Source: Solirubrobacteraceae bacterium
GTDB lineage: Bacteria; Actinomycetota; Thermoleophilia; Solirubrobacterales; Solirubrobacteraceae
DNA: 64,000 bases
Direction of reading: 5' to 3'
Assembly: GCA_017882375.1 (NCBI GenBank)
Contig: JADGPP010000008.1
Coordinates: forward strand, 1 to 64,000
Positions 1 to 64,000 of this stretch are shown here, one piece after another. The position numbers were made by a program, and so were the translations under genes. The first letter of the stretch is position 1; each line of letters opens with the position of its first letter. A model generated the notes under the pieces. That model searched no databases. It was not told the DNA's origin and saw only the letters and a program-made list of their open reading frames with translations.

Positions 1-114
1 GATCGCGCCCGCCTGTACGAGCTGGCCAAGCAGCTGTACACCGGGTACGGCAACTACGAAGAACGCACGGCCGGGATCCGGCACGTTCCGGTGCTGCGCT
101 TGGCGCAGATCTAG
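1..114 (+). CDS. F420-dependent nitroreductase-like protein, C-terminal fragment
   Basis: Only the last 37 codons are in the window; the gene enters from the left edge. The visible tail contains 'YGNYEERTAGIRHVPVLRL'. This resembles the conserved C-terminus of deazaflavin-dependent (Ddn-type) nitroreductases, which usually end with a Tyr...Arg-Thr...Ile-Pro-Val-Val-Leu pattern. Those enzymes use reduced F420 as hydride donor, which fits the F420 biosynthesis genes at 22.9-30.6 kb. The TAG stop lies inside a CTAG shared with the convergent next gene. The assignment rests on a short tail, so it is tentative. Confidence 0.55.
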   Translation, partial: DRARLYELAKQLYTGYGNYEERTAGIRHVPVLRLAQI

Positions 115-701
115 TCGTGGCCGTGCGTCTCGCCGGCGGCCGCCGGAGGACGTGACTCCTCGGCCAGCGAGGTGATCGTCAGCGCGCCGCGCGCCGAGGA
201 CTCCAGCACCTCCGTGGCCTCCTCCAGCGAGCGTGCGTACAGCTCGACGAGCAGGTGCACGATGATGCGCGAGTCGTCCTCGTGCTTGTGAAAGCGCACA
301 TGCGTGAAGAACTCGCGCACGCCGTGGTCGCCGAATGCGGCGTATGAGAGCGCGTCGCCGGCCTCCGGTCCCGAGCAGCTCTCGACCTCGTCGGCGTCGA
401 CCTCCACGGTGCACGATGCCACCCACGGCGTCCCGGCGATCATCCGTTCCCAACGATCCTCGATCGGCTCGACCCGACTGTTGTTGAAGCCGAGGTGCGG
501 CTGGTCGTGCATGCAGTCCAGGCACTGCACGACGGCCTCCTGCAGCTCGTCGATCACTTCGGCGCGCTCGCCGGTGTCAGGGTCGATCTTGTGGATGCCC
601 TCGTAGTGGACCTGCACCTCCAGATCCTGCGACCAGCAGCGGTAGCAGCGAAGCCAGCTGCGCGCTCCGGTCTCCGGTGTCGAGCTCTCCATAGGGGCCA
701 T
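111..701 (-). CDS. Conserved hypothetical protein with two CxxC pairs
   Basis: The 196-residue protein is acidic and soluble, with no signal peptide or membrane segment. Two Cys pairs, C19-x2-C22 and C60-x2-C63, sit about 40 residues apart, as in a small zinc ribbon. The rest is predicted mixed alpha/beta without a family I recognise. A second ATG three codons downstream is an equally possible start. The gene converges on the preceding nitroreductase-like gene, and the two stop codons overlap in the palindrome CTAG. I do not assign a function. Confidence 0.6.
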   Translation of the reverse strand: MAPMESSTPETGARSWLRCYRCWSQDLEVQVHYEGIHKIDPDTGERAEVIDELQEAVVQCLDCMHDQPHLGFNNSRVEPIEDRWERMIAGTPWVASCTVEVDADEVESCSGPEAGDALSYAAFGDHGVREFFTHVRFHKHEDDSRIIVHLLVELYARSLEEATEVLESSARGALTITSLAEESRPPAAAGETHGHD

Positions 702-856
702 TGTAGGGCGCGCTCTCTCCCGCGCAGCCTCGGCGAGAGCAACGCGGGGTGCGGCGTGCCGGGGACTTGTCGTGATCCTTGCTCTTCAACGCCTCACCCG
801 GCGCGGAGCGGCCCGGCGCCACGTTCGGATTCGCGGCGCCGGACCTGTTCGCGGGA

Positions 857-1879
857 CTATTTCGTGCGTCCAACCTGTGTGGTCAGCGTCACCTGGGGCT
901 GACCCGAGCCGACCGCCGTTGCCTGGACCTTGAAGGTCAGCTTCCCCTTGCTGAGGCCGGAGACTTTGAGCACCGTGAACGTCGGGCTCGTGACGGTCGT
1001 GATCTTGAGTTTCCTCACTCTCCGCCGGGCTGCCTTGGCGATCGTCTTGCCGTGATTGACGAGCTTCAGCTGCGAGATCGCGAATTTGTCCAGCGGGCTG
1101 GACCAGGTCAGCGCGATCTGCAGCGATTTGGTGCTCGCCCCCACCGAGACGCTGTGCGTCTTGCCGGCGCCCTGTTTGAGCAGGTCGGTGAAGCTCTGCG
1201 GCGGCGTTTGGCATGTGATCGCGGCGCCGACCGTGTTCATCACCGACTGAAGCTGGCTGGAGTCGGTCAGCGGGAAGAATTGCCCGCCCGTATCGCTGGC
1301 GATCGTCTGCAGGCGCTGCTGGTCTTCGGCGGCTGCGACGCCGGGGCTGAAGCCGATCACGTAGGTCGGCACCTTGTGGGTCAGATGGCCGTTGTTGTAG
1401 GTGCCGATGTCGTGTCCGCCGTCGGTGAGGAAGATTCGCGCTTGCGCGCCGGGGTTGTCCGCATCGGACTGCGCGAACGCCGCGTTGTAGTCGGTGCCGC
1501 CGTTGTCAGCGAGAATCTTGGCTTCGAGCGCGGCGGCCATCGCAGCGCCGTTGGCACCCACCGCCTCGGGCGGGAACACGGTGTCAGCCGCCGGCGTCGA
1601 GCTTTCGGAGAAGTTGCCGCCGAACTCGATCGCGCCGAGGGTCGTGGCAGGGCTCAGGGTGTTGATCAGCAGCTTCAGCCCCTTGACGCGCAGCGTGCTC
1701 GGGTCGGTGCTCGCCATCGAGCCCGAGTCGTCGACGATTGCCTCGATGTTCGTCGCCGGAGTGCACGCGCTCGCGCTCGCCAGCGCGGGCGGCGTCGCCG
1801 CGCCGGTCGGAGCGGCGATCGCCGCGATGATGACTGCGGCTGTGACTGCGGCCGATAGTGAATGCCCCACACGCTTCAT
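857..1879 (-). CDS. Secreted von Willebrand factor A domain protein
   Basis: The 340-residue protein starts with a basic stretch and a long Ala/Ile hydrophobic segment (about residues 8-28) typical of a signal peptide. A vWA domain follows. Its metal-ion-dependent adhesion site is visible as D50-x-S52-x-S54 in 'IVDDSGSM', with a later 'FLTDGGHD' supplying the usual downstream Asp. The C-terminal ~120 residues look like a beta-rich Ig-type extension. It probably acts outside the membrane in protein binding or adhesion. It lies downstream of another secreted protein on the same strand (1952-3610) and may be co-transcribed with it. The ligand is unknown. Confidence 0.75.
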   Translation of the reverse strand: MKRVGHSLSAAVTAAVIIAAIAAPTGAATPPALASASACTPATNIEAIVDDSGSMASTDPSTLRVKGLKLLINTLSPATTLGAIEFGGNFSESSTPAADTVFPPEAVGANGAAMAAALEAKILADNGGTDYNAAFAQSDADNPGAQARIFLTDGGHDIGTYNNGHLTHKVPTYVIGFSPGVAAAEDQQRLQTIASDTGGQFFPLTDSSQLQSVMNTVGAAITCQTPPQSFTDLLKQGAGKTHSVSVGASTKSLQIALTWSSPLDKFAISQLKLVNHGKTIAKAARRRVRKLKITTVTSPTFTVLKVSGLSKGKLTFKVQATAVGSGQPQVTLTTQVGRTK

Positions 1880-1951
1880 TTGTACCTCCGGTGTTCGGTG
1901 TTCGTTTGCGCGACCAGCAGCTGTTGGTGGTTACACGCCGATCACGGTCTC

Positions 1952-3610
1952 TTAGCCGTGGTGCTTCCTTGTCCCCCTCACCTTCACGTGGAAGACCCTT
2001 ACCGTTGCTTTCCCGCCGAGCCTGGACTTGTAGCTGAGCTTGGCCGTGAGCTGAGCAGTCCTGCCCTTCGACAGCGCCTTCTTGACCTTACTCGAAGGCT
2101 TGACGGTGAGCCTGATCGCCACGCCGGCTCTGCCGCTCGCCGACACCTTGCCTGAGACAGTCGTCCGCGGGCGGCATCTGCCTTTGATCGGGATTTGCGC
2201 GCGCCTGCATTTCCGCTGCTTGACTGCCGCCGCTCCATGGCGCGAGATCGTCGCGGTCGGCACCGTTACCTCCACCGTCGCCGTCCCGTTCTGCACCGGT
2301 ACGAAGGCGATCGTGATCGCGCCATGGGAGTTGGCGTGGATGCTCTGTACGCGGTAGCCGCTGTTGGGAGACGGCGGAGTCGGTGCGGCGGGCGCCCAGG
2401 CGATCTTCGCGGCAAACGACGGATCCCGGTTGGCCCTGACGCCGGTGGCGGCGAGATCAAGGAAAACCTGCGCCGTGTCCAGACCGGCAGCCGTGCCGAC
2501 GTAGCTGATCGCCGCGACGCCGGAGGAGTTGGTCAGCACACTGCCGGATTTCGGGTTGGTCGCGCCGATCGAGTAGACGACCGGGCGGTTCGCGTACGGG
2601 GCGCCCGTGTTGTCCGAAGCCGTGACCAGGATGGTCGCCGTCTGCCCGACCGTGTGTGTCTGTGTGGCCGGCTGGATGGTCAAGCCGCTCGGAATCCGCG
2701 CACGGCTGACGATCGTGTAGATCGCGTGTTCACCCGGTTTCAGCGCTCTGTTGAGATGGTCGTCCCAGCTCACACCGGCCGCGTTATCGATCGGATTGGG
2801 ATCGATGTCGTCGTTGAAGACCGGCGCTTCGCCGGTGCCGGCGCGCACCGCCGCCCAGATGCCTCCGTCGGACGGGCTCGTCGTCGGGCAGCGTCCTTCG
2901 GCTTCCGGCACCACGTCCCAGCAGCCCGCCTGATAGTCGCTCCATGGCGGCGACGGCGGCGGCGCCTCGACGAATCCGCCGAACACACCCGTCGCTTCGT
3001 TCGCGCCCCCGATCTCGCGCAACGGCCCGGCCAAGAAGACGCCGGTGCCGAAGTCGCTTTCACCGGTCAACAGGTCGCCGGCGTAGATCGCGTGGAATCT
3101 CAGCAGTGCCGACGGCGCGGTGCTCAGCCCAGGGACCGATTCGCCGGTGACGTTCTCGACGTCGAATGTCGAAGTGAACTGCGGCTCGCCATTGACATAG
3201 CGTGTCGTGTCTTCGATCAGCGCATAGTCGTTGTTTTCGGCTTTCGCCGGGTCGCTGACCTTGAAGGTCGTGACCAGCTGGTACGGATCCTCCGGCGTGC
3301 CCGTCCCGGTCACGGCGCCCTGATCGACCGCGGTGTACTGCGATGTGAGCCCCGGCCCCTGGATGCCCTGGAACCCGAACACCTTCTTCTGCACGAACGT
3401 GGGGTTGCCGGCATCGGGGAAGCCCATGAAGAACCCGCAGTCGCCGACGGCTCCGCGGGCGGGGTAGAAGTTGTTGCCGGTGTCCGGGTAGCTGGACTGG
3501 CATTGCCCGAGCGGGGCGATCGACACGCTCAGCGGACCGCCGGGCAGCGTGACGGCTACTGCGGCGCTCCCGCAGATCGCCGTCGCGAGCAGCAGGCTGG
3601 CGGCGAGCAT
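1952..3610 (-). CDS. Large secreted protein with bacterial Ig-like domain
   Basis: I place the start at the ATG at 3610, because the following residues form a clean signal sequence ('MLAASLLLATAICGSAAVA'). The open frame extends upstream to 3850, but that part is Arg/Ala-rich and resembles antisense-type noncoding frame; an intermediate ATG at 3736 is also possible. The mature protein (about 550 residues) has an N-terminal unknown beta-rich region. Around the middle is a Big_1-like Ig domain (region beginning 'LTIQPATQTHTVGQTATI'), and the C-terminus is strongly basic (ends 'TRKHHG'). It is likely a surface or extracellular protein. No catalytic motif is visible. Confidence 0.65.
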   Translation of the reverse strand: MLAASLLLATAICGSAAVAVTLPGGPLSVSIAPLGQCQSSYPDTGNNFYPARGAVGDCGFFMGFPDAGNPTFVQKKVFGFQGIQGPGLTSQYTAVDQGAVTGTGTPEDPYQLVTTFKVSDPAKAENNDYALIEDTTRYVNGEPQFTSTFDVENVTGESVPGLSTAPSALLRFHAIYAGDLLTGESDFGTGVFLAGPLREIGGANEATGVFGGFVEAPPPSPPWSDYQAGCWDVVPEAEGRCPTTSPSDGGIWAAVRAGTGEAPVFNDDIDPNPIDNAAGVSWDDHLNRALKPGEHAIYTIVSRARIPSGLTIQPATQTHTVGQTATILVTASDNTGAPYANRPVVYSIGATNPKSGSVLTNSSGVAAISYVGTAAGLDTAQVFLDLAATGVRANRDPSFAAKIAWAPAAPTPPSPNSGYRVQSIHANSHGAITIAFVPVQNGTATVEVTVPTATISRHGAAAVKQRKCRRAQIPIKGRCRPRTTVSGKVSASGRAGVAIRLTVKPSSKVKKALSKGRTAQLTAKLSYKSRLGGKATVRVFHVKVRGTRKHHG

Positions 3611-3860
3611 CGCGCCCCGCGCGAGTGTTCCGCGCAACCTCAACGGTCGGGAGCGGCCGGGCGAGGCGTTGCGCCGCGCGCAGCGTGCCGGGCAACGCGC
3701 CGGCGAGCGCTGCGATGGTCGGGCGTCGCCGAACATCCTTGAAAGGTACGCGCGCTGCGCGCGGCGCGCTGCGCCCTGTGGACGCTTTGGCAGTCCGCTC
3801 TCGGCGCCCCGCGTGCCGGCGGCGCGGCTCGCACCTGCTCGGGAACTCACGCCGTCGGCT

Positions 3861-5648
3861 CTACCCGAACGTAAACGCGTAGCCGCTCACGCCCGGCGCG
3901 AAGCGCAGGCTCAGGCGGTGGCGTTCGTCGTGAGCAAGGGAGACGAGCGTGTACAGGCGCTGGCCGCGAACGCTGACCACTCCGGCGTGAACGTCGGCAC
4001 CTGCCTGTGGCGTGGAGATCGGACGCCCGTCGAGCAGCACCTGCACCGGTCGCGGGCTGCCACCCGCGGAGCTGAGCACGAGATAGACGTTCTTGGCCTG
4101 GAACTCGACGTCGATGCCGGCATCTTCGACCGCCGTCGCCGGTTGGCCGGCGATCTTCCACGTGCCGCTGAAGGCGAAGTCGTTGAGCGAGAGCGTGCCC
4201 GTCGGCGGGGGGCCGTAGTCGTGCACGCCGGTCTTCGGGGCGTCGATCCAGCCCCGCGCGCGCTCGGTGCCGAGGTATGTCTCCGGCGTCGCCTGTCCGC
4301 TGGGCACGATCACGTCGGCCGGGTGGCTCCTGGCGCCGACGTCGCCGCCGGCTTCGGCGAGCAGCGCGCGGATCGCCGTTTCGGTCTTGGCGTAGTCGCC
4401 CTCGCCGAACGTCGCGTAGCGGACCTGCCCGGTCGAGTCGATCAGGTAGTCGGCCGGCCAGTACTCGTTCCCGTAGGCGTTCCACGTGCCCATGGCGTTG
4501 TCCTGGACGACCGGGTAGTGCAGGCCGAACTGCCTGATCGCGTTGGCCACGTTGGCGGCGTCGTGCTCGAAGGCGAACTCCGGGGTCTCCACGCCGACGA
4601 TCGTCAGGCCGTCGCGGCGGTAGCTGGCGTCCCAAGCCTTCAGGTAGGGCAGCGTGCGGATGCAGTTGATGCAGGTGTACGTCCAGAAGTCGACCAGCAC
4701 GACGTGCCCGTGCAGGGTGGACAGCGACAGCGGGCGCATGGCCGGGGTGTTGAACCAGTCCTGGGTTTCGGTGAACTCAGGCGCCGGGCCGAGGTCGTGC
4801 AGGCCATGCGCGGCGGCGAGCAGCGTGGCCTGGCTGGCGTTGGCCGGCGCCGCCTTCACGCGCGAACCCGAGCCGCCGCAGGTCGAGGAGCCGTTGGCGG
4901 GCTTGAACTTTGCCTCACGGCCGCTGATTTCGTGCAGATGGCTCCTCACCGTTTCCGAGCACTCAAGCGACGCCGTCAGGTTGACGTCGGGGATGTGCTG
5001 GGCGACGAACTGGTCGAAGTTGACGTCGAGCTTGGCGATGATCGCGACCGCCGTGAGAATCATGATCGTGCCCAGCGCGCGCTGCAGCAGCGGGCCGCGC
5101 CCGGCGTTGCGGACGCGGTCGAACAGGCGCCTGCCGCCGAGCGTGAGGGCCAGCAGCACGACCGCCGAGCCGAGCGCGTAGGCCAGCGCGATCACGACCG
5201 TTTTCCCGCTGGCGGCGCTGACGGAGATGACTGCCGCGAGGATCGGGCTGGCGCACGGGGTGTACACGAAGCCCAGCGCCCCGCCGACGAGCATGCCCGA
5301 CCGGAAGCCGTCGCCGCGCGAGCGCGGGCCGAAGCGCGCCAGGCGCGACAGCGGCGCCTCGATGCGATCGGCGATGCTCGGCAGCAGCAGCGCCGCGCCG
5401 AACACGAGCAGCACGACGATCGCCACGTCGCGCAACGGGTCGCTGCCCAGTCCGACGCCGTCGACGACCTTCGCGACGCCGACGATCGTGACCGTGAAGG
5501 TGATCGACAGCCCGAGCACGATGCCCAACGGCCGGCGCCTGCCGCCGACGCCGCCGGCCGACAGCAGCGCCGGCAGCACAGGCAGCACGCACGGCGATAG
5601 AGCCGTGCCCGCTCCGGCGAGCACGGCAAAGCCGAGTAGCACGAGCAT
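3861..5648 (-). CDS. dipZ: DipZ-type CcdA/thioredoxin fusion protein
   Basis: The 595-residue protein joins a CcdA/DsbD-beta-like membrane domain (residues 1-205, about six helices) to an extracytoplasmic thioredoxin-like domain. The membrane domain carries the two redox Cys motifs 'LSPC' (C20) and 'YTPCASP' (C132). The thioredoxin domain has active site C326-I-N-C329 in 'FWTYTCINC'. The C-terminal ~140 residues form a beta-rich module, as in Mycobacterium DipZ. The family carries reductant from cytoplasmic thioredoxin across the membrane to periplasmic/exported thiols and cytochrome c maturation. A Cys-containing linker (about residues 230-265) separates the domains. The length is close to mycobacterial DipZ, so the gene appears intact. 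Confidence 0.88.
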   Translation of the reverse strand: MLVLLGFAVLAGAGTALSPCVLPVLPALLSAGGVGGRRRPLGIVLGLSITFTVTIVGVAKVVDGVGLGSDPLRDVAIVVLLVFGAALLLPSIADRIEAPLSRLARFGPRSRGDGFRSGMLVGGALGFVYTPCASPILAAVISVSAASGKTVVIALAYALGSAVVLLALTLGGRRLFDRVRNAGRGPLLQRALGTIMILTAVAIIAKLDVNFDQFVAQHIPDVNLTASLECSETVRSHLHEISGREAKFKPANGSSTCGGSGSRVKAAPANASQATLLAAAHGLHDLGPAPEFTETQDWFNTPAMRPLSLSTLHGHVVLVDFWTYTCINCIRTLPYLKAWDASYRRDGLTIVGVETPEFAFEHDAANVANAIRQFGLHYPVVQDNAMGTWNAYGNEYWPADYLIDSTGQVRYATFGEGDYAKTETAIRALLAEAGGDVGARSHPADVIVPSGQATPETYLGTERARGWIDAPKTGVHDYGPPPTGTLSLNDFAFSGTWKIAGQPATAVEDAGIDVEFQAKNVYLVLSSAGGSPRPVQVLLDGRPISTPQAGADVHAGVVSVRGQRLYTLVSLAHDERHRLSLRFAPGVSGYAFTFG

Positions 5649-5694
5649 CGCCCGAAAGCCTACGTGCGGCCAGTCGGACGGGCGCCGGTAACGC

Positions 5695-5919
5695 TCAGCG
5701 GCGCAGCATCACGTAGACGGCCGCCAGTGCGAACGCGATCTGCCCGAACGACAGAGCAGTGCCGAGGTTCGCCGCGCCCAAGGCGCCGGCGAGGGCGCTC
5801 GCCAGCACGAACGCAGCGAACATCAGCAGCAGGTCGACGCCGATGCTCGAGCGCCTCGTGCGCGGCCGGCGCTCGGGCGCCTTGCCGGGCTCGTCCGCCG
5901 GCGGTCTGCGCCGGCTCAT
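5695..5919 (-). CDS. Small two-helix membrane protein
   Basis: This 74-residue protein has an Arg/Pro-rich cytoplasmic N-terminus (residues 1-24) followed by two hydrophobic helices (about 29-50 and 56-73). Its ATG overlaps the stop of meaB as ATGA, so it is translated as the last gene of the meaA-meaB unit. I do not recognise the family. The tight coupling suggests co-expression, not a shared catalytic role. Confidence 0.6.
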   Translation of the reverse strand: MSRRRPPADEPGKAPERRPRTRRSSIGVDLLLMFAAFVLASALAGALGAANLGTALSFGQIAFALAAVYVMLRR

Positions 5920-6950
5920 CGCTCGCCTGCGCTGCGCTCGAGCGCCGCCACGAGCGCCGCCACGAGCGCGGCCGTGTCGAGCTGCGGATCCTGCGACCGC
6001 AGCAGCTGCTCGGCGGCGAGTCGCCCGCCGAGCGCGCGCAGGCCGCGCTCGCCGTGCTCGTGCGCGTAGTCGGCCAGCGCGTTTGCCCGCCGCGCGCGCA
6101 GCCGGCGCTCGGCCCTGTCGGCGCCTGCTCCGTGCTCGCGCAGCGCGGCGATCAGCTCCTCGATGCCCTGCGCCGGCGCCAGCGAGGAGACGGCCACGAC
6201 GCTCGTTGAGGTCGAGCCGAGCGAGCGCAAAGCCGCGCCGACGTCGCGCCTGGTGCGCATTGCGATCGTCCCGAGGTCGGCCTTGGTGACGACGAGCACG
6301 TCGGGGATCTCCATGATGCCCGCCTTGTAAAACTGCAGCACGTCGCCGCTGCCCGGCTGCACGACGACCGCCACCGTGTCGGCGACGTCTGCCACCTCCG
6401 TCTCGGCCTGGCCCACGCCGACCGTCTCGATCACCACGACGTCGAATGCCGCTGCCAGCGCGTGCGCCGCTGCGCGCGTCGCCCACGCCAGGCCGCCGAG
6501 GCGCTCGCCGGCCGACGTCGAGCGGATGAAGGTCTCCCGGTCGGCGGGGTCGAACTCGATGCGCGCGCGATCGCCCAGCAGCGAGCCGCCCGAGCGCCGC
6601 GAGCTCGGATCGACGGCGAGCATCGCCACGCTCTGACCCTCCGCGCGCCAGGCGCGCAGCAGCGCCGACAGCAGCGTCGACTTGCCCGCGCCGGGCGGTC
6701 CGGTGACGCCGATCACCTGGCCGGGCGCCTCGCCGCCAAGCGCGGCCGGCGAGACCTCTGCCAGCAGCGCCGCAGCCTCGCGGCGGTCCTGCGCGGTCGT
6801 GCTCTCCAGCAGGTTCAGCACGGCCGGCGCCGCGCTCAGATCTCCATCGCGCAGCCGCGCGCCGAGGGCGGCTCCGACCCCGTGGGCACCCAGACCGGAG
6901 GGACCCACCCCTTCGGGGCGTGTGCCCGTCGGCCGCGGTGCCCCGCTCAC
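5916..6950 (-). CDS. meaB: MeaB/ArgK-family G3E P-loop GTPase (mutase chaperone)
   Basis: The start is a GTG at 6950 that overlaps the mutase stop as GTGA, giving 344 residues. The Walker A motif GPPGAGKS is at residues 84-91. The family features 'VDPSSRRSGGSLLGDR', 'ETVGVGQAE' and the base-recognition motif 'TKAD' follow in order. MeaB proteins load and protect adenosylcobalamin in methylmalonyl- or ethylmalonyl-CoA mutases, using GTP hydrolysis. Coupling directly behind the mutase gene fits this role. The C-terminal helical dimerisation region is present. The first ~40 residues are Gly/Pro-rich and poorly conserved, so a start slightly further in cannot be excluded. Confidence 0.9.
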   Translation of the reverse strand: MSGAPRPTGTRPEGVGPSGLGAHGVGAALGARLRDGDLSAAPAVLNLLESTTAQDRREAAALLAEVSPAALGGEAPGQVIGVTGPPGAGKSTLLSALLRAWRAEGQSVAMLAVDPSSRRSGGSLLGDRARIEFDPADRETFIRSTSAGERLGGLAWATRAAAHALAAAFDVVVIETVGVGQAETEVADVADTVAVVVQPGSGDVLQFYKAGIMEIPDVLVVTKADLGTIAMRTRRDVGAALRSLGSTSTSVVAVSSLAPAQGIEELIAALREHGAGADRAERRLRARRANALADYAHEHGERGLRALGGRLAAEQLLRSQDPQLDTAALVAALVAALERSAGER

Positions 6951-9019
6951 GCCGAGCCGTTGACGGAGGCGACGCTGCCGGCCACCGGCACCGGGGCCTC
7001 CGCGCCCACCAGCTCGACGATGTCGCGCATGATGCGCGTGATGTCGAAGTCCTTCGGCGTGTACACCGCCGCGACGCCCGCCTCGCGCAACGCCGCCACG
7101 TCCTGCTCGGGGATGATCCCGCCGACGACCACCGGCGCCTGCACGCCGGCCTCGCGCAGCGCGTCGATCACCGCGGGGATCAGCTCGCGGTGCGAGCCCG
7201 AGAGGATCGACAGGCCGATCACGTGCACGCCCTCCTGCAGCGCCGACGCGGCGATCTGCGCGGGGGTCAGGCGGATGCCTTCGTAGACCACGTCCATCCC
7301 CGCGTCGCGCGCCCGCACGGCGATCTGCTCGGCGCCGTTTGAGTGACCGTCCAGGCCCGGCTTGCCGACGAGGATCTTCGGCCGGCGCCCGAGCTTCTCC
7401 TGCAGGCGCATGACCTCCTCGCGCAGCTCTGAGAGGTCCGCGTCGGGCGGCGCCGCAGAGGCCTCGCCGACACCGGTCGGCGCGCGGTAGCTGCCGAACA
7501 CGTCGCGCAGCGTGCGCGACCACTCGCCCGTCGTCGCGCCGGCGCGTGCGGCGGCGATCGTTGCGACCATCAGGTTCTGCTCGCCGCCCTTCGCCGCCGC
7601 CGCCTCGGCCAGCTCGGCCAGCGCAGCGTCGACGGCCGGCTGGTCGCGCTGCGAGCGCCAGCTGCGCAAGTGCTCGATCTGCTGCGCTTCGATCGCCGGG
7701 TCGACCACCAGGATGCCGCCCTCGGCGTCGGCCGTCAGCGGCGAGACCTCCGACTCGGTGTAGCGGTTCTGCCCGACCACGACCTGCTCGCCGGCCTCGA
7801 TGCGCCGGAGGCGCTCACGGTGGGAGTCGACCAGCGCGCCCTTCATGTACGCGACCGCCTCCACGGCCCCGCCGTGCTCGGCCACGACAGCCATCTCGGC
7901 ACGCGCGCCGTGCAGCAACTCGCCTACGAGCCCATCCATCACTATCGATCCCTCGAAGATGTCCGGGTACTCCAGGATGTCGGTCTCGTAGGCGAGCACC
8001 TGCTGGATGCGCAGCGACCACTGCTGATCCCACGGGCGCGGCAGCCCCAGCGCCTCGTTCCACGCCGGCAGCTGGATCGCCCGCGCGCGGGTGTCGCGCC
8101 CGAGCGTGACCGCGAGCGCCTCGAGCACGATCCGCTGCACGTTGTTCTCCGGCTGGGCCTCGGTCAGGCCGAGCGAGTTGACCTGCACGCCGTAGCGGAA
8201 GCGCAGCCGGCGTGGGTCCTGCACGCCGTAGCGCTCGCGTCCGAGCTCCTCCCAGAGAACCGACATCGCGCGCAGCTTGGCGTGCTCCTCGATGAAGCGA
8301 ACGCCCGCGTTGACGAAGAACGAGATACGCCCGAAGACCTGTTCCATCAGCTCCTGCGCCTCCGCGCCGCGCGTGCCGTTGTCGCTGGAGTGCGCCGCTT
8401 CAACGCGCTCGCGCGCCGCGTCGAGCACGGCGATCGCGTTGCTCATCGCATAGGCGATCTCCTGCACCGGCGTCGCCCCCGCCTCCTGCAGGTGGTAGGA
8501 GCAGATGTTGATCGGGTTCCACTTCGGCACGTGCTCGACCGTGTAGGCGATCATGTCGGCGATCAGCCGCATCGACGCCGCCGGTGGGAACGCGTAGGTC
8601 CCGCGCGCGAGGAACTCCTTGATGATGTCGTTCTGCGTCGTGCCCTGCAGCGCCTGTTGCGCCACCCCCTGATCCTCGGCGGCGACGATGTACAGCGCCA
8701 GCAGCCACGCCGCCGTCGCGTTGATCGTCATCGACGTGTTCATCTCCTCCAGCGGGATGCCGTCCATCAGCGCCGACATGTCGCCGCGGTGGGAGATCGG
8801 CACGCCGACCTTGCCCACCTCGCCACGCGCCAGCTCGTCGTCGGGGTCATAGCCCGTCTGCGTCGGCAGGTCGAAGGCGACCGACAGCCCCGTCTGGCCC
8901 TTGGCGAGGTTGCGCCGGTACAGCTCGTTGGACGCCTTCGCCGTCGAGTGCCCGGCGTACGTGCGCATCATCCAGGGCCGGTCGCGCTCTGGCAGCCGCG
9001 GGGATTGATCGCCGCTCAT
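6947..9019 (-). CDS. meaA: MeaA-type B12-dependent mutase (probable ethylmalonyl-CoA mutase)
   Basis: The single-chain 690-residue protein has an N-terminal CoA-mutase barrel and a C-terminal B12-binding domain with the base-off motif D-G-H-S-N-G near residues 557-562. Diagnostic barrel strings 'FDLPTQTGYDPD', 'MNTSMTINATA' and 'NICSYHLQEAGATP' match the MeaA/ethylmalonyl-CoA mutase subfamily. They differ from the methylmalonyl-CoA mutase pattern ('FDLATHRGYDSD', 'SISGYHMQEAGA'). The family rearranges (2R)-ethylmalonyl-CoA to methylsuccinyl-CoA. The neighbours ccr (upstream) and meaB (coupled) support the ethylmalonyl-CoA pathway. I chose the ATG at 9019; the longer frame reads antisense to the divergent clpS gene. 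Confidence 0.88.
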   Translation of the reverse strand: MSGDQSPRLPERDRPWMMRTYAGHSTAKASNELYRRNLAKGQTGLSVAFDLPTQTGYDPDDELARGEVGKVGVPISHRGDMSALMDGIPLEEMNTSMTINATAAWLLALYIVAAEDQGVAQQALQGTTQNDIIKEFLARGTYAFPPAASMRLIADMIAYTVEHVPKWNPINICSYHLQEAGATPVQEIAYAMSNAIAVLDAARERVEAAHSSDNGTRGAEAQELMEQVFGRISFFVNAGVRFIEEHAKLRAMSVLWEELGRERYGVQDPRRLRFRYGVQVNSLGLTEAQPENNVQRIVLEALAVTLGRDTRARAIQLPAWNEALGLPRPWDQQWSLRIQQVLAYETDILEYPDIFEGSIVMDGLVGELLHGARAEMAVVAEHGGAVEAVAYMKGALVDSHRERLRRIEAGEQVVVGQNRYTESEVSPLTADAEGGILVVDPAIEAQQIEHLRSWRSQRDQPAVDAALAELAEAAAAKGGEQNLMVATIAAARAGATTGEWSRTLRDVFGSYRAPTGVGEASAAPPDADLSELREEVMRLQEKLGRRPKILVGKPGLDGHSNGAEQIAVRARDAGMDVVYEGIRLTPAQIAASALQEGVHVIGLSILSGSHRELIPAVIDALREAGVQAPVVVGGIIPEQDVAALREAGVAAVYTPKDFDITRIMRDIVELVGAEAPVPVAGSVASVNGSA

Positions 9020-9062
9020 GCAGCAATTGTACGGTTGCGCCGCGCCCCTTATCCTCTTGTGC

Positions 9063-9350
9063 GTGAGCGAGACCGTCGAGGTGCCGCGAGTGGGAGGCCC
9101 GGGCAGCGGCTTGGGCGACGCGTGGAGGGTGATCGTGCGCAACGACAACCACAACACCTTCGAGCACGTCGCGCGCACGCTCGCGCGCTTCCTACCCGGC
9201 GTGTCGCTCGATCGCGGCCACGAGATCGCCAACGTGGTCCACAGCACCGGCCAGGCGATCGTCTTCACCGGCATGCAGGAGCCGGCCGAGCACTACTGGG
9301 AGCAGCTCAAGGGCGCCGGCTTGACGATGGCTCCCCTAGAGCAGGGCTGA
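9063..9350 (+). CDS. clpS: ClpS-like ATP-dependent protease adaptor
   Basis: The predicted 95-residue protein contains the ClpS fold signatures. 'VIVRNDNHNTFEHV' matches the N-degron pocket region (Asn-Asp...Phe), and 'ANVVHSTGQAIVFTGMQEPAEHYWEQL' spans the central helix and the later Glu/His positions (residues are split here by position: about 25-38 and 55-80). ClpS delivers N-end rule substrates to ClpA/ClpC. I favour the GTG at 9063, because the ATG at 9018 overlaps the divergent mutase start codon. Only 43 bp separate the two starts, so both promoters must lie within or beyond the opposite gene. No Clp ATPase is in the window. Confidence 0.8.
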   Translation: MSETVEVPRVGGPGSGLGDAWRVIVRNDNHNTFEHVARTLARFLPGVSLDRGHEIANVVHSTGQAIVFTGMQEPAEHYWEQLKGAGLTMAPLEQG

Positions 9351-9351
9351 C

Positions 9352-9747
9352 TTAGGCTGACTCGCCCTCGACGATGTCGCGTGTGCCGTGGCCGTTGGGC
9401 GCGTGGCCGTTTCCGGCGAGGCCGTTGCCGCGCGACGTCTTCTCGGTGAGGATCTCACCGCCGGCCGTGCGGTCCCACCAGCCATACAGGAGCGGCACCT
9501 GATACCAGCCGGAGTGCTCGATGCGAAAGCGCGTCATCTCCGGGCCGGCCCAGTAGCGGTCCCACTGCAGGTGCTGCTCGAAGCGCGCCAGCTGCTGGAA
9601 CCTGTAGCGGTCGTCGCGCGCGCGGTAGACCTCATAAGAGGTTGCGCCGTAGCGAAGCGCCGTCGCGGCGACCTCGCCGAGCACCTCCTCGAAGGCGTCC
9701 GCGCGAAAGCCCGTGGCGTACCACGGGACGATCACCGTGCCGGCCAC
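9352..9747 (-). CDS. Conserved hypothetical protein coupled to ccr
   Basis: A GTG at 9747 overlaps the ccr stop as TAGTG and gives a 131-residue protein. The first ~85 residues, with 'VPWYATGFRADAFEEV' and a Trp/Tyr-rich segment near 'QWDRYWAGPEM', suggest a small alpha/beta ligand-binding or monooxygenase-like (ABM) fold. This is a fold-level guess. The C-terminal 35 residues are Gly/Asn/His-rich and look disordered. Position and overlap indicate co-translation with crotonyl-CoA carboxylase/reductase. Its stop is one base away from the convergent clpS stop. Confidence 0.6.
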   Translation of the reverse strand: MAGTVIVPWYATGFRADAFEEVLGEVAATALRYGATSYEVYRARDDRYRFQQLARFEQHLQWDRYWAGPEMTRFRIEHSGWYQVPLLYGWWDRTAGGEILTEKTSRGNGLAGNGHAPNGHGTRDIVEGESA

Positions 9748-11003
9748 TACGCGCCCACCTCCGCGTGGATCGCGCCGGGCCCCTCGGCGGTCTTGCCGTC
9801 GCCCTCGCGCTCGGCGCCGATCAGGATCGAGATCTTGCCGAGGTGCTTGTTTTCGAGCATCAGCTGGTGCGCCTCGGCGACGCCGTCGAAGCCGAGCGTG
9901 CGCCACAGCACCGGGCGGATCTGGCCGCTCTCGATCAGCTCGTTGGCCTTCATGCACTCGTACGCGTTGGCGAAGTGCGAGCCGAGGATCTCCTTCTGCT
10001 TCATCCACAGGTAGCGCACGTCGAAGTCGAGGTTGAAGCCTGTCGTGCCGGCGCAGATCACGACCTTGCCAAACGGCTTGACCGTGAACACCGACGTCGG
10101 GAAGGTCGCCTGGCCGACGTGCTCGAAGACGATGTCGGGCGCGTCGCCGAGGATCTGCTTGACGCGCTTGGCGAATTCGCGCGAGACGCCGAAGCGCGCC
10201 TTCTCCTCCTCGGGCGTCTCGGTGCCCGTGCGCATCATCCCCGCAAAGTCGTTGCGGTCGATGTAGTCGACCGCGCCAAGGCGCTTGACCAGCTCGCCCT
10301 TCTCCGGCGAGGAGACGACGCCGACGCAGTGCGCGCCGGCGGCGGCGCAGATCTGCGTGGCGAACACTCCGAGCCCGCCGGCCGCGCCCCAGATCAGCAC
10401 GTTGCGCCCGGCCTGCAGGTTGCAGCGCGTGATCAGCATGCGGTAGGCGGTGAAGTAGACCAGGCCGTAGGAGGCCGACTCCTCCCAGGTCAGCGCCGCC
10501 GGCTTTGCCAGCAGCTGCTGGGCCTGCACCTTGGTGAACTGCGCGAAGGAGCCCCACGTCGTCTCATAGCCCCAGATCTTCTGCGAGGGAGCCGCCATCG
10601 GGTCCAGGCCATGCACCTCCGGGTCCTCGTAGGAGGCCTGGTTGCAGTGCACGACGACCTCGTCGCCGGGCTTCCAGCGCGTCACGCCCGCGCCGACCTT
10701 CCACACAACCCCCGAGGCGTCCGAGCCGCCGATGTGGTGGCCGAACTCCGGATGGTCGCCGTACCTCATCACCGACACCGGCTTGCCCAGCGCCGCCCAC
10801 ACGTTGTTGTAGTTCACGCCCGCCGCCATCACGCGGACGATCACCTCGAACGCGCCCGGCTGGGGCACCTCTATCTCCTCGACCTGGAAGGCGTCCTTCG
10901 GTTCGCCGTAGCGCTCCTCGCGGATCACCCACGCGGCCATCGTCTCGGGCAGCTCGCCGGGCTCGGTGCTGACGTCAGATACTTGTTGCAGGTCGATTGC
11001 CAC
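9747..11003 (-). CDS. ccr: Crotonyl-CoA carboxylase/reductase
   Basis: The 418-residue protein is a medium-chain dehydrogenase/reductase of the Ccr type. It has an N-terminal GroES-like domain ('AAGVNYNNVW', residues ~60-70) and a nucleotide-binding motif 'WGAAGGLGVFATQ'. The Ccr-specific 'ILGSHFANAYE' follows. Ccr converts crotonyl-CoA, CO2 and NADPH to ethylmalonyl-CoA, the committed step of the ethylmalonyl-CoA pathway. The MeaA-type mutase and MeaB lie just downstream on the same strand, separated by clpS on the opposite strand. A TAGTG overlap couples ccr to the next small gene. Substrate preference is inferred from family and context. Confidence 0.88.
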   Translation of the reverse strand: MAIDLQQVSDVSTEPGELPETMAAWVIREERYGEPKDAFQVEEIEVPQPGAFEVIVRVMAAGVNYNNVWAALGKPVSVMRYGDHPEFGHHIGGSDASGVVWKVGAGVTRWKPGDEVVVHCNQASYEDPEVHGLDPMAAPSQKIWGYETTWGSFAQFTKVQAQQLLAKPAALTWEESASYGLVYFTAYRMLITRCNLQAGRNVLIWGAAGGLGVFATQICAAAGAHCVGVVSSPEKGELVKRLGAVDYIDRNDFAGMMRTGTETPEEEKARFGVSREFAKRVKQILGDAPDIVFEHVGQATFPTSVFTVKPFGKVVICAGTTGFNLDFDVRYLWMKQKEILGSHFANAYECMKANELIESGQIRPVLWRTLGFDGVAEAHQLMLENKHLGKISILIGAEREGDGKTAEGPGAIHAEVGA

Positions 11004-11164
11004 GTGCTGTTGGACCTCGTGTGTCGGGGACGGGGTGCGCTCGCAATCCTACCCACGGGTCGCTTCGCAGGCGTTGGCGGCGCCCGGCGCGTGGCGGGCC
11101 GAGACGCTTGATCCGGGGTTGATCGTCCACACGTAGCGCGCCGCCCGCGGCGCTCGTACCGCCG

Positions 11165-11184
11165 GCGATAGCCATGGTATTTAC
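11165..11184 (+). repeat. Half-site of dispersed 20-bp palindrome repeat
   Basis: The sequence GCGATAGCCATGGTATTTAC is a single arm of the dispersed intergenic repeat, consensus GCGATAGCMATSGTATWTAC. It lies between the ccr 5' end and the convergently read 3' end of the MFS gene, 34 bp before a complete palindromic copy. The remaining ~160 bp up to ccr hold no recognisable gene. Confidence 0.8.
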
Positions 11185-11217
11185 GCCGCGGGGGTTTGGT
11201 GTGTGCAGACGAAGCCA

Positions 11218-11260
11218 GCGATAGCCATAGTATTTACATCGTATATACGATTGCTATCGC
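11218..11260. repeat. Complete 20-3-20 palindromic repeat
   Basis: Two 20-base arms surround a 3-base centre (ATC). The left arm is GCGATAGCCATAGTATTTAC and the right arm reads GTATATACGATTGCTATCGC. The arms match at 17 of 20 positions when one is reverse complemented. The total is 43 bases, the same length as copies at 25268 and 31697. It sits 28 bp beyond the 3' end of the MFS gene. Confidence 0.85.
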
Positions 11261-11288
11261 AGTTTGCAAAACAAAACACATGACGCTT

Positions 11289-12920
11289 CTAGGCGTTGAC
11301 GGTCTCGGGCACGCGGCCCGCGCCGTGCGGCGGCGCCGCGCCGGAGTTCGAAAGCTCGCGTCCCACGGCGTCCGCTGCACCGGGCTCGGCGATCGTCTCG
11401 GTCACGCTCTCGTCATCAGGACGCTTGCGGATCAGCGCGAAGCCGGCGAGCGCCCCGAGCAGCGCTACCCCCGAACCGAGCAGCAGGCCGTAGTGAAGCG
11501 AGTAGACGAACGCCTGCTGGGCCCCGTCGATGACACGAGCCGGGACGCCGTGCGACACGCCGCCCGAGCCCAGGCCGGCAGCCAGGCGCGAGCGCGCCGA
11601 GTCCGGCAGCTGGGGCAGCAGCTGGTCGATCTTCGAGCGCCCGAGCGTCGCGACCAGCGCGCCGAGGATCGCCACGCCGAACGTGCCGCCGACCATCCGG
11701 TTCATCGACAGGATGCCCGAGGCCACGCCGGCCTTGGTGCGGTCCACGGCGTTCATCGCGGCGAGGCTCATCGGCGACATCACGAAGCCCATGCCGACGC
11801 CCATCAGCATGAAGCCCGGCAGCAGCGCGCCGTAGCCGCTGGAGACGGTCAGATGCGACTGCCAGAACAGCGCGCCCGAGACGCACAGCAGGCCGAAGGT
11901 GATCAGCGGGCGCGAGCCGACGCGGTCGGCCAGGCGCCCGGCCAGCGGCGCGATCACGATGATCATCACCGTCGAGGGCAGGAAGCGCACGCCGGCCTGC
12001 AGCGGCGAGTAGCCGCGGATGTTCTGCATGTACAGGGCGAGGAAGAAGAACATCGCGAGCATCGCGAAGCTGACGATGAAGGCGACGATGTTCGCGCCGA
12101 GGAACGTGCGCGAGCGGAAGAAGCTGAAGTCGACCATCGGCGCCTCGCGGCGGCGCTCGACGAGCGCAAAGGCCGTCAGGCCGACGACGGCGATCACGAG
12201 CATCGCGAGCTCGCGCGGCGAGCCCCAGCCCCATTCGTTGCCCTCGACCAGCGCCAGCACGAGCGCCGCCAAGCCGACCGTCAGGCTGAGCACGCCCGGG
12301 ATGTCGACCGACCGCTGCACCGTCTCGTCGCGCGACTCGCGCACGGCGAACAGCGCGATCACGACGGCGCCGACGGCGACCGGCAGGTTGAGGAAGAAGA
12401 TCGACTGCCAGCTGACGCTCTCCACGAGAAAGCCGCCGACGACCGGCCCGATCGCCAGCGCCATCGCCGAGACGCCGGCCCACGTGCCGATCGCCTTGCC
12501 GCGCTCCTGCGGCGGGAACGCGTTGGTGATGATCGACAGCGTCGCCGGCATCATCAGCGCCGCGCCCGTCCCCTGGACCGCGCGCCAGGCGACCAGCCAC
12601 GTGTCGTTCGGGGAGAAGCCGATGGCGCCGCTGGACGTGGCGAAGATGACGACGCCGGCGAGAAAGACTTTGCGGCGACCGAACAGGTCGCCCAGGCGCC
12701 CGCCGGTGACGAGCAGCACGGCGAAGGAGAGCGTGTAGGCGTTGACCGTCCACTCCAGCGACGACGTCGACGCGTGCAGGCTGCGCTGGATCGACGGCAG
12801 CGCGACGTTCACGACGGTGTTGTCGAGCATGATCATGAACAGCGCGAAGCACATCGCCCCCAGCGCCCACCAGCGGCGGTTTCCATCATGCATCTGCAGT
12901 GCTCGGATTCGCTCGGTCAT
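11289..12920 (-). CDS. DHA2-family (EmrB/QacA-type) MFS drug exporter
   Basis: The 543-residue protein has about 14 predicted membrane helices. The MFS motif A-like segment is 'GGRLGDLFGRRK' (about residues 78-89), and the antiporter motif C region reads 'AIGPVVGGFL'. 'LDNTVVNVALPSI' in helix 1 is typical of the DHA2 (14-TMS) multidrug group. It probably exports hydrophobic drugs or toxic metabolites by proton antiport. It follows a MarR-type regulator by 10 bp on the same strand, a common arrangement for repressor-controlled efflux. The C-terminal ~40 residues are hydrophilic and variable. Confidence 0.88.
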   Translation of the reverse strand: MTERIRALQMHDGNRRWWALGAMCFALFMIMLDNTVVNVALPSIQRSLHASTSSLEWTVNAYTLSFAVLLVTGGRLGDLFGRRKVFLAGVVIFATSSGAIGFSPNDTWLVAWRAVQGTGAALMMPATLSIITNAFPPQERGKAIGTWAGVSAMALAIGPVVGGFLVESVSWQSIFFLNLPVAVGAVVIALFAVRESRDETVQRSVDIPGVLSLTVGLAALVLALVEGNEWGWGSPRELAMLVIAVVGLTAFALVERRREAPMVDFSFFRSRTFLGANIVAFIVSFAMLAMFFFLALYMQNIRGYSPLQAGVRFLPSTVMIIVIAPLAGRLADRVGSRPLITFGLLCVSGALFWQSHLTVSSGYGALLPGFMLMGVGMGFVMSPMSLAAMNAVDRTKAGVASGILSMNRMVGGTFGVAILGALVATLGRSKIDQLLPQLPDSARSRLAAGLGSGGVSHGVPARVIDGAQQAFVYSLHYGLLLGSGVALLGALAGFALIRKRPDDESVTETIAEPGAADAVGRELSNSGAAPPHGAGRVPETVNA

Positions 12921-12930
12921 GTACTTCCTT

Positions 12931-13419
12931 CTATTTATTGATGGGTCGGTAGGCGGCGATGTCCTCGCGGCGCTCCAGGATCAGGCCCAGCGCGTGCGAC
13001 AGCGCGTCCGCCTCCTCGTCGACGAGCGAGCTCATCAGCTCCTGCAGCGCCGACAGGCGCGCCTCGTTGAGCGCGCGCGGGACCGAGTGCCCGGCCTCGG
13101 TCAGCCCGACGCGCTTCATGCGCCGGTCCGCGGTGTCCTCCTCGCGAAACACGAAGCCGCGCTCGAACAGGCCGTCGACGGCGCGGCTCATCGCCGGCAG
13201 CGACACGCCGAGCGATTCGGCGAGCGCCTTCACCGAGCGCTCCTCGCCGTCGGCCTCCAGCGCGCACAGCGCCTTGATCTGCGTGAACGACAGGTCCAGC
13301 TCGGCGATCGCGTTGAACGTGCCCATGTTCGCCGTGCGCATGAGGAAGCTCGCAAGCGCCGCCATGTCGCGCGAGAGCGCCTCGCGATCCGTTGCGCCGG
13401 CTATGGCATTTGCTTGCAT
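12931..13419 (-). CDS. MarR-family transcriptional regulator
   Basis: The 162-residue protein has the MarR winged-helix layout. A helical N-terminus is followed by HTH 'SVKALAESLGVSLPAMSRAVDGL' (about 80-100) and the wing with the family Asp-Arg-Arg signature 'EEDTADRRMKRVGLTEAG'. I prefer the ATG at 13419 over the one at 13440, because an inverted repeat lies immediately upstream of 13419. It is the first gene of a two-gene unit with the MFS exporter and most likely represses that unit until a ligand binds. The ligand is unknown. Confidence 0.85.
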   Translation of the reverse strand: MQANAIAGATDREALSRDMAALASFLMRTANMGTFNAIAELDLSFTQIKALCALEADGEERSVKALAESLGVSLPAMSRAVDGLFERGFVFREEDTADRRMKRVGLTEAGHSVPRALNEARLSALQELMSSLVDEEADALSHALGLILERREDIAAYRPINK

Positions 13420-13420
13420 G

Positions 13421-13454
13421 GATGGAAGTATATTTTCCACGCAACCATTCCATC
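13421..13454. promoter_or_regulatory. Candidate MarR operator / promoter of the efflux operon
   Basis: The AT-rich stretch just upstream of the preferred marR start contains GATGGAA and, 20 bases later, TTCCATC, a perfect 7-bp inverted repeat. An inner TGGAA-N7-TTCCA (13423-13439) overlaps it. Its location between the ygfZ-like gene and marR fits autoregulation. The assignment is by position and symmetry only. Confidence 0.45.
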
Positions 13455-13485
13455 TGTGAGGTGGATCACACCTAGCATCTAGCCG

Positions 13486-14472
13486 TCAGCCGGCGGCAAA
13501 CGGCAGCTCGACGACGACGGCCGTGATGCCGTTCTCGCCGACGCTGACGGTTGCGCCGGGCTCGGCCTCGCGGCGCACGAGCGCCAGTGCGATCGGGCCG
13601 TGCTCTGGGGAGATCACGCTGCTGCCGACGCGCCCGACGCTGCGCTCTCCGAGGTGCAGCTCCTCGCCGACGCCGGCCGGCGTCGATAGGCGCAACCCGC
13701 GCAGGTGACGGTTGGGCTTGCCCCTGTAGTGCAGGCGCGCGACCGTCTCCTGCCCGACGTAGCAGCCCTTCGTGAAGCTCACCGCGCGCTCGTTCAGCCC
13801 GGCCTCCTGCGGGATCGTCGTGTCGTCGATGTCGACGCCGAAGCGCGGACGGCCGGACTCGACGCGCAGGCACTCGGCGGCCTGCTCGCAGACCGCCAGC
13901 GCGCCGCGCGCGAGCAGCGCGGCGGTCACCCGCGGCGTGTCCGCTGCGTCGAAGATCAGATCTACGCCGACGTCGGTGCGCACCGCGACGACCTGCACGC
14001 CATCGATCTCCAGCGCGCTGCTCGTGTGCTCGGGCGCGTCGCCGAGAGGCTCGACGCCGGCCGTTGTCAGGGCGGCGGGTCCGATCAGTGACAGCAGCCC
14101 GCGCTCGAGCGTGCGCTTGTGCAGCTCCACGTCGTAGCCGACCTTGAAGCGGCGGATCATGTCGAACAGCGCCTGCAGGGCGCTGCGCTCGGTGTCGAGC
14201 AGCAGCTCGACGGGCGCGCCATCGCCGCCATCGCCGACAGCCAGGATGCGCAGGTCGCCGAGCATTTTGCCCTTCGCCGTCAGGAACGCCGCATAGCGTC
14301 CCTCGCCTGGGCGCAGGTCGGCCAGCTCGTTGGTCACCTGGCCGTTGAGGAACTCAACGGCGCCTGTGCCCGTCAGGGCGAGCTTGCCGCGCTCGGAGCG
14401 GTCGAGCAGGGCGCAGGCGTCTCTCAGCGCGTGCTGCTCGGCGCCGGCCTGGTCTGTCTCCGTCGCGGCCAT
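13486..14472 (-). CDS. ygfZ: YgfZ/GcvT-like folate-binding protein
   Basis: The 328-residue protein has the aminomethyltransferase-like fold of the YgfZ/IBA57 family. The family hallmark K-G-C-Y-x-G-Q-E is present as 'KGCYVGQE' (about residue 239-246). The N-terminal 'FLNGQVTNELADL' and 'KGKMLGDLRI' are also family segments. YgfZ proteins use tetrahydrofolate while repairing or assembling certain Fe-S enzymes. Several radical SAM Fe-S enzymes are encoded in this window, but no direct link is shown. The gene is divergent from 14506. Confidence 0.85.
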   Translation of the reverse strand: MAATETDQAGAEQHALRDACALLDRSERGKLALTGTGAVEFLNGQVTNELADLRPGEGRYAAFLTAKGKMLGDLRILAVGDGGDGAPVELLLDTERSALQALFDMIRRFKVGYDVELHKRTLERGLLSLIGPAALTTAGVEPLGDAPEHTSSALEIDGVQVVAVRTDVGVDLIFDAADTPRVTAALLARGALAVCEQAAECLRVESGRPRFGVDIDDTTIPQEAGLNERAVSFTKGCYVGQETVARLHYRGKPNRHLRGLRLSTPAGVGEELHLGERSVGRVGSSVISPEHGPIALALVRREAEPGATVSVGENGITAVVVELPFAAG

Positions 14473-14505
14473 GGTTCGAGGATAGCCGCGCTAGGCTTGC
14501 CCGCG

Positions 14506-14868
14506 ATGGGCCTCGCGGACACCTTTCAGCGGATCGTCGACTCGCTGCCCGACGACTGGACCGACCTGGAGCTCGACCTGCGGATCGGCGAAGAGTCGCG
14601 CTACGTCGAAGCGGCTCTGTACCTGGTCACGTGCAACGCGCGTCCCTACTCGCATCACGACTGGCACTGGCGCCTGCTCGTCGCCCATCGCTTCGGCCAC
14701 GCCGCCTCGGCGCAGACCGTGCACGGCACGCTCGCGCTGCTCGACGACGCGGGCATTGGCGGCGAGCTGGTCGTGCGCCAGACGCGCAGCGGGCGCGCCG
14801 AGATCACGCAGGGCTGGGGCCGTCCGCAATCGGCTCGCGAGGAGTTTCGCCGCCTGCGGGCGCAGTAG
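14506..14868 (+). CDS. Conserved hypothetical protein (120 aa)
   Basis: The small acidic soluble protein begins 'MGLADTFQRIVDSLPDDWTDLELDLRI' (quoted here as segments of the first 27 residues: GLADTFQRIV, then DSLPDDWTDL). It has a His-rich middle ('SHHDWHWRLLVAHRFGH') and an Arg-rich end. It is divergent from ygfZ with 33 bp between the starts and is followed after 2 bp by 14871. I do not recognise a characterised family. Coding potential is supported by its consistent GC-rich third positions and tight linkage. Confidence 0.6.
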   Translation: MGLADTFQRIVDSLPDDWTDLELDLRIGEESRYVEAALYLVTCNARPYSHHDWHWRLLVAHRFGHAASAQTVHGTLALLDDAGIGGELVVRQTRSGRAEITQGWGRPQSAREEFRRLRAQ

Positions 14869-14870
14869 CG

Positions 14871-15248
14871 ATGGCGCGCGTGCTCGCGCTCGTGCCCGAT
14901 CTGCTGTTCGGATCGCGCGTGCAGGGTGACCTGACGGCCGCCGGTCACGAGGTCGAGCTGATCGGCGACGAGACCCGGCTGCGCGCGCGGCTGGCCGGCG
15001 ACGGCTCCGCCAGTGGCGCCGTTCTGGTCGTCGACCTGACCGATCCGCAGCTCGACGGCGCGGCGATCCTGCAGGCGCTCGCCGCGGAGGACCTGCTCGA
15101 AGGCGTGCGCACGCTGGCCTTCTTCTCACACGTCGACACGGCGGTCGGTCAGCGCGCGCGAGCCGCCGGCTTCGATCTGGTCGTTCCGCGCTCGCGCATG
15201 GCCCGCGAGGGAGCGCAGCTGGTGACGCGCCTCGCCGACGGCGCCTGA
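14871..15248 (+). CDS. Receiver-like hypothetical protein (125 aa)
   Basis: The protein reads as a Rossmann-like alternating alpha/beta domain: 'ARVLALVPDLLFGSRVQ', then 'VLVVDLTDPQLDG' and 'RTLAFFSHVD'. This pattern resembles the CheY-like receiver fold. The Asp in 'VVDLTDP' may occupy the phospho-acceptor strand, but the complete acidic pocket and the conserved Lys are not evident. It is likely co-transcribed with 14506. Role unknown. Confidence 0.55.
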   Translation: MARVLALVPDLLFGSRVQGDLTAAGHEVELIGDETRLRARLAGDGSASGAVLVVDLTDPQLDGAAILQALAAEDLLEGVRTLAFFSHVDTAVGQRARAAGFDLVVPRSRMAREGAQLVTRLADGA

Positions 15249-15258
15249 CGCGCGGGCG

Positions 15259-15360
15259 GCGCCGGGCGCTCGGAGGGACGCCGGTCTCGGGCAGCGCCGG
15301 GCGCTTGGAGGGACGCCGATCTTGGGGCGGCACCGAACGCTTGGAGGGACGCCGATCGCC
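15259..15360. repeat. Three imperfect ~35-bp tandem repeats
   Basis: Copies begin at 15259, 15294 and 15330 (the last is shortened). Each contains a variant of GGGCGCTTGGAGGGACGCCG. They fill the space between the 15248 stop and the MFS gene at 15376. No spacers of unrelated sequence are present, so this is not a CRISPR array. Confidence 0.8.
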
Positions 15361-15375
15361 TTCTAACCTCGTCGT

Positions 15376-16599
15376 GTGACGAGCGAGACACAGCAGCGAC
15401 CACTGTCCTCGCGGCTGGTGTTGCTGATGGCGATCGCCTGCGGCGCGGCGGTCGCGAACATCTACTACGCCCAGCCGCTGCTGAGCACGATCGCCCACGA
15501 GTTCTCGGTGTCCGATGGCACGGCCGGCCTGCTCGTGACCGCCTCGCAGGTCGGCTACGCCGCGGGGCTGGTGTTGCTCGTCCCGCTCGGCGATCTGCTC
15601 GAACGGCGGCGGCTGATCACCGGCATCCTGTTCGTCACCGCGCTCGCCCTGCTCGCCACGGCCGCGGCGCCGAGCTTCAGCCTGCTCGCGGCGGCGCTGC
15701 TCGTCGTCGGCGTCACGTCGGTGGTCGCGCAGATCCTCGTGCCGCTGGCCAGCGCGCTGGCGGCCGAGTCCGAACGCGGCCGCGTGGTGGGCAAGGTGAT
15801 GAGCGGCCTGCTCGTCGGCATCCTCGTCGCGCGCACGGCCAGCGGCCTGCTCGCCGAGCTGGGCGGCTGGCGGTTGGTGTTCGGCGTCTCGGCCGCGCTG
15901 ATGATCGCGCTCAGCCTGGTCATGCGCGCCAGCCTGCCGCCGCTGCGCCCGACCACCAACCTCTCCTATCCGGCGCTGCTGCGGTCGGTCGCGCAGCTCG
16001 TCGTCGAGCAGCCGACTCTGCGCGTGCGGATGGTCTACGGGGCGTTGCAGATGGGCCAGTTCAGCGTGCTGTGGACGACGATCGCGTTCCTGCTCGCCGG
16101 CAGGCCCTACCACTACTCGGAGGCGACGATCGGGCTGTTCGGCCTGGTCGGCCTCGGCGGCGCGCTGGCCGCGCAGGTGGCCGGTCGACTTGCCGACCGC
16201 GGCCACCACCACCGCGCGACCGGTCTGTTCTTCGCGACGATGCTCGCCTCGTGGGCGGCGATCGCCGCCGGCCGATCCTCGCTCGCGGCGCTGATCGTCG
16301 GCATCGCCGCGCTTGACCTCGGAGTCCAGGGCGCGCAGATCACCAGCCAGAGCGTGATCTACGCCCTGGACCCAGCTGCGCGAAGCCGCCTGACGACGGC
16401 CTACATGACCACCGTGTTCGCCTCGGCCGCGGTCTGCTCGGCGGCCGCGTCGGCGATCTATGACTCCGCAGGCTGGGGCGCCGTGTCGACGCTCGGCGCT
16501 GCGCTCGCCGGCGCCGGGGTGGTCGTCTGGGCGCTCGAGCAGTGGCTCGCGCGGCGAGGGCGCGAGCGTCCTCGCGGCGACGTGCGCCAGGCGGCGTAG
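15376..16599 (+). CDS. MFS transporter (YnfM/AraJ-like, 12 TMS)
   Basis: The 407-residue protein begins at a GTG and has about 12 hydrophobic helices. 'NIYYAQPLLSTIAHEF' in helix 1 is characteristic of a widespread MFS group related to AraJ and YnfM. The motif A equivalent is 'VPLGDLLERRRL' (about residues 72-83), and 'QGAQITSQSVIYAL' marks a later helix. Substrates of this group are mostly unknown; sugar or drug efflux is typical. The gene stands alone, convergent with the MMPL exporter. Confidence 0.85.
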   Translation: MTSETQQRPLSSRLVLLMAIACGAAVANIYYAQPLLSTIAHEFSVSDGTAGLLVTASQVGYAAGLVLLVPLGDLLERRRLITGILFVTALALLATAAAPSFSLLAAALLVVGVTSVVAQILVPLASALAAESERGRVVGKVMSGLLVGILVARTASGLLAELGGWRLVFGVSAALMIALSLVMRASLPPLRPTTNLSYPALLRSVAQLVVEQPTLRVRMVYGALQMGQFSVLWTTIAFLLAGRPYHYSEATIGLFGLVGLGGALAAQVAGRLADRGHHHRATGLFFATMLASWAAIAAGRSSLAALIVGIAALDLGVQGAQITSQSVIYALDPAARSRLTTAYMTTVFASAAVCSAAASAIYDSAGWGAVSTLGAALAGAGVVVWALEQWLARRGRERPRGDVRQAA

Positions 16600-16641
16600 C
16601 CCGCGCCTGCGACGCGACCCCCTGCGCCGGTCGTCGAGCGC

Positions 16642-18828
16642 TCAGGAGCCCGCCGGACGTGTCTCCGGCGCGGGCCGCCGCAGACGCATCGCGCGGCGCA
16701 TGCCTTCGGGCAGATACCAGTTCCAGCGGCCGAGCAGCTTCATCGCCGCCGGCACGAGCAGCGCGCGCACGATCGTCGCATCCAGGAAGATCGCCGCGGA
16801 GAGGCCGAGACCGAACTCCTGCAGCCCGACGAAGCTGCCCGTCATGAAGCCGGAGAAGGCGGCGATCATGATGATCGCCGCAGCGGTGATGATGCGCCCG
16901 GTGTGCTCCAGGCCGTAGGCCACCGCACGCTCGTTGTCGTGATGGCGGTCCCACTCCTCGCGGGTTCGCGACAGCAGGAAGACCTCGTAGTCCATCGAGA
17001 TGCCGAAGATCGTCGCGAACAGGAAGATCGGTATCCATGCTTCGATCTGCGGCGAGCTCGCAAAGCCCAGCCCCGAGCCGACGCCGTGCTGGAAGACGAG
17101 CACGAGCGCGCCATAGGACGCGCTGACCGAGAGCAGGTTCATCAGCACGGCCTTCAGTGGGAGAAAGACGGAGCGAAACGCCCGCAGCAGCACGAAGTAG
17201 GTGATGATCAGAACGGCCGCGATCAGCCATGGAAAGGCGCCGTAGGCGGTGTCGACGAAGTCGACGCCGAACGCGGGCGCGCCCGTCAAGAGGACGCGGT
17301 CGGAGTGCGGAAAGCCGGCGTTCGGCACGTACGTGCTGCGGATCGTGCGCACGAGTCCTTTGGCCTGGGAGGTGCCGGCGTCGGTGCGTCCCGCCGCGCG
17401 GACCTGCAGCGCCTGCCCCGACGGGTCCACGAGACCCGCCTGGCGGCCGATCGCCGGCGTGCTCAGCGCGGGCGCCTGGATCGTCGCCGGCTCGATGCGC
17501 GGGTCGCGACGCAGCTCGCCGACGAGGCGCCGCTCCGCCGCTACCGTCGCGGGCGCGCTGGCCCCGCCGCTGCGCCCGGTGTCGATCACGATCTGATGCG
17601 GCGCCAGGGGGCCCGGCCCGGTGCTCGCCTCCAGCAGGTAGAGGCCGTCGCTGGCCTGCGTGCCGTGTGGCGTGCCGCGGTTGTCGCCTCCGGTCAGATG
17701 CAGCTGCAGCGCTGGTGTCGCGAGCGCGAGCATCAGCGCGGCGGCGCCGAGCAGGTAGGCGACCGGATGGCGCATGATCGAGTGGGCCAGGCGCGACCAC
17801 ATGCCCGGTGCGCCGCTCGCGCGCCGTTGCAGCAGCGCGCGCGGTACGACCCGCAGGCGGTTCACGCCACCGCCGAGCACCGACAGCAGCGCCGGCAGGA
17901 ACGTCGCCGAGGCGGCGATCGAGACGAGCGGGATGAGCACGGCTCCGGCGCCCATCGAGCGCATGAACGGCAGCGGCATCAGCAGCAGCAGGGCCAGTCC
18001 AATCGCCACGGTCAGGCCGGAGAACAGCGTTGCGCGCCCGGCGGTCGCCATCGTCGTCTCCAGCGCCTCGCTCGGGGTATCGCCCTCGCTGAGCTGCTCG
18101 CGATAGCGGAACACGACGAGCATCGAGTAGTCGATCGCGATCGCCAGCCCGATCAGCGTCACGATGTTCGTGACGTATTCGGCCATGTTGCCCAGATGCG
18201 CGACGATCCAGACCAGCCCGAGCGTGGTCGGCAGCGTCGCCAGCGCGAAGATGAACGGCACGATCACCGCTCCGACGGTGCCGAACATGAACAGCAGCAC
18301 GAGGATCGCGATCGGCACCGCGATCGTCTCGCCCCGGCTAAGATCGTGGCTGTAGACGGGTTGCAGGTCGTGGCTGAGCGCGGGAAACCCGGTCAGATAG
18401 GTGTGCAGGCCTGCAACGGCGCCGATCGCGCGACGCATCCGCTCGGTGTAGTTTTTCGCGTCGGCAGCCTGCAGCGGGGTGGTTATCTGCACGTAGGAGA
18501 CCTGCGCATTGGCCGAGCGAACCGGCCCTGCTCGGCCGCCGGGCACTTGCGCCGCGGCCCGCCGGGCGGCGGCCTCGGATGCCTGCGGCGCGGCGCCCGG
18601 TGCGCTCGACTTCACCACCAGCGTGAACGCCCCGTCGCCGCGTTCGTGAAAGCGGGTGCGCAGCACGTTGAGCCCCGCTTCTGCGTCCGAGCCCGGGACG
18701 CTGAAGCGATTGGTCAGCAGGCTGCCGAGATCGGTCGTGGCCCAGCCACCCAGCAGCAGCAGGGCGATCCACGTGACGATGATCGCGCGACGGTGCGCGA
18801 CGACCATGCACGTCCAGCGGAGCATCAC
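16642..18828 (-). CDS. MMPL/RND-family transporter
   Basis: The 728-residue protein shows two repeats of one N-terminal helix, a ~150-residue extracytoplasmic loop and a five-helix bundle. The MMPL hallmark 'AIDYSMLVVFRYRE' occurs in the first bundle and 'SMDYEVFLLSRTREEW' in the second; the Asp-Tyr pairs there carry the proton relay in this family. Members export lipids or siderophores across actinobacterial membranes, and the cargo here is unknown. A small membrane protein gene ends 3 bp upstream of its start, suggesting one transcript. Confidence 0.88.
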   Translation of the reverse strand: MMLRWTCMVVAHRRAIIVTWIALLLLGGWATTDLGSLLTNRFSVPGSDAEAGLNVLRTRFHERGDGAFTLVVKSSAPGAAPQASEAAARRAAAQVPGGRAGPVRSANAQVSYVQITTPLQAADAKNYTERMRRAIGAVAGLHTYLTGFPALSHDLQPVYSHDLSRGETIAVPIAILVLLFMFGTVGAVIVPFIFALATLPTTLGLVWIVAHLGNMAEYVTNIVTLIGLAIAIDYSMLVVFRYREQLSEGDTPSEALETTMATAGRATLFSGLTVAIGLALLLLMPLPFMRSMGAGAVLIPLVSIAASATFLPALLSVLGGGVNRLRVVPRALLQRRASGAPGMWSRLAHSIMRHPVAYLLGAAALMLALATPALQLHLTGGDNRGTPHGTQASDGLYLLEASTGPGPLAPHQIVIDTGRSGGASAPATVAAERRLVGELRRDPRIEPATIQAPALSTPAIGRQAGLVDPSGQALQVRAAGRTDAGTSQAKGLVRTIRSTYVPNAGFPHSDRVLLTGAPAFGVDFVDTAYGAFPWLIAAVLIITYFVLLRAFRSVFLPLKAVLMNLLSVSASYGALVLVFQHGVGSGLGFASSPQIEAWIPIFLFATIFGISMDYEVFLLSRTREEWDRHHDNERAVAYGLEHTGRIITAAAIIMIAAFSGFMTGSFVGLQEFGLGLSAAIFLDATIVRALLVPAAMKLLGRWNWYLPEGMRRAMRLRRPAPETRPAGS

Positions 18829-18831
18829 CGG

Positions 18832-18993
18832 CTAGCGGCCTCGCTTCGCAGGCACCACGCCCTGACGCCCGAGATCCAGGGCAACAGCGAGAATCAGCGT
18901 CGCCGCCCAGGCGTTGACGGGATCGAACAGCAGCGGCTCGTGCCCGCCGATCTGATCGGCGATGAGCCAGATTATGAACCAGACGAAGGTCAT
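18832..18993 (-). CDS. Small membrane protein upstream of MMPL
   Basis: The 53-residue protein has two hydrophobic stretches ('TFVWFIIWLIAD' and 'AWAATLILAVALDLG') and a basic tail. The ATG at 18993 gives the most compact protein; a longer frame to 19059 has no added features. Its stop is 3 bp from the MMPL start, so it is likely the first gene of that operon. Family not recognised. Confidence 0.55.
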   Translation of the reverse strand: MTFVWFIIWLIADQIGGHEPLLFDPVNAWAATLILAVALDLGRQGVVPAKRGR

Positions 18994-19106
18994 GGCGCTC
19001 ACCCTGCCGTCCGCGTGCGTCGCGGGCATCGGGGTCCAACCGCAGCCGAGTTCGGTCAACTACGTATATTCGCGCAGCGGCTCCGTGATCCTCGGCTGAG
19101 CGGCGC

Positions 19107-21928
<2,822 letters not shown>

Positions 21929-22100
21929 TCATTGGTGCCTCTGCTGGGTCGCTGCTCGCCGTGTGCTGCTCTGATCGACAGCGGATGGATCGCGGCTCCT
22001 TCGGGTCAGGACGCGGCGCGCTCGGCGAGCAAGAGGCTACTCATGCAAGCACGATTGGGTCGTGATCCGGACATGAACTTCGATGTCGGATACTTCGTCG

Positions 22101-22404
22101 ATGGTCCGCGCGGTCGTCTTGACGGGAGCGCCCGGCTCGGGCAAGTCGTCGGTGCTCGACGCGCTCACGACGCGGCTGGAGATCGAGGGCGTGGCGCACG
22201 GCGCGATCGAGAGCGAGCAGCTCGCGCGCGGCTTTCCGCTGGCCGGGCAAGCGCGGGCTGATCGAACACGCCAGGACGCTCGCGGCGGCGATCCCGCGAC
22301 TCGGCGGCATCGATCTGACGATCGACACGAGCGAGCGCGACGCGGAGGATGTCGCGCGCGAGGTGTACGAGCAGATGCACGCTCGCGGCGTCGTTACGAG
22401 CTGA
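22101..22404 (+). pseudogene. Actinobacterial P-loop protein broken by internal deletion
   Basis: The N-terminal part (ATG at 22101) reads 'VLTGAPGSGKSSVLDAL', a Walker A motif, then 'AIESEQLARGFP'. At about 22235-22240 the frame shifts, and another frame continues with 'WPGKRGLIEHARTLAAAIP' and 'DTSERDAEDVAREVYEQM' to a stop at 22402. Both pieces belong to one known type of ~170-residue actinobacterial nucleotide-binding protein. About 70 central residues are missing and the two halves are out of frame. I interpret this as an internal deletion, not a sequencing slip, because the middle is absent. Confidence 0.7.
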
Positions 22405-22467
22405 CCGCCCGGCCACCGGTGCGGCCATCGGACACGGTCTCGCGGACGGCGAGGTGCGTCTGGACGA

Positions 22468-22842
22468 TCAGCCTTCGCCGTGGAACACGGCCTCGACGTT
22501 GTGCCCGTCGGGGTCGAGCACGAACGCGCCGTAGTAGCCCTCGCCGTAGTGCGGGCGCTCGCCGGGGGGGCCGTTTTCACGCCCGCCGGCGGCGAGTGCG
22601 GCGGCGTGGAAGGCGCGCACCTGCTCGGCGCTGTCGGCGGAGAAGGCGATGTGCACGGGTGCGCCGACGTCGTAGTCGGTGGAGATCGCGAAGTCCATCT
22701 TGTCGGCGCTGCCGAACTCGATCTCGCTGGGCAGCACGTCGCTGGTGTTCGTCTCGGCGAAGCCGAGCGGCGCGAGCGCTCGTTCGTAGAAGTCGTGGCT
22801 GCGCGCGAGGTCTGAGACGCCGACCGTCAGGTGGTCGATCAT
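22468..22842 (-). CDS. VOC-family (glyoxalase/dioxygenase fold) protein
   Basis: The 124-residue protein starts 'MIDHLTVGVSDLARSHDFYE' and ends 'FVLDPDGHNVEAVFH', the two beta-alpha-beta-beta-beta modules of the vicinal oxygen chelate superfamily. H4 and the late Glu in 'NVEAVFH' are typical metal ligands. I chose the ATG at 22842; the upstream frame to 22989 overlaps the divergent fbiC and reads as Arg-rich noncoding. The reaction cannot be predicted; the family includes lactoylglutathione lyases, dioxygenases and resistance proteins. Confidence 0.8.
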   Translation of the reverse strand: MIDHLTVGVSDLARSHDFYERALAPLGFAETNTSDVLPSEIEFGSADKMDFAISTDYDVGAPVHIAFSADSAEQVRAFHAAALAAGGRENGPPGERPHYGEGYYGAFVLDPDGHNVEAVFHGEG

Positions 22843-22936
22843 CACGCGGCGGGTGGGCACGCCGGGACTGTAACGCGGGCGGTGCGCCCGCCGTGCTCGC
22901 GGGGGAGAGGGCGCTCGGGCGTCATAGACTCCACCC

Positions 22937-25189
22937 ATGCGTCGCCGGGTCACCTTCTCGCGCAATCTGACGCTGTCGCTGTCGCGCACGTGCCGCTGCT
23001 ACTGCAAGTACTGCGCGTTCGCCACGCACCAGGCGCACCTGCACCCGCCTGACGAGGTGATCGAGATCCTCGACGGCGCGGCCAAGCGCCAGGTCAAGGA
23101 GCTGCTGGTGCTGACCGGCGAGAAGCCCGAGGTCAACCCGGGCGTCGCCGCGCGCTTGGCCGAGTACGGCCACGAGGACTTCACCGCGTACGTCGTGTGG
23201 ACGTGCGAGCGCGCGCTCGAGCGAGGCCTGCTGCCGCACACCAACCTCGGTGTCCTGTCGTCGCGGGACCTGGCTCGGCTGCGCGAGGTGACGGCCTCGC
23301 AGGGGTTGATGCTCGAGTCGATCTCCGAGCGCCTCATGCAGACCGTGCACGCCGGCTCGCCGACCAAGCACCCGGCGCGTCGCCTGGAGACGATCCGCGC
23401 GGCCGGCGAGCTGAAGATCCCGTTCACCAGCGGCATCCTCGTCGGCATCGGCGAGTCAGAGCAGGAGCGCGTGCAATCGCTCGAAGCTCTGGCCCAGGTC
23501 CACGCCGAGCACGGCCACATCCAGGAGGTGATCCTGCAGAACTTCGTACCCCACCAGCGCTACTACGGCCAGGAGCCCGCGCAGATCGCCGACGCGACCG
23601 CGCGCGCCTATTGGCGGACGGGCGTCGCCGACGACGGCGACGGGCCGGCGTTCGAGCGGCCGAGCCTGCCGCTGCCCGACTGGGCCTGCCCGGTGAGCAT
23701 CGAGGACATGAAGCGCCTGATCGCCGAGACGCGGCGGCTGATGCCCGACGTCGGCATCCAGATCCCGCCGAACCTCGCTGACTGGTGGGGCGAGCTCGTC
23801 GCCGCCGGGGCGACGGACCTCGGCGGGCTGAGCGCCAACGGCGATCACATCTCGCCCGAGCACCCGTTCCCGTCGCCGCATCAGGTGCGCAAGCAGCTGC
23901 AGCGCGATGGCGTGGCGCTGACCGAGCGCCTGTGCGTGTACCCGCAGTACATCGATCCCGAGTGGGTCGCACCGGGCGTGCTCGACACGATCAAGGCGAA
24001 GTACTGGAGCTTCATCCCGCGCCGCGGCTCCGGGCGCACCGACCCGACCGCAAGCGGTGCCCGGCCGATCCGCCCCGACCTCGTCGCGGGGGCGATCGCC
24101 AAGGGCCGCGACGGCGTTGCGCTGAGCCCCGAGGAGCTGACGGCGATGTTCGCCGAGACGCGCGCTGAGGCGATCGAGGAGATGCGCGAGGCGGCCGACG
24201 AGCTGCGCGCCGAGCTCGCGGGGGAGACGGTGACGTTCGTCGTCAACCGCAACATCAACGTCTCCAACGTGTGCATCGTCGGCTGCGCCTTCTGCGGCTT
24301 CGGCCAGGGCAAGCGCTCGCCGGACGCCTACGAGCACGACCGCGACGAGTTCGCGCGGCGCGTGCACGAAGCCGTCGAGTACGGCGCCAGCGAGCTGTGC
24401 ATCCAGTCGGGCATCCACCCCGACTGGACGCTGCAGGACTACCTCGGCTGGCTGCGCTTCGCCAAGCAGCTCGCGCCGCAGCTGCACCTGCACGCCTACA
24501 GCCCGATGGAGATCGCGCACATGTGCGACATCTCGCAGCTGGCGCCCGACGAGGTCTTCGCACGCCTGCGCGACGCCGGGCTGGGCTCGACGCCGGGCAC
24601 GGCCGCCGAGGTGCTGCACGACGGCGTGCGCGAACGCATCTCGCCGAACAAGCTGCCGGTCGCGCGCTGGGTGGCGATCATCGAGGCCTCGCACCGCGCC
24701 GGACTGCGCTCGACCTCGACGGTCATGTTCGGGCACATCGAGGAGCCGTGGGAGCTGGCCGAGCACATGCGCGTGGTGCGCGAGCTGCAAGAGCGCACGG
24801 GCGGGATCACCGAGTTCGTGCCGCTGTCGTTCATCCCCTTTCAGACGCTGCTCGGGCGCACGCACGGGGTCGAGGAGATCTCGCGCGAAGAGAACCTCAA
24901 GCACACCGCCGTCTTTCGCCTGGCGCTCGGGCGCACGATCGCAAGCCTGCAGGCGAGCTGGGTGAAGATGGGACTGGACGCGGCGACCGAGTCGCTGCGC
25001 TGGGGCGTCAACGACCTCGGCGGCACGCTGATGGAGGAGTCGATCAGCCGCCTCGCCGGCAGCTACCACGGCACCAAGCTCGACCCCGACGAGCTGGTCG
25101 CCGCGGCCCACCGCGCCGGGCGCCCGGCGGCCGAGCGCACGACGCTGTACGACATCAGACGCCGCTACGAGCTGGCCGTCGCGGCCTGA
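22937..25189 (+). CDS. fbiC: FO synthase, CofG-CofH fusion
   Basis: The 750-residue protein carries two radical SAM halves. The N-terminal CofG-like half has its cluster Cys at C19-x3-C23-x2-C26. The CofH-like half has 'CIVGCAFC' with C446, C450 and C453, preceded by 'NRNINVSNV'. Together they make the deazaflavin FO from tyrosine and a flavin-pathway diaminouracil intermediate. The fused form is typical of actinobacterial FbiC. It is followed by cofE and cofC on the opposite strand. It is divergent from the VOC gene, with 94 bp between the starts. Confidence 0.95.
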   Translation: MRRRVTFSRNLTLSLSRTCRCYCKYCAFATHQAHLHPPDEVIEILDGAAKRQVKELLVLTGEKPEVNPGVAARLAEYGHEDFTAYVVWTCERALERGLLPHTNLGVLSSRDLARLREVTASQGLMLESISERLMQTVHAGSPTKHPARRLETIRAAGELKIPFTSGILVGIGESEQERVQSLEALAQVHAEHGHIQEVILQNFVPHQRYYGQEPAQIADATARAYWRTGVADDGDGPAFERPSLPLPDWACPVSIEDMKRLIAETRRLMPDVGIQIPPNLADWWGELVAAGATDLGGLSANGDHISPEHPFPSPHQVRKQLQRDGVALTERLCVYPQYIDPEWVAPGVLDTIKAKYWSFIPRRGSGRTDPTASGARPIRPDLVAGAIAKGRDGVALSPEELTAMFAETRAEAIEEMREAADELRAELAGETVTFVVNRNINVSNVCIVGCAFCGFGQGKRSPDAYEHDRDEFARRVHEAVEYGASELCIQSGIHPDWTLQDYLGWLRFAKQLAPQLHLHAYSPMEIAHMCDISQLAPDEVFARLRDAGLGSTPGTAAEVLHDGVRERISPNKLPVARWVAIIEASHRAGLRSTSTVMFGHIEEPWELAEHMRVVRELQERTGGITEFVPLSFIPFQTLLGRTHGVEEISREENLKHTAVFRLALGRTIASLQASWVKMGLDAATESLRWGVNDLGGTLMEESISRLAGSYHGTKLDPDELVAAAHRAGRPAAERTTLYDIRRRYELAVAA

Positions 25190-25220
25190 CGGCCAGGCGC
25201 GCCGATCCCGCTCGCATGCC

Positions 25221-25246
25221 GGGGGGACCCGGGGGACCCGGGGGGC
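25221..25246 (+). repeat. G-rich triplicated GGGGGACCC tract
   Basis: Three G-runs of five or six bases alternate with CCC in a 9-10 base period, just after the fbiC stop. It lies between fbiC and the palindromic repeat at 25262. It could form strong secondary structure, but four separated G-runs are not clearly present, so a G-quadruplex is not claimed. Confidence 0.6.
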
Positions 25247-25261
25247 CCGTGTGTCGCTTTG

Positions 25262-25316
25262 CACGCAGCGATAGCCATGGTCTATACGCCGTAGATACGA
25301 TGGCTATCGCTGCGTG
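25262..25316. repeat. Extended copy of the 20-3-20 palindromic repeat
   Basis: The 43-base core (25268-25310) has arms GCGATAGCCATGGTCTATAC and GTAGATACGATGGCTATCGC around GCC. Here the symmetry extends outward: the outer 15 bases on each side are perfectly complementary (CACGCAGCGATAGCC). It sits in the convergent gap between fbiC and cofE. It may serve as a bidirectional terminator or as a REP-like element. Apart from this and the G-rich tract, the 289-bp gap shows nothing coding. Confidence 0.85.
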
Positions 25317-25478
25317 TGAGAAGAGAACCGCCCAGCGCCCACCCGCCGCCCAATACCCACCCGCCGCGCAGCATCCAGCCCTCGAACAGCGCCCACGCGC
25401 CGCCGAGCGGGAGCCCGGTGCGGTCTTCAACGGCTTGGCCGAACTCGGCGCTGAGCGCACCGCACCGCCGCCAGCGCT

Positions 25479-26252
25479 CTAGCGGAACATGTCCTCGTCG
25501 AGCGGGCGCAGCAGGGCGGCGGCGCCGGGTCCGTCGTCGTCGCTGAGGTAGCGCTGCAGGCCGTCGACGATCACCACCGGCTCGCGCGAGTCCTTGGCGC
25601 GGACGAGCTCGGCGGCGGCGCCGGCGGCGTCGGCGACCGCGAGCCAGGTTGCGCGCAGCTGCATGCCGCCGGAATCGGTGCGCCCGCGCCAGTCGTCCAG
25701 CGGCTGCATGCCGGCGAGGCCGATGGCGACGTCGAGCTGACCGTGGCGCCAGGCGCGGCCGAAGCTGTCGGTGACGAGCACGGCGACGCTCGCGCCGGTC
25801 AGCTCGCGCAGACGCGCACGGATGCGCCGGGCCGAGCCGTCGGGATCGCGTGGCAGCAGGATCAGCGTCTCGCGATCGGCGGAGTTGGAGGCGTCGACGC
25901 CGGCGTTGGCGCAGACGAAGCCGTGGCGCGTGCGGCAGACGAGCACGCCGCGCTCGGCGCGCACGATCGCCACGGACTCGTCGAGCACCACCTGGATCGC
26001 CCGCGGATCGCGCTGCTGGCCGGCGGCTGCGGCCTGCGCGGCGAGCTCCAGCGCGCGCTCGCTTGGATGCACGCCGGCGAGTGTGACGACGGCGCCCTCG
26101 CACTTGGACACGGCCTTGTGCGCGATCACCACGAGCCGTCCGTCGCGCAGCGGCTCGTCACGCTGGGCGGCGTCGGCGATCATCTGTGCCAGGTCGTCTC
26201 CGGCGCGCAGCTCGGGCAGGCCGCTGAGAGCGCGGGCGCGGAGGCTGGCCAT
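25479..26252 (-). CDS. cofE: F420-0:gamma-glutamyl ligase-like protein
   Basis: The 257-residue protein matches the CofE/FbiB N-terminal domain. 'VIAHKAVSKCEG' near residue 42-53, 'VDASNSADRETLILLP' and 'LVTDSFGRAWRHGQLDVAIG' are the family's signature segments. It adds glutamate residues to F420-0 using GTP. Unlike mycobacterial FbiB it lacks the C-terminal nitroreductase-like domain, so it is the stand-alone archaeal-type form. It follows cofC by 17 bp on the same strand and is probably in one operon with it. Confidence 0.9.
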   Translation of the reverse strand: MASLRARALSGLPELRAGDDLAQMIADAAQRDEPLRDGRLVVIAHKAVSKCEGAVVTLAGVHPSERALELAAQAAAAGQQRDPRAIQVVLDESVAIVRAERGVLVCRTRHGFVCANAGVDASNSADRETLILLPRDPDGSARRIRARLRELTGASVAVLVTDSFGRAWRHGQLDVAIGLAGMQPLDDWRGRTDSGGMQLRATWLAVADAAGAAAELVRAKDSREPVVIVDGLQRYLSDDDGPGAAALLRPLDEDMFR

Positions 26253-26269
26253 GATGCGTGTGCGCCCGC

Positions 26270-26965
26270 TCAGTGGCTGTTGATGATGGAGAGGATGCTC
26301 GGGCGTTCGTCCTGGCTAAGCACAGCGCGTGTACTCACGGCCGGGGCGTCGCCGTCGGTCAGGCGGTCGCGCAGGGCGGCGAGGTCCGCGCCGGTGTCGA
26401 CGTCGAGCAGCAGCGAGGGGGGACGCTCCTCGCGAAGGCTGACGCCGGCCGCAAGCGCGAGCGCGCGATGGCGCTCGCAGCTGCCCGGGCCGAAGCTGGG
26501 GGAGATCGCGTCGGGTGGCGACAGCAGCAGGCCATTGGTGCCCGCGCCGTGACGGTCGGGCACGATCACGACTTCCGCCGCATCATCCGCGCCGGCCGCG
26601 TGGGCGGCCAGCAGCGCATCGAGCTCGCCCGGGTCCAGCGCGGGGCAGTCGCCGGGAATGCACAGCACGCGCTCGATGCCGTCGGCCAGCGCCCGGCGCA
26701 CGCCGAGCGTGACGGCGGCCGACTGGCCGAGCTCGTCGCCGTCGGGCACGAGCAGCGCTCCGTGCTCGCGCGCGGTCTGCGACAGGCTCGGCTCGCACGT
26801 GACGACGATCGTGCGCTCGATCGCCGCGGTGCGCGCGAGCGCGCGCAGGACGTCGGCGACCATCGCGCGCGCCAGCTGTCCGCGCAGCGCCTCGGCGACG
26901 CTCGCGCCGAGGCGCGACTTGGCGCGGTCGAAGCGCTTTACGGGAAGGATCGCTGCGGTGCGCAT
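26270..26965 (-). CDS. cofC: Phospholactate/phosphoenolpyruvate guanylyltransferase
   Basis: The 231-residue protein has the MobA/CofC nucleotidyltransferase fold. It shows 'AILPVKRFDRAKSRLG' at the N-terminus (nucleotide-binding Lys/Arg), 'VLCIPGDCPAL' (metal-binding Asp) and 'GTNGLLLSPPDAISPSFGPGS' (CofC signature, in two adjoining segments). CofC/FbiD activates 2-phospholactate or PEP with GTP to supply the side chain for CofD. It lies directly upstream of cofE. Which three-carbon acid is used cannot be read from the sequence. Confidence 0.9.
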   Translation of the reverse strand: MRTAAILPVKRFDRAKSRLGASVAEALRGQLARAMVADVLRALARTAAIERTIVVTCEPSLSQTAREHGALLVPDGDELGQSAAVTLGVRRALADGIERVLCIPGDCPALDPGELDALLAAHAAGADDAAEVVIVPDRHGAGTNGLLLSPPDAISPSFGPGSCERHRALALAAGVSLREERPPSLLLDVDTGADLAALRDRLTDGDAPAVSTRAVLSQDERPSILSIINSH

Positions 26966-26999
26966 CTGCCCGCAGACGATAGTGAGCGCCAGCGGGCGC

Positions 27000-28103
27000 T
27001 CACCAGCCGAGCAGCATCAGGCCGACGGTGACGCCGGGCCCGATCGTGACCATCAGACCGCGCTCGCCGGGCTGCGGCTCGTCGCGCTCGATCGTGTTCT
27101 TGAGCACGTAGAAGATCGACGGGGTGCCGACGTTGCCGTGCTCGGCCAGCGCCCGCCAGCTCGTCTCCACGTCCTCGTCTGACAGCGCCAGCGCGGACTG
27201 CACGTTCTCGATGATCCGCCGGCCGCCCGGGTGCACGATCCAGTGGTCGATGTCCGAGCCCTGCAGATGGTTGTGGCGCAGGAAGCCGTCAACGACGTCG
27301 CCCAGCCCGGCGCCGGCGAGGTCGGGCAGCTCACGCTCGAGCTGTAGGTAGCTTTCCTCGTGGCTGAGCTCCAAGGTGACCGCGCCGAGGGTGCCGGCGA
27401 TCTGGTGGACCTGAGAAGCGAGGATTGCCGGGCCGTGCGCGCGCGCGTCGCTCGAGAGCACGGCGGCAGCGCAGCCGTCGCCGAAGATCGCCGAGCCGAC
27501 GATCTTGGCCTTGCTGTCGGCAGCCGAGGACGGCGTGAGGATCCCGCTCATGCTCTCCGCCGCCACGACGAGCGCCTGCTTGTGCGGGTGCTCGCGCAGC
27601 GCTTGACCGGCCAGACGCATCAGCGGCACGCCGCTCGCGCAGCCGACGCCGGTGATGTGGTACTTGTCGGTCGTCGGGCCCATCTCGAAGTGGTCGACCA
27701 GGCGGTGGGCGAGCGTAGGACAGCCGAGCGAATAGAGGCTCGCGCTGATCACCGTGCCGATCTGCAGGGGATCGATCTGCAGCTGCTCGACGGCGCTGAC
27801 CGCGTGCGCCATCAACTCGCGCTCGATCTGCGCGGTGCGGCCCCGCAGCGTGCGCGCCATGAACTCCTCGCTGAGATTCAAGTGGCGGCGCTTGACGCCG
27901 CTGCGCTCGAAGATGCCTTCGGCGAACGCGTTGCCGTCGAGCCCGAGGCCCGCCAGCGCTTGCTCCTGCGTGAGCACGGTCGGCGAGTCCGACACCGCGA
28001 GCCCGCTGATTCGCGGACCCGAACCGCGCGAGCGATTGCGTCTGGCGGCGATCGGATCGGCGAGAGTCGGAAGGCCGCCGTGGCGGTGCAGGCCGGTGGA
28101 CAC
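27000..28103 (-). CDS. Type III polyketide synthase (chalcone synthase-like)
   Basis: The 367-residue protein has a thiolase fold with the complete Cys-His-Asn triad of type III PKSs: C155 in 'GVGCASGVP', H291 in 'IVHPGGRR' and N324 in 'EHGNVGTPS'. 'TIGPGVTVGLMLL' is the typical C-terminal CoA-tunnel segment. The length is normal for the family. Such enzymes condense malonyl-CoA units on a CoA starter to make pyrones, resorcinols or naphthalenes. It sits within the F420 gene block but is not coupled to it. The 198-bp upstream gap to the divergent sulfotransferase should hold both promoters. Product unknown. Confidence 0.87.
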   Translation of the reverse strand: MSTGLHRHGGLPTLADPIAARRNRSRGSGPRISGLAVSDSPTVLTQEQALAGLGLDGNAFAEGIFERSGVKRRHLNLSEEFMARTLRGRTAQIERELMAHAVSAVEQLQIDPLQIGTVISASLYSLGCPTLAHRLVDHFEMGPTTDKYHITGVGCASGVPLMRLAGQALREHPHKQALVVAAESMSGILTPSSAADSKAKIVGSAIFGDGCAAAVLSSDARAHGPAILASQVHQIAGTLGAVTLELSHEESYLQLERELPDLAGAGLGDVVDGFLRHNHLQGSDIDHWIVHPGGRRIIENVQSALALSDEDVETSWRALAEHGNVGTPSIFYVLKNTIERDEPQPGERGLMVTIGPGVTVGLMLLGW

Positions 28104-28301
28104 AGGCGAAGCTCCTTCGGGAGGGGTTGGGCGTCCGGCGAGAAGCGTCCGAACTCTGACGATAGGCGCAGTAACAGCTTGTTAACGGCCTCGCTGTGCC
28201 GTTCTTACCTAGTTCTTCGCGTGTCTCCTGCACCGATCTGATGCGATGGGGCCGTCATCGAAGGGCCATCGGGCCGTTCATCGCCACCGAGGAGGGACCA
28301 T

Positions 28302-29000
28302 ATGAGGCTGATAGGCGCAGGGCTGCCACGCACGGGCACGCTGACGCAGAAGCTCGCGCTGGAGCAGCTGGGCCTGGGGCCTTGCTACCACTGGGTCAAC
28401 GTGATCGCCGACCTCGACCAGGTGCAGCTGTGGGACCGCGCGCTCGACGGCGAGGCCGTCTGGGATGAGGTCTTCGCCGGCCACAACTCGACGGTCGACT
28501 GGCCCGGCGGGTACTTCTACCGCAAGCTGATCGATTTCTATCCGCAGGCCAAGGTGCTGCTCAGCGTGCGCGATCCGCAGGCCTGGGAGCGAAGCTTTCG
28601 CGAGACGATCTGGACGATGTCGCACGGCGACTCGTTGATGGCGCTGCTCGCCCGCGCCCGCGCCGAGGTCGATCCGCGCTGGCACCGCTATCTGAAGCTC
28701 GTCGATCGCATGTTCTGGGAGCCGCAGGGCACGTTCGCCGCCGGCCACGAGCAGCCGGCGCAGCTGATCGAGCAGATGGTCCGACACACCGAGGAGGTCA
28801 AGCGCGTCGTGCCCGCCGAGCGCCTGCTCGTGTGGGAGGTCACCGACGGCTGGGAACCGCTGTGCGAGTTCCTCGAGGTCGACGTGCCCGACGAGCCGCT
28901 GCCGCACGCCAACGACCGCGACACGTTCCTCGGGCGCGTGATCGGCGGCGCGCTGGACGCGCTGCAGGCCTGGCGCGAGGAGAACCTGCCGGCGTACTAG
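28302..29000 (+). CDS. Sulfotransferase-family protein
   Basis: The 232-residue protein begins with a PAPS-binding P-loop variant 'GLPRTGT' (residues 7-13). It continues with 'YPQAKVLLSVRDPQAWERSF', the 3'-phosphate-binding strand of sulfotransferases. A strong AGGAGG-like ribosome site precedes the ATG. This subgroup is common as uncharacterised proteins in bacteria and animals, and the acceptor is unknown. It is divergent from the type III PKS, so tailoring of a polyketide by sulfation is possible but unproven. Its TAG shares a CTAG with the convergent cofD stop. Confidence 0.8.
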   Translation: MRLIGAGLPRTGTLTQKLALEQLGLGPCYHWVNVIADLDQVQLWDRALDGEAVWDEVFAGHNSTVDWPGGYFYRKLIDFYPQAKVLLSVRDPQAWERSFRETIWTMSHGDSLMALLARARAEVDPRWHRYLKLVDRMFWEPQGTFAAGHEQPAQLIEQMVRHTEEVKRVVPAERLLVWEVTDGWEPLCEFLEVDVPDEPLPHANDRDTFLGRVIGGALDALQAWREENLPAY

Positions 29001-29923
29001 CCGGCGAGCGCTTCGGCGAAGTCGAGCGTCTGGGCGGCCACACGCGCGCGCGACTGCGCGTCGTCCATGCGCGTGTCCATGCACAGGCTGGGCAGCGCGC
29101 GGTTGGCGTCCTCGTCGGCGACGATCCCGTCGAGCAGCTCGCCGTAGAAGTCGGCGACGCCGCCGGCGTCGCACTCCAGCGCGGCGAATGCCATGAACGA
29201 GGCGGTCGGGCCCTTGAGCACCTCGCCGCCGACGATCGGGCTGACGGCGACGACGGGCGCGGCGGCGTCTCGCAGCGCCTCGCGGATCCCCGGCACCGCG
29301 AGGATCGGCGCGATCGACGCGAGCGGGTTGGACGGTCCGATCACGATCGCCCGCGCGCCGGCGATCGCCGCCAGCACCTGCTCGGTCGGTCGCGCCTGCT
29401 CGGCGCCGCGGAACTCCAGGCCCTCGACCGGCCCGGCCGCGCGGTCGCGGATCATGAACTCCTGAAAGGAGCGCCAGCCCTCGACGCTGCGGACCCACGT
29501 GTGAACCGGGTCGTCGCTCATCGGCAGCACGCGCGCGCGCACGCCGATGCTCTGATTGAGCCGATCGAGCGCCGCGGTGGCCGACAGTCCCTCGTTGGTC
29601 ATGCGCGTGCGCTCGACGCACCACGCGAGGTCGCGGTCGCCGAGGTTGAACCAGACGTCCGATCCGAGCGCCCGCAGGGCGTCCATCACACAGAAGGTGT
29701 CCCCACGCAGTCCCCAGCCGCGCTCGTCGATCTCATCGGCCAGCCAGAAGGAGATCAGGTCGGGGTCCGGTGAGACGTGCGCGCCGTAGATATCGATGTC
29801 ATCGCCCGTGTTGGCGATCGCCACCAGGCCTTCGCCCTCGACGACCTCGGCCATCCCCCGCACGAGCTTTGCGCCGCCCGTGCCGCCGGCGAGCACGACG
29901 ACCGCACCGTCGCGCGGGCTCAC
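28997..29923 (-). CDS. cofD: 2-phospho-L-lactate transferase (F420-0 synthesis)
   Basis: The GTG at 29923 overlaps the npdG stop as GTGA and gives 308 residues. The family motifs 'VVLAGGTGGAKLVRGM', 'ANTGDDIDIYGAHVSPDPD' and 'LGDRDLAW' appear in order, and 'IGPSNPLASIAPIL' is the later phosphate-binding loop. CofD/FbiA joins the activated three-carbon acid to FO. Coupling to npdG makes one F420 synthesis and reduction unit. The longer in-frame extension to 30046 overlaps npdG and looks noncoding. Confidence 0.93.
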   Translation of the reverse strand: MSPRDGAVVVLAGGTGGAKLVRGMAEVVEGEGLVAIANTGDDIDIYGAHVSPDPDLISFWLADEIDERGWGLRGDTFCVMDALRALGSDVWFNLGDRDLAWCVERTRMTNEGLSATAALDRLNQSIGVRARVLPMSDDPVHTWVRSVEGWRSFQEFMIRDRAAGPVEGLEFRGAEQARPTEQVLAAIAGARAIVIGPSNPLASIAPILAVPGIREALRDAAAPVVAVSPIVGGEVLKGPTASFMAFAALECDAGGVADFYGELLDGIVADEDANRALPSLCMDTRMDDAQSRARVAAQTLDFAEALAG

Positions 29924-30615
29924 TCCCACAGCTTGTCGAACATGCCCGCGAGATGGATGCCCGCGTGCACCTTGTAGCGGCCGTTGACGCCGATCAGCAG
30001 GGCGGTGAGCGACTCGGTGATGCGCGACATCTCCAGGCGCCCGCAATCGACGCAGCGCAGCCCCTCGATCCGTTCGATCAGCTGCGCGGCCGCACGCTTG
30101 TCCTCGCGCGCGTCACCGCACAGCAGCACGTCCTGCTCCAGCGGATACTCCAGGTCGGTCAGCGAGGCGGCGCTGACGGTGTGCAGACCCGAGACCACGC
30201 GCACGCCGTCCGGCGCCATCTCCGCGGCCTGCTCGGCAGCCGAGCCCTGCCAAACGCCGAGCATCCGTGTGGCCTTGCCGCTCACCGCCGCCGCCAGCGG
30301 CACCGTCGCGTCGATCAGCAGCTTGCCCGGCGTGAGCGCGTCCTTGAGGTTGGTCAGCGTCTCGGAGTGGTTGCGAAACGGCACGCTGAGGATCACCATC
30401 TCGGCGGCGCGCGCGGCCGACGCGTTGTCGTCGCCCGAGAACGAGCCGTCGGGGACGATCGCGCGTGCGCGCTCGGCCGCTTCTTGCGCGCGAGACGCCT
30501 CGCGCGAGCCGATCACGATCGGCACCCCGGCCCGGCCGAGCCTGACGGCCAGGCCGAAGCCGAGCGCCCCGGAGGCGCCGATGATCGCGACGGGGTCGGC
30601 GGGCGGGGACGGCAT
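29920..30615 (-). CDS. npdG: NADPH-dependent F420 reductase
   Basis: The 231-residue protein has an N-terminal Rossmann motif 'IIGASGALGFGLAVRL' and the NADP-preferring 'SREASRAQE' after strand 2. F420-binding segments such as 'VPFRNHSETL' and 'VSGLHTVSAASL' follow. Fno/NpdG transfers hydride between NADPH and F420, feeding F420H2 to reductases such as the one truncated at the left edge. It heads the npdG-cofD pair. The start is 23 bp from the divergent HMG-CoA lyase-like gene. Confidence 0.92.
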   Translation of the reverse strand: MPSPPADPVAIIGASGALGFGLAVRLGRAGVPIVIGSREASRAQEAAERARAIVPDGSFSGDDNASAARAAEMVILSVPFRNHSETLTNLKDALTPGKLLIDATVPLAAAVSGKATRMLGVWQGSAAEQAAEMAPDGVRVVSGLHTVSAASLTDLEYPLEQDVLLCGDAREDKRAAAQLIERIEGLRCVDCGRLEMSRITESLTALLIGVNGRYKVHAGIHLAGMFDKLWE

Positions 30616-30638
30616 CGCGGCGAGTATAGGCTTGGAGC

Positions 30639-31559
30639 ATGGCCGTCGAGGCGAAGCCGAGCGTGCGAATCAGAGAGGTCGGCCCGCGCGACGGCTTTCA
30701 GAACGAGCCCGAGACGATCGCCACCGAGGACAAGGTCGCGCTGATCGACGCGCTCGCGCGCACCGGCCTCAAGCGCCTGGAGGTGACGAGCTTCGTGCGC
30801 GCCGACGTGATCCCCCAGCTCGCCGACGCGGCCGAGGTCCTGCGGCGCATCGACGTGCCCGACGACGTCGCCGTGAGCGTGCTGATCCCCAATGCGCGCG
30901 GCCTCGATGCGGCGCTCGCGCAGCGCGAGAAGATCGACGAGATCAACGTCTTCATGTCGGCGTCTGAGACGCACAACCGCAAGAACGTCAATCGCTCGAT
31001 CGCCGAGTCGCTGGCCGAGCTCGAGGTCGTGCTCGCACGCGCGAGGGCGGAGGGACTGCGCTGCGAGGGCGTCATCTCGACGTCCTTCGGCTGCCCGTAC
31101 GAGGGTCACGTGGCGCCCGAGCGGGTGCTCGAGCTCGCCGCGCGCCTGCGCGACGCCGGCGCTCAGGAGATCGGCTTCGGCGACACCACCGGGATGGCCA
31201 ATCCCCGCCAGGTGGCTGAGTTCTTCCCCGCCGCGCGCGCTGCGCTCGGCGGCGAGCTCGAGCTGACCGCGCACTTCCACAACACGCGCGGGCAGGGTCT
31301 GGCCAACGTGCTCGCCGCGCTGCACGCCGGCGTGCAGAGCTTCGAGTCGAGCTTCGGCGAGCTCGGCGGCTGCCCCGTGCCGGCGGGCGCGACCGGCAAC
31401 ATCGCCACCGAGGACCTCGTCTCGATGCTGCACGAGATGGGCGTGCAGACCGGCATCGACCTGGCGGCGCTGCTCGCCTGCGCACGGCGCGTGCAGGAGA
31501 TCCTCGCCCGCCCGCTCGGCAGCCACACGCTGGTCGCCGGCCCGGTCGACTGGCGCTGA
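30639..31559 (+). CDS. mvaB: Hydroxymethylglutaryl-CoA lyase
   Basis: The 306-residue TIM-barrel protein has 'EVGPRDGFQNE' at residues 13-23 (divalent-metal and substrate Asp), 'TAHFHNTRGQG' (metal His pair) and the lyase signature 'GGCPVPAGATGNIATED' with the active Cys at about 245. It cleaves HMG-CoA to acetoacetate and acetyl-CoA, a late step of leucine breakdown. The acyl-CoA carboxylase beta gene at 34577 could belong to the same pathway. Related 3-hydroxyacyl-CoA lyases are a possible alternative substrate class. Confidence 0.9.
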   Translation: MAVEAKPSVRIREVGPRDGFQNEPETIATEDKVALIDALARTGLKRLEVTSFVRADVIPQLADAAEVLRRIDVPDDVAVSVLIPNARGLDAALAQREKIDEINVFMSASETHNRKNVNRSIAESLAELEVVLARARAEGLRCEGVISTSFGCPYEGHVAPERVLELAARLRDAGAQEIGFGDTTGMANPRQVAEFFPAARAALGGELELTAHFHNTRGQGLANVLAALHAGVQSFESSFGELGGCPVPAGATGNIATEDLVSMLHEMGVQTGIDLAALLACARRVQEILARPLGSHTLVAGPVDWR

Positions 31560-31696
31560 CGCGCAGCGCTCGGCGCGTCGGCCGGTGCGGCATGGCCGCG
31601 CCGTCGCGGCGCGCCGTCGCGGCGGACGCGCACTGCCGCCCCGCCGACGGCCTGGCGGTGTGAAGGGTCCGCGGGGTGTTGCTCATTCTTTGAACT

Positions 31697-31739
31697 GCGA
31701 TAGCAATCGTATATACGGTGTTAATACCATGGCTATCGC
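31697..31739. repeat. Complete 20-3-20 palindromic repeat
   Basis: The arms GCGATAGCAATCGTATATAC and GTTAATACCATGGCTATCGC flank the 3-base centre GGT, 43 bases in total. It lies in the 331-bp convergent gap between the HMG-CoA lyase and enoyl-CoA hydratase genes. The rest of the gap holds two half-sites and no gene. Confidence 0.85.
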
Positions 31740-31772
31740 TGGCGCCAGCGACAAACACGACGGCCGTGCGGT

Positions 31773-31792
31773 GTAAATACCATCGCTATCGC
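31773..31792 (-). repeat. Half-site of the dispersed palindrome repeat
   Basis: GTAAATACCATCGCTATCGC is one 20-base arm in right-arm orientation, 33 bp after the complete copy. Confidence 0.8.
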
Positions 31793-31825
31793 CCGCGCCG
31801 ACTGCACCCTCGAGCCCTCCGCCGC

Positions 31826-31845
31826 GTAAATACCATTGCTATCGC
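31826..31845 (-). repeat. Half-site of the dispersed palindrome repeat
   Basis: GTAAATACCATTGCTATCGC is a second isolated arm. It starts 53 bases after the previous half-site, in the same orientation. Confidence 0.8.
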
Positions 31846-31890
31846 CGCGCGCAAACGCAGGCTTCGCGCGTCCAGGCCGGGCGCGCGCCG

Positions 31891-32667
31891 CTAGCCGGCG
31901 ACGGGCGTCGCGGTGTCCTGCGCCTGCTCGGCCTCGCGCGCGCTCTCGCGGGCGGCCGCGACGCAGTACTCCTGCACGGCGACCTCCATCTCCAGCGTCT
32001 GCGCCAGCGCCGGGCGGGCCGACGCGTCGATCACGCGCTTGGCGCGCCCGACGGCCACGTGCGAGTTGGCGAGCAGTTCGTCGACGAGCGCCTGCGTGGC
32101 CTGCTCGAGCTCGTCGGGCGCGACGACGCGGTTGACCAGCCCGATGCGCTCGGCCTCCGCGGCGTCGATCGTGCGCGCCGTCATGATCAGCTCCTTGGCG
32201 CGGCCGAGCCCGACCACGGCCGGCAGCCGCGTGGAGCCGCCGACGTCCGGGATGAGCCCGAACTTGACCTCCGGCAGGCCGAACTGCCCGTCGCTGGAGG
32301 CGATGCGCATGTCGCAGCCGAGCGCCACCTCCAGCGCGCCGCCGACGCACGTGCGATGAATCTGGCAGACGACCGGCTTGGCCATCTCTTCACAGAGGTT
32401 CGCGCAGTCGAGGAAGACCTTGCGGAAGGGGCGCAAGTGACCCGGCCGGCCGGCCGACTGCGCGAGCTCGCCGAGGTCGACGCCGGCGGAGAACACCGGC
32501 CCCTCGCCGCGCAGCACGACGCAGTGCACGTCGACGTCGGCGGCGGCTTCGCGCAGCGCCTCGCCGAGCGCGCGCAGCAGCTCCTGGTTCATCGCGTTGC
32601 GCTTCTCCGGGCGGTTGAGGACGACGTGGCGCACGGCGCCGCGGTCCTCGGTGACGACGATGCTCAT
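31891..32667 (-). CDS. Enoyl-CoA hydratase/isomerase family protein
   Basis: From the ATG at 32667 the protein has 258 residues with the crotonase fold. 'VFSAGVDLGEL' forms one side of the oxyanion hole and 'GGALEVALGCDMRIA' the other. Both catalytic Glu positions of enoyl-CoA hydratase are present (E133 in 'FGLPEVKFG' and E159 in 'AKELIM'). It probably hydrates crotonyl-type enoyl-CoA. With 3-hydroxyacyl-CoA dehydrogenase at 33136 it could link acetoacetyl-CoA and crotonyl-CoA for Ccr. The much longer open frame upstream is antisense to neighbouring genes and is not part of it. Confidence 0.88.
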   Translation of the reverse strand: MSIVVTEDRGAVRHVVLNRPEKRNAMNQELLRALGEALREAAADVDVHCVVLRGEGPVFSAGVDLGELAQSAGRPGHLRPFRKVFLDCANLCEEMAKPVVCQIHRTCVGGALEVALGCDMRIASSDGQFGLPEVKFGLIPDVGGSTRLPAVVGLGRAKELIMTARTIDAAEAERIGLVNRVVAPDELEQATQALVDELLANSHVAVGRAKRVIDASARPALAQTLEMEVAVQEYCVAAARESAREAEQAQDTATPVAG

Positions 32668-33135
32668 CGATTGGCTCCTGGCGATCGGTGGTCGCGTCCC
32701 GGCTGGGACGACACGTGCGCTGAGGCTACCGCCGCCGCGCCGACGACGTGCGACACGCGAGCCGCGCCGACGACGTGCGACACGCGAGCTGCGCCGACGA
32801 TCTGCGACACGCGAGCCGCGCCGTGTGAGACACGGTCGCGCCGGTCTGCGATGCGCGGCCACAAAGAGGTGGCGAAGCCGATCCCGCTGGCCCCACCCGG
32901 ATCGGGGGCAGGACCAGCGGGACCGTCTCCGCCTGGACGCCGACCGCTTGCTGCGGCCTCCGTCCGGGCGCGGGGGGGGTGCGCCCGGACGAAGGACGGC
33001 GTTCATCCGTTCAGACGCCGGCGCGCGCGGAAACTTCCCATCGTCGGTTCGCGCTCGGCCGAGCGTCGTCGCGGCGAGCCGAGGACGCGGCGCGTAATAG
33101 GCTCCGCGGCAACCTAGAACCGATGGGGAGGCCCA
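32668..33135. other. Divergent intergenic region (468 bp)
   Basis: This is the shared 5' region of the enoyl-CoA hydratase and 3-hydroxyacyl-CoA dehydrogenase genes. It contains a 27-bp tandem repeat (listed separately) and a GC-rich stretch with no convincing open frame. A GGGAGG ribosome site lies at about 33125-33130 for the downstream gene. Confidence 0.6.
32734..32823. repeat. 27-bp tandem repeat, three copies plus partial
   Basis: Copies 1 (32734-32760) and 2 (32761-32787) are identical, and copy 3 (32788-32814) differs at two positions. A partial fourth copy follows. The unit begins GCCGCGCCGACGACGTGCGA. There is no unrelated spacer, so this is a simple minisatellite. Confidence 0.9.
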
Positions 33136-34023
33136 ATGGCGCAGCAGATCGAGAAGGTGGGAGTGCTCGGAGCGGGGCTGATGGGTCACGGCATCGCGCA
33201 GGTGGCCGCCCAGGCGGGATACGAGGTCGTGCTGCGCGAGGTCGACGAGGCGACGCTCGCCAAGGGGGTCGGCAAGATCGAGAAGCAGCTGGCGCGGGCC
33301 GTCGAGAAGGGCAAGTCCAGCCAGCAGGACGCCGACGCTGTGCGCGGGCGCATCAAGGAGACGATCCACTACCGGGACCTGGCCGACTGCGATCTGGTGA
33401 TCGAGGCGATCACCGAGAACCTGGCGCTGAAGCTCGAGATGTGGAAGGAGATTGACGAGATCGTCAAGCCCGAGGCGGTGTTCGCCACGAACACCTCGTC
33501 GCTGGCCGTGATCGACCAGGCGGCCGTGACCGGGCGCCCGGGGCAGTTCGTCGGCCTGCACTACTTCAACCCGGCGCAGGTCATGAAGCTCGTCGAGGTC
33601 GTTCGCTGCGTGACCACCGGCGACGAGGCCTTCGACACGGCGCTCGAGTTCGCCCGCTCGGAGGGCAAGCTGGCGATCCCCACGAAGGACAAGGCGGGCT
33701 TCATCGTCAACCGCCTGCTGGTGCCCTACATGCTCGACGCGATCCGCGCCTACGAAGAGGGCGTCGGCTCGGTCGGGGAGATCGACGAGGCGATGAAGGC
33801 CGGCGCGGGTCACCCGATGGGGCCGCTGACGCTCGCCGACTTCGTCGGCCTGGACACGCTCGGCTCGATCTGCGACGTGCTCTTCGAGGAGTTTCGCGAG
33901 CGCCGCTTCGCGCGTCCGCCGCTGCTGCGCAAGATCCTCTCCGCGGGCTGGTTCGGCCGCAAGACGGGGATCGGCTTCTACGACTACTCGGGCGAGTCGC
34001 CTGTCGAGAACCCGGGAATCTGA
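33136..34023 (+). CDS. hbd: 3-hydroxybutyryl-CoA dehydrogenase
   Basis: The 295-residue protein has the N-terminal NAD-binding motif G12-A-G-L-M-G17. It continues with 'EAITENLALKLE', 'NTSSLAV' and the catalytic-His segment 'GLHYFNPAQVMKLVEVV'. The C-terminal helical dimer domain contains 'GHPMGPLTLADFVGLD'. It interconverts 3-hydroxybutyryl-CoA and acetoacetyl-CoA. Together with the divergent enoyl-CoA hydratase it can supply crotonyl-CoA to Ccr, although the NADPH-linked reductases of the classical pathway are not in the window. A clear GGGAGG site precedes the ATG. Confidence 0.92.
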   Translation: MAQQIEKVGVLGAGLMGHGIAQVAAQAGYEVVLREVDEATLAKGVGKIEKQLARAVEKGKSSQQDADAVRGRIKETIHYRDLADCDLVIEAITENLALKLEMWKEIDEIVKPEAVFATNTSSLAVIDQAAVTGRPGQFVGLHYFNPAQVMKLVEVVRCVTTGDEAFDTALEFARSEGKLAIPTKDKAGFIVNRLLVPYMLDAIRAYEEGVGSVGEIDEAMKAGAGHPMGPLTLADFVGLDTLGSICDVLFEEFRERRFARPPLLRKILSAGWFGRKTGIGFYDYSGESPVENPGI

Positions 34024-34085
34024 ACGGCGCCGCTCCCGTGCGCAGGGGCGCGAGCGCCGGCCCGCGACCAACTAACCTTCCTGGC

Positions 34086-34580
34086 ATGAGCGAGGAGTCG
34101 AGCCTGCGCGTCGCCGACGCCGATCGCGAGCAGTTGATCGAGGAGCTGCGCGAGCACGCCGGCGCGGGCCGGCTCACCTCGGAGGAGCTCGAGCAGCGCA
34201 TCGGTGAGGCCTACGCAGCGTCCACGCGCGCTGACCTCGACGCGCTGCGCGTCGACCTGCCGGTCAGCTCGACCTCGGTCAAGCTCGCGCTGAGCAAGCG
34301 CAAGACGCAGCTGCGCCGTCGCCTGCGCCAGGAGGCCGGCGGATCGCTGGGCGTCTCCGCGCTCAGCGTCGGGATCTGGCTCGCCAGCGGGCCCGCCGCC
34401 AGCTTCTGGCCAGGCTGGGTGATCGGCGTCACGCTGCTGCCCGTCGTGCGCGACGCCTGGCATCTGCTCGGCCCCGCCTCCGACCTCGACGTCGTTCAAG
34501 CCCGCCTGCAGGTGCGCCACGAACGTCATCTGGCGCGCGAGCGCCGCCGCCGCCGCTACCGAGGGCTACCGCGACCGTGA
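34086..34580 (+). CDS. DUF1707 membrane protein
   Basis: The 164-residue protein starts with the DUF1707 domain: 'LRVADADREQLIEELREHAG', then 'GRLTSEELEQRIGEAYAA' and 'DLDALRVDLP'. Two or three hydrophobic stretches (about residues 95-135) and a very basic C-terminal tail follow. DUF1707 is a short actinobacterial domain often attached to membrane or regulatory modules; its function is unknown. The stop overlaps the next start as GTGA, so it is co-translated with the acyl-CoA carboxylase. Confidence 0.8.
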   Translation: MSEESSLRVADADREQLIEELREHAGAGRLTSEELEQRIGEAYAASTRADLDALRVDLPVSSTSVKLALSKRKTQLRRRLRQEAGGSLGVSALSVGIWLASGPAASFWPGWVIGVTLLPVVRDAWHLLGPASDLDVVQARLQVRHERHLARERRRRRYRGLPRP

Positions 34581-36106
34581 GCGACCTGAGCGGGGCCACC
34601 GCCCGCGCGCTCGCGGGTGGTCCCGAGCGTCACCGCGAGAAGGCGCGCGAGCAGGGGAAGCTGGGGGTGCGCGAGCGCATCGCGCTGCTCGTCGACGAGG
34701 GCAGCTTCGCCGAGGAGGCGCTGCTGGCCAACTGGCAGGAGGATGGTCTCGGCGCCGACGGCGTCGTGACCGGAGTCGGCACGGTCGACGGCCGGCCGGT
34801 CGCGCTGATGGCCAACGATCCGACCGTCAAGGCCGGCTCGTGGGGCCCGAAGACCGTCGAGAAGATCCTGCGCATCCAGGAGCGCGCGATGAGCCTGAGC
34901 GTGCCGCTGGTCTACCTCGTCGACTCCGCCGGCGCGCGGATCACCGAGCAGGTGCAGATGTTCCCCGGCCGACGCGGCGCGGGGAGGATCTTCCACAACC
35001 AGGTGAAGCTGTCGGGGGTCGTCCCGCAGGTCTGCGTGCTGTTCGGGCCGAGCGCCGCCGGCGGCGCCTACATCCCGGCGTTCTGCGACGTGGTCATCAT
35101 GCGCGAGGGCAACGCGTCGATGTACCTCGGCTCCCCGCGCATGGCCGAGATGGTGATCGGCGAGAAGGTCAGCCTGGAGGAGATGGGCGGGGCGCGCATG
35201 CACACCGGCGTATCGGGCTGCGGGCACCAGCTGGTCAAGTCAGACGAGGAGGGCATCGCCACGGCGCGCCGCTACCTCTCCTACCTGCCCGGCAACTGGG
35301 AAGAGCCGCCGCCGCGCGCCGCACCGGCGGCGCCCCGCGCGCCGGCCGACGGAGCGGCGATCGCCGAGCTGATCCCGGCCGATGAGAACAAGCCGTTTGA
35401 CATCAAGACGCTGATCGACGCGCTCGTCGACGAGGGCTCGCTGCTGGAGATCCACCCGCGCTGGGCCAAGGAGCTGGTCGTCGGCTTCGCGCGGCTGGAC
35501 GGCGAGGCGCTGGGGATCGTCGCCAACCAGCCCAAGCACAAGGGCGGGGTGCTGTTCGGCGACTCCGCCGACAAGGCCGCTCGCTTCATCTGGACGTGCA
35601 ACGCGTTCAACGTGCCGCTGCTGTTCCTCGCCGACGTGCCCGGCTTCATGATCGGCACGCAGGTCGAGCGCGAAGGCATCATCCGCCACGGCGCGAAGAT
35701 GATCAGCGCGGTCAGCGAGGCGACGGTGCCGAAGATCTCGGTGATCGTGCGCAAGGCATACGGCGCCGGGCTGTACGCGATGGCCGGCCCGGCGTTCGAG
35801 CCCGACTGCTGCCTGGCGCTGCCGAGCGCGTCGATCGCCGTGATGGGCCCGCAGGCGGCGATCAACGCCGTCTACTTCAACCAGCTGCAGGCGATCGACG
35901 ACGAGGCTGAGCGTGCGCAGCGCACCGAGCAGCTGCGCACGGAGTACGCGCAGGACATCGACATCCTGCACCTCGCCTCCGAGCTCGTCGTCGACGCGGT
36001 GATCGATCCGTCGCGGCTGCGCGACGAGCTCGTCCGCCGCTTCGCGCACGCTGCCTGCAAGCGGCGGACGTGGCCCGCCAAGCACAACCCCGTCACGCCG
36101 GCGTAG
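34577..36106 (+). CDS. Acyl-CoA carboxylase, carboxyltransferase (beta) subunit
   Basis: The 509-residue protein (GTG start) has the two crotonase-like carboxyltransferase domains. The N-domain shows 'LVDSAGARITEQVQMFPGRR' and 'GPSAAGGAYIPAFCDVVIM' for CoA and biotin. The C-domain has 'LFLADVPGFMIGTQVEREG' and 'RKAYGAGLYAMAGPAF'. It carboxylates acyl-CoA with biotin carried by an alpha subunit, which is not in this window. The 'GGAYIPAFCDVVIM' form and the nearby HMG-CoA lyase favour a methylcrotonyl- or geranyl-CoA type, but propionyl-CoA is not excluded. Its 3' end overlaps the convergent next gene by 14 bp. Confidence 0.88.
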   Translation: MSDLSGATARALAGGPERHREKAREQGKLGVRERIALLVDEGSFAEEALLANWQEDGLGADGVVTGVGTVDGRPVALMANDPTVKAGSWGPKTVEKILRIQERAMSLSVPLVYLVDSAGARITEQVQMFPGRRGAGRIFHNQVKLSGVVPQVCVLFGPSAAGGAYIPAFCDVVIMREGNASMYLGSPRMAEMVIGEKVSLEEMGGARMHTGVSGCGHQLVKSDEEGIATARRYLSYLPGNWEEPPPRAAPAAPRAPADGAAIAELIPADENKPFDIKTLIDALVDEGSLLEIHPRWAKELVVGFARLDGEALGIVANQPKHKGGVLFGDSADKAARFIWTCNAFNVPLLFLADVPGFMIGTQVEREGIIRHGAKMISAVSEATVPKISVIVRKAYGAGLYAMAGPAFEPDCCLALPSASIAVMGPQAAINAVYFNQLQAIDDEAERAQRTEQLRTEYAQDIDILHLASELVVDAVIDPSRLRDELVRRFAHAACKRRTWPAKHNPVTPA

Positions 36107-36575
36107 GCGGCGCGCTATCGACCTCCGGCGCTCCCAAATAGGGAAGACCGCCAGCTGCACGAACGGCGCGATTCTGATGCTTCGTCACGTACCAGTAATG
36201 GAAGAACAACGGCACAATCAGCAACGCGCCGGGGAAGTAGAGCAGGAATGAGACTGTCGGATCGATCTGATCCTGACGGGGAATGCCCGCGAGGCGCTGG
36301 GCTCGCTTGATCCGCTGGCCGTAGTTGTATACGGACAGGAGTGGCGGGATGATCACCCAACCACCGATCACGAGAGCAGTTACAGACATGGCAGGACTCG
36401 ACTGACCAAGATTCTGATCGTCCTTCGAGATTCCGATGTCCTTCAACTCGTCGTTGACGAAGTAATACCAGCAGAAGGCGTAGATTCCAAGGGTAATAAT
36501 CACAAGCCCAGTTCCCACCCAGAAGCTACGGATCTTGCCTTCGCCGGCTTTGCCAAACTCGACTTCTTGAGCCAT
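36093..36575 (-). CDS. DUF4234-like membrane protein
   Basis: The 160-residue protein has three to four hydrophobic helices. The first, 'IRSFWVGTGLVIITLGIYAF' followed by 'CWYYFVNDELKDIG', is the typical DUF4234 opening with a Trp/Tyr-rich helix end. Codon use is visibly less GC-rich than in the neighbouring carboxylase and amidase, which suggests more recent arrival. It converges on the carboxylase gene with a 14-bp tail overlap. Function unknown. Confidence 0.75.
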   Translation of the reverse strand: MAQEVEFGKAGEGKIRSFWVGTGLVIITLGIYAFCWYYFVNDELKDIGISKDDQNLGQSSPAMSVTALVIGGWVIIPPLLSVYNYGQRIKRAQRLAGIPRQDQIDPTVSFLLYFPGALLIVPLFFHYWYVTKHQNRAVRAAGGLPYLGAPEVDSAPPTPA

Positions 36576-36705
36576 CGCGCCGCCCCCAGTTAGTTCGCGT
36601 CCAGAATCGTGGATTTGGAATCGTTTACCCTAGCGTGCCGATCCCTAGAACGCTGAGAATGGTCTCGGACCTTCCCGCGCGATTTTCAATAGATTGGCAA
36701 CGCAG

Positions 36706-38154
36706 ATGGACGTATCTGAGATCGCCTTCGCCGGGATCGCCCGCCAGGCCGAGCTGCTCGCCGCCGGCGAGCTGTCCTCACGCGAGCTGGTCGAGCTGTA
36801 TCTGCGGCGGATCGAACGCGCACAGCCGCGCCTGAACGCCTTTCGCGTGGTGTTCGCCGAGCGCGCCCTGATGGAGGCCGACCAGGCCGACGCGCGCCGC
36901 GCGGCGGGGGGCAGGCGCAAGGACGACGGCGCCGACACCGCCGCGCAGCGCCCGCTGCTGGGCGTGCCGTTCGCCGTCAAGGACGACATCGACGTGGCGG
37001 GCGAGGTGACGACCTTCGGCACCAACGCGCACGGCGACGCCGCGCGCGCCGACGCCGAGGTCGTGCGCCGCCTGCGCGCGGCCGGCGCGGTGATCGTCGG
37101 CAAGACCAACGTCCCCGAGCTGTGCATCTGGCCGTTCACCGAGTCGGCGACGTTCGGCGCCACGCGCAACCCGTGGGATCTGCAACGCACGCCAGGGGGA
37201 TCGAGCGGCGGCAGCGCCGCGGCGGTCGCCGCGGGGCTCGTCGGCGCGGCGCTCGGCTCCGACGGTGCCGGCTCGATCCGCATCCCCGCGGCCTGGTGCG
37301 GCCTGTTCGGCCTCAAGCCCCAGCGCGGGCGCGTGCCGCTGGCGCCGCGCCCGCGCGCCTGGCACGGCCTGTCGGTCAACGGCGTGCTGACGCGTCGCGT
37401 CGCGGACACGGCGTTGTTTGCAGACGTCGCCTCGGGACCGAGCGACGTCGACCTGGACAGCGCACCGCCGCCGTCGGTGTCCTTCATGCAGGCCGCCGCG
37501 ACGCCGCCGGGGCGACTGCGGATCGCCTTCTCCACGCGCCTGCCGCCGGGGGTGATCTCCAAGCTCGACGGCGACGCCGCTCGCGCCCTGGCGCAGACCG
37601 TCGAGCTGCTGCGCTCGCTCGGGCACGAGGTCACAGAGTGCGACCCCGACTACGGGGCGGGCGTGATCGCTGGGCTGATCCCGCGCTACGTGCGCGGCGT
37701 GCGCGACGACGCGCACGCGATGCCCCACCCCGAGCGCCTGGAACGGCGAACGCGCGGCATGGCGCGCCTGGGCGACCTGGTCGCTCCGGCGCTGCTCGCG
37801 CGCGTGCTCGCCGGCGAGGCCGAGCTCGCGCAACGGCTGAACCGCGTGTTCGACGATCACGACGTGCTGATCACCCCGGCCACCGCCACGCCGCCGCCGC
37901 GGATCGGGCTTCTGCACGGCCGCGGCGCGCTGTGGACGCTCAACGCCGTGGCCGGCATGGTGCCGTACAACGGCGTGTGGAACGTCACCGGCCAGCCTGC
38001 CGCGTCGGTTCCGGCGGGGTTCGGCGCAGACGGCCTGCCTCGCGCCGTGCAGCTCGTCGGGCGGCCCAACGACGAGACGACGCTGCTGTCGCTCGCCGCG
38101 CAGATCGAGGCCGAGCGCCCGTGGGCGCAGCTGCACCCGCCGGAGATCGTGTGA
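36706..38154 (+). CDS. Amidase-signature family enzyme
   Basis: From the ATG at 36706 the protein has 482 residues (a TTG four codons upstream is possible). The Ser-cisSer-Lys triad is visible: K92 in 'PFAVKDDIDV', the Gly/Ser loop 'GGSSGGSAAAVAAG' with S166/S167, and the nucleophile S190 in 'GSDGAGSIRIPA'. It hydrolyses amides. The missing GatB/GatC context and the sequence 'AWCGLFGLKPQRGRVPL' argue for a general amidase, not GatA. The stop overlaps the next start as GTGA. Confidence 0.87.
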   Translation: MDVSEIAFAGIARQAELLAAGELSSRELVELYLRRIERAQPRLNAFRVVFAERALMEADQADARRAAGGRRKDDGADTAAQRPLLGVPFAVKDDIDVAGEVTTFGTNAHGDAARADAEVVRRLRAAGAVIVGKTNVPELCIWPFTESATFGATRNPWDLQRTPGGSSGGSAAAVAAGLVGAALGSDGAGSIRIPAAWCGLFGLKPQRGRVPLAPRPRAWHGLSVNGVLTRRVADTALFADVASGPSDVDLDSAPPPSVSFMQAAATPPGRLRIAFSTRLPPGVISKLDGDAARALAQTVELLRSLGHEVTECDPDYGAGVIAGLIPRYVRGVRDDAHAMPHPERLERRTRGMARLGDLVAPALLARVLAGEAELAQRLNRVFDDHDVLITPATATPPPRIGLLHGRGALWTLNAVAGMVPYNGVWNVTGQPAASVPAGFGADGLPRAVQLVGRPNDETTLLSLAAQIEAERPWAQLHPPEIV

Positions 38155-39047
38155 GCGACGCCGAGCCGCCGCCAGACGACGACGCCGCAGTCACAGGCGA
38201 CGCCGAGGCGCTGCTGGCGCTTGCGGTCCAGGCGGCGCGCATGGCCGGAGGGCTGCTCGCCGAGCGCGCCCATCACGGCGCAGAGCGCGAGGTTGCGAGC
38301 AAGAGCACGCCGACTGACCTGGTCAGCGAGGCCGATGTGGCCTCGCAGCGGGCGATCCGCGAGCTGCTGGCGCAGCGGCGACCCGACGACGGCTTCGTGG
38401 GCGAGGAGGAGGAGGAGGGCACCTCCGAAGAGGGCGACAGCGGGCTGAGCTGGGTGGTCGATCCGCTCGACGGAACCGTCAACTTCCTGTTCGGCATTCC
38501 CCAGTGGTCGGTGAGCGTGGCGGTGCGCGACGACGCCGGCACGATCGCCGGAGCGGTGTATGACCCAAACCGCGACGAGCTGTTCTCTGCGACGCGCGAT
38601 GGCGGCGCACGAATGCTGGGTCCGCGCGGCGCCGTCGAGCTCGAGCATCGGCCGGGGAGCGATCCGTCGCACGATCGTCGCACCGGCAGCGACGCCGGTC
38701 CGGGCGGGGAGGACCTGGCGAGCGCGATGATCGCGACCGGCTTGGCCTACGACGCGGACGTGCGTCGCGCGCAGGCGCGCGTGCTCGAGCGCCTGGTCCC
38801 GCGCGTGCGCGACATCCGCCGCCTTGGCAGCGCCGCCCTGGATCTGACCTGGACGGCGGCCGGACGCTTCGACGCCTACTACGAGCGCTCGGTCAAGCAG
38901 TGGGACATCGCCGCCGGCGCGCTGGTGTGCGAACGCGCGGGGCTGCACGTGCACGAGCTGCCCGTGCACGAGAACCTCCCGTGGGGGATCCTCGTCGCGC
39001 CGCCGGCGCTGTGCGATCCGCTTCTGAGGCTCGTCGCCGGGCCGTAG
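38151..39047 (+). CDS. Inositol monophosphatase-family phosphatase
   Basis: The GTG at 38151 gives 298 residues. Lithium-sensitive phosphatase motifs are complete: 'FVGEEEEE' (first metal Glu), 'WVVDPLDGTVNF' (metal Asp pair) and 'KQWDIAAGALV' (third metal Asp). An unusual hydrophilic insert, 'ELEHRPGSDPSHDRRTGSDA' and neighbouring residues, interrupts the middle of the fold compared with typical ~260-residue members. It may act on inositol-1-phosphate, histidinol phosphate or a sugar bisphosphate. It is translationally coupled to the amidase. Confidence 0.87.
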   Translation: MSDAEPPPDDDAAVTGDAEALLALAVQAARMAGGLLAERAHHGAEREVASKSTPTDLVSEADVASQRAIRELLAQRRPDDGFVGEEEEEGTSEEGDSGLSWVVDPLDGTVNFLFGIPQWSVSVAVRDDAGTIAGAVYDPNRDELFSATRDGGARMLGPRGAVELEHRPGSDPSHDRRTGSDAGPGGEDLASAMIATGLAYDADVRRAQARVLERLVPRVRDIRRLGSAALDLTWTAAGRFDAYYERSVKQWDIAAGALVCERAGLHVHELPVHENLPWGILVAPPALCDPLLRLVAGP

Positions 39048-39056
39048 ACCCGCCGC

Positions 39057-39194
39057 ATGATCGAGCAGGCCGAGACGGCGCGGCGGTTGTTGGATCTGCA
39101 CCGCGGCGTTGCGCCGCAAGCGCGTCAGCCGATGCCCGATCATCGGGATAGCTCAGCTAGACAGCCTCAATCAGACTCCGTCCTGACAACTTGA
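39057..39194 (+). pseudogene. Possible remnant of a PEP-mutase/isocitrate lyase-family gene
   Basis: A 45-codon frame begins 'MIEQAETARRLLDLHRG', which resembles the usual first residues of PEP phosphomutase/isocitrate lyase-like proteins. It then departs at once into low-complexity residues and stops. The homologous portion is only ~17 residues, so this is a weak call. The following 39195-39626 holds only one tiny open frame and the upstream side of tRNA-Leu. Confidence 0.3.
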
Positions 39195-39280
39195 CCGCCC
39201 AGCGAGCGCGCGCTACGCTCACTTTGTATGGCGACGGAGGCGGGATGCCGGGGCCGTCGCGAAACTCAGCCGGGAGGGCC

Positions 39281-39406
39281 ATGTCGCTCAATCCCGCCAC
39301 CGTCGACGCCCTCCATGCCTCGCCTGATGAGACCACGATGACTTCAGGCGAGCCAGACGACGCTGATGCTCCGATATCCCTGCACGACTTTGCGACATGG
39401 TTCTGA
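39281..39406 (+). CDS. Possible small acidic ORF (41 aa)
   Basis: An ATG preceded by GGGAGG three bases upstream opens a 41-codon frame. It encodes an acidic peptide rich in Asp, Glu, Ser and Thr, ending 'ISLHDFATWF'. No homolog comes to mind. The ribosome site is the only positive evidence. Confidence 0.3.
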   Translation: MSLNPATVDALHASPDETTMTSGEPDDADAPISLHDFATWF

Positions 39407-39626
39407 CCCCTCCTTGGACTAACACCCGTGCTAGGCGCATCCGCGGGATGCAGTCACCGTGTGCCAACTCCCACGTCACCAACCAACAGCAAACCCTTTC
39501 ACCGCTAATCAGCAGCCACTCGATTCGCTTGATCAGAACATCACCTTCGCCAAACCGTGGCGAGACCGGTTCGAGCGGGACAAGCCAATCGTCCTGACGG
39601 CGTGACGACCGGGCAAGAGCAAAGCA

Positions 39627-39709
39627 TGCGGCGGGTGGGATTCGAACCCACACACCCTTTCGGACAGGGCCTTTTGAGGGCCCCGCGTCTACCGTTCCGC
39701 CACCGCCGC
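39627..39709 (-). tRNA. tRNA-Leu (CAA)
   Basis: On the minus strand the acceptor pairs GCGGCGG with CCGCCGC, followed by discriminator A. The anticodon loop contains CAA. A long variable arm (around CCTGTCCGAAAGGG) marks a class II tRNA, and the T-arm reads GTGGG-TTCGAAT-CCCAC. The length is 83 bases and CCA is not encoded. Confidence 0.92.
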
Positions 39710-39809
39710 ACGCGGGCCACAAGTGTATGCGAGCGCGCGCGGGAGTCGGGTGGCTCGGCTACGCCCGCTGCAGTGGCGGACCCCGGGTCGGTCGGGAGCC
39801 GTGGCTCGG

Positions 39810-40352
39810 CTAGGCCGGCTGCGCTGGCCCGGCGAAGAGCCCGGGATCCGCGGATGGGTCGCGGCGCTCGAGCTCCACGTTCCAGCCCTGCTGGAAGCCG
39901 CGCATGGCAAAGGCGACGAGCAGCATCTGCAGCGGGACGATCAGCAGCGTGAGCACGCCGAGCAGCCCGGCGCCGAGTCCCGGCTGGGCAAAGCCGCTCT
40001 GGTCGCGGGCGAACCAACCCGGCCCGGCGGCGAGCGCGAAGATCAGCAGCAGGACGGCGAGCACCGCGGAGACCGGCAGCACACCGCGGTTCCAGCGCCA
40101 GGCGAAGAACGCGAGAGTCAGATACGCGAGCACGTAGGCGATCTGCACCGGGATCGCGCCCTGCATCACGCTCCAGCCGCCTACCGTCACGATAAGCACG
40201 AGCGCGGCGCTGGCTAGCAGCAGCACGATCACGGTCGCCCGGGTCGCTTGCACGACGGCCTTGCCGCGGTTGGGGTGCGTGATGATCACGCCGGCCGACG
40301 CGCGGTCGTCGAACTGCCTGCCCGGAATGGAGGCCATAGCAGGGTCCACCAT
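39810..40352 (-). CDS. Four-helix membrane protein
   Basis: The 180-residue protein has four hydrophobic helices (about residues 37-60, 68-88, 92-112 and 126-150) between a polar N-terminus and a polar, Asp/Pro-containing tail. A second ATG five codons downstream (40337) is an alternative start. It lies between two tRNA-Leu genes of opposite orientation. Family and role are not recognised; no transporter motif is visible. Confidence 0.65.
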   Translation of the reverse strand: MVDPAMASIPGRQFDDRASAGVIITHPNRGKAVVQATRATVIVLLLASAALVLIVTVGGWSVMQGAIPVQIAYVLAYLTLAFFAWRWNRGVLPVSAVLAVLLLIFALAAGPGWFARDQSGFAQPGLGAGLLGVLTLLIVPLQMLLVAFAMRGFQQGWNVELERRDPSADPGLFAGPAQPA

Positions 40353-40374
40353 ACAATCTCAGGCTGCGCCACGC

Positions 40375-40458
40375 GCGGGCGTGGTGGAATTGGTAGACAC
40401 GCCGGCCTTAGGAGCCGGTGGGCGAAAGCCCTTGGGGGTTCGAGTCCCTTCGCCCGCA
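40375..40458 (+). tRNA. tRNA-Leu (TAG)
   Basis: The acceptor stem GCGGGCG pairs with CGCCCGC, and the discriminator is A. The anticodon stem CCGGC/GCCGG carries loop CTTAGGA with anticodon UAG. The long variable arm GTGGGCGAAAGCCC and T-loop TTCGAGT complete a class II tRNA of 84 bases. Confidence 0.93.
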
Positions 40459-40481
40459 CCTTCGCCCGCATCCCCTAGGCT

Positions 40482-42194
40482 CTACGGGCTTGGGGCCAGT
40501 GTCTCGCGCTGGACGTACCAGGCGGCCTCGATCGGGTTGAGGAAGTGTGGCGGCTCGGCGACCTCGAGGCGGTTGTCGTATTCGAGGTTGTACCCGTACC
40601 CGCTCCGGACCGTTTTACCGCTGAACACGCCCGTCATTCCATTCGTGAAGAGGCCGGCGATCGCGCCATAGACCTTGATCTGCCCCAGCGTGGGCGTGCC
40701 ACAGTCGAAGTTGTCGACGATGAACGAGTGTTTGACCGCGAGGATCGCGGCGTAGATTTCCACTTTTTCGAGGTCCTTGGGCGCTTCGGTGGTGTCGTTT
40801 GTTGAAGCGGGTGTTCCGCAGCTGGTGAAGGTTTTTCCACGTGTGCCCGTCAGCGGATGGTAGACGCGGACGAAGTTGTTGGCGATCAGGCCGAGCATCG
40901 CGCTGGTCGAGGGCTTGCCTTCGCCGTTCACCGGAGTGGTGATGTTGCCGTTGATGACGATGTCGTTCTGGGAGGCGATCGTCAGCGGCTTCTTGTATTC
41001 GCCGTGCACGTAGACATTGCCGCATCCGCCGTCTTTGGTGTACGAGGGAAGGGGACCAAATGGCGAATACGGTTCGCCACAGTTCCCGGTCACATAGATC
41101 ACTCCACTCGGCGGAAACGTGACGCCCACTTTCGTTTTTTCTTCAGCTTCACCCTTGTGTTCCGTCACCGTCATCGTTTCCCCTTGCAGCACGATTTCCG
41201 TCTTGTTCGTATATTTATACGCCGATTCGACGACGTGTTCGAGTTCTTCATCGCCAGGGGGCGGCTTGATCGACTGGGTCTGGCTTGGCGGTATATGTGC
41301 GCCTTTGAATTTGGGTTTTGATTCTCCTTCGCTGCACCCGCTCTCGCTAGAGTAACCTTTTTCGGCTTCGCCTTTCTTTTCTCCATTGCCAAATTCGATC
41401 CGGTCGTTTTCGTTGCGGCCAAAGACGGGGGAGCCGCAGATCCCCACATGGTCCTCGGTGTGCATCGGGCCATTGACCGATTCGCCTTCTATGAAGTAAT
41501 TGTCAAATTTAGTGCAAAGAGGCCGTTCTCCGTAGAAGTGGTCGCATTCGGGACCGCCTTTGCCGTACAGGGACGAATCGCCGGTTTCATACATCGAGTA
41601 CCACACAAAGCTGACGAAGTTGAGATTTCTGAACGTGGCCACGACCGTGCGCTTCTTGCCTTCGGCGAAGCCGGTGGACTGCAGGCGGAAGGTTCCCGCC
41701 ACGCCGCTTTTCGCTTCCTGTTCGATCATGCTTTCGACCACGTTGCTCGTGTTGCACATTGGGAATTTTTCACCAGTATCGCTGTTGGCCGGCAGCAGCT
41801 GAATCGCGTACTTCTCGCCGCTGCTTTCCCCTTTGGGACCAGCCGGCACTTCGGCCGTATGGAGTTCGGAGGCTTTCAATGGTGTTTTGGTGCCCGTCTT
41901 GTCGTATTGGTTCAGCGCCGGGTTTTCGGGTGTGGGAGTGGTGCAGTAGTTGAGGTAGTTGCCGTCCTGGGTGAGATGATACTCGTAGTCTTGGATGCCG
42001 GCCAGAGCGGCATAGTAGGCCTTCTTCGCGGCGGTGTCGCCCTGCGTGAGATGGATGTCGCCGTTGACGGCGAGGAAGGTTGAGCCCAGCAGCAGCGAGC
42101 TGACGAGCATCACGGCGAGCGTCACGACCAGCGTGAAGCCGCGCTCGGAGGCGAGGACGCGGAAGTTGTGTCGGAGGAGTTTCATAGGGTTCAC
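40482..42194 (-). CDS. PilX-like pilus assembly/minor pilin protein
   Basis: The 570-residue protein starts (GTG at 42194, or ATG at 42185) with a short basic leader, then 'RGFTLVVTLAVMLVSSLLLG', a prepilin-type cleavage site and hydrophobic helix. The usual Glu at mature position 5 is replaced by Val, as in PilX/GspK-type proteins that cap pili or pseudopili. The long extracellular remainder is Lys/Glu/Gly/Thr-rich with several Cys. Its DNA is less GC-rich than neighbouring genes. GTGA overlap couples it to the next pilin gene upstream. It is probably the tip or an adhesive subunit. Confidence 0.7.
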   Translation of the reverse strand: MNPMKLLRHNFRVLASERGFTLVVTLAVMLVSSLLLGSTFLAVNGDIHLTQGDTAAKKAYYAALAGIQDYEYHLTQDGNYLNYCTTPTPENPALNQYDKTGTKTPLKASELHTAEVPAGPKGESSGEKYAIQLLPANSDTGEKFPMCNTSNVVESMIEQEAKSGVAGTFRLQSTGFAEGKKRTVVATFRNLNFVSFVWYSMYETGDSSLYGKGGPECDHFYGERPLCTKFDNYFIEGESVNGPMHTEDHVGICGSPVFGRNENDRIEFGNGEKKGEAEKGYSSESGCSEGESKPKFKGAHIPPSQTQSIKPPPGDEELEHVVESAYKYTNKTEIVLQGETMTVTEHKGEAEEKTKVGVTFPPSGVIYVTGNCGEPYSPFGPLPSYTKDGGCGNVYVHGEYKKPLTIASQNDIVINGNITTPVNGEGKPSTSAMLGLIANNFVRVYHPLTGTRGKTFTSCGTPASTNDTTEAPKDLEKVEIYAAILAVKHSFIVDNFDCGTPTLGQIKVYGAIAGLFTNGMTGVFSGKTVRSGYGYNLEYDNRLEVAEPPHFLNPIEAAWYVQRETLAPSP

Positions 42195-42940
42195 GCGCAG
42201 GGGAAGTTGGCGCCGGAGGTGGAGGCTGGGCTAAAACGCAAAACGGCCGTGTCGCTCAGGTTGACGGATCTTTCGCCTTCCCTTTTGTCCGCTCTTTCTG
42301 ACGACGGAGCGGCGGCGAAGCTGACGGTTATGGCGGCGGTGGCTTCGGCTTCTTTTCCTTCCAGTTCCCCCAGGATAGGTGTTTCTGAAAGTTTGCTGCC
42401 TTCATACTTGTAGTACTGGAAGATTGGGATCGCTTTTTTGGTTTCTCTGTTTATAGACCGGGACACGCCGGTGAGCAATGTCTGCGTTTCGGACGCGGTT
42501 CCCGAGAATTCCCATTCCGGAGCCTGCTTGGCGCCGGTGTTCTGATACGAAGCGTCGACCAGCTTGTATTTTTCTTTTACTTTTTCTTCTTCCAGATAGA
42601 TCTTGTGCAGCGTCACCGTTGCGAAGGACGGTTCTGAGCCCGTGTCGCTGACGATCAGCAGCTTGTTTTCTTCACTGCCCGGTTCCACCGGGGTCGTCTT
42701 TGGCGCCACGCAGCTGGAGTGCAGCTCGAGCATGATCTTTTCCATCGCGGTCCGCCCGCGCTGGTCGGCGCTGACCCGGTCGGTGATCCGTGAGGTCTGG
42801 CCCATGGAGATGTTGAGGATCGAGAGGGCGGCTGCGCTGACGACCACGCTGGCGATCATCGCGACCAGCAGTTCGATCAGCGTGAAGCCACGCTCATCGC
42901 GGAGGCGCAAGAGCGCGGGAGGGCGGATCCTCAGGGGCAT
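42191..42940 (-). CDS. Type IV pilin-like protein (PilW/GspJ-like)
   Basis: The 249-residue protein has a textbook class III prepilin signal, 'RGFTLIELLVAMIASVVVSA', with the conserved Glu at mature +5. A ~200-residue C-terminal head rich in Thr, Glu and Lys follows. 'SADQRGRTAMEKIMLEL' resembles PilW/GspJ-type minor pilins. It overlaps both neighbours (10 bp upstream, 4 bp downstream), so the three pilin-like genes form one translational unit. No pilus ATPase or prepilin peptidase is in the window. Confidence 0.82.
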   Translation of the reverse strand: MPLRIRPPALLRLRDERGFTLIELLVAMIASVVVSAAALSILNISMGQTSRITDRVSADQRGRTAMEKIMLELHSSCVAPKTTPVEPGSEENKLLIVSDTGSEPSFATVTLHKIYLEEEKVKEKYKLVDASYQNTGAKQAPEWEFSGTASETQTLLTGVSRSINRETKKAIPIFQYYKYEGSKLSETPILGELEGKEAEATAAITVSFAAAPSSERADKREGERSVNLSDTAVLRFSPASTSGANFPCA

Positions 42941-44496
42941 GTTTCCCCTGCTTTCAATTCCCCGGGTCCGGTGGCGCCGGCTTCCATGTAGATGAATGCG
43001 AATTTTTTGCCTTCGAATACTTCCACGCCGCCGTTGGTCATCGTCGCCAGTTTGCTGGGGCCGGCAGAGGTATCATTTTCAAAGAGAGGGGTGGTGTACT
43101 TCCGTTCCTTGGCGAGGCCTTTGGTTTCTGCCCCTTCTTTGTTGACTCCGCCTTCTTTTCCTCCGGTCACGCACAGCGAGTATTCCCCGAAGGGAGCGCC
43201 GGGATGCGGCAGCCCGCCCTTGGAGTTGGTTTCCGATGTGCGTTTGACTTCTTCACAGCCTTCATCCTTGTCAGTGAGCGTGACTGTCGCCTTTTCGATC
43301 GCTTTGCCGGGAAACGCTTTGCTCTTGCCACTCATAACTCTGATGTTGATCGGGGGCTCCGTCACTTTGACTTTCCCCGTTCCGCCGGGGGATATGATAA
43401 TTTCAGCGTTTTTATTTTCAGCGTTGACTTCATGTGGGTTGTTCGCTTCGCAGGTGCCGGCGTATACGGTGTACGCCGTATGGAATGGAAACACCTTCGC
43501 TTCAGATTTCACGACTTCGGCATATTCTTCCACCTTGCCGATCGCCCTGAAGGCGGGGGAGGCCATCTGGCTGTTGACGGCCACAAACGAATCGCCCTTG
43601 GATGGGGCGGATTCGGTAGTGAATTCGACTTCCAGCGTGCCCGCACGGTCGAAGAGGTAAGGCTGCTTGACCGCGCTCTCGGCGGTCAGATAAACGTTGT
43701 GAGGAGAGTTCGGGTCGTTCTTGGATTCTGTGTACCAGTTCTGATCGATGTAGCCTGTCCTGCTCACGTTGATCGCGTATTCGCCGGGCAGCAGCGCCAG
43801 GATCGCGCAGCCGTTCACGGCCGTTTCGAGCGTATGCGGGGTTACTCCGGGAGCGGGGCCGGCAGCGGTCACGGTCATGCCGCCCACGCCTTCGCTGGCG
43901 GCATTGGTGACCTGGACGATCAGCGCGCTGCCGGGAGGCGGGCTGATGATGCCGGTCTCCACCACCGGATTCTTTGCACTCTGCCAGGCTCCCGTCACGG
44001 TCGAGCTCGTGCGATAGTAGCCGGCGCTCGTCGAGCTCGAGTTACAGCTCGATGTGGCTGTCGCGTCCGTTACGTACCGGGCGGTGGACGTGATCGTGTA
44101 CTTGGTGCCGTTCTGGGTGACTTTTTCGACGCGGGGTTTGCTTTCGAGCACTTCGAGTTCGGAGAGCGGCAGCCCGCGCAGCCGATCCTCGGCCTGCTGA
44201 GCCAGCGCGTCGGCCTGAGCCCGCGCGCGCTCGCTGGCGGACGCACCACTGGTGACATTGAAGCCGGTGAGGGTTCCCACCACGATCAACCCGACCAGCA
44301 ACGCGCTGATCAGCACCTCGATGAGTGTGTCCCCGGCCTCGGAGGTCAGCCCCCTCCGCGCGACGCGAACCTCCCCACAGACCCGCACAACGGCCCGCGC
44401 CGACACCCCGATCAAGGATCGGCCAAAGACCCGGAGCGTGGCGGAGAAAGTGCGCATCATCACAAGAAGGTGTTGGGCTACATACGTTTTCGGCAT
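42931..44496 (-). CDS. Type IV pilin-like protein with carboxypeptidase-regulatory-like domain
   Basis: The 521-residue protein carries 'AGDTLIEVLISALLVGLIVV', a prepilin-type helix of the PilV/GspI kind, after an unusually long ~55-residue leader. A start at a later Met (near residue 13) would shorten the leader. After ~110 residues an Ig/carboxypeptidase-regulatory-like repeat appears ('SEGVGGMTVTAAGPAPGVTP' ... 'NGCAILALLPGEYAINVSRTG'), with a second beta-rich copy near the end. It is the first gene of the pilin-like operon. The Lys/Glu-rich composition and lower GC suggest horizontal origin or surface-exposed diversification. Confidence 0.78.
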   Translation of the reverse strand: MPKTYVAQHLLVMMRTFSATLRVFGRSLIGVSARAVVRVCGEVRVARRGLTSEAGDTLIEVLISALLVGLIVVGTLTGFNVTSGASASERARAQADALAQQAEDRLRGLPLSELEVLESKPRVEKVTQNGTKYTITSTARYVTDATATSSCNSSSTSAGYYRTSSTVTGAWQSAKNPVVETGIISPPPGSALIVQVTNAASEGVGGMTVTAAGPAPGVTPHTLETAVNGCAILALLPGEYAINVSRTGYIDQNWYTESKNDPNSPHNVYLTAESAVKQPYLFDRAGTLEVEFTTESAPSKGDSFVAVNSQMASPAFRAIGKVEEYAEVVKSEAKVFPFHTAYTVYAGTCEANNPHEVNAENKNAEIIISPGGTGKVKVTEPPINIRVMSGKSKAFPGKAIEKATVTLTDKDEGCEEVKRTSETNSKGGLPHPGAPFGEYSLCVTGGKEGGVNKEGAETKGLAKERKYTTPLFENDTSAGPSKLATMTNGGVEVFEGKKFAFIYMEAGATGPGELKAGETCP

Positions 44497-44581
44497 TCCC
44501 GGCCCCTGCCTTTAGCGCTAAAGCAGGTATGTGCCTCGACGCCCATCCCGCCCCCGAGCGCCTACAATCCGGGGCCGCCTG

Positions 44582-44652
44582 GGGGGACTGGTGTATCGGT
44601 AACACGGCGGTCTCCAAAACCGCAACGCGAGGTTCGACTCCTCGGTTCCCCG
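44582..44652 (+). tRNA. tRNA-Trp (CCA)
   Basis: The acceptor GGGGGAC pairs with GTTCCCC (one G-T pair), and the discriminator is G. The anticodon stem GCGGT/ACCGC holds loop CTCCAAA with anticodon CCA. The T-arm is CGAGG-TTCGACT-CCTCG. In many Actinobacteria this gene is followed by secE and nusG; here it is followed by accessory DNA. Confidence 0.92.
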
Positions 44653-44659
44653 CTCGCTG

Positions 44660-44683
44660 AAAGCCCGCAAATTGTGGGCTTTT
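44660..44683 (+). terminator. Rho-independent-type terminator after tRNA-Trp
   Basis: A 10-base stem AAAGCCCGCA / TGTGGGCTTT (one G-T pair) encloses a 3-base loop AAT and runs into T's. It starts 8 bases after the tRNA. Confidence 0.8.
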
Positions 44684-45185
44684 GGCGTTCCTGGGCGGGA
44701 TCTTGTTCAACATTGCGGTGTATCGCGGCTCACATCCACTCTTGATTGACCCGCAAGAGACCGCCCCCGCAAGAGACCGCCAATTCAGGATGTTCGGTCC
44801 CTACGACGGTCCCCTGGCTACGCAGGGTTCGGTCCCTTCGTGACCGTCGCGGTGTCGGCCCGGCGGCCGCGCTCCACACCAGTGCAAGCCGCGCCGCTGT
44901 TAGCGCGACTGGCGGGTTACGCGGTGCCGAGCTGAGCATCTCGGCACCGCGTGCTTAGCGGCGGGCCAGTCTTCAGGTCAGGCGCTCAGTACGTACTCCA
45001 TGGCGTCGTGGCCGAGAACGCCGGCACGTCGACCGCCAAGGAAGCCCACGAAGAAATGAGGCCACGCGAGAAGTGGGAGATCGAGTCGAACGCGTCATTC
45101 GCAATGTGGCCGTGCTCGTGCATCCGTTGGCGGAGTGTCTGGTTCCGCAGGTGCTGTCGATCGCCGAAGCGCAGGAACGCGATCG
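44684..45185. other. Structured non-coding stretch at island boundary
   Basis: No convincing gene is present in these 502 bases. A 15-base direct repeat CCGCAAGAGACCGCC occurs at 44751 and 44767. A perfect 13-bp stem with an 8-base loop lies at 44919-44952. The flanking complementary pairs CGCCGCT (44892)/AGCGGCG (44957) and GACTGGC (44907)/GCCAGTC (44965) interleave. The stretch separates tRNA-Trp from the first accessory gene. Confidence 0.6.
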
Positions 45186-46739
45186 CTAGTCGTGGGTCTC
45201 GAGGACGAGGCGCTCCTCGCGTTCCGCGATTGCCACGAGGTCTGCGCGTGGATAAGCGACAGTGCCCCTATCGACCCTGCGCGCGAACATGTCGCTATGC
45301 AGGTCGGCGGCGAGTTCTCGCACGCGGGGCTTCATGTACTCAAGCGCAGGATGGAAGTCCAGCTTCACTCTCGCGTTCCCCACGTGGCTCGGGTCGAGGC
45401 CAGCGGCGCTCGCGGCCTCGCCCAGCTCATCAACGTGCTCGAAGAAACCGCGCATCCCGGCGAGGCCCAAGTCGAAAGTGAGGATGACCGCATCAGCGAC
45501 GTCGGCTACCTGCATGACGTCGGCATGGCCGGCGACGAGGGCGAGATCGCACGCTGTGCCCCACAGCTGGCGGAGGGTCTCATCGCTGACATCGCCTGCG
45601 TGGAAGCGGAGGAGGCGACTCGCCTGGCGGTTGGCCGACTCGTCCGCGATCCACAAGTTGAACGCCACCTGCACCAAGAGGCCCGCATTCAGCCGCAACT
45701 CATCCCGCACCCACTGGATGAACGCTTCGAAGCTCTCCACCCGCTCAGGGAGGGTCTGGCTCGGATGCCACAACTGCCGGAGCCTCAGAACCCCCGCATA
45801 CATGACCAGCATCTGTGGGAATTCTCCGACGCCCACGACATGACGCTCGAAGGTCTCATCAAAGATCGCTGGCTCGCGCTTCTCATCCATGACCTCGGCG
45901 CGACTGAGAGGCATGAGCATCTCGAATGCGGCGAGCGCCTGAAGTGCTGCGCGCGGATTCGTGGTCGTCCTCGAGGGCTGGTGGAGCTGAGCCAGTGCCG
46001 GGCCGGGAAGGACATCACGGCCGACGAGGTTGACCATGAGATGGCGGACCGCGTCTCGGCTGGCCCCGAGCTTGTGGGGGCTGAAGCAGAATCGCTCGAT
46101 GGCGATGAGCACGTCCGCGTCAAGGACATATGTCGTTGGTCGCATCTGGTCGTAGGGCCGCAGGCTGTTCACGGGCACGACCTGGAGGCCCGGGATCTCG
46201 AGGAGCGTCGGGACCGAGCGAGACCCCGCGTACTTTGCCGTCACCGCCGCCGCGTTCGAGGAGATCCCTACAGCGCCGGTCTCCTCATCGGAGCCCAAAC
46301 CTGTGCCGAAGACCACGACACAGGAGCCGTGGGCGCGCACAGCCTCCTCCCATTCGGCATCGGGGTGAGGGAGGGTGATCTCGTACGGGCGAGCCGTGCT
46401 GGACACGTGCATGTGGGGCCCGAACTCGACTTGCCAGATGTCATCAGGCGCCGCACGCAGCGAGGCCGCGCCAGCGAAAGGAGTCAGGCCAAGCTCCTCG
46501 CGGTACTTGGTCCAGGACTGGTCGGCCAGTGGCTCTGGCGGGCGGCCGATGGGATAGAACGCCATCTCAACGGCGACTATGGGCCGCTCATCGAGGCCGG
46601 TGAGGGCAGCTATGGGCCACACGTGGCCTTGCCGATGGTCATCGGGCACACGAGTACGACCACCGGTCATCTCTCGGATCTCCTCGACCGGGAACAATGG
46701 AGTGAGTGCGGGCGTCGAGCTAGTGTCAACCGGCTCCAT
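45186..46739 (-). CDS. Uncharacterised protein with possible PIN-like segment
   Basis: The 517-residue protein is soluble and acidic. The middle segment 'TTYVLDADVLIAIERF' followed by helices, and the later 'ADAVILTFDLGLAG', resemble the first and last acidic strands of PIN-domain nucleases. The spacing is longer than in VapC-type proteins, so this is only a suggestion. The N-terminal ~160 residues contain Trp/Pro-rich sheets without a known motif. It is the first gene of the accessory region, reading toward tRNA-Trp and divergent from the TPR-HEPN gene. A role in RNA cleavage or defence is conceivable but unproven. Confidence 0.6.
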   Translation of the reverse strand: MEPVDTSSTPALTPLFPVEEIREMTGGRTRVPDDHRQGHVWPIAALTGLDERPIVAVEMAFYPIGRPPEPLADQSWTKYREELGLTPFAGAASLRAAPDDIWQVEFGPHMHVSSTARPYEITLPHPDAEWEEAVRAHGSCVVVFGTGLGSDEETGAVGISSNAAAVTAKYAGSRSVPTLLEIPGLQVVPVNSLRPYDQMRPTTYVLDADVLIAIERFCFSPHKLGASRDAVRHLMVNLVGRDVLPGPALAQLHQPSRTTTNPRAALQALAAFEMLMPLSRAEVMDEKREPAIFDETFERHVVGVGEFPQMLVMYAGVLRLRQLWHPSQTLPERVESFEAFIQWVRDELRLNAGLLVQVAFNLWIADESANRQASRLLRFHAGDVSDETLRQLWGTACDLALVAGHADVMQVADVADAVILTFDLGLAGMRGFFEHVDELGEAASAAGLDPSHVGNARVKLDFHPALEYMKPRVRELAADLHSDMFARRVDRGTVAYPRADLVAIAEREERLVLETHD

Positions 46740-46985
46740 GGTTCCGATGCTAGTCGTCGATTTGGCGCGTCGGGTTGTGCCAGGCTTCTCGACTCTGCCC
46801 CGGAGCGGTGCTGCTCGAAGTCAGGATCCCGCGGCCGGAGCAGTGTCGTGCGAGGATGAGCACCTCGCGCATCGGCAGTTCGGTCGGTAGTCCGACCAGC
46901 CCGACAGTGCGAGGCTCCCAGGCAACAAGCGGATGCGCGTCTCCAAGCTGCTCCTGCGAGGCGACGCGGCTCGACTCTGAATCTC

Positions 46986-48602
46986 GTGCAGATTACCGAT
47001 AACCAAGACTGCGCGACCGCCTACGCGCGGGTGCACGCCCTGCTCGACGCTGAGCAACCGGGCGACGCGATCGCCTTCGCCGAAACCTGCACCGGGCCAG
47101 CGGTCCTCGTCAACCAGGTCCTCGCCCTCGCCTGCACGTACCGCGGCGCGGGGCGGCACGACCGCGAGACGCTCCGGCGCGGCGCAGAGCTCTGGCGAGA
47201 CGCCGGCGCTGAGCGCAACTCCACGCTCGGATACAACCTCGCCGTCACCGAGCTCGACCTGTGGGAGCTCGCGGTCGAAGAGCAGGGCCTCGTGTCTGCT
47301 CTGGAAGGTCATCGTTCCCACCTCCAGAACGCTCGCACGCTCCTGCGCCGTTCCGGCGACGACGAGACGGTCTCGACAGAGATACGCGTGCAGGCGCTCA
47401 CGAACCTCGCGAACAGCTACGACAGCATGGGCCGGGACGTCGACGCGCTCGCCGCATACGAGCGGGCACTCGCCGTCGACCCAGCGTTCGGGATGGCTCT
47501 CGGCAACAAGGCGCTCACGCTCCTCGGTATCGCCCCCTTCGCCCAAGAGCACCAAGCGGCCCTGCTCGCCGAAGCTCTCGACGGCTTCGACGCCGCTCTT
47601 AACGATCGCAACCGCATTCTCGAAATCGGCGGCACCCGCGCCCTCGAATGCTTCGAGGAGGGTCGCGCACAGATCAAACCGCCGGATGACCATGACGGGG
47701 CGCCCGTTGTTGACCGCCAGCGCCCCGAGTGGAGTGACCCCTACCTCGGCTGGTGCGCACAGCACGCGCTGTTCCTGCACGTCTCGCTGCGATGCCTCTC
47801 GGAAAGCTACGAGGAGCTCGACCCGCTCTTCTTCGGCGGGATTACCGTCGGGATCGGCGACGATGAGCAACGTCACGCCAAAGACCTCCTCGACGCGTTC
47901 AACGCCGTCAAGCAGGACTACATTGCCGCCCGATACCTCCTCTGGCTGGGCGACGGCCATGGGAACCCGATCCGCGAACACGCGGCCGCCGTCAGCGGAC
48001 GCGCCGGCTTCCTCGACACCCTGCGCTACGCCCGCTGGGGCGTCCGCACCGGCGTTGCCGTCCAAGCGTTCGCCGCCGCGACGAACCTCCTCGACAAGGT
48101 CGCGTGCCTCGTCCACCTCTACTACGGAACCTCGCGGCGAACGACCGGCATCTCGTTCCGCTACCTGTGGCACCCTCGGGGGAACCCGAACAGGCCAGCC
48201 GTCATGGACGCGGAGCTCGCGGACGACGCCGCAAGCCGCGGCCTGCGCGCACTTTGCGATCTAAGCTGCGACCTGGAGGTGGACAGTCCGCTCAACCGGC
48301 TCGTGGAGCGCCGCCACAGCGCGACCCACCGCTTCCTCACCGTCCATTCGATGGACCCCGGTGTCGAAGCCGTGGACGGGGATTGGCTCGACCGCGTGCA
48401 GTGGTCTGAGTTGATCGACGGCGCCCTGCAGCTGCTGACGACCGCTCGCTCCGCTGTCATCTACCTCGCTCGCACGATCGACCTCGCCGAGCAAAAGGCC
48501 GACGAGGCACGCCGCGTCAAAGCCGAGGACGAAGGCAAACCGTTGCTGATACCCCCGCTTCCGACCTCCCGGGCCGTGACCGAGAACGCAGAGTTCGACT
48601 GA
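46986..48602 (+). CDS. TPR protein with C-terminal LA2681-like HEPN domain
   Basis: The 538-residue protein (GTG start) has TPR-like helices in the first ~210 residues; 'ALTNLANSYDSMGRDVDALAAYERALAVDP' (two adjoining segments) is a canonical TPR. The C-terminal ~270 residues ('KQDYIAARYLLWLG', 'NLLDKVACLVHLYYG') match the LA2681-like HEPN layout. They include a HEPN catalytic R-x4-H motif at R443-H448 ('RHSATH'). HEPN domains of this type are metal-independent RNases found in toxin and phage-defence systems. Its stop overlaps the next start (TGATG), so a two-gene effector/partner unit is likely. The target is unknown. Confidence 0.72.
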   Translation: MQITDNQDCATAYARVHALLDAEQPGDAIAFAETCTGPAVLVNQVLALACTYRGAGRHDRETLRRGAELWRDAGAERNSTLGYNLAVTELDLWELAVEEQGLVSALEGHRSHLQNARTLLRRSGDDETVSTEIRVQALTNLANSYDSMGRDVDALAAYERALAVDPAFGMALGNKALTLLGIAPFAQEHQAALLAEALDGFDAALNDRNRILEIGGTRALECFEEGRAQIKPPDDHDGAPVVDRQRPEWSDPYLGWCAQHALFLHVSLRCLSESYEELDPLFFGGITVGIGDDEQRHAKDLLDAFNAVKQDYIAARYLLWLGDGHGNPIREHAAAVSGRAGFLDTLRYARWGVRTGVAVQAFAAATNLLDKVACLVHLYYGTSRRTTGISFRYLWHPRGNPNRPAVMDAELADDAASRGLRALCDLSCDLEVDSPLNRLVERRHSATHRFLTVHSMDPGVEAVDGDWLDRVQWSELIDGALQLLTTARSAVIYLARTIDLAEQKADEARRVKAEDEGKPLLIPPLPTSRAVTENAEFD

Positions 48603-49360
48603 TGAGCCCAACACCGAAACAAGCCGCCCCGCCCGCTATCCCACGCGTCTGGGAGGTCGACTGGGCGCTTCCGCCCGAAGAGGGAGGAACGCCCTGGGGG
48701 GCATACGACTGGGCGCTCGAGACTGCCGATCTATGCGACGTGAAGCAGATCACGATCGTTGGCGCCAGCTACGACACGCTCGGCGAACTCGACCAGGCGA
48801 TTGACGATCCGCGAGCCGCAGGCCTGCGTGTGCTGCCGCACAGCTACAGGGTCGGCCCGATCACGGTCACCGGTGTCAGCCGGCGTGGCAGCTGGTACGC
48901 CTCCGGTGTCGTAATCGTCGCCTGGGGAACCGACCAGGTGCTCGCCGAGATTGAGAGCCAGCGGCCCGCTGCGATCGCAGCAGTCGCAACGTGGCCGGAC
49001 TCCATCGCGGGCTGGCGATCGGTCCACAGACCAGACCGCATCGGCCAAGTCCGCGCCGACCAGGAGGCCCAGTTCGACACCGCCACGATTACTGGCCTCG
49101 ACCCACAGGCGGCGAACGCGATCGACTCCGCAGGCGCATGGGTCAACCAGGCCCACGCGGTGCGCGACAGCGACGAGCGAGAGGCGATCGCCGGTGCGTT
49201 GATCGCCTTGCGCTCCGTCGGAGTGCGCGTCGATCCGGATGAGCTCCGCGCACATCTAATGGCCAGGCAGTGGGGCGGGCGCCTGATCGACCAGACCATC
49301 GAGCTGTCCCAGCGAATCGACGACGGCCAGACTCCGCACCACCGGGCATTCCGGCTCTAA
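48602..49360 (+). CDS. Unknown protein coupled to the HEPN gene
   Basis: The 252-residue protein shares one base with the stop of the HEPN gene, so it is translated right after it. The first ~130 residues read as an alpha/beta domain ('KQITIVGASYDTLGELDQAI', 'GVVIVAWGTDQVLAEIE'). The last ~100 are helical with Asp/Arg-rich segments ('ANAIDSAGAWVNQAHAVRD', 'VDPDELRAHLMARQWGG'). I do not recognise the family. By position it could be an antitoxin, sensor or second effector for the HEPN protein. Confidence 0.55.
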   Translation: MSPTPKQAAPPAIPRVWEVDWALPPEEGGTPWGAYDWALETADLCDVKQITIVGASYDTLGELDQAIDDPRAAGLRVLPHSYRVGPITVTGVSRRGSWYASGVVIVAWGTDQVLAEIESQRPAAIAAVATWPDSIAGWRSVHRPDRIGQVRADQEAQFDTATITGLDPQAANAIDSAGAWVNQAHAVRDSDEREAIAGALIALRSVGVRVDPDELRAHLMARQWGGRLIDQTIELSQRIDDGQTPHHRAFRL

Positions 49361-49399
49361 CTTCGCGACCCGGGCGTGCTGAGGGCGAGCGCCGAGAGG

Positions 49400-50419
49400 C
49401 TACGGCTCCAGCAAAACGGCGCCGCCTGCCGAAACGCGCGTGAGACGCTCGTCGTGGGGCCACGCCCGCAGCAGTGGCCTGTATCGCCCCAGGTCCGGTT
49501 CGGGAGCGCCACGAAATTTGTAGAAGTGCAAGCAATAGCCGTCGTTGTCCGTCAGAACGATGCGCAACGAGTCGTAGGCCCGCAGGCGCGGCGACAGCGC
49601 GCCGCGCTCGATCGCTGAGCGGACGGTGCCTGCCACGACGTCTGCGAGTTGGACGCACGCATCCTCCTCCGAGCGGACCCACGTGCGGTCCTTAAGAAGC
49701 TTGCCCAGCAGCGTGTGTTGTCCGCTCGGGTCATCGAAGCACCGAAAGGGGTGCTCCGGCCGGTTCGCCCACACAAACGGCAGATCGAGTTTCAGGCGCT
49801 TGGTCGACCCGATCATTCGCTCGAGATGCTCATCGACATAGCGCTCACCCGCCTTCAGTCGACCAGTCTGCTTGGCGTCGAACACAAATCGAAACTGTTC
49901 GAACTCGGCATCCCACTCAGGCTCGCTGTAGCGCAGGCACGCGCGGCGAACCGTCTCGAGGATGAGTTCGGGGACCTGCTCGGCCTGGATGAAGTCGTCG
50001 TCGGACATACGTTCGTGGGTCGCGGAACCCGCCACGCGCTCGAGCAGCTCATCGATCGCCGCGATGCCGGCGTAATCCGGGTTGGCGGCCAGGACGCGCG
50101 CACGCCCCCTGGCGATCGCGGCCGCTTGACGCAGGCGGAAGTCCGCCACGATCGGCCTCGTCATCATCTCGCTGTCGGTCACGTACGCGACGGCCGCGAT
50201 CTGGTGCGCTGCCAGAAACGCGGCGACATCGCTGACCCAGGGGGGCTTCATTGCCGAGGACTTCAGCTCACTCCGACCCCACCGCAGGCACGCATCCGCG
50301 ACAAACCGCTCGACCGCATCGAGCCTAGAGTCGGGCACGACCAGTGCGCAGAGAACGTAGGACTCAAACCGCCCGCTCCCGAGCCCATAGTTGCCGCTCT
50401 CATCGACAGCTATCTTCAC
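49400..50419 (-). CDS. DUF3800-family protein
   Basis: The 339-residue protein opens with 'KIAVDESGNYG', the DUF3800 N-terminal strand with its conserved Asp-Glu-Ser-Gly. Near the end it has 'ACVQLADVVAGTVRSAIERG', the Q-L-A-D segment of the same family. The fold is thought to be RNase H-like with acidic residues. Such proteins are frequent in mobile and defence-rich DNA, but their activity is not established. It is divergent from the RiPP precursor with 59 bp between starts, so the two genes share a promoter region. Confidence 0.75.
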   Translation of the reverse strand: MKIAVDESGNYGLGSGRFESYVLCALVVPDSRLDAVERFVADACLRWGRSELKSSAMKPPWVSDVAAFLAAHQIAAVAYVTDSEMMTRPIVADFRLRQAAAIARGRARVLAANPDYAGIAAIDELLERVAGSATHERMSDDDFIQAEQVPELILETVRRACLRYSEPEWDAEFEQFRFVFDAKQTGRLKAGERYVDEHLERMIGSTKRLKLDLPFVWANRPEHPFRCFDDPSGQHTLLGKLLKDRTWVRSEEDACVQLADVVAGTVRSAIERGALSPRLRAYDSLRIVLTDNDGYCLHFYKFRGAPEPDLGRYRPLLRAWPHDERLTRVSAGGAVLLEP

Positions 50420-50478
50420 CTGCCAATTTTCCCACCGCGTGCGGACTTGACCGTGGTGGCGCCGGGTATCATCATGCC

Positions 50479-50703
50479 GTGACCCAAGCCTGCGGTACCA
50501 ACCTCGAAGCGCGGCCGTGGCTCCTGGACCTGGCTACCCGCCAACAGGACACGGGTCCCGCCCCGGGCAACCCGGTCTACGACGACGCGACGCAGATGAC
50601 CTACTTCGGCGAGCCCGTCCGCGAGCTGGCGATCACGTCGCAGCTGAGCGTCGGGACCAAGAAGGCCGATCGGGAGACGGGCGAGGACCAAAAGGGCTTC
50701 TGA
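50479..50703 (+). CDS. Candidate graspetide (ATP-grasp RiPP) precursor peptide
   Basis: The 74-residue peptide starts at a GTG. 'RPWLLDLATRQQ' (residues 12-23) and 'YDDATQMTYFGEP' (34-46) match the leader pattern of the putative ATP-grasp-modified RiPP family: a Pro-Trp early motif, then Tyr-Asp and Gln. The C-terminal core (about T53-F74) concentrates Thr/Ser/Lys acceptors (T53, S54, S57, T60, K61, K62, T67) with Asp/Glu donors (D64, E66, E69, D70), as needed for ester or amide macrocycles. An ATP-grasp gene starts within its stop codon. The link is strong by context but unverified chemically. Confidence 0.75.
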   Translation: MTQACGTNLEARPWLLDLATRQQDTGPAPGNPVYDDATQMTYFGEPVRELAITSQLSVGTKKADRETGEDQKGF

Positions 50704-51656
50704 CGCGCCCGGTAGTCCTGATCGTCACCAACGAGCGAGACGTTGGTGCCGACTTTCTGGTGCGTGAGCTCGACGAAAGGGGCGTACCGGTCGTGCGCTT
50801 GAACTCCGAGCGCGGACCCGATTGGCAGCTGACGCTCGACCCGTTCGAGGGCTGGCAGATTGCCCGCGGGCCGCACTCGCTCGCAGCGAGCGAGTGCGTC
50901 GGTGTTTGGTGGCGCCGCCCAGAGGTGCCTGTGCTCGCGATGGGTGACTCCTCGGAGACGCTCGCCGATCAATGGCGGATGTTCCTGGGCGCTCTCGCGA
51001 CAACCCCGGGACCGACTTGGGTATCCGATCCAGGGCAGATCAGGCTCGCCGAGAACAAGGCGCTCCAGCTGCGCGCCGCACGCGCCGCCGGACTGAATGT
51101 GCCGCGAACCATCTGGACCAACGACGTGAACACGGCACGCGGCTTCATCGAGTCTTGCGGCGGCACCGCGGCGGTCAAGTCGCTGACCACCGCCTGGTGG
51201 GAGGAGCCCGACGGTGCGAGCTTCGTCTACGCCTCGCTGCTCAGCTCGAGCGAGCTTCCCCGAGCCGCTCGGCTCGCTCTCGCGCCCGTCGTCTTTCAAC
51301 AGCCGGTCACGCCCAAACGCGACATCCGCGTGACAGTGGTCGAAGAGACGGTCATCGCCGCGATCCAGATTCTCTCAGACGACGACGCTGACCGTCCGAT
51401 CGATTGGCGTCTCGCCGAGCAGCATCCCTGGGCTGCGTATGACCTTCCGGAGCGCGTGAGCGACGCCTGCCGTGAGCTCGTGAGTTCGCTGGGGCTGCGC
51501 TTCGGCGCGATCGACTTTGCCCTGGACGCGGACGACCGGCTCTGGTTTCTCGAGCTGAACCCGAACGGCGAGTGGGGCTGGCTGCAACGGGTCGGCCTGC
51601 CGATCGCGGAAGCTCTCGCGGATACCTTGACGCGAAGCGGGAGCACGGGCGGATGA
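50700..51656 (+). CDS. ATP-grasp RiPP maturase (SAV_5884-like), CTG start proposed
   Basis: The protein aligns from its first strand ('RPVVLIVTNERDVGADFLVR') with graspetide ATP-grasp ligases. No ATG, GTG or TTG fits; CTG at 50700 overlaps the precursor stop as CTGA and gives 318 residues. The ATP-grasp core includes 'ENKALQLRAARAAGLNVPRT', 'IRVTVVEETVIAAIQI', and the metal/catalytic end 'GLRFGAIDFALD' with 'FLELNPNGEWGWLQ'. It should form side-chain ester or amide links in the 74-residue precursor. The usual accompanying methyltransferase is absent; a membrane protein is coupled instead. Confidence 0.82.
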   Translation: MTRPVVLIVTNERDVGADFLVRELDERGVPVVRLNSERGPDWQLTLDPFEGWQIARGPHSLAASECVGVWWRRPEVPVLAMGDSSETLADQWRMFLGALATTPGPTWVSDPGQIRLAENKALQLRAARAAGLNVPRTIWTNDVNTARGFIESCGGTAAVKSLTTAWWEEPDGASFVYASLLSSSELPRAARLALAPVVFQQPVTPKRDIRVTVVEETVIAAIQILSDDDADRPIDWRLAEQHPWAAYDLPERVSDACRELVSSLGLRFGAIDFALDADDRLWFLELNPNGEWGWLQRVGLPIAEALADTLTRSGSTGG

Positions 51657-52345
51657 AGCGCCCTAGCGCACCCGCATGGTTGCGCGCCGCGCTTCTCTCG
51701 GACCCGTTTTGGCGTCTGCTGCCCTCGCCGGCCATCGTCTACCTGAACCGTGCGCTCGTGACGACGCCGGTCGAGGTTCCAGCGATGCCTAAGTCAGAGT
51801 GGTCCCAGCGCGAGCGTCGTGCGCTCCTGGACCGCAGCGAGGATCGGCTTCGAAACATCGAGGGCAAGGGTCCCGGCCTTGCGGCGATCACGGCTGTCGT
51901 CGCGGCGGCCGTTCTCCTGGCGCTCACCGGGTGGGGTGAGAGCGAGTGGATCGCCAGGGTCCTGCTGGTGCTAGCGACCTTATATCTCGCGCTGAGTCTT
52001 TGCACGCCGCTTCACCTCGTGGGGCCGGTGTCCCGCCACACGCTCACCGTTGAAGATCTCCAGGAGGCCGCAGCCGATCCTCACCCGGAGGAATCACTCG
52101 CGGAGAAATCAGCAGACTACGCAGCCATGAACGACTTGCAGAACACTCGCCTGGCAAACCATCTTGACGCCGCCCGACGCGAGCTCTCCTACGCGATGGC
52201 ACTCGTCATCGTCTGGGCTGTACTCGTGCCTGTGACAGGCGTTCTGCGCGCGGATCACGCTGCCTCGACGCCCAGCCCTCCATGGGCTTACCCGCATGGC
52301 TTTCGGCTTCACTGGCCGCCGGGCTTCGACGCTGCAGGCCAGTAG
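51653..52345 (+). CDS. Three-helix membrane protein coupled to the graspetide operon
   Basis: ATG at 51653 overlaps the ATP-grasp stop as ATGA; the protein has 230 residues. After a ~75-residue N-terminus there are two close helices (about 78-97 and 103-123), a helical cytoplasmic segment (125-180, with 'DYAAMNDLQNTRLANHLDAA') and a third helix (185-205). This TM-TM-helical domain-TM layout resembles 2TM/SLATT and PycTM-type effector proteins. The similarity is architectural only. Alternatives are an immunity protein, an exporter part or a peptide-sensing receptor for the RiPP. Its 3' end overlaps the convergent cyclase by 37 bp. Confidence 0.6.
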   Translation: MKRPSAPAWLRAALLSDPFWRLLPSPAIVYLNRALVTTPVEVPAMPKSEWSQRERRALLDRSEDRLRNIEGKGPGLAAITAVVAAAVLLALTGWGESEWIARVLLVLATLYLALSLCTPLHLVGPVSRHTLTVEDLQEAAADPHPEESLAEKSADYAAMNDLQNTRLANHLDAARRELSYAMALVIVWAVLVPVTGVLRADHAASTPSPPWAYPHGFRLHWPPGFDAAGQ

Positions 52346-53133
52346 CGCCCGGCCTTCTCAATTTCCTTCATCGCCATGCGAGCCCTGTCCTCCGCGCTCA
52401 GCGAGGGCAGATAGAAGGCGCGTCGGAGGATCTCCCGTATCTCGACGTCGCCAACGTTCTTCATCTCGACTGTGCGGGGCTCCAGAAGATCCCATGGCGG
52501 AGGCATGCTGCCGGTCCCGCCATCGGGCAGCTCGTACTGCTTCGCCGGGAAGACCTCGTCCAGGTCGCGCTCAGCCCACTCTGTTGCCGGGAAGGTGATC
52601 GAGGAGGAGAATTTACCGTCGTCGATCGGCGTCGTTCCTGCGCACCGCGCGGCCAGCGCCACGGGAGTCCCGAACACGGAGCAGTTGTACTTCAGCGGGG
52701 TGCCGGCATGGCCGACGCTCACCCTGCCGGATGCGATCCCGATGTGCGGGGTGAACGCGAGCGCATCGTTTTCGGCCATCCATCGCGCCGCCTGCACGGC
52801 TTCGAGCAACGGGTCGCTCGAACCAAACTCCTTTGAGAACACGACCATCACCTCGTCGCCGATGTACTTGTCGATCAGCCCGTTGGTGTGCCTGAGCGCC
52901 TCGGCGCTGATCCACGCGAAGAAATTGTTGACGAAGATCAGCGTCTCGGTGGGCGTCAGGTCAGCGGTTCGGGCCGAGAACGCGGTGATGTCGGCGAACA
53001 GAACGGTGGCGTCGATCTCACGCCCGCGAACCGGGAATGAGGCTCCCCAGCCGTCATCGAGCTGGGCATCGACGCTAAGCATCGTCGCGTTGAGGAAATC
53101 GTTAAGGGAGTGGTATCGGTACTGGACGGCCAC
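52309..53133 (-). CDS. Class III nucleotide cyclase, single domain
   Basis: The 274-residue protein (GTG start) has one class III cyclase homology domain. The metal-binding D48 is in 'TVLFADITAFSA' and D93 in 'KYIGDEVMVVF'. The segment normally reading G-D-x-V-N-x-A-x-R is here 'GTPVALAAR', so the substrate-stabilising Asn is Ala while the Arg is kept. No membrane, HAMP or receiver domain is attached. Stand-alone cyclases of this size next to a membrane or TIR effector are typical of Pycsar anti-phage systems (cCMP/cUMP), but ordinary cAMP synthesis is not ruled out. It faces the coupled membrane protein gene. Confidence 0.78.
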   Translation of the reverse strand: MAVQYRYHSLNDFLNATMLSVDAQLDDGWGASFPVRGREIDATVLFADITAFSARTADLTPTETLIFVNNFFAWISAEALRHTNGLIDKYIGDEVMVVFSKEFGSSDPLLEAVQAARWMAENDALAFTPHIGIASGRVSVGHAGTPLKYNCSVFGTPVALAARCAGTTPIDDGKFSSSITFPATEWAERDLDEVFPAKQYELPDGGTGSMPPPWDLLEPRTVEMKNVGDVEIREILRRAFYLPSLSAEDRARMAMKEIEKAGRYWPAASKPGGQ

Positions 53134-53568
53134 GTCGCAAGCCTATCTGCGCCTGGGCGGCGCTGACATCGACGCGATAGAGCGGTTCCTAGCTGGACGG
53201 TACGGCTACTGGGAGGACGATGTCCCGCTCGAGGACCCGTTCGGGACGCTTGTAGCTAGGCCATGAGCGCTCGAGCTCCATGGGGACGTTGCACGACCCG
53301 CAAGTCGTCGACCTGAAGGTGCGATAGAAACGAGCGGACAATGTCTTGCTTGCTGACGGTCATCGGGTCGGTGCAACCGGCCCGCGACGACGTGATGGTC
53401 GACTGGCGTATTGAACCGACCCACCAGACCGTCTGGACCGATCGTAACCGGGCCCGGGGGTTCATCTCCTTCGATGAGTTCCGACGGGCCTATCGAGCAC
53501 TTCATGCCGAGGATCCGCCGCGTCAGGACGCCCACCACTGGGCGGCCTGAGAAAGCTCAGCGACAGCG
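53134..53568. other. Intergenic region without a confident gene
   Basis: This 435-base stretch lies upstream of both the cyclase (minus) and the nitrilase-like gene (plus). One plus-strand frame, 53341-53550, could encode a 69-residue protein ending 'SFDEFRRAYRALHAEDPPRQ' plus a short tail. It has no clear ribosome site and no recognised family, so I leave it as a possibility. Confidence 0.4.
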
Positions 53569-54927
53569 ATGATGCGAAGTGACGGCCATCCTGCCGACCC
53601 TGCCTTGGAGGAGCGCATCCGCACGGCTCCCACCTTGTGGCGGCTTGCGTGCGACCTGCTGGCATCCTGGCGCGAGGCCGGCGTCGAGACGTCACCTAAC
53701 GATGACGCCGACGATGTCCGTTACTCGGCGTGGGCGGAGGTCGTAGAGCAGACTGAGGATCTGTTTGCCGGTGTCCGGACCGCCGAGCAGATCACGCAGG
53801 AGGAGCGCTCTGGCCTCGTGCAGATGATCGCCGCTGCGCCGAGCCTCTCCGACGCCGTGCACGCAGCGGCGTGGGGGCTGGCGGTGTCTGCGAACTACAC
53901 GTTCTTCCCAGCTTGGCGAGACGAGCTCGAGTCCAAGCCGGTGGCCCTCGCGCCAGGCGACATGTATCCGGTGGCCGATGCGCCGTGGGTGCTACGTGAG
54001 GGCCTAGCACTTAGCCCTCGTCCCGCTTCCCTGAGCAGTCCGAAGGCGGGCGAGCTTCCGACGATCCGGGTACATGACGGGAGCTTCGACGTGACCATCG
54101 ACACCTCGCTGGAGCGCCCGCTAGAGGCCATCGCAGCGGGACTCACTCAGGCGGCTGCAGGACACACGAACGCCGACTGGACCGAGCTCAGCATTCCTCC
54201 CGGGGACCTCGTGTTCCCCGTCGGGCCCGCGGATCCAGCGATCCAGTACGAGCGGCTCGAAGCGCTGCTGGAGGAAGCGCGCGTCGCCGGCGTGCCGCTC
54301 ACCGTCCTTCCTGAGCTGTGCGTCACCGCCGAGCACGTCGAGCACATAGCACCGCTTGTGGAAGCTTTCGAGCACCCCGCGCTCGTGGTCGCCGGCAGCC
54401 ACCACACGCTCGTGGATGGCGAGCCCGAGAACGTCGCGGTCGGGCTGCTTGCCGGCACAGATGGCCGCATGACCCAGGCCAAGAACGTTCCGTTCGCCAA
54501 TGAGGTCGTCCCCGGCCGACCGTCGAAGGAGGGCATCCGCTCTCGCACTCGGCCTCGGCTGTCGGTCTATCCCGCGGACCGCTACCGATTCGGCATAGCG
54601 ATATGCCGTGACCTGCTGGACCAGCGTGTCCGCGAGGCATACGACCGGATGGGCGTGAACGTTCTGCTCGTTCCAGCGCTCAGTGAGAAGACGCAGCCGT
54701 TCCTCCAAGCCGTTGCGGCGCGTGTTGCTAGCGCCCAGGCGCTCACGATCGTGGTCAACGGACCCCTAAACGGGCCTTCTGGTGGGGCGCTGCGACCTGC
54801 CATCGTGGTCGGCCAGCCGGTGGCCGATGATGCGGTCGTCGAGCATCCGACGTCGGATGCAATCGGCGTGACGGTCTTCGACCTGCCGTTCAGGTCGGAC
54901 GATGATGGGGTAGATCCGATTGAGTAG
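53569..54927 (+). CDS. Nitrilase-fold (carbon-nitrogen hydrolase) protein with extra N-terminal domain
   Basis: The last ~250 of 452 residues carry the nitrilase-superfamily triad: E249 in 'TVLPELCV', K305 in 'TQAKNVPFA' and C346 in 'GIAICRDLL'. The first ~180 residues are an additional helical domain without a known motif. The enzyme should hydrolyse or transfer an amide group. Its placement among defence-like genes, and not in a nitrogen-metabolism operon, is unusual. The 'PGRPSKEGIRSRTRPRLSVY' region between Lys and Cys is basic. A second ATG one codon downstream is equally possible as start. Confidence 0.72.
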   Translation: MMRSDGHPADPALEERIRTAPTLWRLACDLLASWREAGVETSPNDDADDVRYSAWAEVVEQTEDLFAGVRTAEQITQEERSGLVQMIAAAPSLSDAVHAAAWGLAVSANYTFFPAWRDELESKPVALAPGDMYPVADAPWVLREGLALSPRPASLSSPKAGELPTIRVHDGSFDVTIDTSLERPLEAIAAGLTQAAAGHTNADWTELSIPPGDLVFPVGPADPAIQYERLEALLEEARVAGVPLTVLPELCVTAEHVEHIAPLVEAFEHPALVVAGSHHTLVDGEPENVAVGLLAGTDGRMTQAKNVPFANEVVPGRPSKEGIRSRTRPRLSVYPADRYRFGIAICRDLLDQRVREAYDRMGVNVLLVPALSEKTQPFLQAVAARVASAQALTIVVNGPLNGPSGGALRPAIVVGQPVADDAVVEHPTSDAIGVTVFDLPFRSDDDGVDPIE

Positions 54928-55002
54928 CCCGGATGCTCGCCTAACATAAAGATTATGACAGGTACTTGACAAGTCCCTCTAGATGGTGCTAAACATGCGC
55001 TC

Positions 55003-55530
55003 ATGGCAACTATGTCCGCTGAACTTGTAGGTGTCCGAACATCCGAGCTTTGCGACGCCGTAGAGTGCGACGACCGCGAGCGCATCACGGGCCTACTGGA
55101 GAGCATGATGAGTGGCGCTGACGGCGCAGGGATCGCCGACCTTGCACGGCGACGCGAGCGAGTCGGCCGCCTATTGGGGACGGTTGGGCGGCTTGCTGGT
55201 AGCCCCGGTAGCGACTACGCTCTTGCACAACTGCATCTCGTCGATCGCCTCCTCGACCAGATGCGCACCAAGGCTCTTGGGATGAGGGCCCAGCAGCAGA
55301 GCGAGGCCCGTTCGCGGACGCTGCGGGAGCTGGTTTACGGCCTAATCAGCGAAAAGCCTCGGCGACCCCGCGACATAGCCCGCGAGCTCGCTGTCGATGC
55401 GTCGCAGGTCTCGCGTGCTCTGCGAGCGCTCCAGCGCGACGGCCTAGCCGAACGGCGAGAGACCGTGACGAACGACGGGCGAGCGCATGTCTATGGGGCG
55501 CGGACCGTCCGCGTCGCTCGAGCCGCCTAG
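55003..55530 (+). CDS. Winged-helix (MarR/ArsR-like) regulator
   Basis: The 175-residue protein has a helical N-terminal half (residues 1-100). The C-terminal winged helix reads 'RRPRDIARELAVDASQVSRALRALQRDGLAERR', given here as adjoining helices 2-3 (about 122-153). The wing contains 'TVTNDGRAHVYGA'. It lies 250 bp upstream of the radical SAM gene on the same strand and may control it. The upstream gap (54928-55002) is AT-rich and likely holds its promoter. Confidence 0.75.
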   Translation: MATMSAELVGVRTSELCDAVECDDRERITGLLESMMSGADGAGIADLARRRERVGRLLGTVGRLAGSPGSDYALAQLHLVDRLLDQMRTKALGMRAQQQSEARSRTLRELVYGLISEKPRRPRDIARELAVDASQVSRALRALQRDGLAERRETVTNDGRAHVYGARTVRVARAA

Positions 55531-55779
55531 TATTTGTCCAGCCATTACGGCCTCCTGGGCTGCGCTCGGCGCTCGGAAAGCTGCCGGGCTATCGCATCGG
55601 GCAGCGTTCCAGGTGGTTGCGCTGTTCCAGTTCCTTGACTCAACGCTGACGCTGCGGTATCAATCATCGCTAGCGCCATTGGGTGCGGCTGTCGACGGTC
55701 AATCTGAGGGCGTACCACGTCCGCCGGAAGATCGGGTCGCGCCCGGCGGTGCACACTGAGTCCGAGCGAGAGGTGCGAC

Positions 55780-56841
55780 ATGGAGTCTGTCGTAACAGAT
55801 GCTGGCCATCCGCTGCGTGACACGCATTTCATGTGGCTTGAGATAACGAGCAACTGCCAGCTCGAATGCAGCCACTGCTACGCCGAGAGCGGGCCAGGTC
55901 AAGGTCACGGAATCGTCTCTGCTGATCAATGGATGCAAACGCTCACGGAAGCGGCGACCGCCGGAGTCCAGGAGGTCCAGTTCATTGGTGGCGAGCCAAC
56001 AGCTCATCCAGAGCTGCCCCGCTTCATAACGCACGCGCGTCAAACTGGGCTGCGCGTCGAGGTGTTCTCAAATCTGTTCTCGATCCGCGAGCACGTCTGG
56101 CAAGCCCTCGCTCAGCCCGGCGTCCGCCTCGCAACCAGCTACTACTCCTCGGGCGCTGAGGTTCACGACAAGATCACTCACCGCGCGGGGAGCTTCGGAC
56201 GCACGAGAGCGAACATTACGGAGGCGGTGCGACGGGGCATTCCACTCCGCGTCGGGCTGATCCGGTTGTTTGAGGACCAGGACATCGACGCTGCGATGGA
56301 GGAACTCGTAAGCATCGGAGTTCATCGGGGCGCCATCCGCGTGGATGATCAGCGCGGCGTTGGGCGCGGGAGGGGCTCAACAGCCTGTACCACTGAAGAC
56401 GAGCTCTGCGGGAAGTGCGCTGGTGGCGTATTGGCGATCATGCCGAATGGCACAGTGCAACCCTGTGTCTTTTCGCGTGACGCGAGATTCAACGTAGGCA
56501 ATATCACCGCCGATAACCTCACATCAGTGCTCGATGGCGAGCGGCTACACCGGATGAGAGAGGACCTTACGTCGGTGTTCCTCGAGCGAGGGCTTATTGG
56601 GGTCGATTGCCCCCCGGCTGAACCGACAGGTGCGGTCGCCCAGTGTGGGCCGGCCGGGGGTGGAGGTCCGTGTGGGCCCGCACGTACGCAGAGCGGCGGG
56701 CCCGGGTGTAGCCCAGCGTGTGCGCCGGCCGGCAACTGCAACCCCATCGTTAACCCGCCACCTTGTAACCCGATTGCGGGCCACCCTCCGCGGCCGGAGC
56801 CTCCGCCTCGACCGCCGGGACCAGTCTGTTCACCATACTGA
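55780..56841 (+). CDS. Radical SAM protein with Cys/Pro/Gly-rich C-terminal tail
   Basis: The 353-residue protein has the radical SAM cluster motif C26-x3-C30-x2-C33 ('CQLECSHCY'), the SAM-binding 'FIGGEPTAHPEL' and a SPASM-like Cys region ('CGKCAGGVLAIMPNGTVQPC'). Residues ~285-353 form a low-complexity tail with repeated Cys in Gly/Pro surroundings ('CGPAGGGGPCGP', 'CSPACAPAGNCNP', 'PEPPPRPPGPVCSPY'). The tail may bind extra Fe-S clusters, anchor a partner or itself be a modification substrate. The winged-helix gene upstream may regulate it. No obvious precursor peptide was found nearby. Substrate unknown. Confidence 0.82.
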   Translation: MESVVTDAGHPLRDTHFMWLEITSNCQLECSHCYAESGPGQGHGIVSADQWMQTLTEAATAGVQEVQFIGGEPTAHPELPRFITHARQTGLRVEVFSNLFSIREHVWQALAQPGVRLATSYYSSGAEVHDKITHRAGSFGRTRANITEAVRRGIPLRVGLIRLFEDQDIDAAMEELVSIGVHRGAIRVDDQRGVGRGRGSTACTTEDELCGKCAGGVLAIMPNGTVQPCVFSRDARFNVGNITADNLTSVLDGERLHRMREDLTSVFLERGLIGVDCPPAEPTGAVAQCGPAGGGGPCGPARTQSGGPGCSPACAPAGNCNPIVNPPPCNPIAGHPPRPEPPPRPPGPVCSPY

Positions 56842-57066
56842 TGGGGCAGATACACCAAGGCGAAAACCGCGAGGTGCGGATCCAATAGCAAGCGTAGAGC
56901 CCGCCGGAATCGGGAACCGACGCTCGGCTGCGAAACAGTAGTCAAAGAGAGGTCGACCCCATTTGGTCCTGCGGCTTCCATCGCGCGGTGTGTAGACCCA
57001 GTTCGTTACGCGGATGGTGCGGCCCGCCTGCCAGGCGGTCTCCGAGGGCGCTGCGACACTGCTCGC

Positions 57067-59316
57067 ATGAGCGAAGACAACGACGATCCCGGCTGGTTTG
57101 CCACCGAACTCGACGACGAGCAAGCTGACGCACTCAGAGAGGCGATGGACGCCGCGATCGCCCAGGCGAGCCCCAATTACGGTGCTGCGCTCCGCCGGCT
57201 CGAGAGTTCCGCTCGTGCGGTTCCGCCGTTCGATCTGATTTGCGTCACCGCCTTCTATTTTCTGACCGGAGAGGCAGGGGTGAACCCTGAGTACAACCGG
57301 CCGGAGGACATCTTTCAGCACCACGTCGAACTGATGCACGCCTTCGCGCTACGCCGCCCACTCGACGAGGCCGAGCCGGCAACACGCTTGCAGGATGGGA
57401 TGCGAGACGTGCTCGAGGCCGTCAAGGAGGCAGTCCAGGCTTTCATGCTCGTGGAGATGGCCGGCATCTCAGCCCAACAGGATGAGGGCCGCCGCCGGCG
57501 AGCATCGACGATCGCAGGAATGCGGACTCACGCAGCGACCGTCCGCGGCTGGTCCTACTACACCGACCTAGCGCAGGTGCTCGCTGAACTGTACGCGCCG
57601 ATCGAGTCTCAAATCCAGGATGCCGTCGGTGTCAGCCCGACCGCGCTGGTGGCGTGGTGGTGGGCCGTCGCGGAGAAGATTGATGAGCGGATCGCGGCTC
57701 ACCGCCAGCAAGTACACGACATTCTTACCGCACCGTTTGACGACGCCTGGCCGGCGTTGATGAAGGGGGCGTTCCCCAGATTGCCAGCTGAGCTCGACCA
57801 GGTACTCATGGCTCGTCTCCGGAGCGATGAGAAGCAGCGCCAGGCATTCACGATCATCGCTGCCGACCTGAACCTCTACCAAGTCTTCGCAGTCACGATC
57901 GACGAACTGGTCGACTGCTACCCCGGCGGCGTCCAGCGCCTCGCGCTCGAACGGGTCCTCGACAACTGGAGCCTCACGTTCGGGGCCACGGGCGAACTGC
58001 CGATCCATGCGTTGCTACAAGACAACCCTGTCCTGAGCCGGCCGATCGTGAAGCTGGATCCCGGCCTCTATCTCTGGTGCGTCGCATCCGCGTTCAACCA
58101 TTCGGCGTTCGCGATGCTCGAGCAGCTGTTCCAAGGGAATCCCACGCTCTGGGAGAGCTACACGACCCGTCGGGCGGCCTTCCTCGAGGCCAGAGTGGCC
58201 AGCGCACTCATAGACGCGTTCCCTAACGGTCGGGTGTTGGGCAACGTCGTGTGGGTCGACCCCGCGGATGGCAAGGAGTACGAGACCGACGTACTCGCTC
58301 TTGTCGGAAGCCATGCCCTGATAGCCGAGTGCAAGTCCGGGCGGCTCTCAAGGCCAGCACAAAAGGGCCGAGGACGATGGTTCCGCGACGACCTGAACGA
58401 GCTCGTCGTCGAGCCCGCCCGCCAGGCCCAGCGATTCGCGGACTACCTGACCGGACAGTCCGGTGTCCTCGAGCTTGCGACGCGTGATGGGCAGCCCGTC
58501 ACGATCGACGCGACCGCTGTGCGAGCCGCGATCACCATCGGCGTCACACTTGAGCCGCTCGCCGGGCTGCTCCCCGGCATCGGCGAGATCGTGGAGTCCG
58601 AGCTCACCGAGAGGACGGTCGACAGCCTCACACACTCTCTGACCCTGTTTGATCTGCTCGTGGTGCTTGAGATGCTCGAGCACCCGAGCGAGGTGCTGCA
58701 CTACATCCTTCGTCGCTCCCAGTTGGAGCGCAACCAGTTCCTCGTCGGTGATGAGACCGACCTGCTCGGCTTCTATCTACTTACCGGTTTCAACCTCGGC
58801 AGCGCGGAGTTCGATACCGAGATGCAACGGATGCGCCTGATTGGGCTCTCGGACACGATCGACACCTACCACTACATGGTTGAGGCGGGAAAAACGCCCG
58901 AGACGCCGCGCGTGCGGCGGACCGACTGGTGGGAGTCGCTACTGACGACGGTCGAGGATCGCGCGGGCCCGCGGTGGACCGAGTTGGGGATCGCTCTTTG
59001 CAACGTCGCGTATGACGAGCAGCGAGAGTTCGAGCAGGCCTTTGAAGAGCTGCGCACCTCGATCGCGTGTGGGGACCGGCCGGCAACAGACTTCGTACTG
59101 TTCGCCAATGGTCCCCCCGAGAGGCGGGACTACTTCGTCGCCGTCGTCCTAAGCGAGCCGGCGAGCGAGGCCACTCGGTCGCAGATAGCGAACGCCGCGC
59201 GGCAAGTCATGGCCGAGGATCAGGACATCGAGCGGGTGATCATTGTCGGTTGGCCACCGGTCCGCCACATCGCGTCGTACCACACCCTCGCGCTTTTCGA
59301 CCGGCGCGCTGGCTAG
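57067..59316 (+). CDS. Large protein with PD-(D/E)XK nuclease-like domain
   Basis: The 749-residue protein is mostly helical in its first ~370 residues. A PD-(D/E)XK-type core follows: 'ARVASALIDAFPNGRVLGNV' (helix with Glu/Ala face), D408 in 'KEYETDVLAL' and E421-x-K423 in 'LIAECKSGRL'. This spacing is that of restriction-endonuclease-like folds. The C-terminal ~250 residues show no recognised motif. Such large single-gene nucleases occur in defence islands, and this gene sits beside transposase remnants. The role in DNA cleavage is inferred from the motif only. No methyltransferase partner is visible. Confidence 0.7.
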   Translation: MSEDNDDPGWFATELDDEQADALREAMDAAIAQASPNYGAALRRLESSARAVPPFDLICVTAFYFLTGEAGVNPEYNRPEDIFQHHVELMHAFALRRPLDEAEPATRLQDGMRDVLEAVKEAVQAFMLVEMAGISAQQDEGRRRRASTIAGMRTHAATVRGWSYYTDLAQVLAELYAPIESQIQDAVGVSPTALVAWWWAVAEKIDERIAAHRQQVHDILTAPFDDAWPALMKGAFPRLPAELDQVLMARLRSDEKQRQAFTIIAADLNLYQVFAVTIDELVDCYPGGVQRLALERVLDNWSLTFGATGELPIHALLQDNPVLSRPIVKLDPGLYLWCVASAFNHSAFAMLEQLFQGNPTLWESYTTRRAAFLEARVASALIDAFPNGRVLGNVVWVDPADGKEYETDVLALVGSHALIAECKSGRLSRPAQKGRGRWFRDDLNELVVEPARQAQRFADYLTGQSGVLELATRDGQPVTIDATAVRAAITIGVTLEPLAGLLPGIGEIVESELTERTVDSLTHSLTLFDLLVVLEMLEHPSEVLHYILRRSQLERNQFLVGDETDLLGFYLLTGFNLGSAEFDTEMQRMRLIGLSDTIDTYHYMVEAGKTPETPRVRRTDWWESLLTTVEDRAGPRWTELGIALCNVAYDEQREFEQAFEELRTSIACGDRPATDFVLFANGPPERRDYFVAVVLSEPASEATRSQIANAARQVMAEDQDIERVIIVGWPPVRHIASYHTLALFDRRAG

Positions 59317-59323
59317 CTGACGG

Positions 59324-59402
59324 CCGCAAGCACATCGTTTACCTCTGACCGCGAGCACATCGTTTACGTGGCTGGCTGTTGAGCCGCAAGCACATCGTTG
59401 AC
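59324..59402 (+). repeat. Three direct 19-bp repeats at IS left end
   Basis: CCGCAAGCACATCGTTTAC occurs at 59324, with one-base variants at 59349 and 59384. The copies lie between the nuclease-like gene stop and the transposase start. They probably represent terminal or transposase-binding repeats of the IS, possibly nested insertions. Confidence 0.8.
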
Positions 59403-59458
59403 ATCGGGGCTTGGGTGGGACGCTCGCGCGTTCTTGTTGAGCGAGCGTGGAGGTGTCT

Positions 59459-60457
59459 ATGTCGGATGCGGAGGCGGTGTTGCGTCGCGAGGCGGCGCGG
59501 CGGCGGCTGGCGGGCGAGTCGCCGGAGGCGATCGCTCAGGATCTGGGGCGTAGCAGGCAGTGGGTGGCGAAGTGGGCGGGCCGGTATGACCCCGAGAATC
59601 CGGGCTGGGCTGCCGGCCGTTCCAGGGCGCCGAGGCACGTAGCGAACCGCACCCCTGCGGATGTCGCCGAGCGGGTGCTCGCGGTTCGTGGGAGGCTGGC
59701 GGAGAACCCGTGGGCGCAGATCGGCGGCGAGGCGATCGCCTGGGAGCTCTCCAAGCTCGGCGGGCCGGCGGTGCCGCCGAGGCGCACGATCGAGGAGATC
59801 TTGAGGCGTGCGGGGGTGACTGGCCGTCAGGGGCGTGGACGCCGTCGTATGTCCAAGGGCCTGCCCTACCCGGCGCCCACTGCTCTCGGTCAGGGCGAGG
59901 TTGTCCAGGTCGATCTCGTCGGCCCGCGTCACCTGGACGGCGGGGTGCGCTTCCACGCCCTGAACCAGATTGACGTGGTCTCCCACCACGCCGGGATCGA
60001 GATCATCACCGACCGCGGCGATCAGCGGGTCCTCGCCGGGCTGCATGCCCTGTGGGGCCGCCACGGGGTGCCCCGTCGCATCCAGTTCGATAACGGCGGC
60101 CCGTTCGTCTCCCCGACCGGCCTCGGCGAGGTCGTACGGGTATGCCTGCACCAGCTCATCACCCCGGTGTTCATCCCGTCCCGCGAACCCTGGGGTCGCG
60201 CTCTACCGCGCGGAGTATGGGGGATCAAGAGCGGCGCGCTGTCGGCGGTGAAGATCGGCCACGTCTATCGCGTCAGGCGCGAGGACGTCGATGCCATGAT
60301 GCGCCGCCACCAGGGTGAAACCGCCCCGCTCGGGATCCACCGCGACCTCTGGGCGCCGGAGACCCTCGGGATGCCCTACCGCCGCCACGAGGACCGCCGG
60401 CAGCCGTCGATCTGGGATGGCACGAGTAGCTCCGTCGTGCCGTCCAAGCGAGGCTAA
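59459..60457 (+). pseudogene. IS481-like transposase fused to excisionase-type HTH remnant
   Basis: The first ~250 residues have an HTH ('GESPEAIAQDLGRSRQWVAK') and an rve/DDE integrase core with D in 'VVQVDLVGPRHL' and D in 'RRIQFDNGGPFVSP'. The frame should continue to the third acidic residue after 'TPVFIPSREPW'. Instead it switches to 'IKSGALSAVKIGHVYRVRRE' plus 'DVDAMMRRHQ', the C-terminal half of a helix-turn-helix_17 (excisionase-type) DNA-binding domain. The open frame is thus a fusion created by deletion. The transposase lacks its catalytic Glu and is probably inactive. A GTG four codons upstream is an alternative start. Confidence 0.72.
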
Positions 60458-60505
60458 CGCATGCTTGGCGAGCCTTCGAGCTTGCTGCTCGGCGCGAACC
60501 GTTGG

Positions 60506-60748
60506 CTACCGCTTAGCGGGCATTGCGATAGCGCGACCACTCGCGCTCTCCACGCCCGGTCCGTCGTCCTTTGCGAGAGCGAGCGACGGCACCGCGGGGA
60601 CTGTCGCTCGGATCGAAATGCGCAACTGAGCATGCTTGCCCGCCAGCCGTATCTGAGCGGCGACGTGGGCGATCGGTCGCTTGCTCTCGAGCGCGAGACG
60701 GACGCCTCGCTCAAGCAGCTCTGGTGGGTACCTCTTTCCTCTTGGCAT
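60506..60748 (-). pseudogene. IS3-family OrfA remnant
   Basis: From the ATG at 60748 the first ~33 residues ('RGKRYPPELLERGVRLALES' then 'KRPIAHVAAQI') match the start of IS3-family OrfA helix-turn-helix proteins. Afterwards the frame loses similarity and ends after 80 codons. No OrfB with a DDE core is adjacent. This is a decayed fragment. Confidence 0.65.
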
Positions 60749-61217
60749 CGCTGAAGGCTCTCCTTCCGCGCGAACGAATCCACGCGCTGGAGCCTCCGTC
60801 GATGCCGGCCTGGCCCCCACCGAGGAGGCAATAGAGAGATGAGCGCCGCTCGCACACATCAACCCACGAGGGGACCCTGACCCCGACACCACCGACGCAA
60901 TTGACAACCAGCCCTCCTTCATAGATAGAGACGAGTTCCAGTTGTACCAGCGCAGGCTCGCGACACGCTCGCTTACGCCGCGCGAAGCAAGAGTGGATCA
61001 CGCGCTTCGAGCAGGTCGTCGACTTCGCACAGGGCATGCACGCGCAGGTCTCCCCCGATGCTCGCGCAGTCGTCTCGTGAGCTGGGTTAGAAACTCCTCG
61101 CAGTTTGCGGCTTTTTGCTAGCCCGCTCGCTCCCAAATGGCGCAAGATGCGGGCAACAGAATGGAGACGATGAAGCTGACCAACCAGCAGCGCCTGCACG
61201 ACACCCAGATCGGCAAG
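60749..61217. other. Decayed region between mobile-element remnants
   Basis: No intact gene is seen in these 469 bases. A plus-strand frame contains 'IDRDEFQLYQRRLATRSLTP'; an adjacent frame then offers 'KQEWITRFEQVVDFAQGMHA' to a stop at about 61079. This looks like one old reading frame interrupted by a frameshift. A short stem CGCA/TGCG followed by T's occurs near 61097-61117. Confidence 0.4.
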
Positions 61218-61520
61218 CTAACGCACACGCAGCCAGTGTCCGTCGATCTGATCCGTCGTCTGATCCGTCGCCTCCAACTCGAAGGCTCGACCCGGCGCGG
61301 TGATGACCTCCACCACCCGAGCCGCCTCAAGGACGCTGAGCGCCGTGCTGACACCGGCCTTTGAGGCAGCCGCCGGCGAGTCGCGGCGCTGACCCGGCGT
61401 GGGTAGCGTGATGAGCGTGACGACATCGACCACGCGCGCCGCAGTGATCTGCCGATTGGCATGGCTTTCGCCCAGGTCCCACCGCTCGCGGCAGTAGTCC
61501 TCAAAGGTGTCGAAGCTCTC
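61218..61520 (-). pseudogene. Remnant of a phage/plasmid-type DNA-binding protein
   Basis: The minus-strand frame reads 'ESFDTFEDYCRERWDLGESH' then 'ANRQITAARVVDVVTL', a pattern common in ParB-like or KilA/replication-associated proteins of mobile elements. It continues with a winged-helix-like end ('SVLEAARVVEVITAPGRAFE') to a TAG. No normal start codon or full N-terminus was found upstream of about 61520, so the gene seems truncated. Confidence 0.45.
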
Positions 61521-61760
61521 CTGTGCGCTGGCGCGAGGGCGTGCCGTGCCGCTCGCGGCGTAATATCGGGGGGACCGCCTCCAAGACTATGCCCGGCCGG
61601 GAGAAGGTCCCCACAGCATCCAGATGAGCCATCTCCAAACTACAGATCGGTGCCTACGGTTGTTCCGTCTGCCCGCGGAACTAACTTGACGGGAACAAGC
61701 GTTCGCTGTACCCGCCCCGTCGGGCGAGCGAAATCCAGACGACCACGGAGGTACGCCGTC

Positions 61761-62054
61761 ATGGCTACCCAGATTGTCGCCATAAACTTCACTGCTACGA
61801 ACGCCGGTGGCACAGCACACCGGCATATCTCAGAAGTCAAGACCGCCTCGGGTCGAGTGCTGACCCAGTCGGAAGTCATCAGTCGAATCGAGTCGGGGGA
61901 GGAGGACTTCTGCACGATCGCCGACGGCGAGGAAGCACGCGTGATCGTAGTGGAATGCCCCGTCTGTCCAGCGGACGACTACATCAAGACAACGGCCGAC
62001 GAAATGATCGCCAACAACCTGCTGAGCTTGCCGCTTTTTCCGAGGACGGCCTAG
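61761..62054 (+). CDS. DUF3892-family protein
   Basis: The 97-residue protein matches DUF3892. It has 'HRHISEVKTASGRVLTQSEV' near the start, then 'IESGEEDFCTI' and the ending 'CPVCPADDYIKTTADEMIAN' followed by 'NLLSLP', the usual C-terminus of the family. A GGAGG site lies 9 bases before the ATG. The family is widespread as small single-domain proteins without known function. Its TAG shares a CTAG with the convergent next gene. Confidence 0.82.
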   Translation: MATQIVAINFTATNAGGTAHRHISEVKTASGRVLTQSEVISRIESGEEDFCTIADGEEARVIVVECPVCPADDYIKTTADEMIANNLLSLPLFPRTA

Positions 62055-62428
62055 CCTTTATCGAGTCCGCCCTCGACCGAGACGGCGGCGAGTTGCGTCA
62101 AGCGTCTCGGTCGGGAGTGTGGCAACGTCGGTGGTGGCTTGTCCATTCCCCTCCGCGGATGGCAGCCGTATCCGAGTGCCACCGAGATCGCGTCCGCCAC
62201 GAACGGGATCACGCGCTCGGCCTCCTCGACGGAGAACTCGCCACCTAGCCTCTGATCGATCACGAGCAGCACCTGGTCCTCACCCTGCATGTGGGCCTCA
62301 AGGAAAGGCACCTGCCATCCGTTGACGACGACGTCGTGGCGCCTAAACGGCCCACGGAAGGAGACCCGGGGCTCTGGCAAGTCCGGGCAGTCGTGCCGAT
62401 CCATGCCGTCGTTTTCGTGATTCAGCAT
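62051..62428 (-). CDS. Conserved hypothetical protein (125 aa)
   Basis: The central part 'VVVNGWQVPFLEAHMQGEDQ' and 'VLLVIDQRLGGEFSVEEAER' with 'FVADAISVALGYGCHPR' reads as a folded alpha/beta protein typical of actinobacterial hypotheticals. Starts at 62428 or at the Met eight codons later (62404) are possible. It converges on the DUF3892 gene with stops sharing CTAG. Function unknown. Confidence 0.6.
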   Translation of the reverse strand: MLNHENDGMDRHDCPDLPEPRVSFRGPFRRHDVVVNGWQVPFLEAHMQGEDQVLLVIDQRLGGEFSVEEAERVIPFVADAISVALGYGCHPRRGMDKPPPTLPHSRPRRLTQLAAVSVEGGLDKG

Positions 62429-62880
62429 GTAGACCCTCTAATCCTCGGCGTTACCCAGCGCTCTGCATGGCTTTTCCCGCCGCTGCTCCTACGCGTGAAT
62501 TGCGAGCGTGAGCGTCCCTCCGACTCACACGCTCGGTCCTCGTCCGATCCGAGCGTGAGCGCGGCCCTTGCTGGGACGATCGCTCGGCGCGGAAAGCAGC
62601 AGCGCGCCCGAGTGGTGGCCCGTGCTGTCAGGCACAGGCCACCACTCGAACTGTCATCCGAGGCTCCTCTTCTTCATCTATGGCGATATAGCGATCCTGG
62701 CAGCCCAAGAGATCCGTCGTCGGCAGGCTGCTGCACGTGCGCGGAGGGTGATGATCGGGCGTGTGCGCTCTACGCGCAGCGGCGAGACCCTGTCGTCACG
62801 CGCACATCGGTTACCCCGGCCAAGCTGTGTTAGGGTGCCCTACTTCGGGTGCCCTAAGACCAAGAGGCAGGAGGCAGCAC
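62429..62880. other. Intergenic region before the terminal radical SAM gene
   Basis: These 452 bases hold no convincing gene. An imperfect inverted pair CTCACACGCTCGG (62524) / CCGAGCGTGAG (62549) is visible. The ribosome site AGGAGG of the next gene is at about 62869-62874. Confidence 0.5.
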
Positions 62881-64000
62881 GTGAGCGCCACCATCGATCA
62901 TCGCCAGCTCTATCGCCTGCCGTGGTCGCTGCCCGACAACGCCATCGCCTGGCTTGAGCCGACCAAGAAGTGCAACCTGGCGTGCCTGGGTTGCTACCGC
63001 GAGAACGACCCGCGGGGACACAAGACACTCGATGAGGTCCGTCACGATCTCGAGGTGTTCAAGCGCTTTCGGACCGTTGACGGAGTGTCGATAGCGGGCG
63101 GCGACCCGCTCGTGCATCCGGAGATCGTCGAGATCGTCCGAATGGTCGCGCAGGATGGCCTCAAGCCGATCGTCAACACCAACGGCCTGGCGCTCACCGA
63201 GGAGCTGCTCGGCGAGCTCAAGGGCGCCGGCCTGGCCGGCTTCACATTTCATATCGACTCCAAGCAGGGCCGCCCGCGCTGGAAGGATGCGGATGAGATC
63301 GAGCTGTGCGAGTTGCGCCAGCACTACGCCGAGATGGTGGCCGCGGCGGGAGGGATGGGCTGTTCGTTCAACGCGACGGTCTATGAGGACACGCTGCGCT
63401 ACGTGCCCGACATCGTGCATTGGGCGCAGCGCAACATCGAGACGGTCCACACCGTCGTGTTCATCGCCTTCCGCGCGGGCGTCGTCGGCAACGACTTCGA
63501 CCACTACGTGCAGGGAGAGCCGGTCGATTTCTCCACGATGCCCTACGCCACCACGGACCAGACTCCGCACGAGCTGCAATCGACCGACATCGTGGCCGAG
63601 ATTCGCAAGCGCTTCCCCGACTTCGCTCCCGCCGCGTACCTCAACGGGACCGAGCGACCCGACACCTTAAAGTGGCTGCTCACAGGTCGCCTGGGCACGA
63701 AGGAGCGGATCTACGGCTACGTCGGAGCCCGCTCGATGGAGCTCGCGCAGACCTTCCACCACCTCGCGACAGGGAGGTATCTGGCATACACGGGGCCGCA
63801 GGCGCTGGGCCACGGCAGGGCGATGCTGCTGCTGTCTGCGCTCGACCCGCGGCTGCGAACGATCGCCCGCCGCTGGCTGGCGGCCGGCGGGCGCAGGCCC
63901 TCACGGCTGCTTGAGAGGCTCCGCTTCCAGTCGGTGATGATCATCCAGCCGGCGGACATCTACGAGGACGGACGGCAGAATATGTGCGACGGCTGCCCCG
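62881..64000 (+). CDS. Radical SAM/SPASM-type protein, C-terminus beyond window
   Basis: A GTG preceded by AGGAGG opens a frame that runs off the right edge after 373 codons. The radical SAM motif is C31-x3-C35-x2-C38 ('CNLACLGCYREND'), with the SAM-binding 'IAGGDPLVHPE'. The last visible residues 'MCDGCP' look like the beginning of auxiliary-cluster Cys. The middle ('GFTFHIDSKQGRPRW') is unlike well-known maturases, so the substrate is open. It does not resemble the tailed radical SAM protein at 55780 beyond the shared fold. Confidence 0.8.
   Translation, partial: MSATIDHRQLYRLPWSLPDNAIAWLEPTKKCNLACLGCYRENDPRGHKTLDEVRHDLEVFKRFRTVDGVSIAGGDPLVHPEIVEIVRMVAQDGLKPIVNTNGLALTEELLGELKGAGLAGFTFHIDSKQGRPRWKDADEIELCELRQHYAEMVAAAGGMGCSFNATVYEDTLRYVPDIVHWAQRNIETVHTVVFIAFRAGVVGNDFDHYVQGEPVDFSTMPYATTDQTPHELQSTDIVAEIRKRFPDFAPAAYLNGTERPDTLKWLLTGRLGTKERIYGYVGARSMELAQTFHHLATGRYLAYTGPQALGHGRAMLLLSALDPRLRTIARRWLAAGGRRPSRLLERLRFQSVMIIQPADIYEDGRQNMCDGCP

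Follow-up and report, generated by a model that had tools for sequence, protein, structure and literature searches.

A radical SAM protein with a conserved Cys-x-Pro tail, proposed to be its own enzyme-fused RiPP-like substrate

The locus considered here raises the question of why a radical SAM protein should end in a long tail rich in cysteine and proline, when no separate precursor peptide is found around its gene. The gene lies in a window of 64,000 nucleotides, which is the whole stretch of DNA analysed (contig JADGPP010000008.1, from a Solirubrobacteraceae bacterium). The original prediction had offered two roles for the tail, either to hold extra clusters or to act as an in-cis substrate of the enzyme. 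The evidence gathered here favours the in-cis substrate, extra clusters being a possibility that concerns the first tail Cys especially.

A radical SAM head followed by a disordered tail

The open reading frame at positions 55780-56841, on the forward strand like all features described below for this gene, encodes 353 residues and contains no internal stop. Its prediction as a radical SAM protein is confirmed, as PF04055 (Radical_SAM) matches residues 21-173 (55840-56298) with an E value of 1.6e-15 and 58.1 bits, against a cut-off of 29.5, and the ligands of the SAM-binding [4Fe-4S] cluster, C26-x3-C30-x2-C33 (55855-55878), occupy invariant columns. The protein thus carries both the CX3CX2C cluster motif and the domain match by which the superfamily is recognized. 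AlphaFold models this core domain with a pLDDT mostly above 90 and an SkfB/SuiB-like fold. NCBIfam models, including those of the sactisynthase and ranthisynthase type, match only the core domain and fall far below their cut-offs, and no Pfam or NCBIfam model extends into the tail; therefore, this is a family of C-x-P-tail radical SAM proteins for which neither collection has a curated model.

Past the SAM cluster, the head contains three more Cys in invariant columns, C210-x2-C213-x15-C229 (56407-56466), rather than the ligands of the two auxiliary clusters that define a full SPASM domain, and PF13186 (SPASM) gives a partial match over residues 213-260 (E 5.1e-7). The motif of the second half of SPASM, CX2CX5CX3C, is absent from the window protein, and the C-x-P tail starts at its place. 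In the predicted structure, the three Cys lie beside strands 217-220 and 225-227 and helices 247-252 and 254-269, as in a Twitch (half-SPASM) domain and, since the second-half motif is missing, the fold of the enzyme is predicted to be Twitch-like. The SPASM-like region that had been proposed is thus retained in its first half and lost in its second.

The tail spans residues 277-353 (56608-56838) and has 77 residues with exactly eight Cys, at positions 277, 289, 298, 310, 314, 320, 329 and 350, in good agreement with the Cys- and Pro-rich tail of about 70 residues and about eight Cys that had been predicted. All eight are found in a C-x-P context (CPP, CGP, CGP, CSP, CAP, CNP, CNP and CSP), so that the repeat foreseen as Cys-Gly-Pro is real, but its unit is C-x-P and glycine is specific to two of the eight. 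Residue shuffling of the tail reaches eight C-x-P units at p = 4e-5, although the tail is very Pro-rich. It contains no Asp. AlphaFold gives a pLDDT below 50 over residues 276-337 and 346-353, indicating disorder next to a confidently modelled head, and in a short-tailed relative, L108, the predicted confidence declines along the tail from an initial value of about 67 to a final 45.

Conservation and variation of the tail across the family

Homologs were collected by tblastn from plasmids, phage records, whole genomes and IMG/VR contigs, yielding 59 members that share 33-50% identity outside the tail. In the plasmid search, members appear at E <= 1e-34 and are separated by a clear gap from PqqE and other ordinary radical SAM proteins; the first single-sequence scans of genome contigs and viral contigs with the window protein had given nothing useful. 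Members are found in Streptomyces, Amycolatopsis, Embleya, Rhizobium and Paraburkholderia, in prophages of Mycobacterium abscessus and on other phage or prophage contigs; both pSCL3 and the large plasmid of S. clavuligerus bear members. Plasmids and prophages alike carry such genes, which suggests that their role is accessory and not a housekeeping one. One member from the taxonomic family of the window is 43% identical over residues 16-350, and no close orthologue of the gene was found in the window's genus.

Six head Cys are invariant in the family, those of the SAM cluster (C26, C30 and C33) and the auxiliary ones (C210, C213 and C229), the latter keeping the C-x2-C-x15-C spacing in 58 of the 59 members, with x14 in the other one. 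The C-x-P tail is a family trait under selection because it is present in 56 of the 59 members and because 268 of the 279 tail Cys (96%) are in C-x-P, compared with 2 of 398 head Cys. Shuffles of the family tails give a mean of 57 C-x-P units and a maximum of 78, far from the 268 observed. When only the 23 members less than 55% identical are considered, 113 of 118 tail Cys are still in C-x-P (shuffle maximum 43), while in 33 other radical SAM relatives this context is found for 2 of the 102 Cys among the last 80 residues. The comparison of homologs that had been suggested to check the tail Cys shows them to be kept as C-x-P and not random, so that a tail absent or random in homologs, one of the refuting results named in the original prediction, does not occur.

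Around this conserved unit, the tail is highly variable. It ranges from 2 to 12 C-x-P units and from 15 to 94 residues, its first Cys lying 38-58 residues past the third auxiliary Cys. Five tails (L103, L106, L094, L064 and L113) contain duplicated modules, which token-preserving shuffles match at p values of 0 to 0.003; the tail of L103, for instance, has two copies of LGGCPPNDSNDC[NS]PA[SN][TS]EACAP[AK]Y. Such tandem-duplicated modules resemble, by analogy, those of multi-core RiPP precursors. Several close pairs have a tail that is conserved at least as well as the head (92% versus 69% identity between L041 and L068), whereas in more distant pairs it has almost wholly diverged (16% versus 42% between L064 and the window protein). 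This pattern of variation is the one known from RiPP core peptides.

A few members depart from the common arrangement. Locus L090 (626-2264, genome G689) has two tandem members, neither of which carries a C-x-P tail, and no separate peptide of the C-x-P type lies close by. The member at L078 (6910-7668, genome G227) ends ahead of the tail, and a gene for a protein-aspartyl methyltransferase (PAMT) follows about 1.6 kb further on, the DNA in between looking insertion-like. On an IMG/VR contig, the member at L115 (249-1202) is followed by genes that, by eye only, resemble those of phage tails or gene-transfer agents.

The copy in Mycobacterium phage prophi68-1 (L048, 2860-2956), which lies next to an integrase and is identical in prophiGD04-1, has a TGA exactly at the place of the first tail Cys (C-G-P), beyond which the frame runs on with five C-x-P units. 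As the genome search had given a TGA inside several matches, readthrough past the tails was checked, and C-x-P beyond a TGA was found in this M. abscessus prophage copy only. No variant of the L048 TGA was found among the copies available for comparison, the two phage records being identical, and a hairpin 3' of it is weakly better than shuffles (z -2.1). The TGA could be a nonsense mutation or, less likely, a selenocysteine codon.

Genes next to the family members

In 27 members, the next gene, located -3 to 54 bases downstream, encodes a TIGR04188-type PAMT, and L104, elsewhere in the tree, is followed by a distant member of TIGR04188, giving a total of 28 PAMT-linked members. One such pair, with a short tail, is that of Streptomyces canus (L037). 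The motif C.P.{0,4}D[SGTN] is found in the tails of all 27 members with an adjoining PAMT gene versus 5 of 26 tails of members lacking one, and Asp makes up 15.7% versus 5.7% of the tail residues. On the tree, the PAMT trait changes three times (in essence a single gain and a single loss, to which L104 is added), so the link between PAMT and tail Asp comes down to two or three independent contrasts, none of them opposite, a number not significant alone. In a five-member subclade nested beside the PAMT-bearing members, the place of the PAMT gene is taken by a kinase-like one, recognized by eye and matching no Pfam model, and these five tails all end in C.PG.P.[ST].C.P[RK][NR], a motif found nowhere else in the set. 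Eight members near the branch of the window protein are accompanied by an APH-like gene, with PF01636 present in both of the two tested.

The window gene has no PAMT downstream, none of these partner genes adjoining and no conserved partner, and searches of the window genome, run without a positive control, gave no match to a PAMT or to an APH-like gene. No protease or exporter was consistently noticed next to the family genes. As for separate C-x-P-rich peptides, no open reading frame was convincing as genuine in about 50 loci, extending to the family the earlier statement that no precursor peptide is found around the gene.

Other genes of the window deserve mention. An ATP-grasp protein similar to ribosomal peptide maturases is encoded at 50589-51653 (TIGR04187, 229 bits, below cut-off), and the open reading frame upstream of it looks precursor-like by eye and matched no model. 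A link between the radical SAM gene and this ATP-grasp gene, 4 kb upstream, was rejected as inconsistent, since only L038 also has an ATP-grasp homolog near the radical SAM gene. The regions at 49400-54924 and 57067-59316 form a conflict-like neighbourhood with a DUF3800 protein, a Pycsar-cyclase-like nucleotide cyclase (52309-53133, reverse strand), a NERD-like large protein and a nitrilase-like protein, the last one weakly matching RT-nitrilase defence models. Another radical SAM protein is encoded at 62761-64000 and runs off the end of the window; it has CxxxCxxC close to where it starts, and a CDGC motif at the window edge.

The tail as an in-cis substrate, and its alternatives

The explanation proposed here, which is judged rather probable, is that the window protein, as a peptide-modifying enzyme of the radical SAM/Twitch type, has its own disordered C-terminal tail for a substrate, in the manner of an enzyme-fused RiPP-like core. 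It is favoured because of the hypervariable length, the duplicated modules and the disorder of the tail, the absence of an RRE and of a separate precursor, and a tail composition that follows the neighbouring tailoring enzyme. The best solved structural matches, SkfB (6efn, Z 24.3) and SuiB (Z 23.4), are both RiPP enzymes; the SkfB alignment to the window protein begins only at SkfB residue 91, and the N-terminal RRE has no counterpart in the family, where residue 23 is the median position of the first cluster Cys (range 9-39). What is observed comprises the domains, the invariant Cys, the conserved C-x-P units, the duplicated modules, the disorder and the neighbouring genes, and what is inferred is the in-cis modification with its chemistry, as well as any cleavage and the function of the tail. 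In the mechanism proposed, the core [4Fe-4S] cluster would cleave SAM, the auxiliary cluster, with only three invariant Cys, would offer an open iron site to bind a C-x-P thiolate of the tail, and the 5'-deoxyadenosyl radical would abstract a hydrogen from the tail, either from the Cys itself or from a residue beside it. Thioether cross-linking of the C-x-P Cys would be the most likely outcome, as the closest fold is that of a sactisynthase, and the second choice would be an oxidation of the Cys-to-formylglycine type, as C-x-P-x-R is the context in which anSME targets Cys. The same tail would then, in related loci, be the substrate of a second enzyme, PAMT on Asp or perhaps the APH-like kinase on Ser/Thr, whereas the window member would undergo radical SAM modification only, since it has no partner nearby and its tail is Asp-free.

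A metal-binding role of the tail, as a fourth auxiliary ligand, as a holder of extra Fe-S clusters (the role foreseen in the original prediction) or as an iron/sulfur or zinc store, is less easily reconciled with these data and is regarded as unlikely. It would account for a head in which the invariant auxiliary Cys number only three, arrays of Cys are common metal binders, and the tail starts 38-58 residues past the third auxiliary Cys, where Twitch enzymes have two more ligands (Cys385 and Cys387 in SkfB, PMC6231123), which concerns its first Cys above all; moreover, PAMT action on type II pamtide precursors depends on a zinc tetracysteine (PMC13001092). However, the number of Cys (2-12) and their spacing are too variable for a fixed cluster geometry, the constant feature being the Pro at +2, and neither duplicated modules nor a composition that tracks the neighbouring enzyme would be expected of a metal site, while the two L090 relatives do without any tail. 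That same tail-less pair, beside which no separate peptide is seen, also speaks against the in-cis substrate, as do the lack of a consistently neighbouring protease or exporter gene and, for the window gene, of a conserved partner and of a close orthologue in its genus. A flexible docking or redox element, such as a disulfide relay or a partner-binding site in an enzyme with a separate substrate, would suit the disorder and the downstream partner genes of most subclades, but internal duplication and hypervariability suit a substrate better, and no separate candidate is present in the about 50 loci or was reported for 249 radical SAM and PAMT pairs (PMC10787088); this reading seems still more doubtful.

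That the enzyme makes a small molecule, in the way of viperin or MoaA, with a tail that is incidental or regulatory, is very improbable. PADLOC pVip models do match, but over residues 21-136/138 only (E 9e-15), and the folds of viperin and MoaA appear lower in the structure list than SkfB and SuiB, which are peptide modifiers. The C-x2-C-x15-C arrangement, which we take to resemble the three-ligand cluster of MoaA, would count in favour of this role, but the family-wide conservation of C-x-P shows that selection acts on the tail. Finally, the tail could be thought of as a frameshift or assembly artefact, given that it is GC-rich and that an alternative frame is open. The chance of this is negligible, as the C-x-P array is in the same frame in 56 of 59 relatives, and the frameshift near 56600 contemplated in the original prediction is ruled out by homologs that carry this array directly after the same helix.

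Taking the tail again as an in-cis substrate, the wider proposal is that leaderless radical SAM enzymes acting as their own precursors would form a RiPP-like class, the hypervariable C-x-P tail being modified first in cis by the radical SAM domain and subsequently by an exchangeable partner, either PAMT or the APH-like kinase. This class would be spread over plasmids, prophages and chromosomes, and the radical SAM and PAMT pairs would find their missing substrate in it; the odds for this whole scheme are considered even. With its simple C-x-P rule and its exchangeable tailoring genes, such a class could serve as a platform for peptide modification that is evolvable and open to engineering.

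Comparison with known systems

In the subset of open-access literature that was searched, neither an earlier description of the C-x-P tail nor an example of a core fused to a radical SAM enzyme was found. Sactisynthases and ranthisynthases (SkfB, CteB, AlbA and StsB) have the fold closest to that of the family, and their substrates are Cys-rich, but they rely on an N-terminal RRE and on a separate leader-core precursor, both of which are lacking here. SkfB, like the window enzyme, is of the Twitch type and its auxiliary site is open, and CteB has an open Aux I site able to take a substrate Cys (PMC6231123); by analogy, the three invariant auxiliary ligands of the family would allow the same binding.

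PAMTs modify Asp in RiPP precursors (PMC10787088, PMC13001092), and the mining of 9408 of them by Lee et al. in 2023 yielded 249 clusters of two genes, one for a radical SAM enzyme and the other for a PAMT, next to which no genes for precursors or substrate proteins were found (PMC10787088). In these clusters the radical SAM gene is directly followed by one for a TIGR04188-type PAMT, as in the 27 members described above and L104, although not at the window gene, and they presumably belong to the C-x-P-tail family. It is fairly probable that the C-x-P/Asp tail, as an enzyme-fused RiPP-like core, would be their missing substrate. Being built into the enzyme, it would explain why no separate one lies beside such genes, and for pairs so far without a substrate (PMC10787088) one or two genes would suffice for a direct test, with no need to look for a precursor. 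In pamtides, imiditides and PAMT-associated FHA proteins, PAMT also acts on disordered peptides or protein tails rich in Pro, Gly and Asp (PMC10787088, PMC13001092). Unlike the family, those systems have no radical SAM enzyme described, and their substrates contain no C-x-P arrays.

The anSMEs are likewise radical SAM enzymes acting on the Cys of C-x-P-x-R, and some tails of the family hold CDPSR. However, anSMEs have two fully ligated auxiliary clusters and act in trans, whereas the family has no second-half SPASM Cys and departs from the seven-Cys motif. A parallel for the fused arrangement is that of the borosins of types I-III, such as the omphalotin enzyme OphMA (PMC8429565), in which the core peptide is attached to the C-terminus of its own enzyme, as the putatively modified tail is here. 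The borosin enzyme is an alpha-N-methyltransferase without Fe-S clusters, while in the family the Cys-x-Pro tail belongs to a radical SAM/Twitch enzyme, which has no borosin methyltransferase domain; if the proposal is right, the family would, to our knowledge, extend the borosin principle of an enzyme fused to its own core to radical SAM enzymes.
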